Shown here: piece by piece, positions 1 to 64,000 of the stretch
Numbering within the stretch: the first letter of the stretch is position 1
How the letters are laid out: every line of letters begins with the position of its first letter
Source: an uncultured Chthonomonas sp.
GTDB taxonomy: Bacteria > Armatimonadota > Chthonomonadetes > Chthonomonadales > CAJBBX01
Direction of reading: 5' to 3'
DNA: 64,000 nucleotides
Assembly (NCBI GenBank): GCA_903951425.1
Contig: CAJBBX010000083.1
Location: 1 to 64,000, forward strand
Made by a program: the position numbers and the translations under genes
The notes under the pieces: model-generated
What the model saw: the letters and a program-made list of their open reading frames with translations, nothing else
The model's database searches: none
Told to the model about the DNA's origin: nothing

Positions 1-33
1 GAGCGTGAAGGTCAGCAGGCAGGGCACGAGCAT
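1..33 (-). CDS. Start of a probable secreted protein, cut by the window edge
   Basis: Only the first 11 codons lie in the window. Read on the minus strand, an ATG at 33 is preceded by a GAGGAGG ribosome binding site at about 7 bases. The peptide begins MLVPCLLTFTL, which looks like the hydrophobic start of a signal peptide. It would be transcribed divergently from the GH95 gene. No function can be assigned from this much sequence. Confidence 0.4.
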   Translation of the reverse strand, partial: MLVPCLLTFTL

Positions 34-202
34 TGCGGGGCCTCCTCGGCTGCAGTGTCGCGACGCAGCACGAAAGTCGTACGTGCGGCCCGCCGGGCGC
101 GTTTCGCGACGGCGCGGCAGGATGCAGGGCGCGTCGCGGCGTACCTATCGCCCAGAGGCGACGCGGCCAACCCGACGCCATGCCCAACCGTGAGGTAGCC
201 CC

Positions 203-3252
<3,050 letters not shown>

Positions 3253-3256
<4 letters not shown>

Positions 3257-4233
3257 TGGAGCATGCCATGTGCTTCACCATCGCCCTCGCGGCGCTCTGC
3301 GTCGCCACTACTCCCGAGGCGCAGCCGCCGGTGGGGCCTCCGCCGGGGCTCCGAAAGCTCATGGACACGCCCATGCGCGACCCCTCCATCTGCCTCGGTC
3401 CCGGCGGCTGGTACTACCTCACCGGTACCAGCGAGCCCTTCTGGGGCTTCAACCACGAGGCCGGGATCAGGGTCTGGAAGTCGCGCGACCGGGTGACATG
3501 GGAGCCGCTGGGCACAGTCTGGCGCCCCGGCGAGAGCCCCTGGCACAAGCCCTTTGTGGAGGCCAGGAAGCCGCTCTGGGCGCCGGAGATCCACTACCTC
3601 AAGGGCACGTTCTGGCTCACCTACAGCATGCCGGGTTGGGACGGAACCGCGAAGACCTCGGGCTCGGGCCTCCTGCGCAGCACATCGGGCAAGGCCGAAG
3701 GGCCCTACGTCGATATGCACCCCGATGAGCGGCTGGGCGACGAGATCGACGCCTCGCTCTTCCAGGATGACGACGGCAAGGTCTACTTCGTCTGGCACAG
3801 CGGCAAGATCGCCCGCATGAAGCCGGACATGACGGGCTTCGCTGAGCCCTACAAGTGGCTCCGCGCCGGGGCCGACGACCCCGACCCCAGGCACCACAGC
3901 AGCCTCTGCGCCGGCATCTTCGGCAGGGACTCGTTCGACCATGTGGGCTACGAGGGGATGTTCATGGCCAAGGCGGGGGGACGCTACTACCTCATCTGCT
4001 CCGACCAGTTCGAGGGCCGCTACAGCTGCGCCGTGGCCACCTCTCGGAGCCTCTACGGCCCCTACAGCCCGCGCTACGAGGCCATACCCCACGGCGGCCA
4101 CAGCGCCCTCTTCCGCGACACGAAGGGGAAGTGGTGGTCCACCTACTTCGGTCCGCCGCACGACGAGCGGCCCTGCGAGTTACCCGTCGAGTTCGCGCAA
4201 GACGGCAGGCTGCAGCCGGCGGGGAAGCGGTGA
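3253..4233 (+). CDS. GH43-type glycoside hydrolase, secreted
   Basis: A five-bladed propeller hydrolase of the GH43 type, 326 residues, expected to act on arabinosyl or xylosyl linkages. The three acidic positions of the family are visible: D43 in MRDPSICL (general base), D166 in [13 protein letters not shown] (pKa modulator) and E234 in [15 protein letters not shown] (general acid). LWAPEIHYL is also typical. A hydrophobic leader ([11 protein letters not shown]) suggests export. The start overlaps the GH95 stop by four bases. A second in-frame ATG at 3268 has a GGAG six bases before it and may be the true start, giving a cleaner signal peptide. The exact substrate cannot be read from sequence. 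Confidence 0.88.
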
Positions 4234-4281
4234 TGCCGCCCGTCGTGGTAGCGCCAGGAGCGTGACGATGGTTCCAGTGGC

Positions 4282-6816
4282 ATGAGCGTACTCCTCGTCG
4301 GACTGCTTTCGGCTTGGATGGTGGACGGTATCGGCCCCTATCCCGACCACTGGGTCAGCATGCGAAATGCCCATTCCTCGTTCGCCATGGACCGGCAGGG
4401 CCGTTGGGCGCTGACGGGTCTCGTCGCCAGCGACGTTTGGCGCTCGACTAAGGCCGTGTCAGGCATCGTCGGCGGCTCTGTCCGGGCAACGAGTGACGGC
4501 TCTCTGGAGTGGCGGACCGCTCCCACCGCCGGCTCACCGTCTGTCCGGTACACGGCACGACTGCTGGCGGCGCGGGCGGGAATCCGCGTCAATTGGCGTG
4601 CCGAGCCTATGCACTCCGACGCTCTGGTGCGCTTCCCCGATGAAGCGTGTTCAGCTACGGCCGCGGAGGGCGGCGCCCTGGTGGTGCCCAACCGGCTGGG
4701 CCTGCTGGTGTCGGCCGACGGCCCCGGGCCTGCCACTACCTGCTATCCAACCTACGGCGGCTATGGCGGCCTCTCCATGGCCATGGTCGGGGTGCTCAAG
4801 GCGGGTTCGGCCCTGCTCCTGTGGTGGGACGGCCCCTCGACGACGCTGGAGACGCGGCGGCGCCGGCCCGACCCGGCCGCTTCAGCAGAACACGGCGTGG
4901 TCGATCTGTCGTTGGCGCACCGGGGCGCCCGCGGCTCCGTCACTCTGGAGCCGATCGGGCGCGGCGACGCATCAACGGTGGCCCGAGCCTACCGGCGCGT
5001 TGCCCGTGAGCGTGGGTTCCTCGTGACGCTGGCTGCCAAGTCCGGCGGCAAGGACCGCACCGCCGGCCGTCCCACCTTTCGCTTCCTGGGCCTGCAGAGC
5101 TTCGCGCCCGGGACGCCGCCGTACCACGCCGCCGAGCATCGGAAGGTAGTCGAGTACTCCTTCGCTGAAGTGGCGGCCACGGTGGAGCGGCTCAAACGCG
5201 ACGTGGGCGTTGCCCGCGCCACCTGCGTCCTTTCGGGATGGAACCGGGCAGGCTACGACAACCAGCACCCCGATGTCTGGCCCGCCAACCCTGAGTGCGG
5301 CGGAAACGCCGGCCTGATGGAGTGCCGACGACGCATCGGTGCCCTGGGGTACCTCTTTGGGCTCCATGACAACTATCAGGACATCTACCGCGACTCGCCG
5401 TCGTGGGACGAGCGTGTCGTTGCCCGCGGGCCCGACGGTGCGGTGAAGGCGGGTGGCGTCTGGTGGGGAGGTCAGGCATACTTCCTTAACACGCAGGCGG
5501 CCTACCACCTGGCCCGCCGGCCCGCCAACCTGCCTATGGCAGAGCGCCTGCTGAGCCCGGACCTCTGTTACCTCGATACCATGGGCGCTTCGCCGCTGCA
5601 GGAGGACTTCGCGCTGGACCGCCGGATGGGCACGGCTGACGACCTGCGCTGGAAGCGGGCCACGGCCCGCTATGCCCGGCGAACCTTCGGTATGTTCGGC
5701 ACCGAGGAGGGCATGGAGTGGGCGGTTCCCGAGGCGACGACCTTCGAGTCGATGCTCTTCCAGCGGACGCAGCGGCAGAGCGCCGAGACGCTCCTCCCGC
5801 TCTTCGAGATGGTCTACGGCGACTGCGTTAACATCCTCCAGGGCGATCGGACTACGACCCGTACGCCCGACTATGTGCTGGACAATCTGATCTGCGCGGA
5901 GATACCGCAATGCGTGGTGGGGCGCGGCGCGACGACGCAGGCCGTCGCCCGCATCGTCCAGGCGCGCCGGGTCAGCCCCACAGAGTTGGAGTTCTCCTGT
6001 GAGTGGCGGACCGGCGACCGCCCGCCGGAGGGGTTGCCCACCGCGTTCTGGCATTTTGTGCCGAGCGCCACGTGCGACTGGGCCCGGGAGGGCGCCGCCT
6101 TCGGCTCCGAGTACGTCCCACATCCACCCGACGACAAGTGGGCTCCCAACGCCACCTTCCGTGACGGGCCGCACAGGTGCGTCCTGCCTGCAGGTCTGCA
6201 AGGGGAGTTCGAGGCCCTGGCTGGGCTCCATCGGCAGGGCGTGAGGTTGCCGCTCACGGGCATCGACACGGGCAACTTCCGCATCATGTCCAGTCGCATC
6301 CGGCTCGTGGGAGACCGCGCCGAGGTGGCGGCGCCCGAGCCGACGCCGGACCTCTGCTTCGCCCGCGTTGATGGTCGACCGGACATCAGCCACACGGCCG
6401 ACGGCCTGATCCTCACCACGTACCGCATCCTGGGAGCCGTGAACCGGCACACGGCCGCGAGCCCGATGACCGGACACAGATTCCTCACGGCCGACCACTG
6501 CGTGGAGCAGAGCCAGTTTGGCGACGTGACGATCACCGTTAACTACGGTGAGAAGCCCTACGACACCGGCCGAGCCCTCCTGCCCCGTTGGGGCTTCCTG
6601 GCCGAGTCGCCGAGGATGGCGGCCTTCCGGGCGGACCGACTGGACGGGCGGACGTTCAGCCAGACTACGCTGGCTGTATGCGAGAGCGCCAACGGCCGGC
6701 CCTTGCTCGCCTCGCACAAGCTGGATGTCTACAGGGCGTATGGCGACTCGGTGGTTTTAGTCGGAGGACGGAGCATCGAACTGCCCGATACGTGCAGCCC
6801 TCCGGTGAGGTTCTGA
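4282..6816 (+). CDS. Putative GH101/GH129-like glycoside hydrolase
   Basis: A large protein of 844 residues, third gene of the fucosidase operon, 48 bases downstream of GH43. The N-terminal 270 residues look like a beta-sandwich. Residues about 280-570 look like a TIM barrel with conserved acidic or aromatic segments (VLSGWNRAGYDNQHPDVWP, GLHDNYQDIYRDSP, LCYLDTMGA, FGTEEGMEW). This resembles the DUF5696/GH129-related group, relatives of endo-alpha-N-acetylgalactosaminidases. The start MSVLLVGLLSAWM is hydrophobic, which suits a short export signal. A stop at 4249 rules out a longer start. The assignment rests on general resemblance, so enzyme activity is a guess; the position beside GH95 and GH43 supports a glycan role. 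Confidence 0.6.
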   Translation: MSVLLVGLLSAWMVDGIGPYPDHWVSMRNAHSSFAMDRQGRWALTGLVASDVWRSTKAVSGIVGGSVRATSDGSLEWRTAPTAGSPSVRYTARLLAARAGIRVNWRAEPMHSDALVRFPDEACSATAAEGGALVVPNRLGLLVSADGPGPATTCYPTYGGYGGLSMAMVGVLKAGSALLLWWDGPSTTLETRRRRPDPAASAEHGVVDLSLAHRGARGSVTLEPIGRGDASTVARAYRRVARERGFLVTLAAKSGGKDRTAGRPTFRFLGLQSFAPGTPPYHAAEHRKVVEYSFAEVAATVERLKRDVGVARATCVLSGWNRAGYDNQHPDVWPANPECGGNAGLMECRRRIGALGYLFGLHDNYQDIYRDSPSWDERVVARGPDGAVKAGGVWWGGQAYFLNTQAAYHLARRPANLPMAERLLSPDLCYLDTMGASPLQEDFALDRRMGTADDLRWKRATARYARRTFGMFGTEEGMEWAVPEATTFESMLFQRTQRQSAETLLPLFEMVYGDCVNILQGDRTTTRTPDYVLDNLICAEIPQCVVGRGATTQAVARIVQARRVSPTELEFSCEWRTGDRPPEGLPTAFWHFVPSATCDWAREGAAFGSEYVPHPPDDKWAPNATFRDGPHRCVLPAGLQGEFEALAGLHRQGVRLPLTGIDTGNFRIMSSRIRLVGDRAEVAAPEPTPDLCFARVDGRPDISHTADGLILTTYRILGAVNRHTAASPMTGHRFLTADHCVEQSQFGDVTITVNYGEKPYDTGRALLPRWGFLAESPRMAAFRADRLDGRTFSQTTLAVCESANGRPLLASHKLDVYRAYGDSVVLVGGRSIELPDTCSPPVRF

Positions 6817-6833
6817 AGGCCGGATCTCGGCCT
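6817..6833 (+). terminator. Short hairpin after the glycan operon
   Basis: AGGCCG, loop GATCT, CGGCCT immediately follows the stop codon of the upstream gene. It is a perfect 6-bp GC stem with a 5-base loop. There is no clear U-tract, so it is only a probable terminator. Confidence 0.45.
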
Positions 6834-6911
6834 CTGCACCAAGGCAGCCACTCGCCGCTGAAGACTTAAGGGGTTGACCTCCGGCGAGCCGCGACGAGCC
6901 CTCTCTCGGCG

Positions 6912-7751
6912 TCATCCGTTGTCGGCCTGATCGGTCGGACCGGACCCCTCCCAGGGCAGTAGCCGGTCCCAGTGGCCGAGGTTATTGACTACGGCGAAGT
7001 CCTCCTCCGAGAGCGCCCATTCGGTCACGCCGAGGTTCTCCCGGATATGCTCGGCGCTCGCCGCCTTGGGTATCGCCGGGATGCCGCGCTGGAACAGCCA
7101 GCGCAGCGCAACCTGGTGCGTCGACCTGCCGTACCGTGCTCCGACCTCTGCGAGGCGGCCGTCGAGCGGGATCCGTCCCTTGGCGAAGGGCGAGTAGGAC
7201 GAGAGCGCGACGCCCAGTCCGCGGCAAGCCTCGTGCAGCCGCCGCTGGTTCAGATGTGGGTGGTACTCCACCTGGTTCACGCTGACGGGAGCTACTCCCA
7301 GCGCAACCGCCTCGGCCAAGCGTCCGGCCGTGAAGTTGGACACGCCGCAGTTTCGGATTGCGCCCTGGTCCAGCAGCTTCCCCATCGCGGCGAACGTCTC
7401 CGCCATCGGCGCGTCGGCGTTGGGCCAGTGGACCAGGAGCAGGTCAATGGTCTCGGTCGAGAGCTCGCGCAGCGCCTCCTCGGCAGCCGCCAGCAGGTCG
7501 TCGTGACGCAGTCGGTCAGGCGCGACCTTGGTGGTTAAGAAGACGTCGCTGCGCGGCGCGATCCCTGCGCCCAGCGCCTCGCCGACGGCCGCTTGGTTCC
7601 CGTAGGCCGCCGCAGTGTCGATGTGCCGGTACCCGCATTCGAGCGCTAGCTCCACCGCCCTACGGCACTCATGGCCGCGCAACCGCCACGTGCCGAAGCC
7701 GATGAGGGGGATGGAGCCGCTGTGCAGCGGGATCGTCGGTATGATGGTCAT
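6912..7751 (-). CDS. Aldo/keto reductase
   Basis: An NADPH-dependent carbonyl reductase of 279 residues. The catalytic tetrad is complete: D45 and Y50 (HIDTAAAYGN), K75 (FLTTKVAP) and H108 (LLLVHWP). GVSNF, NQVEYHP and the C-terminal IPKAAS segment for cofactor phosphate are all present. The ATG at 7751 is chosen because GAGGT lies 8 bases upstream. The longer reading from 7832 adds a low-complexity leader and runs into the neighbouring HEPN remnant. It stands alone between the glycan operon and the decayed toxin-antitoxin module. Substrate unknown. Confidence 0.92.
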   Translation of the reverse strand: MTIIPTIPLHSGSIPLIGFGTWRLRGHECRRAVELALECGYRHIDTAAAYGNQAAVGEALGAGIAPRSDVFLTTKVAPDRLRHDDLLAAAEEALRELSTETIDLLLVHWPNADAPMAETFAAMGKLLDQGAIRNCGVSNFTAGRLAEAVALGVAPVSVNQVEYHPHLNQRRLHEACRGLGVALSSYSPFAKGRIPLDGRLAEVGARYGRSTHQVALRWLFQRGIPAIPKAASAEHIRENLGVTEWALSEEDFAVVNNLGHWDRLLPWEGSGPTDQADNG

Positions 7752-7818
7752 GGTGTCGACCTCGATTTGGTGGTTGGCGCGTGCGCTTCCGCGCGGATGC
7801 CGCGTCGGGCTTGCGGAG

Positions 7819-8425
7819 TCACGGTCTGTCATGGGGTAACGCGCGCCGGAGGCTGCGAACGAGGCTGGGTAGATCCGTCACCAGCGTCCGCCAGAGCAGA
7901 TCGAAGTCAATATCGTCATATCCATGTACAAGGCGATCTCGCATGCCTATGACGGCCAACCACCTCGGTCAGACGTACGAGCGCCAGGACGAGCACACCG
8001 TCGTCGCCAACCGCCTGCTTGTCTCGGCTTGCCGCCAGCGCCATCGCCTCGACGGCATGGTCGAGCATATGGGCCAGCCGTGCGTGAGGGTCATGACGCG
8101 AAATAGATGGTCTGCGCCTCTTCACCACCTCCTCGCGGAAGTGTCTGCTGAGGCACCCAACTGCATGAATGTCAGCGCGACGCCCAAGCAGGGCCGAGAT
8201 CTCGATCCCCATGGCTGCGAGGCCCACCAGACCGGGCACACCATCGGGCTCGAACTCCACGAGTAGATCGACATCGCCGTCCGGCATGAAGTCGTCACGC
8301 AGCGTCGAGGCGAAGACCTCGGCGCGTGAGATTCTGTGCCGGCGACAGAATAGGCCAAGTTCGGTTCCGGCGATCGCTGCTATTGAGAACACGCGTGCCG
8401 CTCCAGTGATGTGGTTGTACCTCAC
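7819..8425 (-). pseudogene. Decayed MNT-HEPN (MntA-HepT type) toxin-antitoxin module
   Basis: The 5' part encodes an MNT nucleotidyltransferase antitoxin: CRRHRISRAEVFAS, FMPDGDVDLLVEFEPDG, LSRHFREEV. The usual GS motif reads AS here. After REEV one base appears to be missing: in the next frame the protein ends normally as EEAQTIYFAS-stop at 8091. The loss joins the frame to HepT, whose usual ATG is ATT at 8104 (ISRHDPHARLAHMLDHA). HepT reads to RLTEVVG, then lacks about 20 codons and resumes in another frame as VIGMRDRLVHGYDDIDFD, stopping at 7819. That out-of-frame part holds the RX4HXY motif (R-DRLV-HGY) that MntA normally AMPylates. Neither protein is likely to work. The 5' end is uncertain; a GTG near 8425 is possible. 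Confidence 0.72.
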
Positions 8426-8540
8426 GGATGTATGGACGGATCCTTCATGGCCGTGGCGGACAACCGCCCGGCGTGTCATAATGGGTCCTGCATCAACGTG
8501 TAAAGGATGATAGCTCATTAGAACGAATCTATTATGGATA

Positions 8541-9659
8541 GTGTTTGTGTCAGTAATCGCAGTGTCCGTGCTTGCTGGGTGCGGCGGCGGCGGTACCACG
8601 CCGGCGCCGCCGAGCGCGCTTCCGACCGCGAGTGCTCTCACTCAGGAGCTCGAGACCATTCGGGCGCAATACGGCCTGCCGGCTATCGTGGCCGTCGGCG
8701 CTCGGCATGACACACAGGTGTTCGCTGCGACAGGGCTGCGGAAGATCGACGCTGCGGGCACGGCTACGGTAGCCGACCGCTGGCACCTCGGATCGTGCAC
8801 TAAGGCGATGACCGCCACCCTGCTCGCGTCTGCCGTAGAGGAAAAGAAGCTGTCGTGGACGACGCGTCCGACGGACGTCTTCCCTTCGCTGGCCGCATCG
8901 ATCCGGCCGGAGTTCCGCACCATAACGCTGCGACAGCTCCTCCAGCATCGGGCGGGCATTCCTGCGTACGTGACCGCCGAGAGCCTGTCCGTCGTCCCTC
9001 CGCTGCAAGGCACGCCCAGGGACCAGAGACGTGCATTCGCCCTATGGCAGCTCACTCAGGCCCCTGCCGCGGTACCCGGTATGTATCTGTACTCGAACGG
9101 AGGCTATGCGATCGCAGCCGCCATGGCCGAGGAGACGCTCGGCGCGGCATACGAGACCCTGCTGGGCCAACGGCTTTTCACGCCTCTCGGGATCACCGCC
9201 GGATTCGGCTGGCCGGCCAAGGACGACCCGAATCAGCCGTGGGGCCATACGAGCGCGAGCGGACATTATGTGCCACAGGATCCGACGGACCCGCTGCAGC
9301 AGCTCCCTCCGATGGGATCTCCAGCCGGCGATGTTAACATGTCCATAAGCGATTATACCAAGTTCATACAAATGCACTTGGGCGGACTCCGCGGGCAAGA
9401 CGGGCTGCTTCCGGCGCAAGCCATTCAGGAAATGCACACTCCGACGGGTGACTACGCCATGGGATGGCAGGTCATCAAACCGACACTGGGCTATCCGGTG
9501 AGCCTTCACACCGGTAGCGCGGGGTCCTTCAGCTGCTTTGTGAGGATCGACCCCCATGCAGACCTGGCCCTCGCCGTCATCACCAATGCCGCCGGCGAAT
9601 CGGCCGACATGGCGATTGCAGATATAGCTACGTGGCTGGTCGGACAGATGCAGCGGTGA
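8541..9659 (+). CDS. Serine beta-lactamase-like (class C fold) lipoprotein
   Basis: A penicillin-binding or esterase-type serine hydrolase of 372 residues. The three active-site motifs are present: S85-CTK-88 (SXXK), Y184-SN (YXN) and H323-TG, which replaces KTG. LRQLLQHRAGIP and the YSNGGYAIAA segment are typical of the beta-lactamase/EstB/PBP4* group. The N-terminus VSVLAGC is a lipobox with Cys14, so it is probably anchored in a membrane. The GTG start at 8541 lacks a convincing Shine-Dalgarno and the n-region is very short, so the start is unsure. Substrate cannot be told; true beta-lactamase activity is less likely than peptidase or esterase activity. Confidence 0.85.
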   Translation: MFVSVIAVSVLAGCGGGGTTPAPPSALPTASALTQELETIRAQYGLPAIVAVGARHDTQVFAATGLRKIDAAGTATVADRWHLGSCTKAMTATLLASAVEEKKLSWTTRPTDVFPSLAASIRPEFRTITLRQLLQHRAGIPAYVTAESLSVVPPLQGTPRDQRRAFALWQLTQAPAAVPGMYLYSNGGYAIAAAMAEETLGAAYETLLGQRLFTPLGITAGFGWPAKDDPNQPWGHTSASGHYVPQDPTDPLQQLPPMGSPAGDVNMSISDYTKFIQMHLGGLRGQDGLLPAQAIQEMHTPTGDYAMGWQVIKPTLGYPVSLHTGSAGSFSCFVRIDPHADLALAVITNAAGESADMAIADIATWLVGQMQR

Positions 9660-9775
9660 TACCCGACGCGGGGACGGGTCGGGACGATGGAGCGCACGCG
9701 GTATGCTCTTCTGATGCGGCGTACGAGACCTTGGTATGCCGCCGGTACTAGCTACGCCACCGGAAAGAGAACCCT

Positions 9776-10921
9776 ATGTGCGCCTTGTTCAGCCTGACGC
9801 TCGCTCTCCTGGCCATGGCGCCACGCCCTGGTTCGTGCGCTGCAACCGACCCGCTCAAGGAGGGGCCGTTCCCGGTCGGGGTTACCACGACGGTCCTTGT
9901 CGACCAGCGTCGCACGGACCACCTGACGCAGAAGCCACGTACCCTCGTTACCGAGATCTGGTACCCGGCGACGGACGCGGCACGCACCATGCCGCGCAGC
10001 AAGTTTGTCGACTTCATCCCAGGTGGTGCCATGCCGGGGCTCGATGCGTTCACCCGAAAGGCATGGGGCAAGACGACGGAGGAGCTGAACAGGGACTACT
10101 GGATGCACTCGGTTCGAGACGCACCCGTTCGGCCGGGACGCTTCCCGGTCATCGTCTTCTCGCACGGCAACGGAGGGGCGCGTCACCAGAACACCTTCTG
10201 GTGCGACTACCTCGCGTCTCATGGGTACATCATTGTATCGGCCGACCACACCGGCAACGCAGGCGTCACCTTCCTGACGGAGGGGCCGGTGCCCATGGCG
10301 GGCCCCGAGCGCGCCAACTCGGCCACCGACCGGCCCAGGGACATGAGCTTCCTGTTGGACGAGATGGTCAAGTGGAACCGGGGCGGCGACCCCAGGTTCA
10401 AGGGCAGGCTGGACCTCTCGCGGCCCTGTGCCGCCGGGATGTCGTTCGGCTCCATGACCGCCGTCCGCGTCGCCGCCACGGATAAGCGCTTCAAGTCGGT
10501 CATCGCCATGTCCGGCGCGTACCCCGCCAACGCCAACGTGAAGGTTCCGACGCTCTGGATGATCGGGAGCGAGGACCGCACGATCGGCGCCATGGGCAAC
10601 GCCGTTGTCCGCGGCCACCACGAGAAGCACAAAGGCCCTTCGTTTCTGCTCGAGATGAAGAACGGCGGCCACTACTCTTTCACCGATATGCCCAAGCTCA
10701 TTCCCAACTTCGGCGACGGGGTCGGGACGGGCAAGAGGCGCGACGGGGGCGCCGAGTTCCAGTACACGCCCATGGAGACGACCTACAGGATCGTGAACTC
10801 ATACAGCACGGCGTTCCTGGCGGTCTATGCCCGAGGCGACAAGCAGTGCCTGCCGTTCCTGCATCGGAATGGCTGGCCCGAGGTGCTTATCTGGTCGGCA
10901 AGGAACGGGGCCCGCGAGTAG
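9776..10921 (+). CDS. Secreted alpha/beta hydrolase, PAF-acetylhydrolase/dienelactone-hydrolase like
   Basis: An exported serine hydrolase of 381 residues. The signal peptide is MCALFSLTLALLAMAPRPGSCA. The oxyanion segment FPVIVFSHGNGG precedes the nucleophile elbow GMSFGS with Ser223. VPTLWMIGSEDRTI carries the likely catalytic Asp, and NGGHYSF the likely His. The overall layout matches predicted dienelactone hydrolases and platelet-activating-factor acetylhydrolase relatives. GGAAAGAG lies before the ATG. It stands alone between two intergenic gaps. The physiological ester substrate is unknown. Confidence 0.85.
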   Translation: MCALFSLTLALLAMAPRPGSCAATDPLKEGPFPVGVTTTVLVDQRRTDHLTQKPRTLVTEIWYPATDAARTMPRSKFVDFIPGGAMPGLDAFTRKAWGKTTEELNRDYWMHSVRDAPVRPGRFPVIVFSHGNGGARHQNTFWCDYLASHGYIIVSADHTGNAGVTFLTEGPVPMAGPERANSATDRPRDMSFLLDEMVKWNRGGDPRFKGRLDLSRPCAAGMSFGSMTAVRVAATDKRFKSVIAMSGAYPANANVKVPTLWMIGSEDRTIGAMGNAVVRGHHEKHKGPSFLLEMKNGGHYSFTDMPKLIPNFGDGVGTGKRRDGGAEFQYTPMETTYRIVNSYSTAFLAVYARGDKQCLPFLHRNGWPEVLIWSARNGARE

Positions 10922-10930
10922 CGCCGCGCC

Positions 10931-10959
10931 TTGACATCCGTCGGGGCAGGCTGTACATT
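10931..10959 (+). promoter_or_regulatory. Sigma-70-type promoter of the WD40/Ig gene
   Basis: TTGACA at 10931-10936, a 17-base spacer, then TACATT at 10954-10959. The start codon at 11006 is 46 bases further on. This is a near-consensus housekeeping promoter. Confidence 0.75.
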
Positions 10960-11005
10960 TGCTTCTGAAACGCTGATACTGTGTCTGGCTCTGGGGAGGC
11001 TCACC

Positions 11006-14000
11006 ATGAGGCAATCACTTTAGTTGCTCGTTCTTGCCGTGCCGGCGGCGGTCGCTTCGCCGGGAGCCGGCGGGCAGGGCAGGCCCGACGTGGTGTGGCT
11101 CGCCGGCGGGCACGGGCTGACCGTGTACCGCGCGGCCTACTCGCGCAACGGCTCGACGGCGGCGACGGTGAGCTATGACTTTTCGGCGAAGCTCTGGCGG
11201 ACCTCCGACGGCGCGCTTCTGGGCTCCGTGGCCGATCGGCCCGACATGCCGGCTTCGGTTGCCGTGGCTCCCGATGGTTCGCTCATGGCGGTGGCCTACG
11301 GCTCCTCAGACGCGACCCCCGGCCAGGTGCGCATCATTCGCGCCTCGGACGGCGCCACAGTGCAGCGCATGAACATCCACCCCTACGGCGTCTCGTCGGT
11401 GGCGTTTTCGCCTGATGGGAGTACGTGTGCCACGGCCGGCGGCGACAAGGCGCTGCGGTTCTGGCGCACGACCGACTGGACGCTCGAACGGACGGTTACC
11501 GGCCTGGCCGCGACGCCCTACGGGCTGGTTTACACGCCGGACGGCTCGACGCTGCTTTTCAACTACCTCGCTGGAACCCTCGTCTTCCTGCGGGCATCCG
11601 ACGGGACTCTGGAGCGCTCGCTCGCGCTACCGAAGACAGAGCTTCAGAGGTTTGAATGCTCGCCCGACGGCTCGCTCCTGGCGACGACAGGCTCCGACAA
11701 GACCATCGGCATCCGCCGTATGTCGGACCTTGCGACGATCGGGACCATACCCGCCCAGTCGTCCGCCGTCACCGCGCTCTCGTTCTCGCCGGACGGGAGC
11801 CAACTGGCCTCCACCGACGGTAGCACCGCAGTGCGGCTCTGGCGGACCGCCGACCAGACGCCTGCCGGCTCGTTCGCGGCCCATCCCTACTCCACCCGGT
11901 GCGTAGCCTACTCGCCGGACGGCACGGCCCTGCTCACGGGCGGCACCGAGGCCGCCGCCAATATCTGGAACCTGCCCTCATTCACGCTGCGGCGGAACCT
12001 CTGCCGACACCGGGATATCGTGCGCTCGGTGGCTTACTCGCCCGACGGGTCCGTGCTGGCCTCGGGGGGCTATGACCGAACCGTCAAGCTCTGGCGCGCC
12101 TCCGACGGCGAGCTCCTCCGCACCCTGGATGCCGTCAGCGCCGTGCGGAGCGTCGCCTACTCGCCCGACGGCGCCACCCTGGCAGCCGCTTGCGGCGACA
12201 ACCTGGTCAGGCTGTGGCGGACGTCCGACGGTGCTCTCGTAGGCACGCTGGCCGGGCATACCGGCCCGGTCCACGCGGTGGCCTTCTCGCCCGACGGCGC
12301 CGTCATCGCGTCGGGCGGAGGTTACCCGGACCGTACGCTGCGGCTGTGGCGCGCATCGGACGGAGTTCTGCTCCACACCATAAACCCGAACACGACGGTC
12401 GCCGGGGTCTCCTTCTCACCGGACAGCTCGCTCGTAGCCGCGCGGGGGGGCGTCTGGAGGGTATCCGACGGGGCGTCGGTCCGCGCCATGGCCGTCCATG
12501 CGCCTCTGTCGTTCTCCAATGACGGCGCCTCGATCGCGTATGGCGGCGCCACGCTCCGTCGCGTCTCGGACGGTACGGTCATCTGGTCACACGATGCGCA
12601 CGACGATCTGGTCACGTGCGTTGCCTTCTCGCGAGACGGGAACATCATCGCCTCCGGCGCCGGTGGCGGCCTGGGTGACAGCTACGGCTACGGCCAGGAT
12701 CGAACAGCCACGCTGCAGCGCGCCTCCGACGGAGGCGTCGTGAACATCTATGATGAGGAGACCGGCCGCGGCATCACCTCCGTGGCCTTCTCGCCGGACG
12801 GTGCGTTCATGGCCTTTGCCCGGACCGACGGAACCCTGATGGTCTCCAGGTACCCCTACGGCAGCCGCTCCACCAGCCTCGCCGCACCCAACGCCTCGGG
12901 GCGCATCGACGAGACCGTCACGCTCTCGGCCACGCTCACCAGCGGCGGCGCGGGCGTCGAAGGGAGGACCATCACCTTCGCCATCGGGTCGGACACGCTG
13001 AACGCCGTCACGGACGGCCAGGGCGCGGCGTCGGTCGCCTACACGATCCCGGCCGGCGCGGGGGCGGGGAACCGATCCATCACGGTCACCTTCGCGGGCG
13101 ACGCGACCTACACGCCCTCGGCCGTCTCAGCCACGCTCACGGTCGGCAGGAACGACACCGAGATGTGGATGCCGGACCGAACCGGCGTGGTCGGCGAGCC
13201 CGTGGCGCTGAAGGCCTACATATGGGGTGTGGCGGGCCGCAAGTTCCTCAGCGGCAAGAGCGTCAAGTTCAAGGTCGACGGCTCGACCGTCGGCTGGGCG
13301 GCGACCGCCGCCGACGGCGGCGCGGTGCTGAACTGGAGCATCACGACGGGCGCGACGACGCGGGCGCTGGCCGCCGAGTTTGCGACCGATGCCGCACACA
13401 ACGGCTCCGCGGCCGCGTCGAGCCTGACCGCCAACGTCATGGAGACCAAGCTCTACGTACCCGACCGGTCCGGCGCCATGCGCGGTGCAGTCGTGCTGAA
13501 GGCCTACCTCTACATGCTCGACAACCGGCAACCGCCGGGCGGCAAGTCCATCGCGTTCAAGATCGCGGGCACGGCGGTGGGCTCGGCAGCGACATCGGAC
13601 CCCGCCTTCGGCACGTCGGTGGCGCAGCTCCTCTGGCCGGCGCCGGCGATCGGTGCGGCCGGCGCCTACGCGCTGCGCGCCGAGTGGGCGGGCGACGTCG
13701 GCTACAAGCCGTCGTTCGGGACCGCCACGCTGACGCTCGTGGGAGCGCCGACCTACATCTGGCCCTACGTGCGCTCTACGGGCCGCGGGACGCCCATGGC
13801 CCTGAGCGCGTACGTCCGCAGCCTCTGGGACTACGCGTGGCAGCCCGGCCTGCAGATCGGCTTCAGCATCGACGGCACGGCCGTAGGCGCCGCGACCACC
13901 GATGCCGACGGCGTGGCCCGATACACCGTGGCCGATACCTCGGGGCTTCTCGGTCGGTTCGCACACGATGCGAGCCTCATTCGCCGGCAGCGCATCGCTG

Positions 14001-14045
14001 GCAGCGGGCTACGGCGAGACGACCGTGAACGTGGTGGGGCCGTAG
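11006..14045 (+). CDS. Secreted WD40-repeat and Ig-like repeat protein, interrupted by an amber codon and a frameshift
   Basis: The natural start appears to be the ATG at 11006, behind a GGGGAGG site and the promoter at 10931. Codon 6 is TAG (11021-11023), inside the signal peptide: MRQSL-stop-LLVLAVPAAVA. A TTG at 11024 directly after it could restart translation. The body has about 14 WD40 blades with repeated YSPDG and RLWRTSDG motifs, then four Ig-like repeats of about 95 residues (TLSATLTSGG, VALKAYIWG, VVLKAYLYM, MALSAYVRS). Near 13942-13945 an extra G in a GGGG run shifts the frame. Dropping it restores the fourth Ig repeat (FSVGSHTMRASFAGS to VNVVGP-stop at 14045). Unshifted, the frame stays open into the antitoxin gene. 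The role is probably extracellular binding; no enzyme motif is visible. Confidence 0.75.
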
Positions 14046-14085
14046 GGGTGGTAAGGTATCCGGTACGACGCGGTATACTCCAGGT

Positions 14086-14128
14086 GCATACTCAGCATAT
14101 GCATGATGAGTATGCTGCATACGTATGC
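14086..14128 (+). promoter_or_regulatory. Palindrome-rich operator before the RHH-MazF pair
   Basis: GCATACTCA at 14086-14094 is the exact inverse of TGAGTATGC at 14107-14115. The palindromes GCATATGC (14095-14102) and GCATACGTATGC (14117-14128) sit within and after it. All share the half-site GCATA/TATGC. The cluster ends about 10 bases before the proposed antitoxin start, the usual place for autoregulation by a ribbon-helix-helix antitoxin. Confidence 0.65.
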
Positions 14129-14137
14129 GGGGAGGGT

Positions 14138-14407
14138 GTGATATCGGCCGTCAGATTGAGCATATCGCTGGACTCTCAGGTTGCGGGCCTGCTCCGGCGC
14201 CGAGCAACTGAATCTGGGCAATCTGCGAGCAGGTACCTGGCCGGCCTGATCGCTGCCGATGCCGCCCGCGAGGCGGATGCCTTGGCGGTAGAGGGTTACC
14301 GTGCGCTCTCATCAGACACGGCGAGGTTCGTCGAGGTAGCCGTAGCGGTCGCAGGTGAGACGTGGCCGGAGCGGGCCGCACCGGCTATTGAGGACGACGG
14401 TGGTTAG
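14138..14407 (+). CDS. Ribbon-helix-helix (CopG-type) antitoxin
   Basis: A short DNA-binding antitoxin of about 89 residues. The N-terminal segment VRLSISLDSQVAGLLRRRATESGQ has the beta-strand-helix-helix pattern of RHH proteins. It is followed by SASRYLAGLIA and an acidic C-terminal tail (AIEDDGG), which would bind and neutralise MazF. It should dimerise on the palindromic operator just upstream. Its start is unclear: GTG at 14138 has a GGAGG only two bases away, while the ATG at 14099 lies inside the operator. Its reading frame is also continuous with the unshifted WD40 gene upstream. The stop overlaps the mazF start by eight bases. Confidence 0.7.
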   Translation: MISAVRLSISLDSQVAGLLRRRATESGQSASRYLAGLIAADAAREADALAVEGYRALSSDTARFVEVAVAVAGETWPERAAPAIEDDGG

Positions 14408-14738
14408 GCCTGCCCGGGGCGATGTGTACTGGGTGGACTTCTCGCCGGGCCGAGGCGTCGAGCAGGCAGGTCAACGCCCGGCTCTGATTCCCCAGAACAG
14501 CAGGGGCAACGAGACTTCAGCGTATACGGTCGTCGCTGCGATCAGTAGCGCGTCTCTACCGCGCGTCTACCCGTTCACCGTCGCACTTGAGGCAGGCGAG
14601 GGCGGCCTCGACCGCCCATGCCACTGCGCACAACTGCTGACGATCGGCCAATCTCGCCTCGGACCAAAGGCCGGTTCACTTTCGGACCACAAACTTGAGG
14701 CTGTAGCCGTGGCGTTACGTTACGAGCTCGGCATCTGA
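14400..14738 (+). CDS. mazF: MazF/PemK-type endoribonuclease toxin
   Basis: An mRNA interferase of 112 residues. The family N-terminus is clear (RPARGDVYWVDFSPGRG, EQAGQRPALI, QNSRGNETSAYTVVAAISS), including the Arg in the first strand and the loop that forms the active site. The GTG at 14400 is chosen because GAGG lies six bases upstream. It overlaps the antitoxin stop, so the two are translationally coupled. The family usually reads QND where this reads QNS. The length is normal for the family. It ends 25 bases from the convergent beta-helix gene. The cleavage sequence cannot be predicted. Confidence 0.88.
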   Translation: MVRPARGDVYWVDFSPGRGVEQAGQRPALIPQNSRGNETSAYTVVAAISSASLPRVYPFTVALEAGEGGLDRPCHCAQLLTIGQSRLGPKAGSLSDHKLEAVAVALRYELGI

Positions 14739-14763
14739 CGGCGATCCGCCGCCAAGTACGCCC

Positions 14764-17466
14764 TCAGTGCCGTGACCAGTCGAGCTTCATCTGCTCTCGT
14801 GCGCCAATCGCTTCCTTGATGGGCCAGGTTGCGCGTAGCGGGCTCTTGTATGGGCCGATCCTGTCGACCGGGATCGGCTTGAAGCCCAGCGTGAGGGCCG
14901 GTGAGCCCGGCTTCAGGCGGTAGTCGTCCTTGGCGCCGTTCACGAAGAGCGGGTCGGCGATGCGTGAGTGCTTGTCCAGGCCCTGCGCCTGCCATGCCTC
15001 CCATTCGGACATGGTCTCGGCCTCGTGCAGCTCGACGTCATCCACCCAGAAGGTGCCGGAGCCCTGCGAGACGTCGATTCGGATGCGGACGCTCTTCATG
15101 CCCTCGTGCCAGTTCGTGTCGCCCTTCGCCGGGAACCGGAAGACCAGCTCGACGCGCTTCCACTCCGGGCCGGCGGTGAAGCCGTTCGCCCTGGTCCAGA
15201 AGAATTGGCCCTCTTCGTAGGCCTGTGGCTGGATCGATCCGCGGGTAGGCAGGTCTGATCGGACGCCCGCGGACAGCCGGTAGGTCCGGCCCGGCCTTAA
15301 GGGGACTTCGCCGCTGACGTAGTTCACGCAGAGCGCCTGGCCGCTGTTGTCCGTGGTGGTGCCGCGGCCGTCCAGGCGTAGCGACATCATGCCCTTGAGG
15401 GGACTCCTGGCGTCGAGCGCCACTGCCGAGTCGTTGGGCTTCACCTGCCACTGCCACCCCGGGGGCTCCGCGCCCGCTACACCCTCCTCGAACCCCGGGT
15501 TGGGCACCAGGTTGGGGCCGATCAGCCTCTTCAGGCGGGTCACGCCGGTCAACACGGGCGACTTGCCGTGCCAGATGACGTTGTAGTCCGAAACGGTCTT
15601 GTCGAACGGCAGGCTGTAGTGGGCGAACAGCGCGGCGCTGGGCTCGCGGTAGGAGACGATGTTGCGCACGAAGCGGTTGCCGGCCATCTGCCATGCGTCG
15701 GCAAGGCTCCTCGTCAGCTCCGCGTAGCCGGGGTACTTCAGGTAGGCGGGCGAGCCGGAGTACTTCCTCCAGGTCTCCGTCATCATCGGCACGGGGTGGC
15801 CGCCCTCCACGTAGCCGCTGTACTGCATCTGGCTGTCGCGGCCATCGACGAGGATGTTGTTCTCAACCACGTTGTCGCGGCCGCCATGCACATGGACGCC
15901 GCCCAGGATGGTCCGCGCCACGATGTTGCCGTAGACCCGAGTGCCGCACGTTCCGTCGTCCAAATAGACGCCCCAGTTCATGTGCGGGCTGGTCCACTTG
16001 CCGTTCTCCTGGCCGAACCCGATGATGTCGTGGAGGTAGTTGTAACGGATCTCGGTGCCGCGCTTGCTCCAGTCCACCTGCCACGAATAGATGGCCCCGC
16101 AGTCGGCCGTCTCCAGGTCGCAGTGGCGGATCTCGTTGAACTCCATGACATGGTCGCTGCCGCCCCAGCCGATGCCGAAGCGCGGGCAGTCATGGATCAG
16201 GTTGTGCGAGATGCGGTTGCCCACGCCGTTCAGGCCGACGCCCACGCCCTGCTTATAGTAGATGCCGGTGTGGTGGATGTAGTTGTTATCCGCGTAGTTG
16301 CGCGCCGGCTCCAGCGTCTCGCGGTTGCCGCCGTCGAGGCTGACGGCATCGCGGCCCACGTCGTGGATGTCGCAGCCCACCACCCCGTTTCGCTTGCCGC
16401 CGGCGATGGCCACGCCGGAGCCGTTGAAGCCGCCCACGTTGCGGATGGTGCAGCCGGCGATGCGGCAGTCGCTGGTGTCCCGCATCTGGATCGCGGTGCC
16501 TTCGCAGCACTCGAACGTGAAGCCCTGGAACGTGATGTGGGAGGCGCCGTCACGCATCTCGAGGATGGTACCGATCATGGGTGCGTAGACGGTCATGGCC
16601 GCCGGATCGGTCCCGTCAGGCGGCAGGAGGAGGAGCGACCGCGTGGCCCTGTCCAGGTACCACTCGCCGGGCGCGTCCAGCTCCTCGGGCAGGTTCTGCA
16701 CGAAGTAGCGGTCGCCGGGCCGGATCGCGTAGGAGGCATTCGCGGCCAGCGTCAGAGCGCGCTGCTCCTTGTCCAGGGCGGCGATGCGGATGATGTCGTT
16801 CCACCAGTTGTAGCGCGGGAAGACCATCACCTCGGCCTCCTCGGGGTGCGCCCATGCGCGGATGTCGGCCTCGCGGACCTTGAGCACGTTCTGCGGCTCG
16901 CCGGGGATGTCCGCGTAGAGCGGGAGCGGCGCTCCATCCACATAGGCCCATCCGCCAGTGACCGGGTGGTTTGCATCTCGGTTGGGATAGCGCGCCAGGT
17001 CCAAGCGCCGTCCGTTGCAGAGCAGTTGGCGGAAGCCCTGGGCGCCCACGTCGGCCTTGAAGATGCGGCCCTTGTGGGGAGCGAACCCGTCGATGGTCTT
17101 GCCGCCGATCACCAGGGGCTTCTCGCCGGGGTAGGCCCGCCAAACCACGGGTGCCGCGGCCGACCCCGAGTCCGCGCCGGTCAGCGTCAGCGTGGCCGCA
17201 AGGGGATAGATTCCGCCGCGCACCTGCACTGTGACCGGCCCGGAAACGCGCAGCTTCCGCACCTCGTCGCGAGCGCGCGACAGCGTGGCGAACGGCCCAT
17301 CCGTCGCCGCGCGGTTCGGCGCGGCCAGGCGCCCGCTCCAGGCATCGTTGCCCTTGGTGGAGACGAAGACCACCGCGGGCGCCGCATGAACAGCGGCGCC
17401 GAGGCAGAGCAGGATGGCAAGCACTGATGCGCACGAGCCAGCCCGAAGTAGGTGGTTACGGCTCAT
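14764..17466 (-). CDS. Secreted right-handed beta-helix enzyme with C-terminal CBM-like domain (GH141-like)
   Basis: An exported protein of 900 residues. The signal peptide is MSRNHLLRAGSCASVLAILL ending AVHA. The opening FVSTKGNDAWSG, GPFATLSRARDEV, PVVWRAYPGEKPL and the later PGEWYLDRATRSLLLLPPDG are typical of beta-helix hydrolases of the GH141 type, which include fucosidases and xylanases. That family call is inferred. Parallel beta-helix coils (DCRIAGCTIRNVG, YIHHTGIYYKQG) fill residues about 330-600. A CBM4/9-like sandwich follows at about 640-820 (NLVPNPGFEEG, WVDDVELHE), then a tail (DPLFVNGAKDDYRLKPGSPAL). The ATG at 17466 has GGGAGG eight bases upstream; the longer start at 17535 overlaps the antitoxin remnant. 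Confidence 0.85.
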   Translation of the reverse strand: MSRNHLLRAGSCASVLAILLCLGAAVHAAPAVVFVSTKGNDAWSGRLAAPNRAATDGPFATLSRARDEVRKLRVSGPVTVQVRGGIYPLAATLTLTGADSGSAAAPVVWRAYPGEKPLVIGGKTIDGFAPHKGRIFKADVGAQGFRQLLCNGRRLDLARYPNRDANHPVTGGWAYVDGAPLPLYADIPGEPQNVLKVREADIRAWAHPEEAEVMVFPRYNWWNDIIRIAALDKEQRALTLAANASYAIRPGDRYFVQNLPEELDAPGEWYLDRATRSLLLLPPDGTDPAAMTVYAPMIGTILEMRDGASHITFQGFTFECCEGTAIQMRDTSDCRIAGCTIRNVGGFNGSGVAIAGGKRNGVVGCDIHDVGRDAVSLDGGNRETLEPARNYADNNYIHHTGIYYKQGVGVGLNGVGNRISHNLIHDCPRFGIGWGGSDHVMEFNEIRHCDLETADCGAIYSWQVDWSKRGTEIRYNYLHDIIGFGQENGKWTSPHMNWGVYLDDGTCGTRVYGNIVARTILGGVHVHGGRDNVVENNILVDGRDSQMQYSGYVEGGHPVPMMTETWRKYSGSPAYLKYPGYAELTRSLADAWQMAGNRFVRNIVSYREPSAALFAHYSLPFDKTVSDYNVIWHGKSPVLTGVTRLKRLIGPNLVPNPGFEEGVAGAEPPGWQWQVKPNDSAVALDARSPLKGMMSLRLDGRGTTTDNSGQALCVNYVSGEVPLRPGRTYRLSAGVRSDLPTRGSIQPQAYEEGQFFWTRANGFTAGPEWKRVELVFRFPAKGDTNWHEGMKSVRIRIDVSQGSGTFWVDDVELHEAETMSEWEAWQAQGLDKHSRIADPLFVNGAKDDYRLKPGSPALTLGFKPIPVDRIGPYKSPLRATWPIKEAIGAREQMKLDWSRH

Positions 17467-17531
17467 TACATCGCCTCCCATTCTGCTCAGGTTCGTGTCG
17501 CACACGACCCCACATAGCTGCACCGTGGCAA

Positions 17532-17830
17532 TCACCGGATCAAAGGCCCCGCGGATGCCGTTCCGAGCGCCTTGGCTCGGCCGTCATCCTCCTGCTTGAC
17601 CTGCTCCCACGGGACGCCCTTGCCGGCCTGCACACTCGCGCGTGAGGCCGCGATCCTCTCGAGGAACCGCGGGTCGTTCTTGAACTGGAAGTCGAACCAG
17701 TCGTCATCCGTCGCGAAACCGGGCAGAACGCCTGCCTACCATCCTTGGCGATGACGAACTGCTCCTCACCGGCTTCAACGAGGTACTTGGATCGGTGGTC
17801 ACGCAGGTCAGCGAACGCGATCTGCCGCAT
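17532..17830 (-). pseudogene. Frameshifted Phd/YefM-type antitoxin
   Basis: The reading frame opens at ATG 17830 behind GGGGAG with MRQIAFADLRDHRSKYLVEA and FVIAKDGRQA, the N-terminal DNA-binding half of a Phd-like antitoxin. One missing base then shifts the frame. In the next frame the protein continues as VLPGFATDDDWFDFQF, NDPRFLERIAASRASVQ, GKGVPWEQVKQED and stops at 17532. That tail is typical of prevent-host-death proteins. A GTG at 17535 overlaps the stop and encodes a short peptide with VVCDTNL, similar to the first strand of PIN-domain toxins, but it runs into the beta-helix leader. The partner toxin therefore looks lost. Confidence 0.6.
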
Positions 17831-17968
17831 TCGGACTCCCCGTCCATTGCCAAGTTGCTTGCCATGCCGCACCTTTGCTCCTCATTCTGGCAGGAGAAGC
17901 CAGCCATTGGCGCGACGGTATGCGGCCCAGCATGTTGTCGGGGGTAGGAAGCCTCTGCAGCGCTGCAC

Positions 17969-18946
17969 CTACCTCCGCGCCCTGATATCGACTACCAGCA
18001 TCCGGTGGTCGGAGTTCGACGTTCGGCGGACGCTGGAGGCCAGGACCTCGACGCCTCTCTCGACGAACAAGCGGTCGATGCGCGCGAAGGGCAGGTCGTT
18101 GACGGCGGTGTCGCACCACCCGCGTCCGGCCTCATCGAAGCTGTCGCGCATGGGCGCCGTGATGGGCTCGAGCGCTGGGTCGCCCGCCACTGCGTTGAAG
18201 TCGCCGCCTACCAGGACAGGGCCCTCGCCAGAGTGCGACCCGACGAAACCCATCACCTCTGCCAACTCCTTGCGGCGGCTTCGGCGCGATGCCGTCTGCG
18301 CTCGCCGGCACTCCGGGTTCCACAGGTCCATACGAGCCACCGGGGGCTGAAGCCGCAACGAGACCACGCCGAACGGTACGCCCCGCACGCGGAGGGCGGC
18401 CATCACGAAGTTGGAGCTACGGCGAGGGTGCTGCACCGGACGCAGGTAACCGCGCGCTATGATCGAAGCGTCGAGCCCGCACCAGAAGGCGCCTTCCCGC
18501 CCGAAGAGCCTCGTCGCCAGGCGCCCCACGGTCGCACGGACCGGGGTCTCTTGCAGCAACACGATGTCGGGCCGGTACTGCTCGACCTCGCGGGCCGCCG
18601 CCTCGGAGCCACCGGCGCAGTTGAGCGACACGACGCGAACGGCGTCCGCAGCGGCCCGCTCCTTACCGGCGATCCGAAAGCCGGGCCGCAGGCTGCTCCG
18701 AAAGCCCTCCACGGTCACTGCGCCGAACAGCAGCCACAGCAGGGCCACGAAGGCGCACGCGCGGCGGTTCCGGAAGCCTGCGGCCGTCACTCCGAGGCCG
18801 ATGAGCAACCAGGCCGCCGACGGCGCCATGGCCTCAGCGGCGGCGAAGTCCGGGCGAGCGGCAAACACGAAGCCCAGCCAGGCGAGCATCGCCAGCGATA
18901 CGACGAGTACGCTGTCGGGCCATCGGCGGATGCTACCTAGCCGCAT
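17969..18946 (-). CDS. Membrane-anchored endonuclease/exonuclease/phosphatase (EEP) family protein
   Basis: A protein of 325 residues with two or three N-terminal membrane helices (about 14-30, 42-58 and 63-80) and an EEP catalytic domain from about 100. The metal and catalytic motifs are present: VVSLNCAGG (Asn), IVLLQET (Glu), LVGGDFNAV (Asp-x-Asn), RIDRLFV (Asp) and SNSDHRMLV (Asp-His). Related domains cleave phosphodiesters of nucleic acids, inositol phosphates or sphingomyelin. The membrane leader suggests the domain acts at or outside the membrane. The start overlaps the end of the upstream beta-helix gene by 14 bases, so they form an operon. Substrate unknown. Confidence 0.85.
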   Translation of the reverse strand: MRLGSIRRWPDSVLVVSLAMLAWLGFVFAARPDFAAAEAMAPSAAWLLIGLGVTAAGFRNRRACAFVALLWLLFGAVTVEGFRSSLRPGFRIAGKERAAADAVRVVSLNCAGGSEAAAREVEQYRPDIVLLQETPVRATVGRLATRLFGREGAFWCGLDASIIARGYLRPVQHPRRSSNFVMAALRVRGVPFGVVSLRLQPPVARMDLWNPECRRAQTASRRSRRKELAEVMGFVGSHSGEGPVLVGGDFNAVAGDPALEPITAPMRDSFDEAGRGWCDTAVNDLPFARIDRLFVERGVEVLASSVRRTSNSDHRMLVVDIRARR

Positions 18947-21900
18947 CGCGGACGCCCCGGAACCTGTCCGCGTAGAGGCCGATCTCTGCTATCGGTATGG
19001 GCCGGAAGCCCAGGACGGCCGGCTTCGCTTTCGCGGCCGCCTCGGTGTTCATCATCAGGTCCAGGTGCGCGGGGTTCCCCGTGAAGGTCGGCCCGCAGCC
19101 GACGAAGACGCTCCGCCAGACGTGGTTGATGCCTGGATCCTTCAGCATCCAGGCCATCTCGGGGTAGCGCTTCAGGTAGAGGTCGCTGGTGATGAGCACG
19201 GCCGGCTGCTGCTTTTCGGCCACCTGCTTCCAGACGCTGTTGAACGGGTACCAGCCGCCGCTGACGCCCCGCGTACACTCGATGAAGAGGTTGTTGTCGA
19301 TCCAGTTGTCGCGTCCGCTGTTGAGCTGGATGGCTCCGAAGTTGCCGTTGGCGCTCCGGATGAAGACGTTGCCGTAGACCAGCATGCCGCTGATGGCGTC
19401 ATCGAACCGGATCGCGGCCTGGCCGTGCACCTGCGCGCCGCCGCCGGCCTTGCCGCAGTCGGTGAACCGGTTGTGCCGGAAGACGACGCCCCGGTAGGTG
19501 GGGTTGCCGAAGAGCTCCATGGCGCCCTGGTCGTCGGACTCGAGCACGGCGCGGCGCACGTCGTTGAACTCGATGACGTGGTCGTTGCCCTCGATCCGCA
19601 TGACGCTGCTGGGGCAGTCATACATCAGGTTGTGCGCCACCCGGTTGCCCACGCCCTCGAGCTGGATGGCCGGGGTGTAGGTGCGGTCGATGCGGCCGAA
19701 GTCGTGGATGCGGCAGTTCTCCACGAAGTGCCTGCCCGGCTTCAGCGTGGCGCGGTCGCCGCCGATCACCTCGGTGGCGCGCCGTCCGATCGTGTGTACG
19801 TCGCAGCCGAGAAGCCCCACGCGCGTGCCGCCGTCTACCGTGATCCCATTGCCTGCCATGCGGCTGACGGTGCAGCCCGCGACCAGGCAGTCGGAGCAGT
19901 TCTCCAGCACCAGGCCGTTGTGGCGACCCAGGTCGAAGGCCAGCCCCTCGAAGCGAACATGGCGCACGCCCTCAGCAGTCACCATGGGCGTCGAGATCAT
20001 GCCCAACTCCACGGTGGCCTTGGCAAGGTCGGTGGGCGGATACAGGTAGAGGATGCCCGCCGCACGGTCGAGGTACCACTCGCCGGGCTGGTCGATTTCC
20101 TCCAGCAGGTTGAAGGCGTAGTACTGGATGCCCTGCCCCGTGTCCATCCCCGGCTCGCCGTACTGGTAGGCCTCGCCGCACGTGACCGTGCGGGCGGCGG
20201 CGTCGATGCCCGTGACTGCGATCGTGGCGTCGGCCCAGAGGTAGCGGAAGTATCCGAAGAGCCAGGCGTCGGCGGCCTGCGTCCAGCGGGCGTGGCGGTC
20301 ATCGACATACTCGAAGACCGATGGCTTGCCCGCCGCCCGCGAGCCGGGCTCGACCAGACGGCGGATGGGCACGAACCCGGTGTTGGGCCAACGGGCCAGG
20401 GTCATAGGCTTCCGGTCGACGAAGAGCTCCAGCGTGGGCGGCGAGGGTGGCTGCGAGAACCCGCGCACGGCGAGTTGGCCGGTGTCCGTGATGCCCTGCG
20501 CCTTCAGGTCGCACATTATCACGCGGCCCCGGCCCTCCTCGGGCAGGCGGGCGAGGGTGGCCTCGTCCGTCACCGTCACGAACCCCGTGATGCGCTTGCC
20601 GCCATAGAAGACCGCCTTGCCGGACCTGGTCGCGCGGTAGACCACAGGACCTGCCGCCGTGCCGCTGTCCTGCTTGGTGAGGGCCAGCGGCGCGGTCACC
20701 GGGTACTCGCCGGGTGCGATATCGACCGCGATGGCCCCCTTTACGCCCTTGCGGCGGAGGGCTCGCACGAGGTCGCGGGCGCGGTTGAGCGTAGCCACGG
20801 GCTTGCGCATGCCGTCGGCAGCGTCCGAGCCTTTGGGCGAGACGGCGACCTGTGCGGCGAAGCCGGCTATGGCGGGAACGCTGGTCCGCGTGGCGGCGGG
20901 GTCGCGTTCCGGCAGGCCCTTGATGGCGCGGGCCAACTCGCGAACTCGCTCGGCGGCCTCGGCCCGGTGGACGGGCTCGTAACGCGCCGTGGCGGCGATG
21001 CGGGCGTACTCGGCCCGCGCCGCCTTCAGGTCGCCCTGGCCCACGAAGCTCTGGGCCGCGCAGAGGTGTGCGGCGCCGCTGAGGGCAGGTGTGGCCTCCT
21101 TCGCGGCGGCCACCTGCGCGCACGTTGTCCGCACCGTGCGCCAGTCGCGGGCTTCCCAGGCGGTCTTGGCTTTGGCAAGCGTTTCCATGAGTGTTTCGCG
21201 CCTTTCCGCGGCTGCAGCCTCGGCAGACGGCTTCACGCCGAATACCGGGGCCAGCCGCGCGAACTCCGCCTTCACCTGCGCCCGCGTGAGCGCCGCCCGC
21301 GTGAGCGCCGGCTCATCCATCAGGCCGTCGTAGTTGTGCCATTCACTGCCCAGCGTCAGCTCGCCGTTCAACGAGAAGTCGCCGTCGAACTGCGCGGGAA
21401 GGACCCCGGCGCTCTGTGCCATACCGTCGATATAGGCCGTGACCTGCTTCTTCTGGCGGTCGCAGACCAGCGCCACGAAGGCCCACTGGTCCAGCTTGAG
21501 CGCAGCGGCCGAGGAGCCCCCGGCGGAGATGTCATGCCCTGCCGCGTTCCGGTAGGTGAAATACCAGCTCAGGTGGCCCGTGCTTAGGAGGTCGATGACC
21601 ATATAGGCGTCGGGGTAGGCGCCGTAGGCGAGGACGCGCCGCTGGTTCTGCCGGTCGTCGATGTCGAACCGACGTGGCTTCAGCCACGCGGTGAAACTCC
21701 AGGAGCCCGTGCCGAGGCGCAGATCTGCCGGGATCTGGGCGGTGACGATGGAGCCGCCCTCGCCGCTCATGGCGAGCGCGCCGCCGGAGGGCGAGGCCGC
21801 CCAGCCCGCGCCCGAAGCGCCGTGCAGCGCGTTGGAGGTGCTGTCCAGCACGCGGGCGCCCTGCCCTTCGTCGCAGCGGTAGTGAAGTAGCGGCTGGGGC

Positions 21901-21959
21901 AGGGCGGGCAGGCCGGCAAGGGCGAATAGCAGGGCCAGGGCGGCGGCGAATCGGGTCAT
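18933..21959 (-). CDS. Secreted LamG and beta-helix protein (GH141-like)
   Basis: An exported protein of 1008 residues. After a signal peptide (MTRFAAALALLFALAGLPAL) a LamG-like domain covers about 20-240 (YRCDEGQGARVLDSTSN, WSFTAWLKP, FVALVCDR, GLMDEPALTRAAL). A helical, TPR-like stretch at about 250-370 is rich in Ala, Glu and Arg. The beta-helix enzyme part follows: AVSPKGSDAADGMRKP, ATLNRARDLVRALR, and PGEWYLDRAAGILYLYPPTD, shared with the beta-helix gene at 14764. A C-terminal tail closes it (PAVLGFRPIPIAEIGL). ATG 21959 has a GGGAGA site. It is co-transcribed with the EEP gene. The enzyme class is inferred from the shared motif; the LamG and helical parts are probably for binding or spacing. 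Confidence 0.83.
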   Translation of the reverse strand: MTRFAAALALLFALAGLPALPQPLLHYRCDEGQGARVLDSTSNALHGASGAGWAASPSGGALAMSGEGGSIVTAQIPADLRLGTGSWSFTAWLKPRRFDIDDRQNQRRVLAYGAYPDAYMVIDLLSTGHLSWYFTYRNAAGHDISAGGSSAAALKLDQWAFVALVCDRQKKQVTAYIDGMAQSAGVLPAQFDGDFSLNGELTLGSEWHNYDGLMDEPALTRAALTRAQVKAEFARLAPVFGVKPSAEAAAAERRETLMETLAKAKTAWEARDWRTVRTTCAQVAAAKEATPALSGAAHLCAAQSFVGQGDLKAARAEYARIAATARYEPVHRAEAAERVRELARAIKGLPERDPAATRTSVPAIAGFAAQVAVSPKGSDAADGMRKPVATLNRARDLVRALRRKGVKGAIAVDIAPGEYPVTAPLALTKQDSGTAAGPVVYRATRSGKAVFYGGKRITGFVTVTDEATLARLPEEGRGRVIMCDLKAQGITDTGQLAVRGFSQPPSPPTLELFVDRKPMTLARWPNTGFVPIRRLVEPGSRAAGKPSVFEYVDDRHARWTQAADAWLFGYFRYLWADATIAVTGIDAAARTVTCGEAYQYGEPGMDTGQGIQYYAFNLLEEIDQPGEWYLDRAAGILYLYPPTDLAKATVELGMISTPMVTAEGVRHVRFEGLAFDLGRHNGLVLENCSDCLVAGCTVSRMAGNGITVDGGTRVGLLGCDVHTIGRRATEVIGGDRATLKPGRHFVENCRIHDFGRIDRTYTPAIQLEGVGNRVAHNLMYDCPSSVMRIEGNDHVIEFNDVRRAVLESDDQGAMELFGNPTYRGVVFRHNRFTDCGKAGGGAQVHGQAAIRFDDAISGMLVYGNVFIRSANGNFGAIQLNSGRDNWIDNNLFIECTRGVSGGWYPFNSVWKQVAEKQQPAVLITSDLYLKRYPEMAWMLKDPGINHVWRSVFVGCGPTFTGNPAHLDLMMNTEAAAKAKPAVLGFRPIPIAEIGLYADRFRGVRDAAR

Positions 21960-22064
21960 GGGCGTCTCCCAGCGGCCCGGTTCGCCCGAGCGCGCCTCTG
22001 CAGACCCATTCGCCGCCGCCGGCCGAGGTTCCTGCCGCCGGCCCAATGTACCGATGGGCGCCGG

Positions 22065-23411
22065 CTACGTTCCGCTGTCCTTCGCCGGTGCGAAGAAGAA
22101 GTGTTCGGTGGCGGGCATTTCCAGCGCGGTCTGCATCGCCTCAGAGTAGATGTAGGCCGGCGCGCTGGTGTAGCCGTCGAGGTTGCGTAGCCTGATCAGC
22201 GCGGCCTTCTGGTCGACCGTGAGCCCCTTGTTTGCCTTGGCAAAGGCCATGGCATAGGCACGGGAGACCTCTCCGTCCAGCTCGCCGTAGCGTCGGCCCA
22301 GCGCGATCACCTTGGCCCGGTCGGCCTCTCCCTGGCTCAGGAACCGTCGGAGCTCCGTAGATATCTGGCGGCGTACCTGCACGATCTCACCCATGGCTTT
22401 CCGCTGTAGGTCGGGGATGGCCAGGATGCCGCTCTGCTGCTCCTCGCTCAGCAGTTCGATGAAGGCCTTGCCGCTGTCGCCCGTGACCGAGGTGCTGATG
22501 TTGAAGTCGCGCTTGCCCATGGCGGGCATATCCTTCATGTAGAAGCCGCCAAAGTAGGTGCCGTGCCGCTCGGGGCAGAAGTAGGTATCGGCCTCCACCG
22601 ATCCGGCGTACCAACTGAAGAACTCGCTGGCGCAGCTCATGTAGGCCACGTTCACGCGCTTCTCCGTGCCTCGGGGCAGCTTGTACTGCGCCATGTCCAC
22701 GTCGGGCCAGGTGTTGAAGTCGCCGAACTTCATCTTCGCCAGATAGGCCTTCTGTTCGTCCGTGAACGAGGCGGCGACCTGGCCGAATACCTTGGCCCGG
22801 CGGTAGCTGATCTCGGCGTCGAACGCGAAGATATCGCCCACGCACCGCGCGACCTCGGCCTGGTTCAGCCCGGCGCTGCCCGTCGGCACCTCGCCCGTCA
22901 ACTGCCGTCGGAAGGCCTTGATCAGGGGCAGACGCATCATGGCCAGCTTGGTCATGTCGGCCGCCTCCTGGCGAGCTTGCGCCTCGAAGGCCTGCTTGTT
23001 GGCCGGCGAGAGTACAGCCATCACGTTCGCGGCGACGCGGTCGAGGAACTTAGGATTGTGGCCCGTGCCGCCCGCGTCGATGTCCCGCATGTACTGGAAG
23101 CCGAAGAAGTCACAGACCTTGCCCGGAGGCAGGAACGTGCAGGCGCCGAAGTCGCCGGTGAGGAACGCGAGCCCGTTGAAGGCCACGGTGTGCAGCTGGG
23201 CGTTGTCCGAGATGGCCTGCTCGATGGAGTAGCGCTGCCCGCCCTGCCTGCCCTGCCCGCCGCCCGGTCCGCCCTGCCGCCTCTGGCCGTCCCCCGGTCC
23301 GCCATGCGGGCCGCCGTCATCCGGGCCCTGGGCCAGGCCGCCCGGCGCGACCAGCATGGCCAGGGCCGTGCCGAAGACGCCCATCCATATGCGCCGTCTG
23401 GTTCTGATCAT
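22065..23411 (-). CDS. Secreted protein with repeated LTXXQ-like motifs, function unknown
   Basis: An exported protein of 448 residues. The signal peptide (MIRTRRRIWMGVFGTALAML, then APGGLAQ) is followed by a Gly/Gln/Pro-rich linker. Four short motifs resemble the LTXXQ of CpxP/Spy periplasmic proteins: LSPANKQ, FTDEQKAYL, LSEEQQ and LTVDQKAAL. Segments such as FNGLAFLTGDFGA, CDFFGFQYMRDID, CPERHGTYFGGFYMKDM and SAPAYIYSEAM look strongly conserved, so this is probably a real but uncharacterised family. Four of its Cys residues lie in such segments. The ATG at 23411 has GGGAGGT upstream. It is divergent from an OmpR/HK pair with shared operators between them, which suggests it is a target of, or a feedback partner for, that system. 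Confidence 0.8.
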   Translation of the reverse strand: MIRTRRRIWMGVFGTALAMLVAPGGLAQGPDDGGPHGGPGDGQRRQGGPGGGQGRQGGQRYSIEQAISDNAQLHTVAFNGLAFLTGDFGACTFLPPGKVCDFFGFQYMRDIDAGGTGHNPKFLDRVAANVMAVLSPANKQAFEAQARQEAADMTKLAMMRLPLIKAFRRQLTGEVPTGSAGLNQAEVARCVGDIFAFDAEISYRRAKVFGQVAASFTDEQKAYLAKMKFGDFNTWPDVDMAQYKLPRGTEKRVNVAYMSCASEFFSWYAGSVEADTYFCPERHGTYFGGFYMKDMPAMGKRDFNISTSVTGDSGKAFIELLSEEQQSGILAIPDLQRKAMGEIVQVRRQISTELRRFLSQGEADRAKVIALGRRYGELDGEVSRAYAMAFAKANKGLTVDQKAALIRLRNLDGYTSAPAYIYSEAMQTALEMPATEHFFFAPAKDSGT

Positions 23412-23498
23412 TTCCGGTACCTCCCTGAGGCAGCTTGCATGCCGCCGATGCCTCGTGCGGCCATGCCTGCCGTTTGTGTCCCTATCGACGGCCCGAAC

Positions 23499-23570
23499 AT
23501 GACGGTAAGATGACGATACGAACATCGTGCTTGCCTCTGTCGGCGTCCGCATTCGTCATCTTGCCGTCAT
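23499..23570. promoter_or_regulatory. Phased four-half-site operator in the divergent promoter region
   Basis: ATGACG occurs at 23499 and 23510. Its complement CGTCAT occurs at 23554 and 23565. The steps are 11, 44 and 11 bases, all multiples of 11. The two 18-base arms (23499-23516 and 23553-23570) are inverted copies with 17 of 18 matches. OmpR/PhoB regulators bind direct repeats with an 11-base period, so this is a likely binding site for the neighbouring regulator. Confidence 0.75.
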
Positions 23571-23637
23571 CTCGGGTGGGTAGGCTCATGTCGTGCGCGG
23601 CCGGTATGCCGCTGTCCGGGCCCAAGGGGGATCCGCC

Positions 23638-24324
23638 ATGAGAGTGCTGGTGATCGAGGACGAACCGGCCATGGCCCAGGTCATCGGCTGGGGCCTCGAG
23701 CAGGCCCATTTCGTGGTGGATGCCGCCGGTGACGGTGAGACCGGCCTGCGCATGGCGCTGGAGGGCGCCTACGCGGCCCTCGTACTCGACCTGCTGCTTC
23801 CACGTCTCGATGGTTGGCGAGTTTGTGAGGCCCTGCGCTCGGGCCGCAACCGGGTGCCGATCCTCATGCTGACAGCGCGGGGCGACGTCGAGGATCGGGT
23901 ACGAGGGCTGGAGGCCGGCGCCGACGACTACCTGCCCAAGCCCTTTGACATGAAGGAACTCGTGGCACGCGTCCGTGCGCTGGTGCGGCGTGACCGGATC
24001 CACCGGACCCGCGTCATCCGTGTGGCCGACCTTGAGATCGACACGGCCGCGCGGCGCGTGACACGGGCCGGCGTCGAGATCGGCCTGAGCGCACGCGAGT
24101 ATGACCTGCTCGAGGCGCTCGCCTCCCGCGAAGGGCAGGTCCTCACCCGCGACGTTATCCTCGAGCGCATCTGGATGGACGACGACTCCTACTCTAACAC
24201 GGTCGATGTTCGTATCGGCCTCCTTCGCAAGAAGATCGATGCCGTCGGGTCGAGCAGGCTCATCCATACCGTGCGCGGAGTTGGCTATGTGCTCCGCTCC
24301 GACGCGCCCGAGGAGCCGGCATGA
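23638..24324 (+). CDS. OmpR/PhoB-family response regulator
   Basis: A two-component response regulator of 228 residues. The receiver domain (1-115) has the acidic pair in VIEDEP, the phosphoacceptor Asp in LVLDLLLPRLDGW, Thr in LMLTARG and Lys in YLPKPFD. The winged-helix DNA-binding domain (about 130-222) has LSAREYDLLEALA, LTRDVILERIW, NTVDVRIGLLRKKID and the closing HTVRGVGYVLR. The ATG at 23638 has AGGGGG upstream and fits the family start; the longer reading adds unrelated residues. The stop overlaps the kinase start. It probably controls itself and the divergent secreted gene through the 23499-23570 operator. Confidence 0.95.
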   Translation: MRVLVIEDEPAMAQVIGWGLEQAHFVVDAAGDGETGLRMALEGAYAALVLDLLLPRLDGWRVCEALRSGRNRVPILMLTARGDVEDRVRGLEAGADDYLPKPFDMKELVARVRALVRRDRIHRTRVIRVADLEIDTAARRVTRAGVEIGLSAREYDLLEALASREGQVLTRDVILERIWMDDDSYSNTVDVRIGLLRKKIDAVGSSRLIHTVRGVGYVLRSDAPEEPA

Positions 24325-25739
24325 GCGCCCGGCGCCGCCCTCGGCTCGGATGGTTGTCACTGCACTCGGTACGCACGCGGCTGGTTGTCGGCTCTACATT
24401 GGCGCTGGCGCTGGCGCTGGTGGCCATGGGCGCCGTTACACAGCACCTGGTCCGTACGTTCATGCTCGCCTCGGTTGATCGCGACCTTGAGCGCAAGGCG
24501 CTGCGGTTGGCCGAGCAGCCCTTCCCAAGGCCGGAGGAGGGGCAGCCACGCAGGTCGCCCGGACCCTCGGAGCCCGGACCCGGAGTGGAGGGCCGCGACC
24601 GGCCGCTCGTCATCGACCTGCAGGGCAATATCCTTCGCCCGGCCGGCGCGAAGACGGCCTGGGACGCCTCTGCGGTACGCCCGGCCATCGAGGGGCGCCG
24701 CATACTCCGCACCGTCACGCTCAACGGTAGCCCGTACCGGGTCCTCACGCGGCCTTTCCCGCCCGATAGCCCTCCGCTCGGCGTGGTGCAGGCGCCCTAC
24801 TCGCTGGCCGAGGTCGACCGCGCCGTCGGCAGCCTCAATCGAGCCCTGCTGGCGCTGGCGCCCCTGGCCCTGCTCGCGGCGGCCCTGGGTGGTTTCGTCC
24901 TCACCTCCAGGGCGCTGTCTCCGGTGCGGCGCATTGCCACGGTGGCCGAACGCATCGACGCCGACTGCCTGTCGGAACGGCTGCCCGTAGCCGGGCGCGA
25001 TGAGTTCTGGCAGCTCGCCGGTGTCATCAACGGTATGCTGGACCGCCTGCAGGAGCAGGTGGAGAGGGAGCGGCGCTTCACGTCGGACGCCTCGCACGAA
25101 CTCCGTACGCCTATCGCGGTCATCAAGGCCAACACGTCGCTATGCCTCTCCTCCACGCCCACAGTCGACCACTACCGCCGTTCCATGGAGGCCATCGACA
25201 AGGCCTCCGACGGCATGTCGCGCCTGGTGCAGGACCTGCTGCTGCTGGCCCGTGCCGACGCGGGCCGGCTGGGTCGGAGGACCGTGTTGCTGCCGGTCGC
25301 CGACCTGCTTCGCGAGGCGGCGCGCGTCTCCTCGCGCAACGGAGGCCCGTCGATCACCATCGAGCCCGTGGAGCCGGACCTCTGCCTGCCGGGCGACGAG
25401 GACCAACTCCTGCGACTGCTGACCAACCTGCTCGACAACGCCGTGCGCCACACGCCGCCGGACGGCTCGGTGCGCCTCAAGGCCGAGCGAACCGGCGACG
25501 AGGTGGCCCTGTCCGTCACCGACACCGGCGTCGGCATCGCGTCGGAGCACCTGCCGCATCTGGGTGAGAGGTTCTATCGCGTCGATGCGGCGCGCTCGCG
25601 GCCCGAGGGCGGCGCCGGACTGGGTCTGGCCATCGCCCGGCAGATCGTGGCGGCGCACGACGGCCACATGGCCATCGAGAGCCAGCCCGGCCAGGGCGCC
25701 ACAGTCCGCATCAACCTGCCAGCCCGGCAAGCCGCCTGA
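24321..25739 (+). CDS. Sensor histidine kinase, partner of the OmpR-type regulator
   Basis: A membrane sensor kinase of 472 residues. The first membrane helix is at about 20-42 and the second at about 170-195, enclosing a sensor loop of about 125 residues rich in Pro and Arg. A HAMP domain follows, then HisKA with H259 in SDASHELRTPIAV. HATPase boxes are intact: LLTNLLDNAVRHT (N), VTDTGVGI (G1), RFYRVDAARS (F) and GAGLGLAIARQIV (G2). The layout resembles QseC/CusS/TctE-type sensors. The ATGA overlap with the regulator stop indicates coupled translation. The signal sensed is unknown; the divergent LTXXQ-like secreted protein suggests an envelope stress. Confidence 0.94.
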   Translation: MSARRRPRLGWLSLHSVRTRLVVGSTLALALALVAMGAVTQHLVRTFMLASVDRDLERKALRLAEQPFPRPEEGQPRRSPGPSEPGPGVEGRDRPLVIDLQGNILRPAGAKTAWDASAVRPAIEGRRILRTVTLNGSPYRVLTRPFPPDSPPLGVVQAPYSLAEVDRAVGSLNRALLALAPLALLAAALGGFVLTSRALSPVRRIATVAERIDADCLSERLPVAGRDEFWQLAGVINGMLDRLQEQVERERRFTSDASHELRTPIAVIKANTSLCLSSTPTVDHYRRSMEAIDKASDGMSRLVQDLLLLARADAGRLGRRTVLLPVADLLREAARVSSRNGGPSITIEPVEPDLCLPGDEDQLLRLLTNLLDNAVRHTPPDGSVRLKAERTGDEVALSVTDTGVGIASEHLPHLGERFYRVDAARSRPEGGAGLGLAIARQIVAAHDGHMAIESQPGQGATVRINLPARQAA

Positions 25740-25780
25740 GCGACCGGAACGTCGAGGGGCCACGCCACAGCCACGCCGCG

Positions 25781-27253
25781 CTACGGGCGCTTGGCCTTGG
25801 CCGCCACCGTGTAGCTGTGGGCCACCTGGCCGTTCTTGCGTTCGCCGGTCTCGTCCTTCTCCAGGTAGGCGCGCAGGTAGACCACGCGCACGCCGGCAGG
25901 CCCCACATGCACTATCAGGTGGCCCGAGTTGGGCAGCGCCGTGCCCGTCTGGTAGGCGTCCTCGTTGAACGCTGTGTAGGTGGGGTCTGCCGGGCTGGGC
26001 GTCGACTGGTAGACCACGCCGTCCAGCTCTTGCCGGGCGAAGAGGTGGTCGTGCCCCTGGAAGAGGATCGTCACGCCCGCCTTCACCATCAGCGCATGGA
26101 TGGGTTGCGCCCAGCCGGGCCGCTTCTCGTCGAAGCGCCAGGCGCCGTTTCGGTCCTTGCCGCCCCACTCGTAGAGGCCGGCCGCCTCCACGCCGCCGCG
26201 GGCGCCGTTGCCGATGCCGCCCGTGAGCTGGTGGATAAAGACGAACTTGGTGCGCGCCGAGGAACTGCGCAACGTCTTGGCGAGCCAGTCGTACTGCTCC
26301 GTGCCCAGCGTCATGTTCCAAGGCTCGGAGCCGCCGCGCACCGACCGCGAGGTCCAGTAGGGGTCGAGTACCACGAAGAGCGCGTCGCCCCACTCCCAGG
26401 CGTACCAGTTCTCCAGCAGGCCCGCTTGCTTGTGTGGCGACGCGTTGCCGCTGTAGAAGGCATTGGGTATCGGGTTGGGGAAGAGCAGCTTGCGTCGCAG
26501 GACAGACCAGACCGGTAGCGGCGTACCGCCTCCGCCGCTGTGGGGTCCGCGGTCCTGCTCCTCGCCGTCGTGGTTGCCGACCACAAGGAAGAGCGGCGCT
26601 GCACTGCAGAGCGCGCTCAGGTAGGTCCGTTGCGCCGTGTACTGCCTGGCGGCGGAGGCGCGGTCGGCGTGCTTGCCGGCCATGAAGGTGTCGCCGAGGT
26701 CGATGTGGAAGTCCGGCTTGTCCGCGCCTGCGTTGCGCAGGCAGGTGCGGTAGGTCTCCGGGTCGCTGGCGCCGTCCAGATGCGAGTCTGCCGTCACCGT
26801 GAAGGTGAACGACGATCCCCGCTTGCGGCAGGTATGGAACGAGCCCGCCAGGCCCGCCTGCGGCAACGCCGGCCCCGCGTCGCTACGCGCCACGCGGTAC
26901 TCGTAGGCCGTGTCCGGCGTCAGCCCGGCCAACTCCAGCAGGGCGGGCTCGCCCGACTGCAGCGCTCGCTCAGGGCCGCGCTTCCATGCCGATGCGCCCG
27001 CCGTGCGGTACTCCACGCGGACGGACGCCCCGGCGCGCAGCAGGACGCTGAGGCCCACGGAGCGATCCGTGGGCCGGCAGAGGACCACGCTCGCCTCGGG
27101 TTCCGCCACATCGGTCTTGAAGATGCCCGGTTGCGGCGGCCCGCCCTGACGCCCTCCCGGCCCACCGCCCGGCCCGGGGCCTTGAGCAATCACAGGCGAC
27201 ACGAGGAGCAACAGCACGGCCGCGATTGCGGCGCGGGTCGACCTTCTGGGCAT
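25781..27253 (-). CDS. Secreted metallophosphoesterase with Fn3-like N-terminal domain
   Basis: An exported calcineurin-like phosphoesterase of 490 residues, resembling purple acid phosphatases. The signal peptide ends SPVIAQ and is followed by a Gly/Pro-rich linker. An Fn3-like domain spans about 48-145 (ASVVLCRPTDRSVGLSVL, LAGLTPDTAYEYRVAR). The catalytic domain from about 150 has all metal-binding blocks: TADSHLD, DLGDTF, VGNHDGE, FIHQLTGG and LFQGHDHLFA. It ends 41 bases from the convergent kinase gene and so is a separate unit. The linker composition resembles that of the LTXXQ-like neighbour. The substrate, perhaps a phosphomonoester or diester, is unknown. Confidence 0.9.
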   Translation of the reverse strand: MPRRSTRAAIAAVLLLLVSPVIAQGPGPGGGPGGRQGGPPQPGIFKTDVAEPEASVVLCRPTDRSVGLSVLLRAGASVRVEYRTAGASAWKRGPERALQSGEPALLELAGLTPDTAYEYRVARSDAGPALPQAGLAGSFHTCRKRGSSFTFTVTADSHLDGASDPETYRTCLRNAGADKPDFHIDLGDTFMAGKHADRASAARQYTAQRTYLSALCSAAPLFLVVGNHDGEEQDRGPHSGGGGTPLPVWSVLRRKLLFPNPIPNAFYSGNASPHKQAGLLENWYAWEWGDALFVVLDPYWTSRSVRGGSEPWNMTLGTEQYDWLAKTLRSSSARTKFVFIHQLTGGIGNGARGGVEAAGLYEWGGKDRNGAWRFDEKRPGWAQPIHALMVKAGVTILFQGHDHLFARQELDGVVYQSTPSPADPTYTAFNEDAYQTGTALPNSGHLIVHVGPAGVRVVYLRAYLEKDETGERKNGQVAHSYTVAAKAKRP

Positions 27254-27412
27254 GCGCAGGCGCCTCTCAGGCGAGGCCGGATATGCGCCTCGCGCTCGGA
27301 ATACCCCACCTTACGCACGGGCGGGCCAAACGAAAGAGGCAACGGCGCGGCCACGGCGGCGAGTGCGCCAGTCGAACCCACAGGATCAGAACGCTGGTGC
27401 GGCAGACCTCGG

Positions 27413-29671
27413 CTACGGTGCCATGGCCTTGAGCGGCACGCTGCGTAGCGAGAGCGCCTCGAAGGGGCCGGGCGCCGGGTTGGTCGAGTTGCGCGGGCGG
27501 CCGAGGGTGTCGGCGGTGAGGCGTAGCGGCGAGCCGTCGGGCCGCTCGAAGGGCAGGCCGGGTACCGTCGCCTTGCCCAGCATGGAGGTCTCCACCAGCG
27601 TGCGGCGCGCGGCAAGCCAGGACGGATCGAGCCGCAGGCGCAGGCTGAAGGCGTCGCCGCTACCCTCAACGCTTAGTATCGGGTCGTAGCCGGTCGGCGC
27701 CGTCGGGTTGGCCTCATGCCTGCTCGGCTTGGCGCCGGCGAGGTAGACGTTGCCGGCCATCCAGACGGGCAGCTTGGCGTCGTCGTACTGGCTCAGGTCG
27801 GGCGTCTGCACAAATATATTATTGTAATAACGGTCATCGCCCCGCGGGTTGTCGTGGTAGCCCGCCACCTCGGTCGAGTGCGCCTTGTGGTAGGGCGTCA
27901 TCCGGCCGTCGTAGGGAAAGATGTTGAGTGCGCCGGCGAATAGGTTGTGCGCGAAGGCGCCGCCTCGGGAGCAGGTCATGAAGGCCGCCGGCGAGAGGAA
28001 GAGGTTATTATCGACCACGTAGGGGCCGTGGTCCACCTCGGTGAAGAGGTCGGTGCCGTTGTGGTGGAAGGCATTGCCGGTGACGCGGGTGCCCTGCGCC
28101 ATCCAGTCGAGCCAGAGGCCCAGGCAGGTGCGGTAGATATGGTTGCCCCGGATGGTGGTATCGATGGCTCCGTGGAACTTGATGCCCGCCATCTCGGCGC
28201 CGGAGAAGAGCCGACGCATGTGAATATCGTGGATGGTGTTCGCCTCCACGGTGCAGAAAGCCGCGCCCAGGCTCCCCACGATGCCCGCCTGCTCGCAGAA
28301 CGAGACTTCGTTGCGGCGCACCACGTGCCCGCCGATGCTCCCCTTGGCCCAGCCCGCCGCCAGCCCGCGCCGAATGGTCTCCACATAGCCTTCGGCAGAG
28401 TTGGCCGACTGGTTGTCGAACCGGTCGCCATGCTTGCCCAGCGCGATGCCGGAACATGCGGAGTGGCTGACGATGTTGTCCTCGATGACCCAGCCCCGGC
28501 TCCAGTGCGTGCCGATGAGGCCGACCTGCTCGGCCGTGGGCGGCGCCCAGTTGGCGGCCGCGTGGCGCATAGTGAAGCCGCGCACGGTGATGAAGTCGCG
28601 GCCGGGCTGGTCCGGGTAGAAGACCGTGCGGCGAACGTTTACCTCGACCATCTGCTTATTCGGGTCAGCGCCGGGGAACTGGGCCCAGAAGGTGGTGGAG
28701 CCGCCCTGGACGCGGGCGAACCAGAGCGGGGCGTTCAGCGCGGCCCGGGGCGCCGACTTGAACACGAAACAGAGCGCCGTCCGGCCCGAAAGCGGCTTCA
28801 CCTTGACCCTGTAGGAGGCCCAGCTCTGCCAGCCGCCCGTGTTGGGCACATGGCGGGAACCCAGCAGTTCGCCGTCGCGCGTGCTGCGGCGCAGCTCGAT
28901 GATGCCGCCCTCGGAGGCCGACGCCGCGCGGATCTCGATCTCAGTGGCCTTCGGGCCGCAGTCGACGCTGTCGTAGCGCAGCCAGTCGCCGTGCCCGATG
29001 AAGCCCACGCAGTCGCCGCCCTCCTCGCACGGGGCGTTCTGGGTGCCGCCCTTGGCCGACATGAGGGTCGCCGGGACGCGGGCCGTCGCGCCGGAGGGGC
29101 GGAACCAGGCCACGTTCACCAGGTAGGGGTCGCCGCCCTGCTGGAGCCACGCCGGCGTCTTCCCGGGCGGCGCAGTCAAATCCTCCAGCGACGCCGCCTC
29201 GATGAGCCACTTGCCGTTGACGTAGACCGCGCCTGTATGGTGCTCCCGCCCGCGAGGATCGAACCAGTCGCCGCGTATAAGATCACTGTACGGATTAAAC
29301 GCGCCGAAGAGGGTGTTGGGCACGGTGGCGCTCCATACGTCGCCCTGCACGCGCCGCCAACCGCGGACGGGCTCGGAGCCGCGGATCTCGGCCTTCTCGC
29401 CTTGGGCGGCGCGGTAGACGATGCGGCGAGCCTCTGACGCGCCGCCGCGCCGCGGGTTCACGCGCTCGCGGTAGAGGCCCGCGTGGACCGTGACGGTGTC
29501 GCCCGGCTGGGCCAGGTCGGCGGCGCGCTGGATAGTCCGCAGCGGCGCCTGGGTCGTGCCGGGGTTCGTATCGCGCCCCGTTACGGCGACGTGGAGTTCG
29601 ACGGCGCGTGCTGCCGGAAGTTTGGCGATCATCACGCCGGCAAGCAGGACGAAGAGCATGTCACGTCGCAT
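27413..29671 (-). CDS. Secreted beta-helix protein with an inserted CBM6-like domain
   Basis: An exported protein of 752 residues. The signal peptide is MRRDMLFVLLAGVMIAKLPAARA. The DUF1565-type opening AVTGRDTNPGTTQAPLRTIQ and AQPGDTVTVHAGLYRERV starts the beta-helix. A CBM6-like module is inserted at about 210-310 (VGFIGHGDWLRYDSVDCG, EIRAASASEGGIIELRR, VPNTGGWQSWASYRV). Further beta-helix coils follow to about 660 (NIVSHSACSGIALGKHGD, NTIHDIHMRRL, NHIYRTCLGLWLDW). The ATG at 29671 has a weak AGGAA upstream. The longer open frame to 30622 is only the antisense of the decarboxylase gene. It is divergent from the histidine decarboxylase. It is probably a polysaccharide lyase or hydrolase, activity not readable. 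Confidence 0.83.
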   Translation of the reverse strand: MRRDMLFVLLAGVMIAKLPAARAVELHVAVTGRDTNPGTTQAPLRTIQRAADLAQPGDTVTVHAGLYRERVNPRRGGASEARRIVYRAAQGEKAEIRGSEPVRGWRRVQGDVWSATVPNTLFGAFNPYSDLIRGDWFDPRGREHHTGAVYVNGKWLIEAASLEDLTAPPGKTPAWLQQGGDPYLVNVAWFRPSGATARVPATLMSAKGGTQNAPCEEGGDCVGFIGHGDWLRYDSVDCGPKATEIEIRAASASEGGIIELRRSTRDGELLGSRHVPNTGGWQSWASYRVKVKPLSGRTALCFVFKSAPRAALNAPLWFARVQGGSTTFWAQFPGADPNKQMVEVNVRRTVFYPDQPGRDFITVRGFTMRHAAANWAPPTAEQVGLIGTHWSRGWVIEDNIVSHSACSGIALGKHGDRFDNQSANSAEGYVETIRRGLAAGWAKGSIGGHVVRRNEVSFCEQAGIVGSLGAAFCTVEANTIHDIHMRRLFSGAEMAGIKFHGAIDTTIRGNHIYRTCLGLWLDWMAQGTRVTGNAFHHNGTDLFTEVDHGPYVVDNNLFLSPAAFMTCSRGGAFAHNLFAGALNIFPYDGRMTPYHKAHSTEVAGYHDNPRGDDRYYNNIFVQTPDLSQYDDAKLPVWMAGNVYLAGAKPSRHEANPTAPTGYDPILSVEGSGDAFSLRLRLDPSWLAARRTLVETSMLGKATVPGLPFERPDGSPLRLTADTLGRPRNSTNPAPGPFEALSLRSVPLKAMAP

Positions 29672-29827
29672 ATGGTTCCATTCCTTTCGCGTTCGAGCCG
29701 TTGGTCCATACGGAGCAGGCGAGGCAGTGTACCTGCCCGCCGGCGCCGCCCCCGGCGCCAGGCGGTCGCCGGTAGAGATGTCGCCGTGCGGGGGCGCCGG
29801 CCTGGCGTTCGTCGATCGGAGGGCGCA

Positions 29828-31015
29828 ATGAGCGACGCATGTTCCACCGTTCCTGCCGGCCTTGGCCCGGAGCCTATGCCTCCGCTGCCGCCGGAGGCTG
29901 CGGCGCGATTGCAGGGGTTCCTGAGCCGCATGGAGGACCTTTCGGGCTCCTTCATCGGCTACCCCTGCTCGCAAGACTATGACTACCCCGAGATCGCGCC
30001 GTTCCTGCGCTTCTCCATGAACAACGTGGGCGACCCGTTCGGCGAATCGTTCTTCCGAGAGAACAGCTTCGAATTTGAGCGAGAGGTGATCGCCTTCTTC
30101 CAGCGCCGCCTGCTTGCGCCGGAGGGCGAGACCTGGGGCTACGTGACGGCCGGAGGCACCGAGGGCAACCTGTACGGCCTCTACCTGGCCCGCGAACTCT
30201 ACCCCGACGGCATGGTCTACTACAGCGAGCACACGCACTACTCGGCCGCCAAGATCGTCCGGGTGCTCGGCGCGCGGAGCATCATGATCCGCGGGCGCGA
30301 CGACGGCGAGATCGACTACGACGACCTCTACGAGACGCTCCAGATGCGCCGCGACGTGCCGCCCATCATCCTCGCTAACATCGGCACCACGATGCACGGG
30401 GCGGTGGACAGCCTGCCCCTGATCCGAGCCATGCTCAAGGACCTGGCGATCACCCGCCACTACATCCATGCCGACGCGGCGCTGTCGGGGATGATCCTCC
30501 CCTTCGTCAAGGATCCGCAGCAGTTCGGCTTCGATGCGGGCATCGACAGCATCGCCGTCTCCGGCCACAAGTTCATCGGCTCGCCCATGCCCTGCGGCGT
30601 GGCCATCGCCCAGCAGCGGCACGTGGACCGCGTGGCCCGGAGCGTGGAGTACGTAGGATGCCGCGATACCACCATCGCCGGGAGCCGCAACGCCCTGGCG
30701 CCGCTGGTGCTATGGTCGGCCATCAACCGGTGGGGCGACGAGGGACTCGGCGAGCGCGTGGTTCGCTCCATCCGCATGGCCGACTATGCCATCGAGCGCT
30801 TCGCCGCCTACGGCATCCGCGCGTGGCGGCACAGGAACTCGGTCACGGTCGTCTTTCCCCGGCCCAGCGCCGAGGTCATCGGCCGGTGGCAGATCGCCCC
30901 GAGCAGGGATATCGCACACATCATCACCATGCCGCACGTAACCCGGGAGATGGTCTCCGCCGCGGTGGCGGATGTGGCCGCCTCACTGGGCGCCGAGGAG
31001 AAGGCAGCTCCATGA
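29828..31015 (+). CDS. hdc: PLP-dependent histidine decarboxylase
   Basis: A group II pyridoxal-phosphate decarboxylase of 395 residues. It matches the PLP type of histidine decarboxylase (histidine to histamine) more closely than glutamate decarboxylase: IGYPCSQDYDYPEI, FSMNNVGDPF, SFEFEREVIAFFQ, WGYVTAGGTEGN, YYSEHTHYSAAKIV, YIHADAALSGMILPFV. K248 in SGHKFIGSPMPCG should bind PLP. SRNALAPLVLWSAI is also family-like. ATG 29828 has GGAGGG six bases upstream. The stop overlaps the start of an ACT-domain gene. Substrate is inferred from resemblance; another aromatic or basic amino acid remains possible. Confidence 0.82.
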   Translation: MSDACSTVPAGLGPEPMPPLPPEAAARLQGFLSRMEDLSGSFIGYPCSQDYDYPEIAPFLRFSMNNVGDPFGESFFRENSFEFEREVIAFFQRRLLAPEGETWGYVTAGGTEGNLYGLYLARELYPDGMVYYSEHTHYSAAKIVRVLGARSIMIRGRDDGEIDYDDLYETLQMRRDVPPIILANIGTTMHGAVDSLPLIRAMLKDLAITRHYIHADAALSGMILPFVKDPQQFGFDAGIDSIAVSGHKFIGSPMPCGVAIAQQRHVDRVARSVEYVGCRDTTIAGSRNALAPLVLWSAINRWGDEGLGERVVRSIRMADYAIERFAAYGIRAWRHRNSVTVVFPRPSAEVIGRWQIAPSRDIAHIITMPHVTREMVSAAVADVAASLGAEEKAAP

Positions 31016-31413
31016 AGCAGATCACCATTATCACCGCGCCGGATCAGCCCGGCACACTGGCCGATATCGCCGAGCGGCTGGCCCAGCGGAATGTGAACAT
31101 CCTAAACATCGACGGTACCGACGACCACGCCCACGGCGTCATCCTGCTGGAGGCCGAGCCCTTCGATGAGGCGCTGCGTGCCCTGGCGGAGGGAGGCTAC
31201 CACGCGGTGGACGAGGACGTGCTCGTCATCCGCATCGCCGACAAGCCGGGCGCCCTGGCCCGGGTCGCGGCACGGTTTCGCGAGCCGAAGATCAACATTA
31301 ACGCCATGCGGATCGTGCGACGGGACGGCGGCTGGGCCAGCGTCCTGCTCTCCACCAGCGACGATGAGGCGGCCCGAGCGCTGCTGGAGGACTGCCTCGT
31401 GCAGTTGGGGTAG
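31012..31413 (+). CDS. Tandem ACT-domain protein
   Basis: A small cytoplasmic protein of 133 residues made of two ACT domains. The first is ITIITAPDQPGTLADIAERL with VNILNIDG. The second is VLVIRIADKPGALARVAARF with NINAMRIV. Each has the PG turn where amino acids usually bind. There is no catalytic domain. The start overlaps the decarboxylase stop (ATGA), so the two proteins are made together. The simplest idea is amino-acid sensing linked to the decarboxylase, perhaps of histidine. That role is inference. Confidence 0.85.
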   Translation: MKQITIITAPDQPGTLADIAERLAQRNVNILNIDGTDDHAHGVILLEAEPFDEALRALAEGGYHAVDEDVLVIRIADKPGALARVAARFREPKININAMRIVRRDGGWASVLLSTSDDEAARALLEDCLVQLG

Positions 31414-31515
31414 GAAACCGGGAGTACTCGGGCGTTACCGGTCCGTTAAGCTGGGGTAGGATGGTAGCACTATGCCTGACACCCCCGGTCAGGCGGAAGC
31501 ACGGAGATGCAGGCC

Positions 31516-34275
31516 ATGTCGGCGCAGCAGAAGCTCCCGCATACCGATGGCGCGGTCTCCCCCGGCGCCTCAACGCCACCGACGGCGAATGGGCCCGCCA
31601 TGGCGGGCCAGCCGGCCGGGATGGAGGCCGCTGACGCCATGTGGGACGCGGAAAACCGGTTCCGTAGCTTGGTTGAGGAAGCCGGCGATCTGATCGCCGA
31701 GGTCGACGAGCGCGGCGTCTTCACCTATGCGAGCCCCGGCTACCGCCGTGTGCTGGGTGTGGACCCAGCGGGGCTGATCGGCGCAGCGGTCGAGGATCTG
31801 GTCCACCCTGAGGACCGCGATGCGGTGGTGCGCCACCTTCCGCGGCTCGCCGGATCCGGCGTTCGGCTTCGAGCCAGGCACGCCGATGGGCACTACCGCT
31901 GGTTCGATGCTTCATTCCGCACCTTCCGCAGCCGCTCCGGCGCCCCGCGCGTCGTCGTAACCTCGCGCGATGTCACGAGCCAGTTGGAGGCCGAGCAGGC
32001 GCTTCGACGCGCCCACCAGGAGATGGAGGCTCACGTCCTCGAGCGCACGGCGGAGCTTCGGCAGGAGATCGCCGACCGCCGGAAGGCCGAGGAGGCGCTT
32101 AACGCCACCGAGCGCCGGTTCAGCGACCTCTACCACAGCATCACCGACGCGCTGGTCGAGGCCGACCTCGACGGCACCATCACGGAGTTCAACGCCGCGT
32201 ATGCCGCTCTCACGGGGTATCCCGCCGAGCAACTGCGCGGCATGCACTACAACGACCTGACGCCGGAGGAGTACCACGAGACGGAGCGCCTTATCGTGGA
32301 AGGCATCGTGCACCGCGGCGCCTCCGAGGTCTACCAGAAGGAGTACTGCCGCTACGATGGGTCTCGCGTTCCGGTGGAGCTTCAGGTCTACCGGCTGGTC
32401 GATGGGGCTGGTGAGCCCACCGGGTCCTGGGCCATCGTTCGGGACATCACCGAGAGGCGCAAGGCCGAGGCTGCGCTAAAGCAGTCGCGCGAGCTCTTCC
32501 ACCACATCTTTACCGGCAGTCCCCTGGGTCTCGGGCTTGCGCACCTGGACAACGGCCATTTCATGGACGTGAACCAGGCCCTCCTCGACATCATGCAGAG
32601 CTCGCGGGACGACGTGATCGGTCGGTCGCCGGCTGACCTGGACCTCTGGACGATGGCGGAGCAGCGGCGGGCCCTGATGGCGCCCATCGTTGCCGGCGAG
32701 CCTTCGTCCGTTGCCGACGCGATCTGGACGCTACCCGACGGCCATGAAGTGCATGTGCAGCTCAGTGCGAGGCGCGTGGAGATGGATGAGTGCGACCTGG
32801 TCCTCATTGGCGCCACCGACATCACGGTAAAGGCCCGCGAGGCCGATGCGCTGCGACGGGCCGCAGAAGCCGCCTCCGCCGCCAGCAAGGCGAAGTCGGT
32901 GTTCCTCGCCAACATGTCGCACGAGATTCGCACTCCCATGAACGCCATAATGGGCTTCGCGCAACTGGTGGCGCAGGATGAGGCGCTACCCGACCGATGC
33001 AGGCATCAGCTCGAGGTCATACTTCGAAGCGGCGAGCACCTGCTGGGCCTCATCAACGCCGTGCTCGAGATGTCGCGCATCGAGGCAGGGCGCCTGGCAG
33101 TCGCGTCGAGGCCGTTCGCGCTCCGAACCGTGCTCCGCGACGTCGGCGCCATGTTCCACTTGCGCGCCGTGGCCAAGGGGCTGGAGTTCGTCAGTATTGG
33201 CGGTGACCTGGTGCCGCCCTACGTGGTGGGCGATGACGAGAAGCTGAGGCAGATACTGGTGAACCTGCTCGGCAATGCCGTGAAGTTCACCAAGCGCGGA
33301 CAGGTGACACTGCGCACCTGCTGGGAGGCCGACCAGGACGGAATGGGGTGGCTGGTTGTCTCGGCAGAGGACACGGGGCCGGGCATCACCGGCGCCGACC
33401 AGGCACGGCTCTTCCGGCCTTTCGAGCAGGCTTCCGGCGTACGGGCGACCCAGGCCGGCACGGGACTTGGGCTCGCCATAAGCCGTGACATCGCCAGGCT
33501 CATGGGAGGCGATATCACCGTCATCAGCGCCCCTGGGCAGGGCAGCACGTTCGAACTGCGCGTGCCGCTTGCCATCGCCGCAGGTCTGGAACCCGGCGAT
33601 GCCCAGATCACGCGCGTACTCGGCATCGCTCCCGGCCAGGAGCCGCCCAGTGTGCTGGTGGTCGATGACAGCGAAGATAACCGCCGCCTGTTGTGCGACG
33701 CGCTCCGGCCGCTGGGCATGTGGGTGCATGAGGCCAGAGACGGCGAGGAGGGTGTGGACCTGTGGCGGCGGCTGAAACCGACGATCACGCTGATGGACAT
33801 GCGAATGCCCGGGATGGACGGCTGTGAGGCTATCCGGCACATACGCGCGGCCGAGGCGAACACCGGCGCCCGTACGCCCATCGTCGCCCTGACGGCCGCC
33901 ATGTTTGACGAGGACCGCTCCAAGCTAATGGATGCCGGCGCCGATGATGTCCTGGTTAAGCCCATCGGCATCGGCCGGCTCCTCGCCTCGATCGGCGCCG
34001 CCACTGGCCTGGCCTTCACGTGCGAGGGCGAGCCACAGCCGTGTCCGGCTGAACCGGCCGCACCGACCGGCGGCGACCTGTGGTTGCCCGAGGCCGGCGC
34101 GGCGGCTCTCAGGCAGGACGCCCTGAATGGCGACTTCAGCGCCGTACACCGCCGACTGAACGAGCTGGAGCAGGCCGGCCACCAGATCGGCGCCCTGCGG
34201 GGGTTGGCCGACAAGTATGACGGCGAGGCCATGGCTCGGCTACTGGACAACCTTGGGGGGATGCAGGACCGATGA
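31516..34275 (+). CDS. Cytoplasmic PAS hybrid histidine kinase
   Basis: A hybrid kinase of 919 residues with no membrane helix. Three PAS domains (about 40-160, 190-315, 325-435) end in motifs such as VVTSRDVTSQLEAE and AIVRDITERRKAE, with a coiled coil between the first two. HisKA has H469 in ANMSHEIRTPMNAI. HATPase boxes are intact (NLLGNAVKFT, AEDTGPGI, GTGLGLAISRD). A receiver follows at about 710-830 (VLVVDDSEDN, TLMDMRMPGMDG, VLVKPIG), then a helical tail of about 70 residues (LNGDFSAVHRRLNELE). ATG 31516 is chosen because GGAG is 9 bases upstream; ATG 31507 abuts that site. It is first of four tandem signalling genes. Confidence 0.92.
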   Translation: MSAQQKLPHTDGAVSPGASTPPTANGPAMAGQPAGMEAADAMWDAENRFRSLVEEAGDLIAEVDERGVFTYASPGYRRVLGVDPAGLIGAAVEDLVHPEDRDAVVRHLPRLAGSGVRLRARHADGHYRWFDASFRTFRSRSGAPRVVVTSRDVTSQLEAEQALRRAHQEMEAHVLERTAELRQEIADRRKAEEALNATERRFSDLYHSITDALVEADLDGTITEFNAAYAALTGYPAEQLRGMHYNDLTPEEYHETERLIVEGIVHRGASEVYQKEYCRYDGSRVPVELQVYRLVDGAGEPTGSWAIVRDITERRKAEAALKQSRELFHHIFTGSPLGLGLAHLDNGHFMDVNQALLDIMQSSRDDVIGRSPADLDLWTMAEQRRALMAPIVAGEPSSVADAIWTLPDGHEVHVQLSARRVEMDECDLVLIGATDITVKAREADALRRAAEAASAASKAKSVFLANMSHEIRTPMNAIMGFAQLVAQDEALPDRCRHQLEVILRSGEHLLGLINAVLEMSRIEAGRLAVASRPFALRTVLRDVGAMFHLRAVAKGLEFVSIGGDLVPPYVVGDDEKLRQILVNLLGNAVKFTKRGQVTLRTCWEADQDGMGWLVVSAEDTGPGITGADQARLFRPFEQASGVRATQAGTGLGLAISRDIARLMGGDITVISAPGQGSTFELRVPLAIAAGLEPGDAQITRVLGIAPGQEPPSVLVVDDSEDNRRLLCDALRPLGMWVHEARDGEEGVDLWRRLKPTITLMDMRMPGMDGCEAIRHIRAAEANTGARTPIVALTAAMFDEDRSKLMDAGADDVLVKPIGIGRLLASIGAATGLAFTCEGEPQPCPAEPAAPTGGDLWLPEAGAAALRQDALNGDFSAVHRRLNELEQAGHQIGALRGLADKYDGEAMARLLDNLGGMQDR

Positions 34276-34306
34276 GAGCCGCCAGGCGACCGGGAGGCAC
34301 GGACCA

Positions 34307-37300
34307 ATGCTCATGAACCTCCTTGAGGCGCAGGTGGCTATGTTCGGCGCCGCGCCGTTCGGCGTTCTGTTCCAGGTTGGCGATGGTTCCATAACATGGG
34401 CCAATGACGCTGCGCAGGGAATACTCGGGCGCAGCATGAGGGAGTTGCAGGGCCTCGACTCCTCGTCGCACGAGTGGGACTCCGTCCGTGAAGACGGTTC
34501 GCCCTTCCCCGGCGAGGAGCACCCCTCCATGGTCTGCCTGCGCACCGGCGGAACCGTCAGTAACGTCACGATGGGCTTGCTTCACGGCGTCACGGGCGAG
34601 CGGCGCTGGATTCGCGTCCACGCCGTGCCGGTGTTCGGCGATGACGCCGGCCTCCCCGAGGCCGTCTACGCCACGTTCTGGGACATCACCGAGGAGAGGC
34701 GCCGGCGGCTAGCAAGCGATCGGTGGGCGACGCTCTTCAACGCTTCGGCCATGGACCTCGCGTGTACTGACCGCGCCACCGGGCTCTTCCTCGACGTGAA
34801 CCCGTCTTTTGCCCGCGCCCGAGGATACGAGCGCGAGGAGCTGGTGGGACAGCCCATCTCGCTGGTCTACCCGCCCGATGAGCACGCCCACATGCTTGAG
34901 CACGCCGCCGAGGCCGACAACACGGGACGCTCGGTACTGGAGAGCGTCCACATACGGAAGGATGGCTCCCGGTTCCCCGTGCTGGTGGAGGTCACCGCGG
35001 TTCCGGGCATCGAGGGGCAGCCCGCCACGCGCGTGGCCCATGCCGTGGACCTGACCGATCGGAATGAGCATGCCGTCCGCCTTCGACACCTTTCAGACGT
35101 AGCCAAGGCTACGCATCGGCTCCACCACATCATCACCGAGGCCGTCGCTGCCGACGACCTGTTGCAGCAGGTCTGCGAGTGCCTCCTGGCCACGCGCGGC
35201 TACGTGGCGGTCTGGATCGGGATACCGGACGAGGAGAGCGGCGCCGTCGCTCGCGCAGCCTATGCTCCCCTCGCATTGCACTCGCCCGACCTCGGGGTCA
35301 TCCGCTGGGACGATAGCCCCGCCGGCCAGGGGCCCACCGGTCACGCCATCCGTGAGCGGAGGCCCATCGTCCTCAACGATGTTGCCAACGACCCGGCGTT
35401 CGAGCCCTGGCGTGATGCGACGCTGGCAGCCGGCGCTGCCTCGGTCTGCGCAGTGCCAATGATCATCGAGGATCGGGTCATCGGTGTGCTCGCGGTGAAG
35501 GCGGACACCGTCGACGCCTTCCGTGAGGAGGATGTGCACTTCCTCCTCGACTACTCGGCGCTGGTGGCCAGCGCCATGAAGTCGCAGTCCGACAGCCGCC
35601 AACGCCGGAAAGCCGAGGAGCGGCTGCGGACCAGCGAGCAGCGGCTCAGCCTGCTGGTGCACCATATGCAGGCCGGGGTGCTGGTCCGTACGCCGGATCG
35701 GCAGGGCATCTACGCCAACGAGCAGGCGGGCAGTATCCTGGGGCTCACTCACGCCCAGGTCATGGGCCTGGAGGATCCGCCCGAGGGTTGGCAGGTGCTC
35801 GACGCAGAGGGCCGGGCCTACTCCGCGGCTGTGTCACCCATGAAGGCAGTCCTCATGACCCGCCGGCCGGTCTCCGGGGCTATCCTGGGCGTGCAGAAGC
35901 CCGGCGTTCAGGACCCGACCTGGATTGAGGTCCATGCCGGCCCAAGGCTCGATGCCGACGGCGCCGTGGACCAGGTGGTCATGACCTTCATCGATGTCAC
36001 GGAGCGGCAGAATGCGCTGCGCGCGCTACGCGAGGCCCACGACGGCTTGGAGCGCCGCGTTGTCGAGCGTGCCGCCCAACTCGAGCGGGAGGCTGCCGAG
36101 CGCTTCGCCGCCCAGGAGGCGCTGCGCGAGACCGACGCCCAGTACCGGCGCCTCGTGGACGGGATGCTGGACGGCTTTGCCACGTCCGACCTTGAGGGGA
36201 ACTTCCTCAATGCCAACGCGGCCTTCTGCCGCATGGTGGGCCGCACGGTGGACGAACTCAGGGGTCTGACCTTACACGACATCAGCGACCCCACGTGGCG
36301 TGCAAGCGAGGAGCGCCTCATCGTCGAGCAGGTCATGCGGCGCGGCTACTCGGACGTCTACGAGAAGCAGTACATCCGCGCGGACGGCGTCATGGTTCCT
36401 GTGGAACTACGCACGCACCTGAGCGTCGGGCGAGACGGACAGCCCACGGGCTTCTGCGCCATTGTGCGTGACTGCACCGCACGCAAGGCGGCGGAGCGCG
36501 ACCTGCTGCGCTCGCATGCCAAGTACCAGGACCTGGTGGAACGGATGCCCGAGATCATCTTTTCTACCGACCTTCAGGGGCGGCTCACCTTCCTGAGCCC
36601 CGCCATCGCCGATGTTCTCGGGTACGCGCCGGAGGAGCTGCTGGGCCGGGTGGCTTGGGAGTCCATTGACGGCGAATACAGCGGCGTCGCGCGCGACTCG
36701 ATTGAGCGGTCCATCGCGGGCGAGGACGTATCGGCCCTGGTGCGCACCTACGCTCGTGACGGCTCGGACCGCTGGCTCCGGGCCCGGGCCAATCGCATCG
36801 GATCACAGGACGTCCCGACGGGCGTCTCAGGCATCCTGACCGATGTCACCGGCTTGATCAAGGCCGAGAACGCCCTGCGCGAGGCCAGGGACATGGCGGA
36901 AGCTGCTAACAAGGCTAAGAGCACCTTCCTCGCCAACCTGTCGCACGAGATCCGCACGCCGCTCAACGCCATCCTCGGCTATGCCCAGCTGATGAGCGGC
37001 GATACCGGCCTCCCGGAAGGCGCCCGGGCGAACCTCGACGTCATCGGCAGGAGCGGCCGGCACCTGCTGTCGCTCATCAACGACGTTCTGGTCATGTCGC
37101 GCATCGAGGCGGGCCGCGTGGTGATGGAGAGCCAGACGTTTAACCTGCAGGCCGTCATCGACGATGTGGCCGCCATGTTCCGCGTCCGCGCGCAGGCCAA
37201 GTCGCTGGACTTCGCCGTTGCCGGTCTGGAGACGCTACCGGAATGGGCTTTGGGCGATGAGGGCAAGATTCGCCAGGTACTCGTCAACCTCCTCGGCAAC

Positions 37301-38275
37301 GCCGTGAAGTTCACGCAGCGAGGCTGCGTCACGTTGCGCGTGGCGGCGGACCCGGAAGGCGATCGGCACTGGTTCACTGCGTCGGTTGAAGACACCGGGC
37401 CGGGCATCGCGCCCGAGGAGCTCTCGGTCCTTTTCAAGGAGTTCGAGCAGGCGGCCGCGGGCCGGCGGATGCAGACGGGCACGGGTTTGGGCCTCGCCAT
37501 CAGCCGCGACTTCGCGCAGCTCATGGGCGGCGATATCACGGTCTGGTCGGAGCTGGACAAGGGCAGCGTCTTCAGCCTGGGAGCCCCCCTGCTTGCTGCC
37601 GAGGCGCCCGATGGCCTCGTCGCCGCCGTCGGCCCTGTAGTTGGGCTGGCGCCCGGCGTGGTCCCGCCCACCGTCCTCGTGGCCGACGATGTGCCCGCCA
37701 ACCGGCACTGGCTCCGGGACGCCCTGGCCGGCCTCGGCTTCGCTACCGTGGAGGCCGCCGACGGCCAGGAGGCCGTCGATCGGTGGCTGGAGACGCGGTG
37801 CCCGGTTGTCCTCATGGATATGCGCATGCCGCGCATGAACGGCCGCGAGGCCATCGAGCTGATACGGGCGGCGGAAGGCGGCGGCGATGTGACGATACTC
37901 GCCTTGACGGCCGCCATGTTCGAGGAGGATCGGCAGGCCCTGCTCCAGTCCGGAGCTACGGACGTCCTGGTCAAGCCCATCGCCCTTGCCGATGTGGTCG
38001 ACCGGCTTGAGAGGCTTGCCGGGGTCAGGTTCCTGCGGGAGGGCGTCCAGCCCGTCGCCGCTCAGGGCGGTGACGGCGCGGAGCCGCCGGTTCTGGTGGG
38101 ACTTCCCGCCGAGCTGGCCGCAGAACTGCGCGCCGCCGCACTGGCCGGCGATTCGTCGCGTGTGACCGACCTCCTGAACTCAGCGCCGCCCGAGTATGCC
38201 GCGGCTGCCGAGATGCTGGGTACGATGGTAGAGCGGTACGATTACGACGGCATCCTGTGTGCCCTTGATATTTGA
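34307..38275 (+). CDS. Multi-PAS/GAF hybrid histidine kinase
   Basis: A very large cytoplasmic hybrid kinase of 1322 residues. In order: two PAS domains (about 5-125, 140-260), a GAF domain (about 275-425; YVAVWIGIPDEES, GPTGHAIRERRPIVLND), and three more PAS domains (about 445-570, 620-745, 750-870). HisKA has H880 (ANLSHEIRTPLNAI). HATPase boxes are intact (NLLGNAVKFT, VEDTGPGI, GTGLGLAISRD). The receiver is at about 1125-1240 (VLVADDVPAN, VLMDMRMPRMNG, VLVKPIA). The C-terminal helical tail (LAGDSSRVTDLLNS, YDYDGILCAL) matches that of the preceding kinase, so the two are paralogues. GGGAGG precedes the ATG. It lies 31 bases after the first kinase. Confidence 0.92.
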   Translation: MLMNLLEAQVAMFGAAPFGVLFQVGDGSITWANDAAQGILGRSMRELQGLDSSSHEWDSVREDGSPFPGEEHPSMVCLRTGGTVSNVTMGLLHGVTGERRWIRVHAVPVFGDDAGLPEAVYATFWDITEERRRRLASDRWATLFNASAMDLACTDRATGLFLDVNPSFARARGYEREELVGQPISLVYPPDEHAHMLEHAAEADNTGRSVLESVHIRKDGSRFPVLVEVTAVPGIEGQPATRVAHAVDLTDRNEHAVRLRHLSDVAKATHRLHHIITEAVAADDLLQQVCECLLATRGYVAVWIGIPDEESGAVARAAYAPLALHSPDLGVIRWDDSPAGQGPTGHAIRERRPIVLNDVANDPAFEPWRDATLAAGAASVCAVPMIIEDRVIGVLAVKADTVDAFREEDVHFLLDYSALVASAMKSQSDSRQRRKAEERLRTSEQRLSLLVHHMQAGVLVRTPDRQGIYANEQAGSILGLTHAQVMGLEDPPEGWQVLDAEGRAYSAAVSPMKAVLMTRRPVSGAILGVQKPGVQDPTWIEVHAGPRLDADGAVDQVVMTFIDVTERQNALRALREAHDGLERRVVERAAQLEREAAERFAAQEALRETDAQYRRLVDGMLDGFATSDLEGNFLNANAAFCRMVGRTVDELRGLTLHDISDPTWRASEERLIVEQVMRRGYSDVYEKQYIRADGVMVPVELRTHLSVGRDGQPTGFCAIVRDCTARKAAERDLLRSHAKYQDLVERMPEIIFSTDLQGRLTFLSPAIADVLGYAPEELLGRVAWESIDGEYSGVARDSIERSIAGEDVSALVRTYARDGSDRWLRARANRIGSQDVPTGVSGILTDVTGLIKAENALREARDMAEAANKAKSTFLANLSHEIRTPLNAILGYAQLMSGDTGLPEGARANLDVIGRSGRHLLSLINDVLVMSRIEAGRVVMESQTFNLQAVIDDVAAMFRVRAQAKSLDFAVAGLETLPEWALGDEGKIRQVLVNLLGNAVKFTQRGCVTLRVAADPEGDRHWFTASVEDTGPGIAPEELSVLFKEFEQAAAGRRMQTGTGLGLAISRDFAQLMGGDITVWSELDKGSVFSLGAPLLAAEAPDGLVAAVGPVVGLAPGVVPPTVLVADDVPANRHWLRDALAGLGFATVEAADGQEAVDRWLETRCPVVLMDMRMPRMNGREAIELIRAAEGGGDVTILALTAAMFEEDRQALLQSGATDVLVKPIALADVVDRLERLAGVRFLREGVQPVAAQGGDGAEPPVLVGLPAELAAELRAAALAGDSSRVTDLLNSAPPEYAAAAEMLGTMVERYDYDGILCALDI

Positions 38276-38322
38276 TGCCGCCATGCGCCGGGTAGGCGAA
38301 CCCGGAGCGTAAAGGAGCCCAC

Positions 38323-39519
38323 ATGGACAGATCGGTCGAGGCGCCCATAATCATGGTGGTGGATGATACGCCCGCCAACCTCGGCCTGCTGGAGGGTGTC
38401 CTCCAGCGGCGTGGCTACCGTGTGCGCGCATTCCTGAGCGGCCTGCGGGCGCTTGCCGCGGCCGAGCTGGAGCAGCCGAGCCTGATCCTGCTGGACGTGG
38501 CCATGCCGGACATGGATGGCTTCGAGGTATGCCGCATGTTCAAGGCGCGCCCGGAGCTGCAGCATATCCCGATCATCTTCATCACGGTGCTCGAGGGTAC
38601 TGAGGACAAGGTGACGGCGTTCCGGAGCGGCGGGGTCGACTTCATCACGAAGCCTTTCCAGGCCGACGAGCTCTGCTCGCGCGTCCGCGCCCACCTCAGC
38701 ATCAGCGCCAGGCAGGCCCGGCTCGAGGCCCACAACGCCGTGCTGGATGCCATGGTTGCCCAACGCACATCCGAGCTGGCTGAAGCCAACCAGCGCCTGG
38801 CCCTCCTCGATGAGGCCAAGGGCGCCGTGATCCGCATGGTCACCCGAGAGTTGCGCACCCCGCTGTACGGCGTTCTTGGTATTGGTGAATTGCTCATCGA
38901 CGAAAAGGTCCGGGCTACTGAGGCAGGCGACCTGACGGACCTCTACCAGCAGTCCTGCCGGCGGCTTATGGGCATCATCGAGAACGCCGAGCTCATCGCC
39001 GAGGTAGACCTCAGATCGGGCGCCGCCGCGCGCACCCCGCTTCGAATTCGCCAGTCGCTGGCCGACGCCGCGGCAGCCGCTAAGGCCGACCGCCCGGACG
39101 CGCAGGTCAGGCTGCAGCTCGACCTGCTGGAATCGACCGAGTTCCTGGGTGACGCCCACCTTGTCCGGCAGGCGTTCCGCGCACTCATCCGGACCGCCAT
39201 CGACCTTGGGCCCAGCGGCAGTCCGGTGGATGTCCGTTGCTCCGACCGGGGCAACGCCGTCGTGGTCGAAATCGAGAGCCACGGCCACAGCCTGGCGCCT
39301 GATGCGCAGGAGGCTATGGGCACGATGCTGTGCGCGTCGGCGCTGGAGACGGCGCCCTCGGGCTTCTGGCTCGACCCGGCAGTGGCGCACCGCATCCTCA
39401 CGGTGTTCGGCGCCAGCGTCTCCGTGCGCGCCCTTGAGCCCGACGGCGCCCTGTTCGTGGCCCGGCTTCGCACGGCGCCAGGTCAGGAGCTAACGGTCGA
39501 CTCCATGCCGCTCACCTGA
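38323..39519 (+). CDS. Receiver-domain protein with degenerate histidine kinase core (pseudokinase)
   Basis: A protein of 398 residues. The N-terminal receiver is intact: acidic pair in MVVDDTP, phosphoacceptor in LILLDVAMPDMDG, Lys in FITKPFQ. A coiled coil (AQRTSELAEANQRLALLDEAK) leads to a HisKA-like helix pair. The H-box reads MVTRELRTPLYG, so the phosphoacceptor His is Arg175. The ATPase-like domain lacks the N-box Asn (RALIRTAIDLG) and the DTGxG box (ESHGHSLAP). It should be unable to bind ATP or autophosphorylate. It is third in the signalling operon and a clear paralogue of the next gene. It may receive phosphate from the two kinases upstream. Confidence 0.85.
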   Translation: MDRSVEAPIIMVVDDTPANLGLLEGVLQRRGYRVRAFLSGLRALAAAELEQPSLILLDVAMPDMDGFEVCRMFKARPELQHIPIIFITVLEGTEDKVTAFRSGGVDFITKPFQADELCSRVRAHLSISARQARLEAHNAVLDAMVAQRTSELAEANQRLALLDEAKGAVIRMVTRELRTPLYGVLGIGELLIDEKVRATEAGDLTDLYQQSCRRLMGIIENAELIAEVDLRSGAAARTPLRIRQSLADAAAAAKADRPDAQVRLQLDLLESTEFLGDAHLVRQAFRALIRTAIDLGPSGSPVDVRCSDRGNAVVVEIESHGHSLAPDAQEAMGTMLCASALETAPSGFWLDPAVAHRILTVFGASVSVRALEPDGALFVARLRTAPGQELTVDSMPLT

Positions 39520-39619
39520 GTGCGGGGCGGGTACAATGGCGCAACCTAGCTTCCGTTGCGACAAGGTTGCCCTGTCCGCCCTATACGCCGATGCGCCTAC
39601 GGGCGCGGGAGTATGAGCC

Positions 39620-40786
39620 TTGACCGATTCAGCGCCCACTGCACCAATCATCATGGTCGTGGACGACCAGCCGTCGAACCTCCGCTTCGTGGAGCGCCTG
39701 CTGATCGACAAGGGCTACCGGGTTCGCTGCTTCACCATGGGTCGGCAGGCATTGGCTGCCGCCGCCGCGGAGCCGCCGGACCTCGTGCTGCTTGATATCG
39801 GCATGCCCAACATGAATGGCTTTGAGGTATGCGAGCAACTCAAGGCCAGCGCCCTGTTGAAGGCGGTTCCGGTTATCTTCGTGAGCGGGCATGATGAGCC
39901 GGAGGAGAAGCTGCGCGCGTTTCGGGCCGGCGGCGTCGACTATGTCGTCAAGCCTTACGACGGCTCCGAACTGAACGCCCGCCTTACCACCCACCTCACG
40001 ATCAAGCGCCTCCAGGGCGAGCTTGAGGCGCAGAACTCCCATCTGGAGGATCTGGTCGGCGTGCGCACCCAGGAGCTCGCCGAGGCCAACCGAAAGCTCT
40101 CCCTGCTGGACAGCGCCAAGAGCGCCTTCCTCCAGCTCATCGCCCACGAACTCCGCACTCCGCTGAACGGCATCCTGGGTGTGGGCGAACTCGCCCTGTT
40201 GGACCTGCCCGAAGACGAGACCACGCACGAGTTGCGCAGCATGTTCGGCGTCTCCCGTGAGCGGATGCTCAGCGTCCTGAATGACGCGGAGTTGCTGAGC
40301 GAGATCGAGCTGGCGGGCGAATCCTTCCGTTTGGCGTCGGTCTCCGTGGAGGTTGCGCTGGGTCACGCCGTCGAGGTTACCTCGCCGGTCTTCGTCCGGC
40401 GGAACATCACGCTCACCCTTACCGGTGAGTGCGATTGCCACGTACGGGCCGAGGGCGAGCTGCTGCGGCGCGCCTTGCAGGCCCTTCTCACGACAGCTGC
40501 CAAGCTAACGAAGCATGGCGGCCGGGTGTCGGTGGAGCGCGAGGCGGAGGACGGGCAGACGGTGGTGCGGGTCGTGACCGATGGGCCGACGCTCCCCGAG
40601 AAGTCGCTGGACACGCTCTTCGACGTGCTGACCGGCGTCCACGGGGTTCAGGACGACGACGACCTGGGGCTTGACCCACCCGTCGCTTTCCGGATCGTCT
40701 CCCTCTTTGGGGGCTCTATGCGCGTAGGCAACGCCGGTACTGCCGGCGTGGAGATCGTTCTCTCCCTGGCTTGCATACCCGCCTAG
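39620..40786 (+). CDS. Receiver-HisKA protein with degenerate ATPase domain
   Basis: A protein of 388 residues, paralogue of the preceding gene. The receiver is intact (MVVDDQPSN, LVLLDIGMPNMNG, YVVKPYDG). H176 is kept in the H-box (LIAHELRTPLNGIL). The ATPase-like domain lacks the N-box Asn (QALLTTAAKLTK) and the G1 box (VTDGPTLPEKS), so it probably cannot bind ATP. It could act as a phosphotransfer protein. The start is a TTG at 39620 with GGGAG eight bases upstream; the nearby ATG at 39613 is in another frame. A TACAAT element at 39532-39537 may give it its own promoter. Confidence 0.83.
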   Translation: MTDSAPTAPIIMVVDDQPSNLRFVERLLIDKGYRVRCFTMGRQALAAAAAEPPDLVLLDIGMPNMNGFEVCEQLKASALLKAVPVIFVSGHDEPEEKLRAFRAGGVDYVVKPYDGSELNARLTTHLTIKRLQGELEAQNSHLEDLVGVRTQELAEANRKLSLLDSAKSAFLQLIAHELRTPLNGILGVGELALLDLPEDETTHELRSMFGVSRERMLSVLNDAELLSEIELAGESFRLASVSVEVALGHAVEVTSPVFVRRNITLTLTGECDCHVRAEGELLRRALQALLTTAAKLTKHGGRVSVEREAEDGQTVVRVVTDGPTLPEKSLDTLFDVLTGVHGVQDDDDLGLDPPVAFRIVSLFGGSMRVGNAGTAGVEIVLSLACIPA

Positions 40787-40797
40787 CAGGATACAGT

Positions 40798-40843
40798 GAG
40801 GGAAGCGCCGGTTCGCCGTCTCCGGAGAACGTCTGCTTCCCTC
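40798..40843. terminator. Long inverted repeat between convergent genes
   Basis: GAGGGAAGC at 40798-40806 pairs exactly with GCTTCCCTC at 40835-40843, with a 28-base loop containing a smaller TCTCCGGAGA palindrome. It lies just after the signalling operon stop, with the convergent regulator gene ending at 41031. There is no U-tract. It is probably a terminator or an mRNA-protecting hairpin. Confidence 0.5.
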
Positions 40844-41030
40844 AAATCTCCTGCCGCCGCTGGCCGCCGAAACCAGGCGATTGCGGATATCCCGGGTCTC
40901 GTACGCCTCGTCACAGCAGGCCCTACTCCGTACTACGGCAACCATGAGTGATGAGAGGATTCACAGGCTTGAGAGTACCACATCAACACCAGATAGGGTT
41001 CAGATAGGGCCCAGTCGCCGTGGCGCCCTG
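40844..41030. other. Intergenic region between convergent genes
   Basis: No gene is seen here. The one notable element is a direct repeat: CAGATAGGG at 40990-40998 and again at 41001-41009, an 11-base period. It lies at the 3' ends of both neighbouring genes, so a promoter role is not obvious. Confidence 0.4.
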
Positions 41031-42134
41031 TCAGCCGCCGGTAAGCGGCAGGCTTGAGCCGCGTACCCTCAGCTCGCTAGGAAGGGTGACAGTCCTGCAT
41101 GGGCCGGTGACGCGGCGCTCCAGGCGGTCGAGCACCATGTGGGCGGCGGTCGAGCCGATGGCCGTCAGCGGCTGCACCACCGTCGTCAGCGTGGGCCGGA
41201 TGATTTCGGCTTCATGGGCCGCGTCGAACCCGACCACGGCCACGCCGTTCGGGATATCGGCCCCGGCATCGCGCAGGGCGAGCACAACCTCCACCGCCAG
41301 CCAGTCGCAGAGACAGATGAGGGCCGTGTAGGGCGGTTCCGGCCCGGCCAGCCGCGCTACCACTTGGGCTCGCTCAACCACGTCGGAGTTCCATCGTAGC
41401 ACGTCGGGGATATCGCCGGGAGCGCCTGACTTGCCCATGGCGATCGCGATGCCCGACTGCCGCTGCAGCATCGGCGCGTTGAGGAACGGCGGCGCCACCA
41501 GCGCAATGCTACGGTGCCCCTCGTCCAGCAGGTGTTCGGCTACCACCGCGCCGGCCGCCACGTGGTCGATGGCCACGTGCTCGGTGTTCAGGCCGCGTAT
41601 GGGGTGGTCCAGCGTCACAATGGCCACCTGGTCGGCCAGCATCTGGTGCATCACGTCGCTGGCCGGGCCCGCCGTGTTGGGCCACCAGACGAGGCCGGGA
41701 ATGCGCTTGGTGTGCACCGCCGCCAGGGCCTCTCGCTCGCGGCTGATCATGGCGGCCAGCGTTGGTCCGCTCGTGTCGTAGGCGATCAGGTCAAGGCCCG
41801 CCTCGCTCAGCACGGCGTGGACCGCTGCCGCCACTGGCCGGCCCAGTCCCGTGTAGAGGTCAGGCATGATGAGCGCCACAGGGCAGATAGCCGGCGACTG
41901 CGCCTCCGTGGCGCGTCCCAGGATGCGGTGGCCGCGCCGGTCTTCGGAGCAGATGAAGCCGGCCCTCTGCAGCGCCTGCAGCGCCATGCGGACCGTCGTC
42001 CGGCTGGCGTCGTACTCCGTCGTCAGCTCGCGCTCCGAAGGCAGGTACTCGCATTCGGCCAGTCGTCCGGCGGCGATCTCCTCGCGCAGTCGCTGGGCCA
42101 GTTGCTCGTAGAGCGGCAGTCTGCTGCTTGGCAT
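41031..42134 (-). CDS. GntR-headed LacI-type transcription regulator
   Basis: A regulator of 367 residues with the AraR-like fusion layout. The N-terminal GntR winged helix (1-70) shows PLYEQLAQRLREEI, LPSERELTTEYDASRTTVR and LQRAGFI. A LacI/periplasmic-binding-protein sugar sensor follows (about 85-360): VALIMPDLY, VAIVTLDHPIRGLN, HRSIALVAPP, DIPNGVAVVGFD, TTVVQPLTAIG. It starts 8 bases after the stop of the GDPD-hydrolase fusion on the same strand, so the two are probably co-transcribed. It is likely to respond to a sugar released by that enzyme or its neighbours. The ligand is unknown. Confidence 0.9.
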   Translation of the reverse strand: MPSSRLPLYEQLAQRLREEIAAGRLAECEYLPSERELTTEYDASRTTVRMALQALQRAGFICSEDRRGHRILGRATEAQSPAICPVALIMPDLYTGLGRPVAAAVHAVLSEAGLDLIAYDTSGPTLAAMISREREALAAVHTKRIPGLVWWPNTAGPASDVMHQMLADQVAIVTLDHPIRGLNTEHVAIDHVAAGAVVAEHLLDEGHRSIALVAPPFLNAPMLQRQSGIAIAMGKSGAPGDIPDVLRWNSDVVERAQVVARLAGPEPPYTALICLCDWLAVEVVLALRDAGADIPNGVAVVGFDAAHEAEIIRPTLTTVVQPLTAIGSTAAHMVLDRLERRVTGPCRTVTLPSELRVRGSSLPLTGG

Positions 42135-42142
42135 GCCCTATT

Positions 42143-45100
42143 CTACTTGATGACAGCCTCGGCGGGGAGCGTGCGCGCGTTCGCGGCGAAGGGCGCGCCT
42201 TGCACCAACAGCGTCACGCGGGCACGGGCGCCGTCTCCCAGGCGGCCGAAAGAGCATGAGACCTCGGAGGCGCCTGCCGGCGCCTTCACCGGACCTCCCA
42301 CAGGGTTGGCGCGCTGTAGCTCCTCTCCCTTCGGCCCGTACACCACCGCCGCCGCACCGTCATACTCAAGGTAGCTGCCGCTCATCATCTCCACCGGGAA
42401 GGTGATCGTGGAGCCGCCGATCCGCAGCGTCGGCGAGGAGAATGCGCCGTCCGCCAGTCCGATGGCCTCCACGGCGCCCACGCCCAGCGTCGCGGATTTG
42501 CCCGGCGGCACGTTGTTCACCCAGAGCGAGATCTCGGAGATTGCGCCGTAGGCCACGCCTTCGCGGTAGATCGAGTAGGCGTTGCCGTAGGGCCATGCGT
42601 AGTCCGCCCATCGTAGCCCCTCGGGCTCCACCAGCCGGAAGTAGCGCCAGCCGGTGAAGTCGATGATGATGTAGCGCTCCGCGATGCCCGCCACCAGGTG
42701 GTCGGGGCTGCGCATCTGCACGTTAAGCACCTCGCCCAGACCGTCGCCGCGCACCCAGAGGCCCACGCCCTGCCGTGCGGAGAGGTTCAGCGGGGCCGCG
42801 AACGTCCGCCCAAACTGCGCCCAGGAGCCGCGCGCGTTCTGCGTGCCGTTGCTGACGGTGAGGACCCCGTACCGCGCAGGTCCGCCGTGGGCCTCCTGGC
42901 CCGCGCCGGACTTCAACTCGGCCGTGATGCCCGTGGCGGCCTGTCGAAGCGTCAGCGTTTCCGGCTGCGAGGGGTCGATGACCGGATCCCCGGCGCCGGC
43001 CGGAGCCGCCGTCAGCGCCTCGATGCGGATCCGGGGCGACTGGGCCGCGTAGGGGTTCTGCAGCTTCCAGATGAGCGTCCGCTCGTCGCCGGGGTCCACG
43101 CGCTGCTTCTGCGCCGTCACGGGCGCCAGTTCGGGTATGCCGCCGGCCCTGGGCAGCAGCGTGAAGAGGGCGCCGGGTCGGACCAGCCGGTCGCGCACTG
43201 GAGCGGAGAAGACGCCCGCCAGGCGCTGTTGCTCCCAGGCCCGGATGGCCTCGGCCAGACGCGGCAGAGCCGGGACCGTGCGTAGCGTGTTCGGGTCGAT
43301 GCCCATGAGCGCGAACCCGGCCCCGGAGCCCACGCACTTGGCCATGAGGTACTCCATGTCTTCGCGGAAGGTGGGCTCGCCCTCGGCTCCGTGCCACGTC
43401 TTCACGGCCCACCAACCGAGCTGGCCTGGCAGGTACATCCGCTGGTTGGTTTCGTTGCCCTTTACGTGCAGGTCGATGAAGGCCTGGTGGCTCCGGTTGG
43501 GGTGGTCCCAGGCGCCCATGCGGGATCGGACGGTCCAGAGGTGGTGGTGGAACGTGCTCATCTCCATGAGCGCGGGCCGCTTGAGGCGCGCGGCCAGCTC
43601 GTAGACGAAGGTGGAGCCGTAGTGCCACGCCGCGTCGGCGCCACCCAGGATGTCCTCGCCGTCCAGCGCGTCCAGGTAGATCATGTCGAAGCCGCACTCG
43701 TTGTACATGCTCGCCGTAGCGGCTGCCACCTCGGCCAACATGTCGGTCTTGGGGTCGGGCACGAGCAGGCCGAAGCACTCCTTTAGCTGGTCGACCTTGG
43801 CGCCCGCGGCGTGGTCCGCCGGCCGCGTGCCGCAGGCGCCGCGCACCAGGCCCGCCAGCGCCCCGCCGGGGGCGTCCACGGTGGTGAACTGGATCAGCTC
43901 GTCATCGACGCGCAGTAGCGCGGAGTTGCGTACGAAGAAGCCGGTGATGGGCGAGACGCCGGTCACGCCCTCGTTCACTCGGAGCCGGCCGGCGCCGGCC
44001 GCCAGCGGCTCGGCAAGCGTGAATGTGGCCGACTTGGCCAGGCGCGGATCGGGCCTGGGCGTAACCCACGAGCACTGCTTGTCGATGAAGAAGGCGTAAG
44101 TATGGAGCCCCGCCTTGATGCCCGCCTCGTGGAGCTTATCGATGACGGCCTTGAAGTCGGCGCGCCCGTTGGGGTAGGTCACCGGGTTGGGGCGGCAGTC
44201 GCCGAACCGGAACGAGGCGCCGCCGTGGAAGTCGATCTGGGTGACGCCCAGCAGCTTCGCCGTGCGCACCCACTCCCCCACGTTGGCCACGGTCATGTCG
44301 CCGAAGTTGAAGAGGTAGGAGCCCCGGGCCTCGGGCGCGTCCATGGCCCAGGGGCCGCCGATGCGGCTGGCCGGCAGGTCCGGCGAGGAGGCCACCGCCG
44401 CCTTCAGGGCGTCGCGGAGCCGGGCGTAGGGGCGCGCCATGAGCGCCACGCGGGCGCCCACCAGGCCGAACCGCTTCTCACAGGCCGCCTCGAGGCGTGT
44501 AGATGGTCCGGGCAGGGCGGGCACGTCGGTCTTCAGGTTCAGGGCCAACGCCGAGGCGCAGACGGGGTCGGTCATCTCGCCCTTGGCGGTCAGCGGGATA
44601 TTGACGAACGTAAGCCTGTCGGGCTGCGGACCCGTGACGGAGGCGACGGAGAGCGTGGTGAAGGCCGGCTTGGTCGCAACGTCCAGTGTGACGACCGCGC
44701 CCGTGTCGCCGAACCGCAACTGCAGCTTGCCCGGCGACGCGGTTGCAGCGGTGCAGTCCGTATCGACCTTGCCGAAGCGCACCGAGGCCATGGGCGCGCG
44801 CCCGGCCGCGATGCTGCCGCCCGGGCCGCGAAGGGAGGCGGTGCGTCCGGTGGCGTCCACGCCCCAGGTCAGGTCGCCCACGCGAACCGAGAAGACAGGG
44901 CGCTCCTGGGCCTTACGCTCATCGAGGTAGGCGGCCAGGCGGTCGGGGAAATCGGTCTGAAGTCCGTCAATACCCATTTCAATGGCCTTTGCATAGCCCT
45001 GCGGGTTGTCGGTCGGGCCCATGACGTCGGCATAGACCGGCCTGCCCGCCGCGTGCGACTGGGCGACCAGCTCAGGGGTCCACTCCAGCATATGGCCGTC

Positions 45101-45715
45101 GAGGCCGTCGGCGGGCCGGGTGGCGACGAAGGACGCCACGCCGCCGGGCTTGCGGCAGTCGGGGGGCAGGCTGGGCAGGACGGCAACGGTGGGAGCGAGC
45201 TTGCGCCACTCCAGCAGGTCGTCGGGGTCGTTATAGACGAGCACGTTGCCGTGCATCTCGACGGCCTTGAGGGCCGCGATCACCTGGCGCGTGTCTGCGT
45301 CCTTCTGGTCGAGGTAGACCCGCACCTTGCCCTTGCAGGCGGCCAGGGCCTCCTGCAGCGTCGGCACCGGCTGCGCGACCGTGCCACTGGGGCCATGCAC
45401 ACGGAGCGCCCGGAGCTGTGCCAGCGTCAGGTCGCGCACGGCGCCCTTGCCGTTGGTGGTGCGATCCACCGTCGCGTCGTGCATCAGCGCCAGCTTGCCG
45501 TCGCGGGTGGTCCGCACGTCGACCTCCACGTAGTCGGCCTTCAGCGCCGCAGCCTTGCGGAGGGCCGCCAGCGTGTTCTCCGGTGCGATGCCGGCGCCGC
45601 CCCGGTGGGCGATGACGGCCACGGAGCGATGCGGCGCGGGTAACCGGACGGCCGTTGCCGGCAGCGCGGCAGGGATCGCCATGAGGCAGGCTAACGCGAC
45701 GGAATGACGGCGCAT
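42143..45715 (-). CDS. Secreted fusion of a glycerophosphodiester phosphodiesterase and a glycoside-hydrolase-like barrel
   Basis: An exported protein of 1190 residues. The signal peptide is MRRHSVALACLMAIPAALPA. The GDPD domain (about 30-275) keeps H37-R38, E46-N47-T48, E64 and D66 (DYVEVDVR) and H79 (LMHDATVDRTTNG). From about 290 a beta-rich linker leads to a second barrel: VTQIDFHGGASFRFGDC, AGIKAGLHTYAFFIDK, FDMIYLDALDGEDILGG, LMEMSTFHHHLW, WWAVKTWHGAEGEP. The C-terminal 300 residues look like beta-sandwich binding modules. The second half resembles glycoside hydrolases but I cannot name the family. GAGG lies seven bases before ATG 45715. It is divergent from a sulfatase and followed by a sugar-type regulator. 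Confidence 0.83.
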   Translation of the reverse strand: MRRHSVALACLMAIPAALPATAVRLPAPHRSVAVIAHRGGAGIAPENTLAALRKAAALKADYVEVDVRTTRDGKLALMHDATVDRTTNGKGAVRDLTLAQLRALRVHGPSGTVAQPVPTLQEALAACKGKVRVYLDQKDADTRQVIAALKAVEMHGNVLVYNDPDDLLEWRKLAPTVAVLPSLPPDCRKPGGVASFVATRPADGLDGHMLEWTPELVAQSHAAGRPVYADVMGPTDNPQGYAKAIEMGIDGLQTDFPDRLAAYLDERKAQERPVFSVRVGDLTWGVDATGRTASLRGPGGSIAAGRAPMASVRFGKVDTDCTAATASPGKLQLRFGDTGAVVTLDVATKPAFTTLSVASVTGPQPDRLTFVNIPLTAKGEMTDPVCASALALNLKTDVPALPGPSTRLEAACEKRFGLVGARVALMARPYARLRDALKAAVASSPDLPASRIGGPWAMDAPEARGSYLFNFGDMTVANVGEWVRTAKLLGVTQIDFHGGASFRFGDCRPNPVTYPNGRADFKAVIDKLHEAGIKAGLHTYAFFIDKQCSWVTPRPDPRLAKSATFTLAEPLAAGAGRLRVNEGVTGVSPITGFFVRNSALLRVDDELIQFTTVDAPGGALAGLVRGACGTRPADHAAGAKVDQLKECFGLLVPDPKTDMLAEVAAATASMYNECGFDMIYLDALDGEDILGGADAAWHYGSTFVYELAARLKRPALMEMSTFHHHLWTVRSRMGAWDHPNRSHQAFIDLHVKGNETNQRMYLPGQLGWWAVKTWHGAEGEPTFREDMEYLMAKCVGSGAGFALMGIDPNTLRTVPALPRLAEAIRAWEQQRLAGVFSAPVRDRLVRPGALFTLLPRAGGIPELAPVTAQKQRVDPGDERTLIWKLQNPYAAQSPRIRIEALTAAPAGAGDPVIDPSQPETLTLRQAATGITAELKSGAGQEAHGGPARYGVLTVSNGTQNARGSWAQFGRTFAAPLNLSARQGVGLWVRGDGLGEVLNVQMRSPDHLVAGIAERYIIIDFTGWRYFRLVEPEGLRWADYAWPYGNAYSIYREGVAYGAISEISLWVNNVPPGKSATLGVGAVEAIGLADGAFSSPTLRIGGSTITFPVEMMSGSYLEYDGAAAVVYGPKGEELQRANPVGGPVKAPAGASEVSCSFGRLGDGARARVTLLVQGAPFAANARTLPAEAVIK

Positions 45716-45826
45716 GGTGGACCTCGCTTGGGTGACGGTGTCTGGCGTTCCACTCCACGATACCTGCGCAGACGCGGCCGGCGCTACTTCCGGCCCATCC
45801 CGGACGGCGCGGTACAATGCGGCATC

Positions 45827-47239
45827 ATGGCAAAGCGACCCTTGACGCCCCCCAACCTGGTTTTCATCTTGATCGACGACATGGGCTGGACCGACCTCGC
45901 CTGCACCGGAAGCCGGTTCTATGAGACGCCGAACCTCGACAGGCTCGCCGCCGAGGGGATGCGGTTCACTGACGCCTACGCGGCCTGCCCGGTCTGCTCG
46001 CCCTCCCGTGCCAGCTTCATGACGGGTCGGTACCCGGCCAGGCTGGGCCTCACCAACTACATCGGCGGGACTGCCTCGGGCCGTCTGTTGGAGGCGCCCT
46101 ACATCGACCACTTGCCGCTGAGCGAGGTGAGCTTGGCCCGAGCCCTGCGCGAGGGCGGGTACGCCACCTGGCACGTGGGGAAGTGGCACCTGGGGGAGCC
46201 GCCGACCTACCCCGAGCCGCATGGCTTCGACGTCAACGTTGGCGGCGGACGGTGGGGCGCGCCGCACCAGATGGGCTACTTTGCGCCCTGGGGTTTCGAC
46301 ACGCTGCCCGAGGGCCCGGACGGCCAGTACCTGACCGATCGGCTGACCGACGAGGCCGTGGCGCTCATACGCAACCGCGACGGGCGGCCCTTCTTCCTGA
46401 ACCTCTGGCACTACGCCGTCCACACGCCGCTGCAGGCGCCGGAGCCGCTGGTGCTCAAGTACCGCGAAAAGGCGGCTCGGCTCGGCCTGGACCGCATCGA
46501 GCCGTTCGAAATGGGCGAGCCCTTCCCGTGCGACCACAAGCGGCACCTGCGGGTCACCCGGCGTCGGCTCCACTCAGACCCGACCTACGCCGCCATGCTG
46601 GAGTCCATGGACCAGGGCGTGGGCCGCGTCATGGACGCCCTGCGCGAGACCGGCGCGGCCGAGAACACGCTGGTGATCTTCACGTCGGACAACGGCGGGC
46701 TGGCCACGTCGGAGGGCTCGCCCACCTGCAACGCGCCGCTGGCCGAGGGGAAGGGTTGGATGTACGAGGGAGGCACCCGCGAGGCGTTCATCGCCTGGAT
46801 GCCCGGCACGATCCCGGCGGGGTCGGTCTGCTCGGAGCCCATCACCAGCTCGGACCTCTACCCGACGCTGCTGGAGGCGGCCGGCCTGCCCGCGCGACCG
46901 GAGCAGCACTGCGACGGCGTGAGCCTCATGCCCCTGCTGCGCGGCGGTCCGGCGCCGGAGCGCGACGCCCTCTTCTGGCACTACCCGCACTACGGCAACC
47001 AGGGCGGCACGCCGGGTTCGTCCGTTCGGATGGGCGACTGGAAGCTGATCGAGTTCCATGAGGACGTGCGGCTGGAGCTCTACAACCTGCGCGACGACAT
47101 CGGCGAGGCCCGCAACCTGGCGTCCGAGCTGCCGGAACGCACTGAGGCCATGCGGCAACGGCTGGCCGCGTGGCGCGACGAGGTCGATGCCGCCATGCCT
47201 TTGCCGAACCCCGCTTGGGAGCCTACGCCGGCGGCTTGA
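45827..47239 (+). CDS. Type I sulfatase (formylglycine-dependent)
   Basis: A sulfate ester hydrolase of 470 residues. C57 in VCSPSRASFMTGRYP fits the CxPSR signature that is converted to formylglycine. Metal ligands appear in FILIDDMGWTD and in FTSDNGG. HVGKWHLGEP, FFLNLWHYAVHTP and LYNLRDDIGEARNLA are family motifs. No signal peptide is visible (MAKRPLTPPNLVF), so it may be cytoplasmic, or the true start may differ. A TACAAT element lies only 8 bases before the ATG and no Shine-Dalgarno is seen. The tail overlaps that of the convergent kinase by 17 bases. It probably desulfates a glycan; the substrate is unknown. Confidence 0.9.
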   Translation: MAKRPLTPPNLVFILIDDMGWTDLACTGSRFYETPNLDRLAAEGMRFTDAYAACPVCSPSRASFMTGRYPARLGLTNYIGGTASGRLLEAPYIDHLPLSEVSLARALREGGYATWHVGKWHLGEPPTYPEPHGFDVNVGGGRWGAPHQMGYFAPWGFDTLPEGPDGQYLTDRLTDEAVALIRNRDGRPFFLNLWHYAVHTPLQAPEPLVLKYREKAARLGLDRIEPFEMGEPFPCDHKRHLRVTRRRLHSDPTYAAMLESMDQGVGRVMDALRETGAAENTLVIFTSDNGGLATSEGSPTCNAPLAEGKGWMYEGGTREAFIAWMPGTIPAGSVCSEPITSSDLYPTLLEAAGLPARPEQHCDGVSLMPLLRGGPAPERDALFWHYPHYGNQGGTPGSSVRMGDWKLIEFHEDVRLELYNLRDDIGEARNLASELPERTEAMRQRLAAWRDEVDAAMPLPNPAWEPTPAA

Positions 47240-50200
47240 CTTCGTGCTCGGGGCGCTGCGGCAGCCACCGGTCGAGGATCTCCTGCACCTTGGCCGCGCT
47301 GACCGGCTTGGCGAGGTAGTCGTCCATGCCTGCCGCCAGGCATCGGTCACGGTCTCCCACCATGGCGTGTGCGGTCATTGCCACGATGGGCACGTTGCGA
47401 TCCAGTACGGCGCTACCCTCGGCGCGTATGGCGGCGGTGGCCTCGAAGCCGCCCATTTCGGGCATTTGGCAGTCCATCAGGACCAGTCCGTACCGGGTCT
47501 GCTCCAGAGCCTCCACGGCCAGCCTGCCGTTGGCGACGATGTCCGCGGTGACGCCCAGCTTGCGGAGGATGCCCAGGGCGACGCGCTGGTTCACTGCGTT
47601 GTCCTCGGCAACGAGGACGCGAACCTCGCCGCCTCTGTCGGCTCCGGCGGCCGGTTGCTGCTCCTGCGGCGGCTTGGCCCGCTCGTCGACGCCCGTCAGG
47701 GCCGTCATGAGCCGCTCAAGTAGCGTGCTTCGCCGAACCGGCTTGGTGACAACGGCCAAGAAGCCGGCAGCTCGAGCCTCGTCGGGATTGGGGGCGTTCT
47801 TGAGCGCTGCCATGGTGACCAGCCTGAGCGCGCCGGCGCCGCCCGCTTGTCGGACGAACTCCGACGCCTCCAGGTCAGACAGGCGCTGAGCCACCAGGGC
47901 CAGGGCATAGGCGTCCCCATCGGCGATCGCCTGCGAGATCTTGCGTAGCGCGGTCTCGCCATCGGCGGCCACGTCGTGGCGCACACCCCAGCCGCCCAGC
48001 ATCGACGAGACGGCGCCGCGGCTTACCTCGTTGCCGTCAACCACCAGCAGCCGCGCCTGCTTCAGGGCGTCGGGGACCGGTGCGGGTGCGCAAGCGTCGC
48101 CGCCGCGGGCCAGCCGAGCCGTGAACCAGAAGACCGAGCCCGCGGGCTCGCCGGGCCTGTAGCCGATGTCGCCTCCCATCAGCTCCACCAGGCGCTTGCA
48201 GATCGCCAGGCCGAGGCCGGTGCCCCCGTACTGCCTGTAGGTCGCAGCCTCTGCCTGAGCAAAGGGCGTGAAAAGGCGGTCGCGCCGCTCTTTGACCACG
48301 CCGATGCCCACGTCATGCACCTCGAACCGGATCTCCGAGGCGTCCTCCGGCGCTTCTGCGGCGCTCACGAGCAGGTCGACGTGGCCCTTCTCGGTGAACT
48401 TCAAGGCGTTGCCCACCAGGTTGGTAATGATCTGGCGCATACGGGCCGAATCGCCGCGGAGGCGGACCGGGACATCGGCCTCGATGCGGGCCGCCACCTC
48501 GATGCCCGCCGCCGTGGAGCCCGCCGCCAGAGCCTCGACGGTCTCTTCAACCAGTTCGCGGAGGTCGAAGTCTACTACCTCCAGCTCCAGGCGACCTGCT
48601 TCCACCTTTGAGTAGTCCAGGATGTCGTTGATGATCGTGAGCAGCGAATCACCGCTGCTCACGATCATATCGGCGTACTGCCTCTGCTCCGGGGTCAGCG
48701 GCGTGTCCACAAGGAGGCCCACCATCCCCAGGACGCCGTTCATGGGTGTGCGGATCTCGTGCGACATGTGGGCCAGGAAGGTGCTCTTGGCCTCGGTAGC
48801 CGCCCGGGTCTCCGCCACGGCCCGCGCGAGGTCGTCGTTGGCGGCGGCCAACTGGGTCGTGCGTAGTTCGACGAGCTTCTCAACGGCGGCGCCGCGCACG
48901 GAGATCACGCGGATGTAGGCTGTAACCGATCCCGTGAGCAACAGGCCTGCCACCAACACGACCCAGGGGAGCGCACCGGTTCGGTGTGCCAGGTAGGCGG
49001 GACTGGCCTTCATGACGACGCGCATCGACCGCCCGGCCAGATCGATATCAACCTCGGACGTGTACTGCTCGGTTTCGAGCCGCAGGTCCGACGTGGTCGG
49101 TAGCGAACTGAAGATGGGAGCGGCGGTCCCGGCCAGCGTCACGTCGGTCACCGCCATGGGTAGGCCCGGGTGCTCTAGGTCCTGGGCGATCCGCCGGCAA
49201 ATGGCGGTGACCGGCATGAAGACGACTACGCAGCCTCGAGCGGCCTCCATGCGCTGAGTCATGGTCTGCGGCAGTGGCCCGGGTCCGTACACGGGAGCCA
49301 GTAGCGGCATGATCTGTTCAGTGATGCCGTCGCGAACTACTGGCATAACAGGTCCGGCCCTGACGGACCCGGTCTCGATACACGTCCGAGCAACAAGCGC
49401 GATAGCCGGATCAGTCAGGAGGTCCGAGCCCAGGTCCAGATAGCTGGTGGAGCGCGGCGCCACGTAGGCCAGGGGGGAGTAGAGTGCGGCATCGGGCGCC
49501 ACCGGGGCGGAACCGCCGATGGTATGCCAGACGGTCACCTCGGGGGTTGCCGCGTGGTCCGCCAGGTACCGGGTGATGAAGGCCTTCCGCTCACGGCCCC
49601 GTACGAGCGGAGCCCAGGCTGCGGCCGCGCCGGGCAAATCGAACCGCCAGTGGCCGGCGAGCTCCGAGAAGACGCCGTCGGACAACGTCTGCTCGGAATG
49701 GACCATGCGCTGGAGGGAGGCCGCCTGCGATATGCCTTCATCAAGCGTCACGTGCACGCGCTCCGCGGACTGCCTGGCGGCCATCTGGAAGTCGGTACGG
49801 GCATCGCGTGCCGCCTCATTCAGGATGCCGTATGTGCCGATGACGGTGGCGGTCGCGCCGAGCCCGGCCACGAGCAACGAGGCACGCTTCGTGCCGGCGA
49901 TATCCTGTTCGAAGCTCCATTCGCCCGGTCTGCGGTTCGGCCGCAGGAAGATGAGCGCGGCGGCGCCCAGCACGACCAGCAGAATCAGGCTGGAGAGAAG
50001 CGCCTGCGTGCCAACCGAACGGCCCAAGACCACCAGGTCGGTGTCCACATCCGAGCGAACCATCAGGGCGGCTTGGTTCCGCACGCCCGGCACGAGGCCG
50101 TACACATAGCTTCGCCCGCGCACCGTGAGAAGCGTGGATGGGGAGCCGACAGGCCGCTTTGCCAGGGCGGCCTCCTCGGGTGTCAGGTCCGGCGCGTCGG

Positions 50201-50828
50201 GGCGCACCACGTCGAAGTCCACATGCGTCTGGCCGCGCAAGGTGCGGAGTAGCTCCTCGTCGAGGAACCGGCCCAGGATCAGGGTCCCATGGGATGCGCC
50301 CCCGCCCATGCTGTTGTGGATCGGCTGCGTCGAGAGGAGGATAGGCCCGTGCTCGGTCATCAAGGAGCCATGGACGGGCTGTCCGCCGGGCGCCCCCGCC
50401 AGAAGCTCCGGCCTTCCCGCCAGCGTGTCGGGCGGCATCTCGCGCATCGTGATGCGCCCGCCGAGGGTGACGCTGTTGACGGAGCTGAAGACCACGGAGC
50501 CATTGGGCCGGCAGATGAAGAGGAGGTCCGCCTGCAGGATCTCGGCAATCGAGCTCGGGTTCAGGTTCGCGGCCCTGAACGTGCTGTTGCCGTCCGCGGC
50601 GAACTGGTAGAGCTCGTCCCAGTTGGCCCAGTCGTGCGACAGGCCGTTGAGGTGGTGGACTTCGCGGGCCAGGGCCTCGATGGCACGCCCGTTGTCGGCC
50701 AGGGCGGCCTCCCGCTGGAGCCGCTCGAAGGGTGTAAGGACGCTGTTTCGCTGGATGACGAGAATCGTCACAGCGCACAGCGCCAGTGCCACGAACAATA
50801 GAATGATTGCACGGCCGGATCTACTCAA
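47223..50828 (-). CDS. CHASE4-CHASE hybrid histidine kinase with two receivers
   Basis: A membrane hybrid kinase of 1201 residues. A helix at about 6-26 leads to a CHASE4 sensor (HDWANWDELYQFAADGN, QADLLFICRPNGSVVFS). Two more helices (about 265-325) precede a CHASE-like region (DFQMAARQSAERVHVTLDEG, AAAWAPLV), and another helix at about 625-645 follows. HisKA has H690 ([14 protein letters not shown]). HATPase boxes are intact ([30 protein letters not shown]). The first receiver is degenerate (LLVVDGNEV, LVAQRLSDLE, acceptor Asp absent). The second is intact (VLVAEDNAVN, LMDCQMPEMGG, YLAKPV). The TTG start has GAGGT seven bases upstream. Its tail overlaps the sulfatase. Confidence 0.92.
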   Translation of the reverse strand: MSRSGRAIILLFVALALCAVTILVIQRNSVLTPFERLQREAALADNGRAIEALAREVHHLNGLSHDWANWDELYQFAADGNSTFRAANLNPSSIAEILQADLLFICRPNGSVVFSSVNSVTLGGRITMREMPPDTLAGRPELLAGAPGGQPVHGSLMTEHGPILLSTQPIHNSMGGGASHGTLILGRFLDEELLRTLRGQTHVDFDVVRPDAPDLTPEEAALAKRPVGSPSTLLTVRGRSYVYGLVPGVRNQAALMVRSDVDTDLVVLGRSVGTQALLSSLILLVVLGAAALIFLRPNRRPGEWSFEQDIAGTKRASLLVAGLGATATVIGTYGILNEAARDARTDFQMAARQSAERVHVTLDEGISQAASLQRMVHSEQTLSDGVFSELAGHWRFDLPGAAAAWAPLVRGRERKAFITRYLADHAATPEVTVWHTIGGSAPVAPDAALYSPLAYVAPRSTSYLDLGSDLLTDPAIALVARTCIETGSVRAGPVMPVVRDGITEQIMPLLAPVYGPGPLPQTMTQRMEAARGCVVVFMPVTAICRRIAQDLEHPGLPMAVTDVTLAGTAAPIFSSLPTTSDLRLETEQYTSEVDIDLAGRSMRVVMKASPAYLAHRTGALPWVVLVAGLLLTGSVTAYIRVISVRGAAVEKLVELRTTQLAAANDDLARAVAETRAATEAKSTFLAHMSHEIRTPMNGVLGMVGLLVDTPLTPEQRQYADMIVSSGDSLLTIINDILDYSKVEAGRLELEVVDFDLRELVEETVEALAAGSTAAGIEVAARIEADVPVRLRGDSARMRQIITNLVGNALKFTEKGHVDLLVSAAEAPEDASEIRFEVHDVGIGVVKERRDRLFTPFAQAEAATYRQYGGTGLGLAICKRLVELMGGDIGYRPGEPAGSVFWFTARLARGGDACAPAPVPDALKQARLLVVDGNEVSRGAVSSMLGGWGVRHDVAADGETALRKISQAIADGDAYALALVAQRLSDLEASEFVRQAGGAGALRLVTMAALKNAPNPDEARAAGFLAVVTKPVRRSTLLERLMTALTGVDERAKPPQEQQPAAGADRGGEVRVLVAEDNAVNQRVALGILRKLGVTADIVANGRLAVEALEQTRYGLVLMDCQMPEMGGFEATAAIRAEGSAVLDRNVPIVAMTAHAMVGDRDRCLAAGMDDYLAKPVSAAKVQEILDRWLPQRPEHEVKPPA

Positions 50829-50938
50829 AGTCTCGACCTCACACGTCTCCTGACTCCGCCTGCGCCTTGCGCACGGCTAGCCATCACTACCATACCGCAG
50901 ATCGGCAGTCGTTTGCCACACCAACCGCCCTGGGCCGG

Positions 50939-51922
50939 CTACTGCCCGCCGGGATCGGCATAGGCGACCACCGGGATCGCCAGGGGCCGATGCCCTCCGC
51001 CCGGGTCGATCACGATACTGGTCCGCAGGTCGCGCTTCAGCACGGAGCCAGTGTACGTAACGATGAGCCTTGCCGGAGCGCCCTGTTGCCCGGCCACGAT
51101 GCGGGCCGAGATGCGGCGGTCGGCGCAGCTGACGCGGCATCGCTCCAGGCCGCCGCCTGCCCGGGTGACGGTGATCTCGCGAACCATCGGCGCACGGTCC
51201 TGGGGCGAGACCGGGCTGAAGAAGACATTGGGCGGCGTGGCGCAGATACCTCGCTCCAGGATCGCCACGATGCTGACGACCGGTTGCCGGGCGGAGGTTG
51301 TGTTCAGCGTCACCACGGCGGCTGTGCGGCCCTGTGGGGTTTCAGCGCCCACGGCCAGATGCACCAGCCACTCGCCGCCCGACGCGGCGGGCTCCACCGT
51401 GGCCTCCAGGTACCGCAAGCTCGAGACGGCCTCCTGGATGCGCGCCACATGGCCCACGAACCGAACGGTCAGGTCGAGCTTCGCCGGCCCCGCGTCCGGC
51501 AGCGCGATCACGGGGAACGGCGAGGGGAGGACCTCCACGGCTCTGCGGACGTCCACCACCAGGCTCAGCGCCACGCGCGGCTGCGACGGATCGTTGGTGA
51601 GCACCTCCAGCTCCTTCGCGGTGCGGCCGACGAGGCCCGACGTGCTGAGGGTCGTCTCGATCCTCCCCTGGGCGCCGGGAGCCACGCGGGCATCCCATCG
51701 CGGCGTGGTGCATCCGCAGTTGGCCCGGACCTCCAGCGTGAGCGGGGCGTCGCCGTCATTCCAGACCGTGAAGGCGAAGGGCATCGGGTCTCCGGCGAGC
51801 GCCTGCCCGGCATCGATTGATCGGGCGCTGAAGCGCGCCGCCGGCGCCGCCGACGCCGGAACGCCCGCCAGGGCCACGATCACGAGCCCGAGGAGGCACC
51901 TGGTACGGAAGGGGATCAACAT
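50939..51922 (-). CDS. Secreted DUF1573-containing protein
   Basis: An exported protein of 327 residues. The signal peptide is MLIPFRTRCLLGLVIVALAG ending ASAAP. The first 120 residues fit the DUF1573 Ig-like fold, with the hallmark NCGCTTP followed by AQGRIETTLSTSGLVG and VLTNDPSQPRVALSL. Two more beta-sandwich-like repeats follow. It begins six bases after the stop of the pabB-pabC fusion, so it is probably co-transcribed, though a functional link is not obvious. The family's role is unknown; the fold suggests binding or scaffolding outside the cytoplasm. Confidence 0.85.
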   Translation of the reverse strand: MLIPFRTRCLLGLVIVALAGVPASAAPAARFSARSIDAGQALAGDPMPFAFTVWNDGDAPLTLEVRANCGCTTPRWDARVAPGAQGRIETTLSTSGLVGRTAKELEVLTNDPSQPRVALSLVVDVRRAVEVLPSPFPVIALPDAGPAKLDLTVRFVGHVARIQEAVSSLRYLEATVEPAASGGEWLVHLAVGAETPQGRTAAVVTLNTTSARQPVVSIVAILERGICATPPNVFFSPVSPQDRAPMVREITVTRAGGGLERCRVSCADRRISARIVAGQQGAPARLIVTYTGSVLKRDLRTSIVIDPGGGHRPLAIPVVAYADPGGQ

Positions 51923-51928
51923 ACTCTA

Positions 51929-53692
51929 TTATGCGCCATGTGCAGGGACGTCGGCAAGGAGCCGAACCTCCCAGGTTCCGCGCACGGCGTTCATGAGCGT
52001 GAGGCGTCCCGCGCGCAGCGCCTCGGCCAGGGCGATCGGCCGCTCGCGCAGGACGCCGGCCTCCAGCATGGCGGCTCGCTGGACGCCCGGCAGCAGTCCG
52101 GACGGAACGGGCGGCGTCAGCAACTCGCCGTCGATGCACAGGGCCACGTTGGCGATGGTGGTCTCGGTGATCTCGCCGCGGGCGTTGGTGAGGAGGACGT
52201 CCGGCGCGCCCGGCCTGCTCGCGGCGGCATCGCGGTAGACGTCTCGGCGCGTCGTCTTGTGGTAGAGGTACGGGTCGGCGCTGTCGATCGGCGCGGCCGC
52301 AGGGACGATCCACTCGTAGGGTGGCCCCGGCGGCAGGGGTGCGGCCCCCACCTCCAGGGCGCCCGATCGGTCGCAGAGCAGCCGCACGCGGTGCGGCACG
52401 GGCGGTAGCGCGGCGCATGCGCGGTCGAGCGCCGCCACGGCCTCGCCCGGCCGGAAGCGGAAGCCCAGTTGCCCTGCCGAGCGGCCCATGCGGCGCAGGT
52501 GGCCCTCCAGCAGCGCCCAGCCGGCCTGCGGATCCCATAGCAGCGTCTCCAGCAGGCGGAAGCGCGGAGGCGCCGGGCGCAGCACTCGGGCCTTGGAGAG
52601 CGTCTCGCGCCACTCGTCGGCGGGGTCGGAGTCCCAGACGATCCCGCCGCCCACGCCGTACTCCGCGGCGCCGTCGCTCTGATCGACCAGCGCCGTGCGG
52701 ATGGCCACCCCGAACCGGGCGCGGCGCCCCGGCGCGAAGCAGCCCACGGCGCCGGTGTAGACGCGGCGCGGCGTCGCCTCCAGTTCCCGGATGATCTGCA
52801 TGGTGCGCCGCCTGGGCGCCCCCGTGATGGAGGCTGCCGGGAAGAGCGCGGCGAAGACGCCCTCCAGCGAGGCGTCGGTCCGGCAGGCGACCGTGGAGGT
52901 GAGCTGCCAGACGCCGGCATGACGCTCCGTGGTGAAGAGGTGCGGCGCGGTCACCGTGCCCACGCGGGCGATGCGGCCCAGGTCGTTGCGGACCATGTCC
53001 ACGATCATCAGGTTCTCGGCGCGGTTCTTCTCGGAGTTGCGCAGGTCGCGGGCGCGGCGCACGTCGTCGTCGGGCCAGAGGCCCCGGTCGGCCGTGCCCT
53101 TCATGGGGCGCGAGACCACCAGATCGCCCTCCTGACGGTAGAAGAGCTCCGGCGAGGCCGAGCAGATCGCCCAGCTGCCCGTGTCGATGTAGGCCGCGTG
53201 GGGCGGCTCCGTGGCGGCCATGGCGCGGAAGAGCGCGTAGGGCGCTTGGGCGCCCGTGGCTCGCATCCTGTAGGTGAGGTTGACCTGGTACGTGTCGCCG
53301 GACGCCAGGTACTCGGCCACGCGCCGTACGGCCGACTGGTGCGCTTCGGGGGTGGTCTCGGCGGCCCAGCGTAGCTCGGCTGCGGGCTCCGCGTGGGGCG
53401 GCTCGGGCAGCGGCTCCGGCGGTCCGTAGATGCCGAACCAGGCGGCGGGGAAGCCGGGATCATGGCGCGTCGGCAACGCGGCATCGAAGGCGGGTGCGGC
53501 CTCGTAGGAGACCCAACCCACGGCCCAGAGGCCCTCCTGTGTGGCCTCGGCGGCACGGCGCACGGCCTCGGCGGCGCCGCTCGGCCCCCCTGCGGCATGG
53601 ATGCGCAGGGGCGAGCGGAACCGTAGCCACCCATTCGAGGCGCGCAGCAATGCCCATGCCTCGCCGGGTACGCCCGCCAGGCGCTCATTCAT
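51929..53692 (-). CDS. pabB: Aminodeoxychorismate synthase component I fused to aminodeoxychorismate lyase (PabB-PabC)
   Basis: A bifunctional folate enzyme of 587 residues making 4-aminobenzoate from chorismate. The PabB part (about 1-340) has GDTYQVNLTYRM, SRPMKGTADRG, ENLMIVDMVRNDLGRIA, WQLTSTV, SITGAPRRRTMQII and GGGIVWDSDP. The PabC part (about 350-587), a branched-chain-transferase-like PLP fold, has the cofactor Lys in YLYHKTTRRDVY, then NARGEITETTIANVAL and GLLPGVQRAAML. The glutaminase PabA is not in the window. The ATG at 53692 is the best guess; no strong ribosome site is visible and the open frame extends to 53806. It is upstream of DUF1573. Confidence 0.92.
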   Translation of the reverse strand: MNERLAGVPGEAWALLRASNGWLRFRSPLRIHAAGGPSGAAEAVRRAAEATQEGLWAVGWVSYEAAPAFDAALPTRHDPGFPAAWFGIYGPPEPLPEPPHAEPAAELRWAAETTPEAHQSAVRRVAEYLASGDTYQVNLTYRMRATGAQAPYALFRAMAATEPPHAAYIDTGSWAICSASPELFYRQEGDLVVSRPMKGTADRGLWPDDDVRRARDLRNSEKNRAENLMIVDMVRNDLGRIARVGTVTAPHLFTTERHAGVWQLTSTVACRTDASLEGVFAALFPAASITGAPRRRTMQIIRELEATPRRVYTGAVGCFAPGRRARFGVAIRTALVDQSDGAAEYGVGGGIVWDSDPADEWRETLSKARVLRPAPPRFRLLETLLWDPQAGWALLEGHLRRMGRSAGQLGFRFRPGEAVAALDRACAALPPVPHRVRLLCDRSGALEVGAAPLPPGPPYEWIVPAAAPIDSADPYLYHKTTRRDVYRDAAASRPGAPDVLLTNARGEITETTIANVALCIDGELLTPPVPSGLLPGVQRAAMLEAGVLRERPIALAEALRAGRLTLMNAVRGTWEVRLLADVPAHGA

Positions 53693-53847
53693 CCGCTGGT
53701 TCCAGGATCGATCTCCATAGCTCCGCTCCGCCCCGCCCGCTCGCGCAGTCGCGGCTCCATCCAGCCCTACGTACTGATGGCCCACCGCCTTGCCCCGGCG
53801 GTACAATCCTGTCGCTGCACCCGTGGCCCCGAAGGAGACCTGCGACC

Positions 53848-54981
53848 ATGAGCCGCCGACAGGAAACCGCTGTCCTCGATATCGTCGATTCCATAGTCCA
53901 CGGCGACTGCGTGGAGGTGACGGCCGCGATGCCGCCCGCCTGCGTCGACATGGTCTTCGCCGATCCGCCCTACAACCTGCAACTGAAGCATGCGCTCTAC
54001 CGGCCCGACATGTCCATGGTCGACGGCGTCGACGACGAGTGGGACCAGTTCGAGAGCTTCGCAGCCTACGATACCTTCACTCGGGCATGGCTCGCCGCGG
54101 TGCGCCGCGTCCTGAAGCCGACGGGGACGCTCTGGGTCATCGGCACCTACCACAACATCCACCGCGTGGGGGTGGCCATGCAGGACCTGGGCTTCTGGCT
54201 GCTGAACGACGTGACCTGGATCAAGACGAACCCCATGCCCAACTTCGCCGGCGTCCGCATGTGCAACGCGCAGGAGACGTTGATCTGGGCGGCCATGGGG
54301 GAGAAGTCCGGCTACACGTTCAACCACCACACGGCCAAGCGCTACGCCGACGGGAAGCAGCTCCGGAGCGACTGGTACCTGCCGTTGTGCACCGGAGCGG
54401 AGAGGCTGGCCGACGGCGAGGGGAAGGTCCACTCGACCCAGAAGCCCGAGGCGCTGGTGGAGCGCACCATCGCCGTCTGCACGCGGCCCGGCGACCTGGT
54501 GCTGGACCCCTTCGCCGGGAGCGGAACCACGCCCGCCGTGGCGCGGCGTATGGGCAGGCGGTACATCGGCATCGAGCGCGAGGCGCAGTACCTGGAGGCC
54601 GCCCGAGCGCGCGTCGCCGCCGTGGCGCCGGACCCGGCGTCCGGTGCGGTGGACCAGAGCGACATCGACCGCTACCGCCGCCGCGTGGGCTTTCGGGAGG
54701 TTGTCGCCGCGGGGCTGCTGGCGCCGGGCGCGAAGGTCTGGTTCGGCGCGGACTGCCGCCGCGAGGCCGCGGTGACAGCGAAGGGGCTGTTGGAGCTCGA
54801 TGGGAAGACCCTGAGCATCCACGGCGCGGGAGCCGCCATCACCGGTGCGCCCTGCAACGGTTGGGTCCACTGGCGGTACTGCGATCGTCTCGGCAACCTG
54901 TGCCGCCTGGACGACCTGCGGGTCGAGTATGAGGCCCGGCAGGCCGCCGCGGAGGCGCCTAAGGCACCGAAAGAGGGGTGA
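53848..54981 (+). CDS. CcrM-like adenine-specific DNA methyltransferase with RAMA domain
   Basis: An N6-adenine methyltransferase of 377 residues, beta class, likely specific for GANTC. Motif IV is D39-PPY ([11 protein letters not shown]). [79 protein letters not shown] and [14 protein letters not shown] all closely match Caulobacter CcrM. The SAM site is [15 protein letters not shown] domain closes the protein at about 290-365 ([20 protein letters not shown]-like block), as in CcrM. AAGGAG precedes ATG 53848, and a TACAAT element lies at 53802-53807. No restriction enzyme is adjacent, so it looks orphan. Its tail overlaps that of the next kinase by 23 bases. Confidence 0.9.
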
Positions 54982-56995
54982 CGTTCCTGAGGACGGCGGC
55001 CAGGAGTTGCTCGGACTTCACGGGCTTGGCGATGTAGTCGTCCATTCCTGCGTCGATGCAGATCTGCCGGTCCTCCGTCATGGCCCGGGCCGTCATGGCG
55101 ATGATGGGGACGTGTCGGCCGGTCCCTTGCTCGCTACCCCTGATGGCGCGCGTGGCGTCGAGGCCGTCCATCTCCGGCATCTGGATATCCATGAGGACCA
55201 GGTCGTAGATGGCCTTGTGCGTGGCGGTCACCGCGTCGGCCCCGTTGGCCGCAACGTCTACGGTGACGCCCATGCGCTCAAGGGCCATGCATGCGACCTT
55301 CTGGTTCACCACGTTGTCCTCCGCCAGAAGCACGCGGAGCTGGCGGCCCAGCGAACGCAGGTCGCGCGGGGCTTCCTTGACGGGAGGCTCCGCGGCCACG
55401 GGTGCGACGGGCTCGGGCGCCTGCGTGGTCAGTGCCGCGGCGGCGGCTTGCAGCAGCTGAGTGGGCTTGACGGGTTTGGTGGTGTAGGCGATGTGCGGGC
55501 ACTCGGGCACGGAGATGGGTTCGTGCGACCCCAGCGGCGAGAGCAGGATGATCGGCATCTCGCGGAGGCCCGGGTCGGCGCCGATGCTGCGGGCCAGCGA
55601 CGCTCCGTCCTTGCCGGGCATCTGGTGGTCGACCACGGCCAGGTCGTAGGCCCTGCCCATCTGCCGGCTCTCCTGCAGGAGCGCGAAGGCCTCGTCGGCG
55701 CCGGTGGCCACGTCGGCGCGGCATCCCCAGCTCGCCAGCAGTTCCACCACGACATCGCGGCCCAGGGCGCTGTCGTCCACGACGAGGGCGCGCTTGCCGG
55801 GCAGGGCGGAGGGGATCTGCGAATCCTGGAGGCGTACCACGCGGGGGATGCGGAGCGTGAACCAGAAGGTCGATCCGCGGCCCATGTCGCTCTCGCAGCC
55901 GATCTCGCCGCCCATGAGCTTGACCAGCCGCTGGCAGATGGCCAGGCCGAGGCCGGTGGCCGCCAGGCGGCGGGGGCTCTGGTTCGGCGCGTCGGCCGCG
56001 GCGAAGATGCGGCTCAGCCGCTCGGGCGCAATGCCGGGGCCCGTGTCGCGAACGGTGAAACGGAGCGTGATGTCATCGACCGTGGTCTGCTCGACGGCGA
56101 TGCGCACGCCGACCTCGCCGCTCTCGGTGAACTTCACGGAGTTGCCGACCAGGTTGACTAGGATCTGCCTGATGCGGACCGGGTCGCCGTGCAGCATGGG
56201 CGGAGTGCCGCGCTCCACCACGCAACCGAACTCCAGCCCCTTGCCCCAGGCGCGCACCGTGAAGATGTCAATCAGCTCTTCCAGCACGGCCGAGAGGTGG
56301 AAATCGATCTCGTCCAGCTCCAGGTGGCCGGCCTCAATGCGGGAGAGGTCCAGGATATCGTTGACGATCCGCATGAGCGACTCGGCGGAGACGCGGGCCA
56401 GTGTGGCGTATTCGCGCTGCACCGGGTCCAGATGCGTCTCGAGGAGGATGCCGAGCATGCCCAGGACGCCGTTCATGGGCGTCCGGATCTCCTGGCTCAT
56501 GGTGGCCAGGAACTCGCTTTTGGCCGCATTGGCCTTTTCGGCCTCGCGGATCCAGCCCTCGGCGCGCTCCTTCTCCTGCTGGAGGGCGGCGTTGGCGGCT
56601 CGGAGGCCTGTGTGCATGGAGCCGAGCTGCTGGACCACGGAGTTGAACGCCGCGGAGAACCCTACGAGGTAGCTGACACGCTGGGAGAAGTCGCCCTGGG
56701 CCACGCGCTGGGTCTGCCATGTCAGGTGCCAAAGGGTGGCCTGGAGGTTCTTCAGCCACTGGGAGGTGGGCAGCCGTCCTTCGATGGTGGTATCGATTCG
56801 GCCCTCGGACAGGTCGGCGGCGGCGCGGCCGGCGAGGTCGATCTCGACGATCAGGCGGTTCGTCTGCTCGGAGAGCTGGCGAACGGGACCGTCCGGAAGG
56901 TCTGAGACGTCGACGGCCTCGGGCCTTCCGCCAGCCAGCAGGGAGTGGATGGCGGTCGAAATTCGATCGAGTTGCTCGGCTTCTTGGTGTTCCAT
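54959..56995 (-). CDS. Cytoplasmic hybrid histidine kinase with two receivers and His-to-Gln H-box
   Basis: A soluble hybrid kinase of 678 residues. The first 140 residues resemble a HAMP-like signalling segment ([28 protein letters not shown]) with no membrane helix. The H-box reads [14 protein letters not shown]: the phosphoacceptor is Gln168 (codon CAG at 56492-56494), not His. The rest of HisKA ([10 protein letters not shown]) and the ATPase boxes ([30 protein letters not shown]) are intact. Two receivers follow, with acceptor Asp residues in [13 protein letters not shown] and [16 protein letters not shown] 56995 has AAGG six bases upstream; in-frame GTG codons lie further up. It may act as an allosteric or ATP-binding pseudokinase. 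Confidence 0.9.
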
Positions 56996-57134
56996 TCGCA
57001 GCCTTATCACCTCAACCGACACACGTTCAGGTGTACCTCGCAACGCCTGTTGCGGCGAGGGCCACTCTACGTCTGCAAGATACCCCCGATCGGACGTTCT
57101 GGGTATGCGGCTGCACAGGTACTCGTGCGGCCAT

Positions 57135-57165
57135 TAGCGCCTTGACGGACCAAAACATGGCGCTA
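57135..57165 (-). terminator. Hairpin directly after the ROK gene
   Basis: TAGCGCC and GGCGCTA form a 7-bp stem with a 17-base loop. It starts at the base after the ROK stop codon on the minus strand. It separates the dnaA-ROK unit from the kinase downstream. There is no strong U-tract. Confidence 0.5.
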
Positions 57166-58098
57166 TCAGGCCATCAGGGCCAGCGCGGCAAGGTCCTGCG
57201 CCCTGTCACCCAACTCGGCGGGGACGATGGTGCAGCGTTCCACGGCCCTTGCCCAGGCGCGTTCGGCGACGGTTCGGCGTATGGGGCCAAGAATCAGTTC
57301 GCCGGCGTGGACCGCGATGGTGCCCAGGACGATGCGCTCCGGGTTGATGATCTGGATGAGGTTTGCCAGCCCTATGCCCATGTAGGTGCCGGCCTCCTCC
57401 AGGATGCCCAGGCCGAAGGCGTCGCCCTCGCGCGCGGCCTCGATCACCTGCCGCGCCGTGATGTCGGCCACCTTGCCGCCGGCCAGTTCGAGTACGCGGC
57501 GACCGCGTCCGTACATCACGCTGTCGCGGGCCAGGCGACCAATGGACGGTCCGCTGGCAAGCGCCTCCAGGCAGCCGCGCTTGCCGCAGCCGCAGAGGGG
57601 GCCTTCGGGCAGGATGGTCTGGTGCCCGACCTCGCCTGCCAGGTCGTTGACGCCGCGGTAGAGGCGGCCGTCGAGGATCAGGCCGCCGCCGATACCCGTG
57701 CCCATGGTGAGGAACGCCATGTGCAGCGTGCCGCGTCCTGCGCCCCACCGCCATTCGGCCAGCGCGGTGGCGTTGGCGTCGTTCTCCAACTCGACCCGAA
57801 CGCCGGGGAAGGCCCGCTCGAACTCGGCGCGGATCGGCACGGCATCCCAGCCGGGCAGGTTGGGCGGGTTCATGACGATGCCTCGGGCCGTATCAAGCGG
57901 GCCGCCGCAGGAGATGCCCACGCCGGTCAGGTCGCGCCCTTCGGCCACGCCGCGGGCCATCCGCAGCAGGCGGTCCACGATGTCGCGCCAGCCGGCGTCG
58001 GCTTCGGTGGGCATGGCCTCGCGCGCCAGGATCTCACCTTCGCCGGTGCCCAGGATGGCGGCGCATTTGGTGCCGCCGATATCGATGCCGAGAATCAT
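57166..58098 (-). CDS. ROK-family sugar kinase (glucokinase-like)
   Basis: A ROK kinase of 310 residues that probably phosphorylates glucose or a related hexose. The phosphate-binding motif GIDIGGTKCAA opens the protein. ELENDANATALAEWRWG carries the sugar-binding and catalytic region. GTGIGGGLILDG binds ATP. The zinc motif is GHQTILPEGPLCGCGKRGCLE. There is no DNA-binding head, so it is a kinase, not a repressor. GGAGGAG precedes ATG 58098. It lies 31 bases after dnaA on the same strand, an unusual partnership that may link sugar metabolism and replication or be chance. Confidence 0.92.
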   Translation of the reverse strand: MILGIDIGGTKCAAILGTGEGEILAREAMPTEADAGWRDIVDRLLRMARGVAEGRDLTGVGISCGGPLDTARGIVMNPPNLPGWDAVPIRAEFERAFPGVRVELENDANATALAEWRWGAGRGTLHMAFLTMGTGIGGGLILDGRLYRGVNDLAGEVGHQTILPEGPLCGCGKRGCLEALASGPSIGRLARDSVMYGRGRRVLELAGGKVADITARQVIEAAREGDAFGLGILEEAGTYMGIGLANLIQIINPERIVLGTIAVHAGELILGPIRRTVAERAWARAVERCTIVPAELGDRAQDLAALALMA

Positions 58099-58129
58099 CG
58101 CGGAACTCCTCCCGTGGGGCCCGCCGGGC

Positions 58130-59569
58130 CTATCTGGAGAGCTTGGACTTGAGCTCCAGGAGTAGCGCCTGGGTCTCAGGGCAGGTCGTCAGGAGCGCCT
58201 CTACGCGTGCGATGGAGCGCTGGACCGTGGTGTGCTCGCGGCCGGAGAAGACCTCGCCTATCTGCGCCAGCGTCAGGTTGTCCAGGTCGCGGGCCAGGTA
58301 CATCGCCACTTGCCGGGCCGCGGCGATCTTGGCGTCGCGCTTCAGGCTGCGCATGGCCTCTTCGGGAACGCCGGTGCGCTGCGAAACGGCGCGGAGGATG
58401 GCCGCCATGCTCACGCCCTTGGCCCGCTCGCCGGGAAGGGGCTTGGAGATGAAGAACTCGGCCAGCACGTCGCGGGCCAGCTCCAGGCAGATGGGCGCTC
58501 CCATGACCGAGGAGTAGGCCACCAGCTTGGTGACGGCGCCCTCCAGCGCGCGGCAGTTGGACTGGATCGCGTCGGCCACGTACTCGAGCACGGGCTGCGG
58601 CACTTCCCAGCCCTCGGTATGGCACCGGTGCTGCAGGATCGCCAGGCGGGTCTCGTACTGCGGCGGCGTTACATCGGCCACGAGCCCGCCCTCGAAGCGG
58701 GTGCGGAGGCGCTCGTCCATGGCTCCCAACTCGCGCGGGCTCTTGTCGGCGGCCAGCACGATCTGGCGGCCGGTCTGGAAAAGGGCATTGTAGGTGTGGA
58801 AAAACTCCTCGCAGGTGGCGTGTTTGCCGGCAACCATCTGTGTATCGTCCACAAGCCAAACGTCTACATTTCTGTAGTGCCTCCGAAAGGCTTCCATTCG
58901 GTGTTCGCGTACCGCCGCAACGTACTGCTGCGTAAAGGTATCGCCATCCACCAGGGCTACGTACGTGCCGTCGTTGCGGGATCGGATGGCATTGGCGATG
59001 GCGTGCAGGAGGTGCGTCTTGCCCAGTCCGCAGTTGCCGTAGAGGAAGAGCGGGTTGTACGATTTGCCCGGTTTCTCCGCCACGGCGGCGGCGGCGGCCT
59101 GCGCCAGGCGGTTGGTGCGGCCCACCACGAACTGGTCGAACGTGAAGCGTTCAACGGGCGGCAGGCAGAAGTCGGCGCGGAAGCCCTCGCCGTTGCGCCG
59201 CTTCGGCGGGGCCTGGCCCTGGACCAGCATGGCCTGGGTCGGAGTGGGCTGTTCCAGCGTCGCGACAGGGGCCCTTTCGGCCGGCGTGAGCACGCGAAAC
59301 TCGAGGTTGATCGTGATTCCCAGGTGGACTTCAAGCGTGGAGCGCACTAGGTTGCGGTGGCGCTTGTCCAGCCATTCGCGGGCGAAGGGGCTGGTGACGC
59401 CCAGGATCACGTCGTGCCCGGTCCACGAGAGCGGCCGGATGGGGGCGATGAAGCTCTCGAAAGTCCCCTTGCTAACTCGGCCGGAGAGGTTTTGAAGGGT
59501 GCGGTCCCAAGCCCTGCGTAGCGCTACAGAGCGCTCATCATCTCCAAAGCTCAGTTGATCATCTGCCAT
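58130..59569 (-). CDS. dnaA: Chromosomal replication initiator DnaA
   Basis: The replication initiator, 479 residues, with all four domains. Domain I is at about 18-95 (FIAPIRPLSW, SPFAREWLDKRH). A linker with Pro and Gln follows. Domain III is the AAA+ ATPase (FTFDQFVVGRTNRLA, Walker A GNCGLGKTHLLHAI, Walker B VWLVDDTQM, RTRFEGGLVADV). Domain IV binds DNA (LRAVSQRTGV, FSGREHTTVQRSI; the usual signature is GRDHTTV). DDTQ replaces the common DDIQ. A near-consensus promoter lies upstream. No dnaN, recF or DnaA-box cluster is seen nearby, so oriC is probably elsewhere. Confidence 0.97.
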   Translation of the reverse strand: MADDQLSFGDDERSVALRRAWDRTLQNLSGRVSKGTFESFIAPIRPLSWTGHDVILGVTSPFAREWLDKRHRNLVRSTLEVHLGITINLEFRVLTPAERAPVATLEQPTPTQAMLVQGQAPPKRRNGEGFRADFCLPPVERFTFDQFVVGRTNRLAQAAAAAVAEKPGKSYNPLFLYGNCGLGKTHLLHAIANAIRSRNDGTYVALVDGDTFTQQYVAAVREHRMEAFRRHYRNVDVWLVDDTQMVAGKHATCEEFFHTYNALFQTGRQIVLAADKSPRELGAMDERLRTRFEGGLVADVTPPQYETRLAILQHRCHTEGWEVPQPVLEYVADAIQSNCRALEGAVTKLVAYSSVMGAPICLELARDVLAEFFISKPLPGERAKGVSMAAILRAVSQRTGVPEEAMRSLKRDAKIAAARQVAMYLARDLDNLTLAQIGEVFSGREHTTVQRSIARVEALLTTCPETQALLLELKSKLSR

Positions 59570-59592
59570 GTGCCGCCCCCGCTGAGGTGCTG

Positions 59593-59621
59593 ATTATAGC
59601 AGACCGCCGACGCGCAGGCAA
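59593..59621 (-). promoter_or_regulatory. dnaA promoter
   Basis: On the minus strand, TTGCCT (59621-59616), a 17-base spacer, then a perfect TATAAT (59598-59593). The dnaA start at 59569 lies 23 bases after the -10 element. Confidence 0.75.
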
Positions 59622-59847
59622 TGCCGAACATGCGGCGGTAGACAGGCGGTGTACGGCTCGGGTACGCCCGTGTCTTGACCCCGCCGCGGAGCAACCCAAT
59701 CCCCTCGTGGCCGCGCCATAATAGACAGACTGAAGTCTACGTCGGTTGGGCAGGGGCGCGCTGCCATTCGGGGTGCAACGGTGCGCAGGAGCCCCGACGG
59801 CGGCGTCCCCGGGGTCCCGGGGTCCCGAGATGCCGCGAATCGGTCCG
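59622..59847. other. Intergenic region upstream of dnaA
   Basis: No gene or DnaA-box cluster (TTATCCACA type) is seen. It holds a CATAAT element near 59716 and a tandem GC-rich CCGGGGTC repeat near 59806-59827, close to the 3' end of the next minus-strand gene. Confidence 0.4.
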
Positions 59848-61134
59848 CTACCGCCGCTGCCGTGGTCCGAGCTCGCCGAGGATGATGACGCCGGACGGAG
59901 CTCCGGGCAGCGTGACGGCCTCGCCGGGCCGCAGGCGAGCGGCGCCTAGTGTCCGCCCTGTGCCGGGATGCACGATGCGGATGCCTGCGGTTTCGCGCGC
60001 TTCCAGCCGGAATGCCGGTGAGTTAACGCCTACCGCGACGCCGACGATCCGGCGCCCCTTGATGCTCCAGACTAGCCGGACGCAGCCCACGGCGGTCAGC
60101 GGCGAACCGGCGTCATGCGAGTCGAACCGCTGCCAGTTGGGCAGGTCGCCGGGAAGGAGCCGAAGGATGCCGGCCAATCCCGCCAGCCCCGGCGAGTCCT
60201 CGAAGCGCGAACGCCCCACCACGCCGGCCTCGCTGTGGTAGACGTACATGGGCAGCCGCGCGGCGAAGGCGAAGGCAGGCGCCATCAGCAGCTTCATCTC
60301 GTCGGGCTCGGATGCCACCGAGGAGCCGGGTCCCACCGGTTCGTTGCTGCTCACGGGAGGGCAGCCCGCGCGGAGCCCGAGATCCCAGCAGTCGATGACG
60401 GGCTGCCAGCCCTCCGCGGCCCGGCGGTCGCGGCTGAAGTGCCATGTGGCGATGTCGGCCGCGCCGCCACGGTAGAGCGCGTCGAAGTCGGCCTCGTGGT
60501 TCGACGTCGTGGCAACGGGCACCTCGGTCCGGTCGGCCAGGTACCGCGTGAACTCGCGCAGGTCGGCGATGCCCTGGTCGCCGGGGAAGCCGTTCTGCCA
60601 CGCCTCGTTGGCCACCTCGAGGAGGATGACCTTCCGCTCGCGTCCGGCCACTACGTCGGCCAGCATCCGCCGCATGTGCTCCAGCCGAGCGGCCCGTTCG
60701 GGCATCATCTGGGCGTCGGCGAAGATCGTGACCTGCGTGCGCATGCCGTACCGGTCGTAGGTCAGGTCGACGAGCTCGGCCAGCCGCTGCCAGTAGTCGG
60801 GCCAGGCCTCGACACGCTTGCCGGTGCGGCTGGTGTAGGCTACCGGGGCGATCTCCAGCCCCTCCCAGGACGGGTGCCAACCCACCATGGAGAGGATGCG
60901 GGTGTAACGGACGCCGCTCCGGGCGAGCGTGGCCAGGTCGGCCTCCAGCCGCGGGCGGTTGTTCCGGCAGCGCCAGAGGGCCGTGAAGTATGAGGCGCCG
61001 AGGCCGAGGAATGGACCTGAGCCGTCCAGCAGGCAGTGGTCCTCCACGCGGACGAGGCCGCGGGGCGGATGCGCGGCGGGTGTGACTGCCAGGGCCGCAG
61101 AGAGCGCGGCGACGATGAGCAACTGGGGTCCCAT
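59848..61134 (-). CDS. Secreted clan GH-A-like glycoside hydrolase
   Basis: An exported TIM-barrel protein of 428 residues. The signal peptide is MGPQLLIVAALSAALAVTPA. The barrel shows RYTRILSMVGWHPSW, YGMRTQVTIFAD and LLEVANEAWQNG; N176-E177 is the Asn-Glu pair that carries the acid/base in GH5-type clan GH-A enzymes. YVYHSEAGVVGRS, about 130 residues later, is a candidate for the second Glu. A C-terminal beta-sandwich region (about 340-420) looks like a binding or stability domain. It is divergent from a cytochrome c gene. The family and substrate cannot be named with confidence. Confidence 0.68.
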   Translation of the reverse strand: MGPQLLIVAALSAALAVTPAAHPPRGLVRVEDHCLLDGSGPFLGLGASYFTALWRCRNNRPRLEADLATLARSGVRYTRILSMVGWHPSWEGLEIAPVAYTSRTGKRVEAWPDYWQRLAELVDLTYDRYGMRTQVTIFADAQMMPERAARLEHMRRMLADVVAGRERKVILLEVANEAWQNGFPGDQGIADLREFTRYLADRTEVPVATTSNHEADFDALYRGGAADIATWHFSRDRRAAEGWQPVIDCWDLGLRAGCPPVSSNEPVGPGSSVASEPDEMKLLMAPAFAFAARLPMYVYHSEAGVVGRSRFEDSPGLAGLAGILRLLPGDLPNWQRFDSHDAGSPLTAVGCVRLVWSIKGRRIVGVAVGVNSPAFRLEARETAGIRIVHPGTGRTLGAARLRPGEAVTLPGAPSGVIILGELGPRQRR

Positions 61135-61267
61135 GCGACCTCCGGTGGGCGGGGCTGCCTGTTCCGATGCAAGTTGGCTATACTTGGCGTACCGACGTTG
61201 CGGCCGTATCCGGGTTCGCGGCCCTGCGCTCTAACGTACCTCGCGCCCGGAGATATTGGAGGCTGCA

Positions 61268-61633
61268 GTGAGCGTGTCCATGCCGAAGAGGTCCTTTGAC
61301 TGGCTACCGGTGGCGGCCGCGGCACTCCTGTTGGTGGGCTGCGCCAAGGCGCCGGACACCAGCGCGGTCGACGCCAAGAAGGACGCGGCCGGCCGCGAAG
61401 CCTACGAGCGCATCGGCTGCGGCCGGTGCCATGGCTCGCTGTCGGGCGGTGGGGGACAGGCCCCGAACCTCAGCAAGGTGGGCGCCGACCCGCAGCATAC
61501 GGTCACCTGGCTTGCCGACCACATCCGGACGCCGCAGACGCACACGCCGAACAGCGCCATGACCGCGTACGGCGACCAGATCTCCGACGCCGACCTGGAC
61601 GCCCTGTCGGCCATGCTCTCCCGGATGAAGTAA
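61268..61633 (+). CDS. Small c-type cytochrome lipoprotein
   Basis: A haem protein of 121 residues. A lipobox (LLLVGC) ends the signal sequence, so it is probably membrane-anchored. The haem motif is CGRCH in RIGCGRCHGSLSGGGG, and a distal Met is available in NSAMTAYGDQISDADL. GGAGG lies five bases before the GTG at 61268; the ATG at 61280 is an alternative. A TATACT element at 61179-61184 is a possible -10. It is convergent with the propeller protein gene, which may be an electron-transfer partner. The donor and acceptor are unknown. Confidence 0.88.
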   Translation: MSVSMPKRSFDWLPVAAAALLLVGCAKAPDTSAVDAKKDAAGREAYERIGCGRCHGSLSGGGGQAPNLSKVGADPQHTVTWLADHIRTPQTHTPNSAMTAYGDQISDADLDALSAMLSRMK

Positions 61634-61645
61634 CAGCGCCCGGCG

Positions 61646-62974
61646 CTACCGGGCCGGCTGCTTCGCCCGCACGTCGTAGCAGCGGAGTGTCTCGTGACTG
61701 CGGAGGTAGAGCCTGCCGGCGCAGATCACGGGGTGCGCCCAAACGTCGTCGCGCCGCTCCTGCACCAGCGGGAAGCGGCTGACGACCTCGAAGCCCGCCG
61801 CCGTGGGCCGGGCCAGCATCATTCCGCCGGACTGGCTGAGCATGTAGAGCCGTCCGTCGGCGTAGGTGAGCGAGCCCATGTCGCGCTCGGCGCAGTGGGC
61901 CACTTCGCGGCCCGTGGCGGCGTCCAGGCAGCCCCACGCGGGCTTCCGGTACCAGGAGCTGTAGAGGCGCCCGCCTACGGCCACCACGCCGCCGTGGCAG
62001 GTGTCCAGCGTGGTGGACCACGCCTCCTCGGCCGTCACCGTCCCTCCGGCCTCGGCCAGGCGGTAGAGCTTGCCGCCCTCGGAGTCCGGCCCCGTGACGA
62101 AGACGCCGCCGCCGGCAACCGTGGGCGTGATGCCGATGACGTCGAACTGCGTCTTCAGCGGCCGGGTCCAGAGCAGCTTGCCGTCGTCGGCATCGACGCA
62201 GAAGGCGTGGCGAAGGGAGCACTGCACGAGGAGGCGCCGCTTGCCCAGCGTGAGGAGGATCGGCGAGGCGTAGCTGGAGCTGTCCGGCTTGCCCGCGGGC
62301 TCGGCCACGCGGAGGTGCTGGGGCGGGCTCGAGGCGCCGCAGAGGATCGGTTCCGACGCCCAGAGCGTGGAGCCCGTGCGGGCGTCCAGGGCGGCCATCA
62401 TCGCCTTCGGGCCGCCCACGGTGACGTAGACGCGGCCCTCGTCCACCAGCAAGCACTCGGAGAGGCCCCAGGTGATCTGCTCCACGCCGAAGCGCTCCGC
62501 CGTCTCCACGGCCCAGATCTCGCGCCCCGTGGCCGGATCCAGGCAGGCCACGCGGCCGTGGCTGTTCTTGTGGTAGAGCCGTCCTGCGCGGTAGGCGCAG
62601 CTGGAGCGCGATCCAGGGTACGAGCCGGTCCACGCCTTGCCGTTTGCAGCCTGCCAGAGCGGCTTGCCCTGCAGGTCGAAGGCAAAGATGCGGAGTTCCG
62701 GCCCCACGTCGCCGGTGATGAAGAGGCGCGCTCCTGCGATGATGGGGGAGCTATAGCCCCTGCCAAGCCCGCCGGCGAACCAGAGCTGCTTTGGTCCCTC
62801 GGCGGGCCAAGCCTGCAGGAGGCCCTTCTCGTCGCTGACGCCGTCGCGGCGAGGACCGCGCCACTGCGGCCAGCCCTTCTCAGGCGAGGCCACGAGGGAG
62901 GCGCCCGGCGGAGGCGCAGGAGCGGGCAGTGCGGCCAACGCGGCCGCGGCGAGGAGGGCGGAGAGGGCGTTCAT
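61646..62974 (-). CDS. Secreted PQQ-type beta-propeller protein
   Basis: An exported eight-bladed-propeller-like protein of 442 residues. The leader MNALSALLAAAALAALPAPA is followed by WPQWRGPRRDGVS, the usual opening of these outer-membrane or periplasmic propellers in planctomycete-like bacteria. Blades repeat as RVACLDPATGREIWAVE, MAALDARTGSTLWASE, CVDADDGKLLWTRP and GCLDAATGREVAHC. No dehydrogenase active-site motif is clear, so it may not be an enzyme. The GGAGG before ATG 62974 is unusually close. It lies 12 bases from the convergent cytochrome c gene. Confidence 0.86.
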   Translation of the reverse strand: MNALSALLAAAALAALPAPAPPPGASLVASPEKGWPQWRGPRRDGVSDEKGLLQAWPAEGPKQLWFAGGLGRGYSSPIIAGARLFITGDVGPELRIFAFDLQGKPLWQAANGKAWTGSYPGSRSSCAYRAGRLYHKNSHGRVACLDPATGREIWAVETAERFGVEQITWGLSECLLVDEGRVYVTVGGPKAMMAALDARTGSTLWASEPILCGASSPPQHLRVAEPAGKPDSSSYASPILLTLGKRRLLVQCSLRHAFCVDADDGKLLWTRPLKTQFDVIGITPTVAGGGVFVTGPDSEGGKLYRLAEAGGTVTAEEAWSTTLDTCHGGVVAVGGRLYSSWYRKPAWGCLDAATGREVAHCAERDMGSLTYADGRLYMLSQSGGMMLARPTAAGFEVVSRFPLVQERRDDVWAHPVICAGRLYLRSHETLRCYDVRAKQPAR

Positions 62975-63293
62975 GCCTCCATGATACGCGCAGCGGCCGT
63001 CTGCCCGCACCCCCGCCGCCACTATTGGCAGCGCTGTCAATGACGTATAGGCCTTGACTTCACTGATCGGGTTGACGAGATTAACCGAGCCGGCGGCGTT
63101 GAAGTGGAGCCCAAGAGTGGGCCACGGAGGCCTGAGACCCCGCCGTGGCGAGGGTGGGGTCGGGTGCGACAAGCGTGTCGCCATCCGTCGGTCCGCACGT
63201 CGGTGGATGACCTTGTGGCCCGGACGCTTGTCGGCCCTGCTCGCGGAGTGTACAATGGGTTTGGCGGTGGTGTTCCGCCACCGGAGGTCGGCC
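62975..63293. other. Divergent intergenic region of about 320 bases
   Basis: No gene is supported here; open frames across it are shadows. It holds the promoter at 63228-63256 for the gene on the right. TTGACT and TTGACG elements near 63053-63080 have no good -10 partner. TTGACA on the minus strand near 63036 also lacks a clear -10. Confidence 0.5.
63228..63256 (+). promoter_or_regulatory. Sigma-70-type promoter of the beta-helix lipoprotein gene
   Basis: TTGTCG at 63228-63233, a 17-base spacer, then TACAAT at 63251-63256. The start codon at 63294 follows 37 bases later. Confidence 0.7.
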
Positions 63294-64000
63294 ATGCCAC
63301 TGAGGGTGTTGCGTCTGCTTGGCGTCGTGTGTTGCTGCCTGGCGCTTGCGGGATGCGGCGGGGGCGGCGGAGGCGAGAGCGGGCGGGCCATCATCGTCAA
63401 CTCCGCCGCTGACCCGGCCTCGCCGCCTGCCGGCGTGGTCACGCTGCGGAGCGCCATTGCCGCCGCGCAGCCGGGCGACGCCATCGTCTTCGCACCGGGC
63501 CTCGACGGCGCCGTCATCGAGCTCACGCAGGTGGGCGAGGCCCACAGCGTCCTCCTGGGTGAAGCTTACTCGGGCATGAGCTACCTCGGTTACCAGGAGC
63601 GCGACTACGGCCGCTCGGGCATCTACGCCCGCAAGGACGTCTCGCTGGACGCTTCCACTCTGGCGCACGGCGTCACGATCCGCTGGGCGGGCGGCGATGC
63701 GAACCCCGCGCGCGTGCTGGCGGTCTACGGCGACCTGACGATGCACGGCGTCACCCTCTCCGGCGGGCGCTCCGTCGCCGAGGCCACCGGCAGCGCCGAC
63801 CAGCCCTACACGCTGGCCCGAGGCGGCGGACTGGCCGTCTGGGGGACGGCACGGCTCACTCGCTGCACGGTGGCCGGCAACCGGTGCGTGGGCGATGCCG
63901 TCGCCAGCCGCGACCGGGGCGCCTATGGCGGGGGCGTCTACGCCGACGGGCTGGAGATGACCGATTGCGTCGTCAGCGGCAACATCGCCTCGGGCTACGG
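63294..64000 (+). CDS. Beta-helix lipoprotein, cut by the window edge
   Basis: The first 235 codons of a secreted protein. The lipobox LALAGC is followed by a Gly-rich linker. The next segment (TLRSAIAAAQPGDAIVFAPGLDG) resembles the CSLREA-type opening of adhesin-like beta-helix proteins. Short repeats follow (VTIRWAGGDANPARVLAVYGD, GVTLSGGRS, RLTRCTVAGNRC, MTDCVVSGNIASG), which are typical beta-helix coils. GGAGGT lies before ATG 63294, and a good promoter is upstream. The open frame is still running at the window end. It is probably a surface protein; no catalytic motif is visible yet. Confidence 0.85.
   Translation, partial: MPLRVLRLLGVVCCCLALAGCGGGGGGESGRAIIVNSAADPASPPAGVVTLRSAIAAAQPGDAIVFAPGLDGAVIELTQVGEAHSVLLGEAYSGMSYLGYQERDYGRSGIYARKDVSLDASTLAHGVTIRWAGGDANPARVLAVYGDLTMHGVTLSGGRSVAEATGSADQPYTLARGGGLAVWGTARLTRCTVAGNRCVGDAVASRDRGAYGGGVYADGLEMTDCVVSGNIASGY

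Follow-up and report, generated by a model that had tools for sequence, protein, structure and literature searches.

We found that an inverted pair of direct repeats, located between a two-component operon and a divergent gene for a secreted protein, very probably represents two operators for the adjacent OmpR/PhoB-class response regulator (RR). One would serve the operon of RR and its histidine kinase (rr-hk) and the other would serve the divergent gene, which encodes an LTXXQ-like protein. This reading is built on sequence comparison within the genus and across the phylum Armatimonadota.

Results

Two outward-facing boxes lie between rr-hk and a divergent secreted gene

The window (the whole 64-kb stretch of DNA that was analyzed) comes from an Armatimonadota MAG; among named records, MAGs of uncultured Chthonomonas and of Armatimonadetes are the nearest to it. 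We refer to this home genome as G000 and to two congeners as G001 and G002, the latter being the sister species. The RR gene (23638–24324, + strand) encodes Response_reg and Trans_reg_C domains (PF00072, E 1.3e-27; PF00486, E 2.3e-23), the OmpR/PhoB class by Pfam, with the recognition helix SNTVDVRIGLLRKKID. Its stop codon is overlapped, by four bases, by the start of the sensor histidine kinase gene (24321–25739, + strand), for which Pfam gives HAMP, HisKA and HATPase_c domains. The divergent gene (22065–23411, – strand) encodes a 448-aa secreted protein with a signal peptide, a Gly-rich linker and a helical body with LTXXQ-like motifs; its start is most likely at 23411, with 226 bp between it and the RR start (ATG at 23638). 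Convergent with the kinase gene is a gene for a calcineurin-like phosphoesterase (25781–27253, – strand), and genes resembling it adjoin LTXXQ-like genes in G044, G057 and G038.

Between the divergent genes, ATGACG starts at 23499 and 23510 and its complement CGTCAT starts at 23554 and 23565, in steps of 11, 44 and 11, just as a first-pass annotation of this DNA had listed them. They make up an inverted pair of ATGACG-N5-ATGACG arms (23499–23570, unstranded; arms at 23499–23516 and 23553–23570), and comparison of the arms agrees with the earlier claim that these 18-base stretches are inverted copies matching at 17 of 18 positions (94%); 36 nt separate them. In the 64-kb window, exact ATGACG-N5-ATGACG occurs twice, once on each strand, and nowhere but here, and dinucleotide shuffles of the window held 0.02 exact pairs on average and reached two in 0/100 cases. 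When two mismatches were tolerated, we found 6 pairs in the window as compared to 5.0 expected, which is chance level, so only the exact pairs are informative.

ATGACG is a frame-shifted view of a conserved half-site, (G/T)TCATC. In its natural register the element reads (G/T)TCATC-N5-(G/T)TCATC-N9-TAnnnT, an 11-bp OmpR/PhoB-type direct repeat at the –35 position; each arm makes up a whole box, and the boxes face outward, back to back. The predicted operator/promoter box of RR (23555–23586, + strand) consists of GTCATC (23555–23560), N5, GTCATC (23566–23571), N9 and TAGGCT (23581–23586) as the proposed –10. It scores 28.4 with a weight matrix (PWM) that was trained on 20 boxes, and both the 11-bp repeat and the N9 spacing to the proposed –10 are kept in G002 and G001. 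The predicted operator/promoter box of the divergent secreted gene (23483–23514, – strand) consists of GTCATC (23514–23509), N5, GTCATG (23503–23498), N9 and TCGATA (23488–23483) as a weak proposed –10; its PWM score of 12.3 is higher than that of all 100 shuffles of its own upstream region. In G000 and G002 this leftward –10 (TCGATA) is a poor one, and in G001 TAGCAT is found at the identical N9 spacing. OmpR/PhoB DNA-binding domains bind direct repeats with an 11-base period. The first-pass annotation had assigned the repeats to this type and had proposed that two regulator sites serve two divergent promoters; the 11-bp period is present within both arms and in relatives, and one predicted box reads outward each way, in support of both points.

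The box accompanies RR homologues across Armatimonadota

Directly upstream of RR in many relatives, we found TTTCATC-N4-TTTCATC and then TATnnT at 9 bp, with the 5′ end of the box mostly 40–100 bp upstream of the start codon. The strict box with –10 gave 14 matches in 61 relatives as compared to 0 for a reversed-pattern control, and 20 matches in 291 phylum genomes as compared to 1 for the control. These strict matches mostly precede RR, an RR paralogue, or genes of exported-looking proteins. Two strict hits in the home genome, on C5 and C87, are intragenic and were dismissed as chance. With the PWM, a box was found upstream of 39 of the 69 RR homologues in the phylum, which include paralogues and near relatives and so are not 69 independent cases, and at 14/35 among the loci outside training. 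The threshold was reached by 0/1380 shuffled upstream regions, and a box at this threshold was absent upstream of 30/69 homologues. A phylum search for divergent box pairs with a gap of 15–45 and strict half-sites, settings that left out the then-known cases and the window's own, returned none, which does not speak for the absence of such pairs. The earlier annotation had taken the neighboring regulator as the likely binder and had named loss of the repeat in relatives that keep the gene order as evidence against its proposal; in such relatives the repeat is conserved, and across the phylum the predicted box accompanies RR homologues, which favors this binder. Outside the phylum, RRs about 50% identical at L055 and L057 (labelled Aminicenantes) have TTCAT-N6-TTCAT upstream with a –10-like sequence slightly displaced.

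Beyond the genus, a box reading away from RR is present at 11 further RR loci in 10 genomes. At seven of these (in G004, G032, G026, G022, G018, G075 and G072), the gene behind the outward box is LTXXQ-like, four of the seven assignments scoring under the Pfam cut-off and relying on the motif pattern as well; PF07813 is above the cut-off for box-linked proteins in G030, G032, G018 and G072. Other genes behind the outward box encode a di-haem oxidoreductase (G030), a YHYH protein (G193), a Gly-rich protein (G031) and a protein similar to the calcineurin-like phosphoesterase of the window (25781–27253; this one at a second locus in G022). The RR-side box was absent in G031 and G072 by the PWM scan. 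Boxes also stand before exported-looking di-haem oxidoreductases, a YHYH-PBP protein and dioxygenase-like proteins at L126, L132, L178, L180 and L181 (G003, G030, G069, G079 and G080). The box-linked proteins of these three kinds suggest a wider secreted oxidative set. Judged from the genes behind the boxes, the targets of the phylum-wide module look like mostly Spy/CpxP-like (LTXXQ) and other exported proteins.

Boxes in the genus follow the secreted-gene paralogues

When the genome scan for paired sites that the first-pass annotation had put forward was run, the further targets turned out to be paralogues of the secreted gene and the paralogous regulator's own promoter. Genus boxes with no more than two mismatches precede LTXXQ-like paralogues of the divergent gene at G001 C111:25851 and 27664, at G002 C143:5019 and 3206, at G000 C175:27450 and, more weakly, at G000 L219:3666; the second LTXXQ box in G000 is the weaker one (16.9). 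In G001, three boxes and three genes (RR, LTXXQ1 and LTXXQ2) are grouped together. In G000 and G002, the LTXXQ1–LTXXQ2 cluster is on a contig other than that of RR and every gene keeps its own box; therefore, the arms separate together with their genes. Most of the RR intergenic region has diverged between G000 and G001, while the boxes can still be aligned. Since the flanks of the trans-located boxes align well too, part of the within-genus conservation is plain relatedness. LTXXQ2 of G001 (L037:1799–3892) is about 250 residues longer, and its C-terminal extension resembles PEBP-like (PBP) proteins by eye.

In G002, contig C65 (L109) has lost about 1.23 kb relative to the window (22039–23272), nearly all of the divergent gene, and the remnant keeps the signal-peptide start of this gene and both operator arms. 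The retention of the left arm despite the gene loss fits either a recent loss or an extra autoregulatory role of the arm.

On C118 of the home genome (L108:4383–5147), we found a paralogue of RR that shares 63% identity with it and has a TTCATC-N5-TTCATC-N9-TATCCT box of its own, which is identical in the three congeners. This paralogue lies beside a set of genes that, judged by how their sequences look, resemble those for type II secretion or type IV pili.

An LTXXQ-like secreted protein beside a regulator pair that does not descend from CpxRA

The secreted protein had been described as unrelated-looking, a description that we revise: the protein and its family contain several LTXXQ-like motifs, and simpler LTXXQ proteins are found in the same slot elsewhere. 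In the window protein the motifs are at residues 216, 321 and 397, with a degenerate one near 135, and two G001 homologues have five LTXXQ pattern matches each. The PF07813 match of the window protein (E 0.003, 18.7 bits) is below the gathering score of 24.3. Its predicted structure is of low confidence (pLDDT 53) and has two similar helix sets, and a PDB fold search with this model gave no significant match. A doubled Spy-like body would be a reasonable, unproven reading of the model.

By their closest family models, the kinship of RR and the kinase is with CusRS/CopRS-like systems and not with CpxRA. The best NCBIfam models are TIGR01387 for RR (237.7, cut-off 279.2) and TIGR01386 for the kinase (229.5, cut-off 292.55), both matched below cut-off. 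RR is also below the equivalog cut-offs of the PhoB model (193.7 vs 296.2) and the CreB model (162.8 vs 273), and its best PDB match is 1kgs. The kinase scores 116.7 (E 1.2e-33) against the CpxA model, with its cut-off of 486, and the CpxR model is not among the best 25 NCBIfam models of RR. The CpxR box is GTAAA-N5-GTAAA, which the conserved box here does not match. We rejected CpxRA by descent on the basis of these best models and the conserved box (G/T)TCATC-N5-(G/T)TCATC. Thus, of the earlier statement that the locus mirrors cpxRA-cpxP, the layout stands (rr-hk divergent from an LTXXQ-like gene) and descent from CpxRA does not.

A recognition-helix residue and the first base of the half-site vary together

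Among boxed homologues, Tyr-type RRs have T at the first base of the first half-site in 30/30 cases, and at the second half-site T or C, never G. The three Arg-type RRs with a box all belong to this genus and have GG, GG and GT as half-site first bases, and the single Lys-type RR (G022) has A and C. Arg for Tyr at the recognition-helix residue together with G for T at the first base is found only in this genus, in which the paralogous RR keeps Tyr and its TTCATC box in all three species. In the crystal structure of M. tuberculosis PhoP, recognition-helix Tyr217 contacts the first two bases of the half-site at its 5′ edge (PMC4832192). By reading of the sequences, the varying RR residue aligns with Tyr217; in the register that we used, the bases contacted by PhoP correspond to bases two and three of the present box, and Arg would therefore have to reach one base further. 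A hunt for independent Arg-type regulators returned G080 C15 only, which has no box upstream; the matched frame in G073 was not a response regulator. The specificity switch comes from one lineage and one evolutionary event and is therefore a lead. We regard it as possible rather than probable that RR of this genus changed its DNA preference beside its paralogue: Tyr gave way to Arg, and G replaced T as the first base of the half-site, both in the promoter of RR itself and in almost every target box. This would be a one-residue, one-base switch that insulates sister two-component systems and that spread to unlinked target promoters.

Discussion

In the mechanism that we propose, each arm would be one tandem-dimer site that replaces the –35, about 9 bp upstream of the –10. 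Head-to-tail dimers of phosphorylated RR probably bind at both arms and would recruit RNA polymerase outward both ways, with class II activation at each arm. To the right, RR would act on its own rr-hk operon in positive feedback; to the left, it would turn on the secreted LTXXQ-like gene, and through like boxes the same RR may also control the unlinked secreted-gene paralogues in the genus. By analogy with CpxRA-CpxP/Spy, the kinase may respond to a condition in the envelope or outside the cell, and exported Spy-like proteins with a putative chaperone-like function would be the output. Comparison with PhoB, CreB and PhoP leads us to infer that activation is of class II, that RR activates its own operon and that exported Spy-like proteins are induced along with it.

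Could the arms form one unit, a cooperative four-site operator or repression loop mainly for rr-hk with the arms held on one helix face? The first-pass annotation had made all spacings multiples of 11 and had placed two dimers on one helix face. Relatives keep the 11-bp step within the arms; however, the distance from ATGACG to CGTCAT, counted on the sequences, is 44 in G000, 45 in G002 and 43 in G001 (5′-end gaps of 40, 41 and 42 in the three congeners), and a fixed phasing of the two arms at 44 bp is not supported. The "multiple of 11" also hinges on the frame, because in inverted arms a one-base move of the frame changes the distance by two; from TCATC core to TCATC core the distance is 47, not 44. 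Across the phylum the 5′-end arm gaps range from 7 to 98 bp, with a weak 10.5-bp trend that would suit a single unit (p about 0.02–0.05; Rayleigh p 0.02–0.04 at 10.5 bp, n 9–12); several thresholds and periods were tried, and the trend is not relied on. Survival of the left arm in G002 after most of the left gene has gone also suits a single unit, but most boxed RR homologues are without a second box, and a left-type box stands alone before the unlinked LTXXQ genes in G000 and G002. Together with the unfixed gap, this makes a single unit unlikely.

A regulator other than RR, for example the C118 paralogue, might be the main OmpR-type protein bound to real operators at these boxes. The promoter of this paralogue has TTCATC-N5-TTCATC, its –10 is spaced as at RR, related regulators recognize related boxes, and a paralogue of similar specificity could share sites. 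Nevertheless, the box accompanies the RR of the locus across the phylum, and RR targets in the genus mostly have G first as against the TTCATC of the paralogue promoter in all three species, with Arg as against Tyr in the helix, and we consider another main binder very unlikely. The 17/18 complementarity around a 36-nt loop could also be taken as an RNA hairpin, a terminator or a cruciform. Yet the G001 arms keep TCAT/TCAC direct repeats and have lost much of their mutual complementarity, lone arms precede other genes, and, as both arms precede the proposed –10s, a transcript from either promoter would not include its own arm; what is conserved is a direct repeat with a –10, not a stem, and we give the hairpin almost no weight. 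Two operators for the adjacent RR, one for each direction, remain the reading that we prefer.

Several known systems resemble this one in part. PhoB sites overlap the –35 (PMC3348028), and the PhoB half-site is TGTCA(T/C), as quoted in PMC3264566. The likeness to PhoB lies in the 11-bp direct repeat, the GTCAT-like half-site, the –35 overlap and a box upstream of the regulator's own operon; in contrast to PhoB, no phosphate genes are among the targets found here, the kinase is CusS/CopS-like and RR is below the PhoB model cut-off. R201 of the PhoB helix is not conserved in RR here. The cre/blr tag of CreB/BlrA is TTCAC-N6-TTCAC, in one case situated at roughly –80 to –65 relative to the start codon (PMC4689548), and the box here can be read as TTCAT-N6-TTCAT, although RR is far under the CreB cut-off (162.8 vs 273) and the targets differ. 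The direct repeats bound by M. tuberculosis PhoP are 7 bp long and strictly 4 bp apart, an 11-bp period (PMC4832192); PhoP shares this period with the box here, and its Tyr217 position is the residue that varies here, but its half-site is TCACAGC and its regulon is different. The Spy homologue CpxP is under strong induction by its own system, whose kinase it damps (PMC6737893). As in enterobacterial CpxRA-CpxP/Spy, an rr-hk operon and the gene of a periplasmic LTXXQ-family protein diverge from each other and share their control (predicted here), whereas RR and the kinase here are nearest CusRS/CopRS, the box is another one, the LTXXQ proteins are larger and Gly-rich, and other exported proteins also occupy the slot. 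The CusRS/CopRS/SilRS heavy-metal systems supply the best models for RR and kinase (TIGR01387/TIGR01386), but both matches are below cut-off and no metal-efflux genes were seen under the boxes here.

In the literature that we searched, we found no published Armatimonadota operator, two-component regulon or TTCATC box. Taken together, the regulatory element is genuine, conserved and of a familiar type, and it seems to be undescribed in this lineage. It gives a predicted box, a promoter geometry and a target list that recur across a little-studied phylum. The contrast of Tyr and Arg with T and G offers a simple, testable case of paralogous regulators separating their targets. The locus also suggests that the coupling of a sensor pair to a divergent Spy-like exported protein, as known from Cpx, either arose or was retained in a lineage that is unrelated and uses another regulator subfamily.
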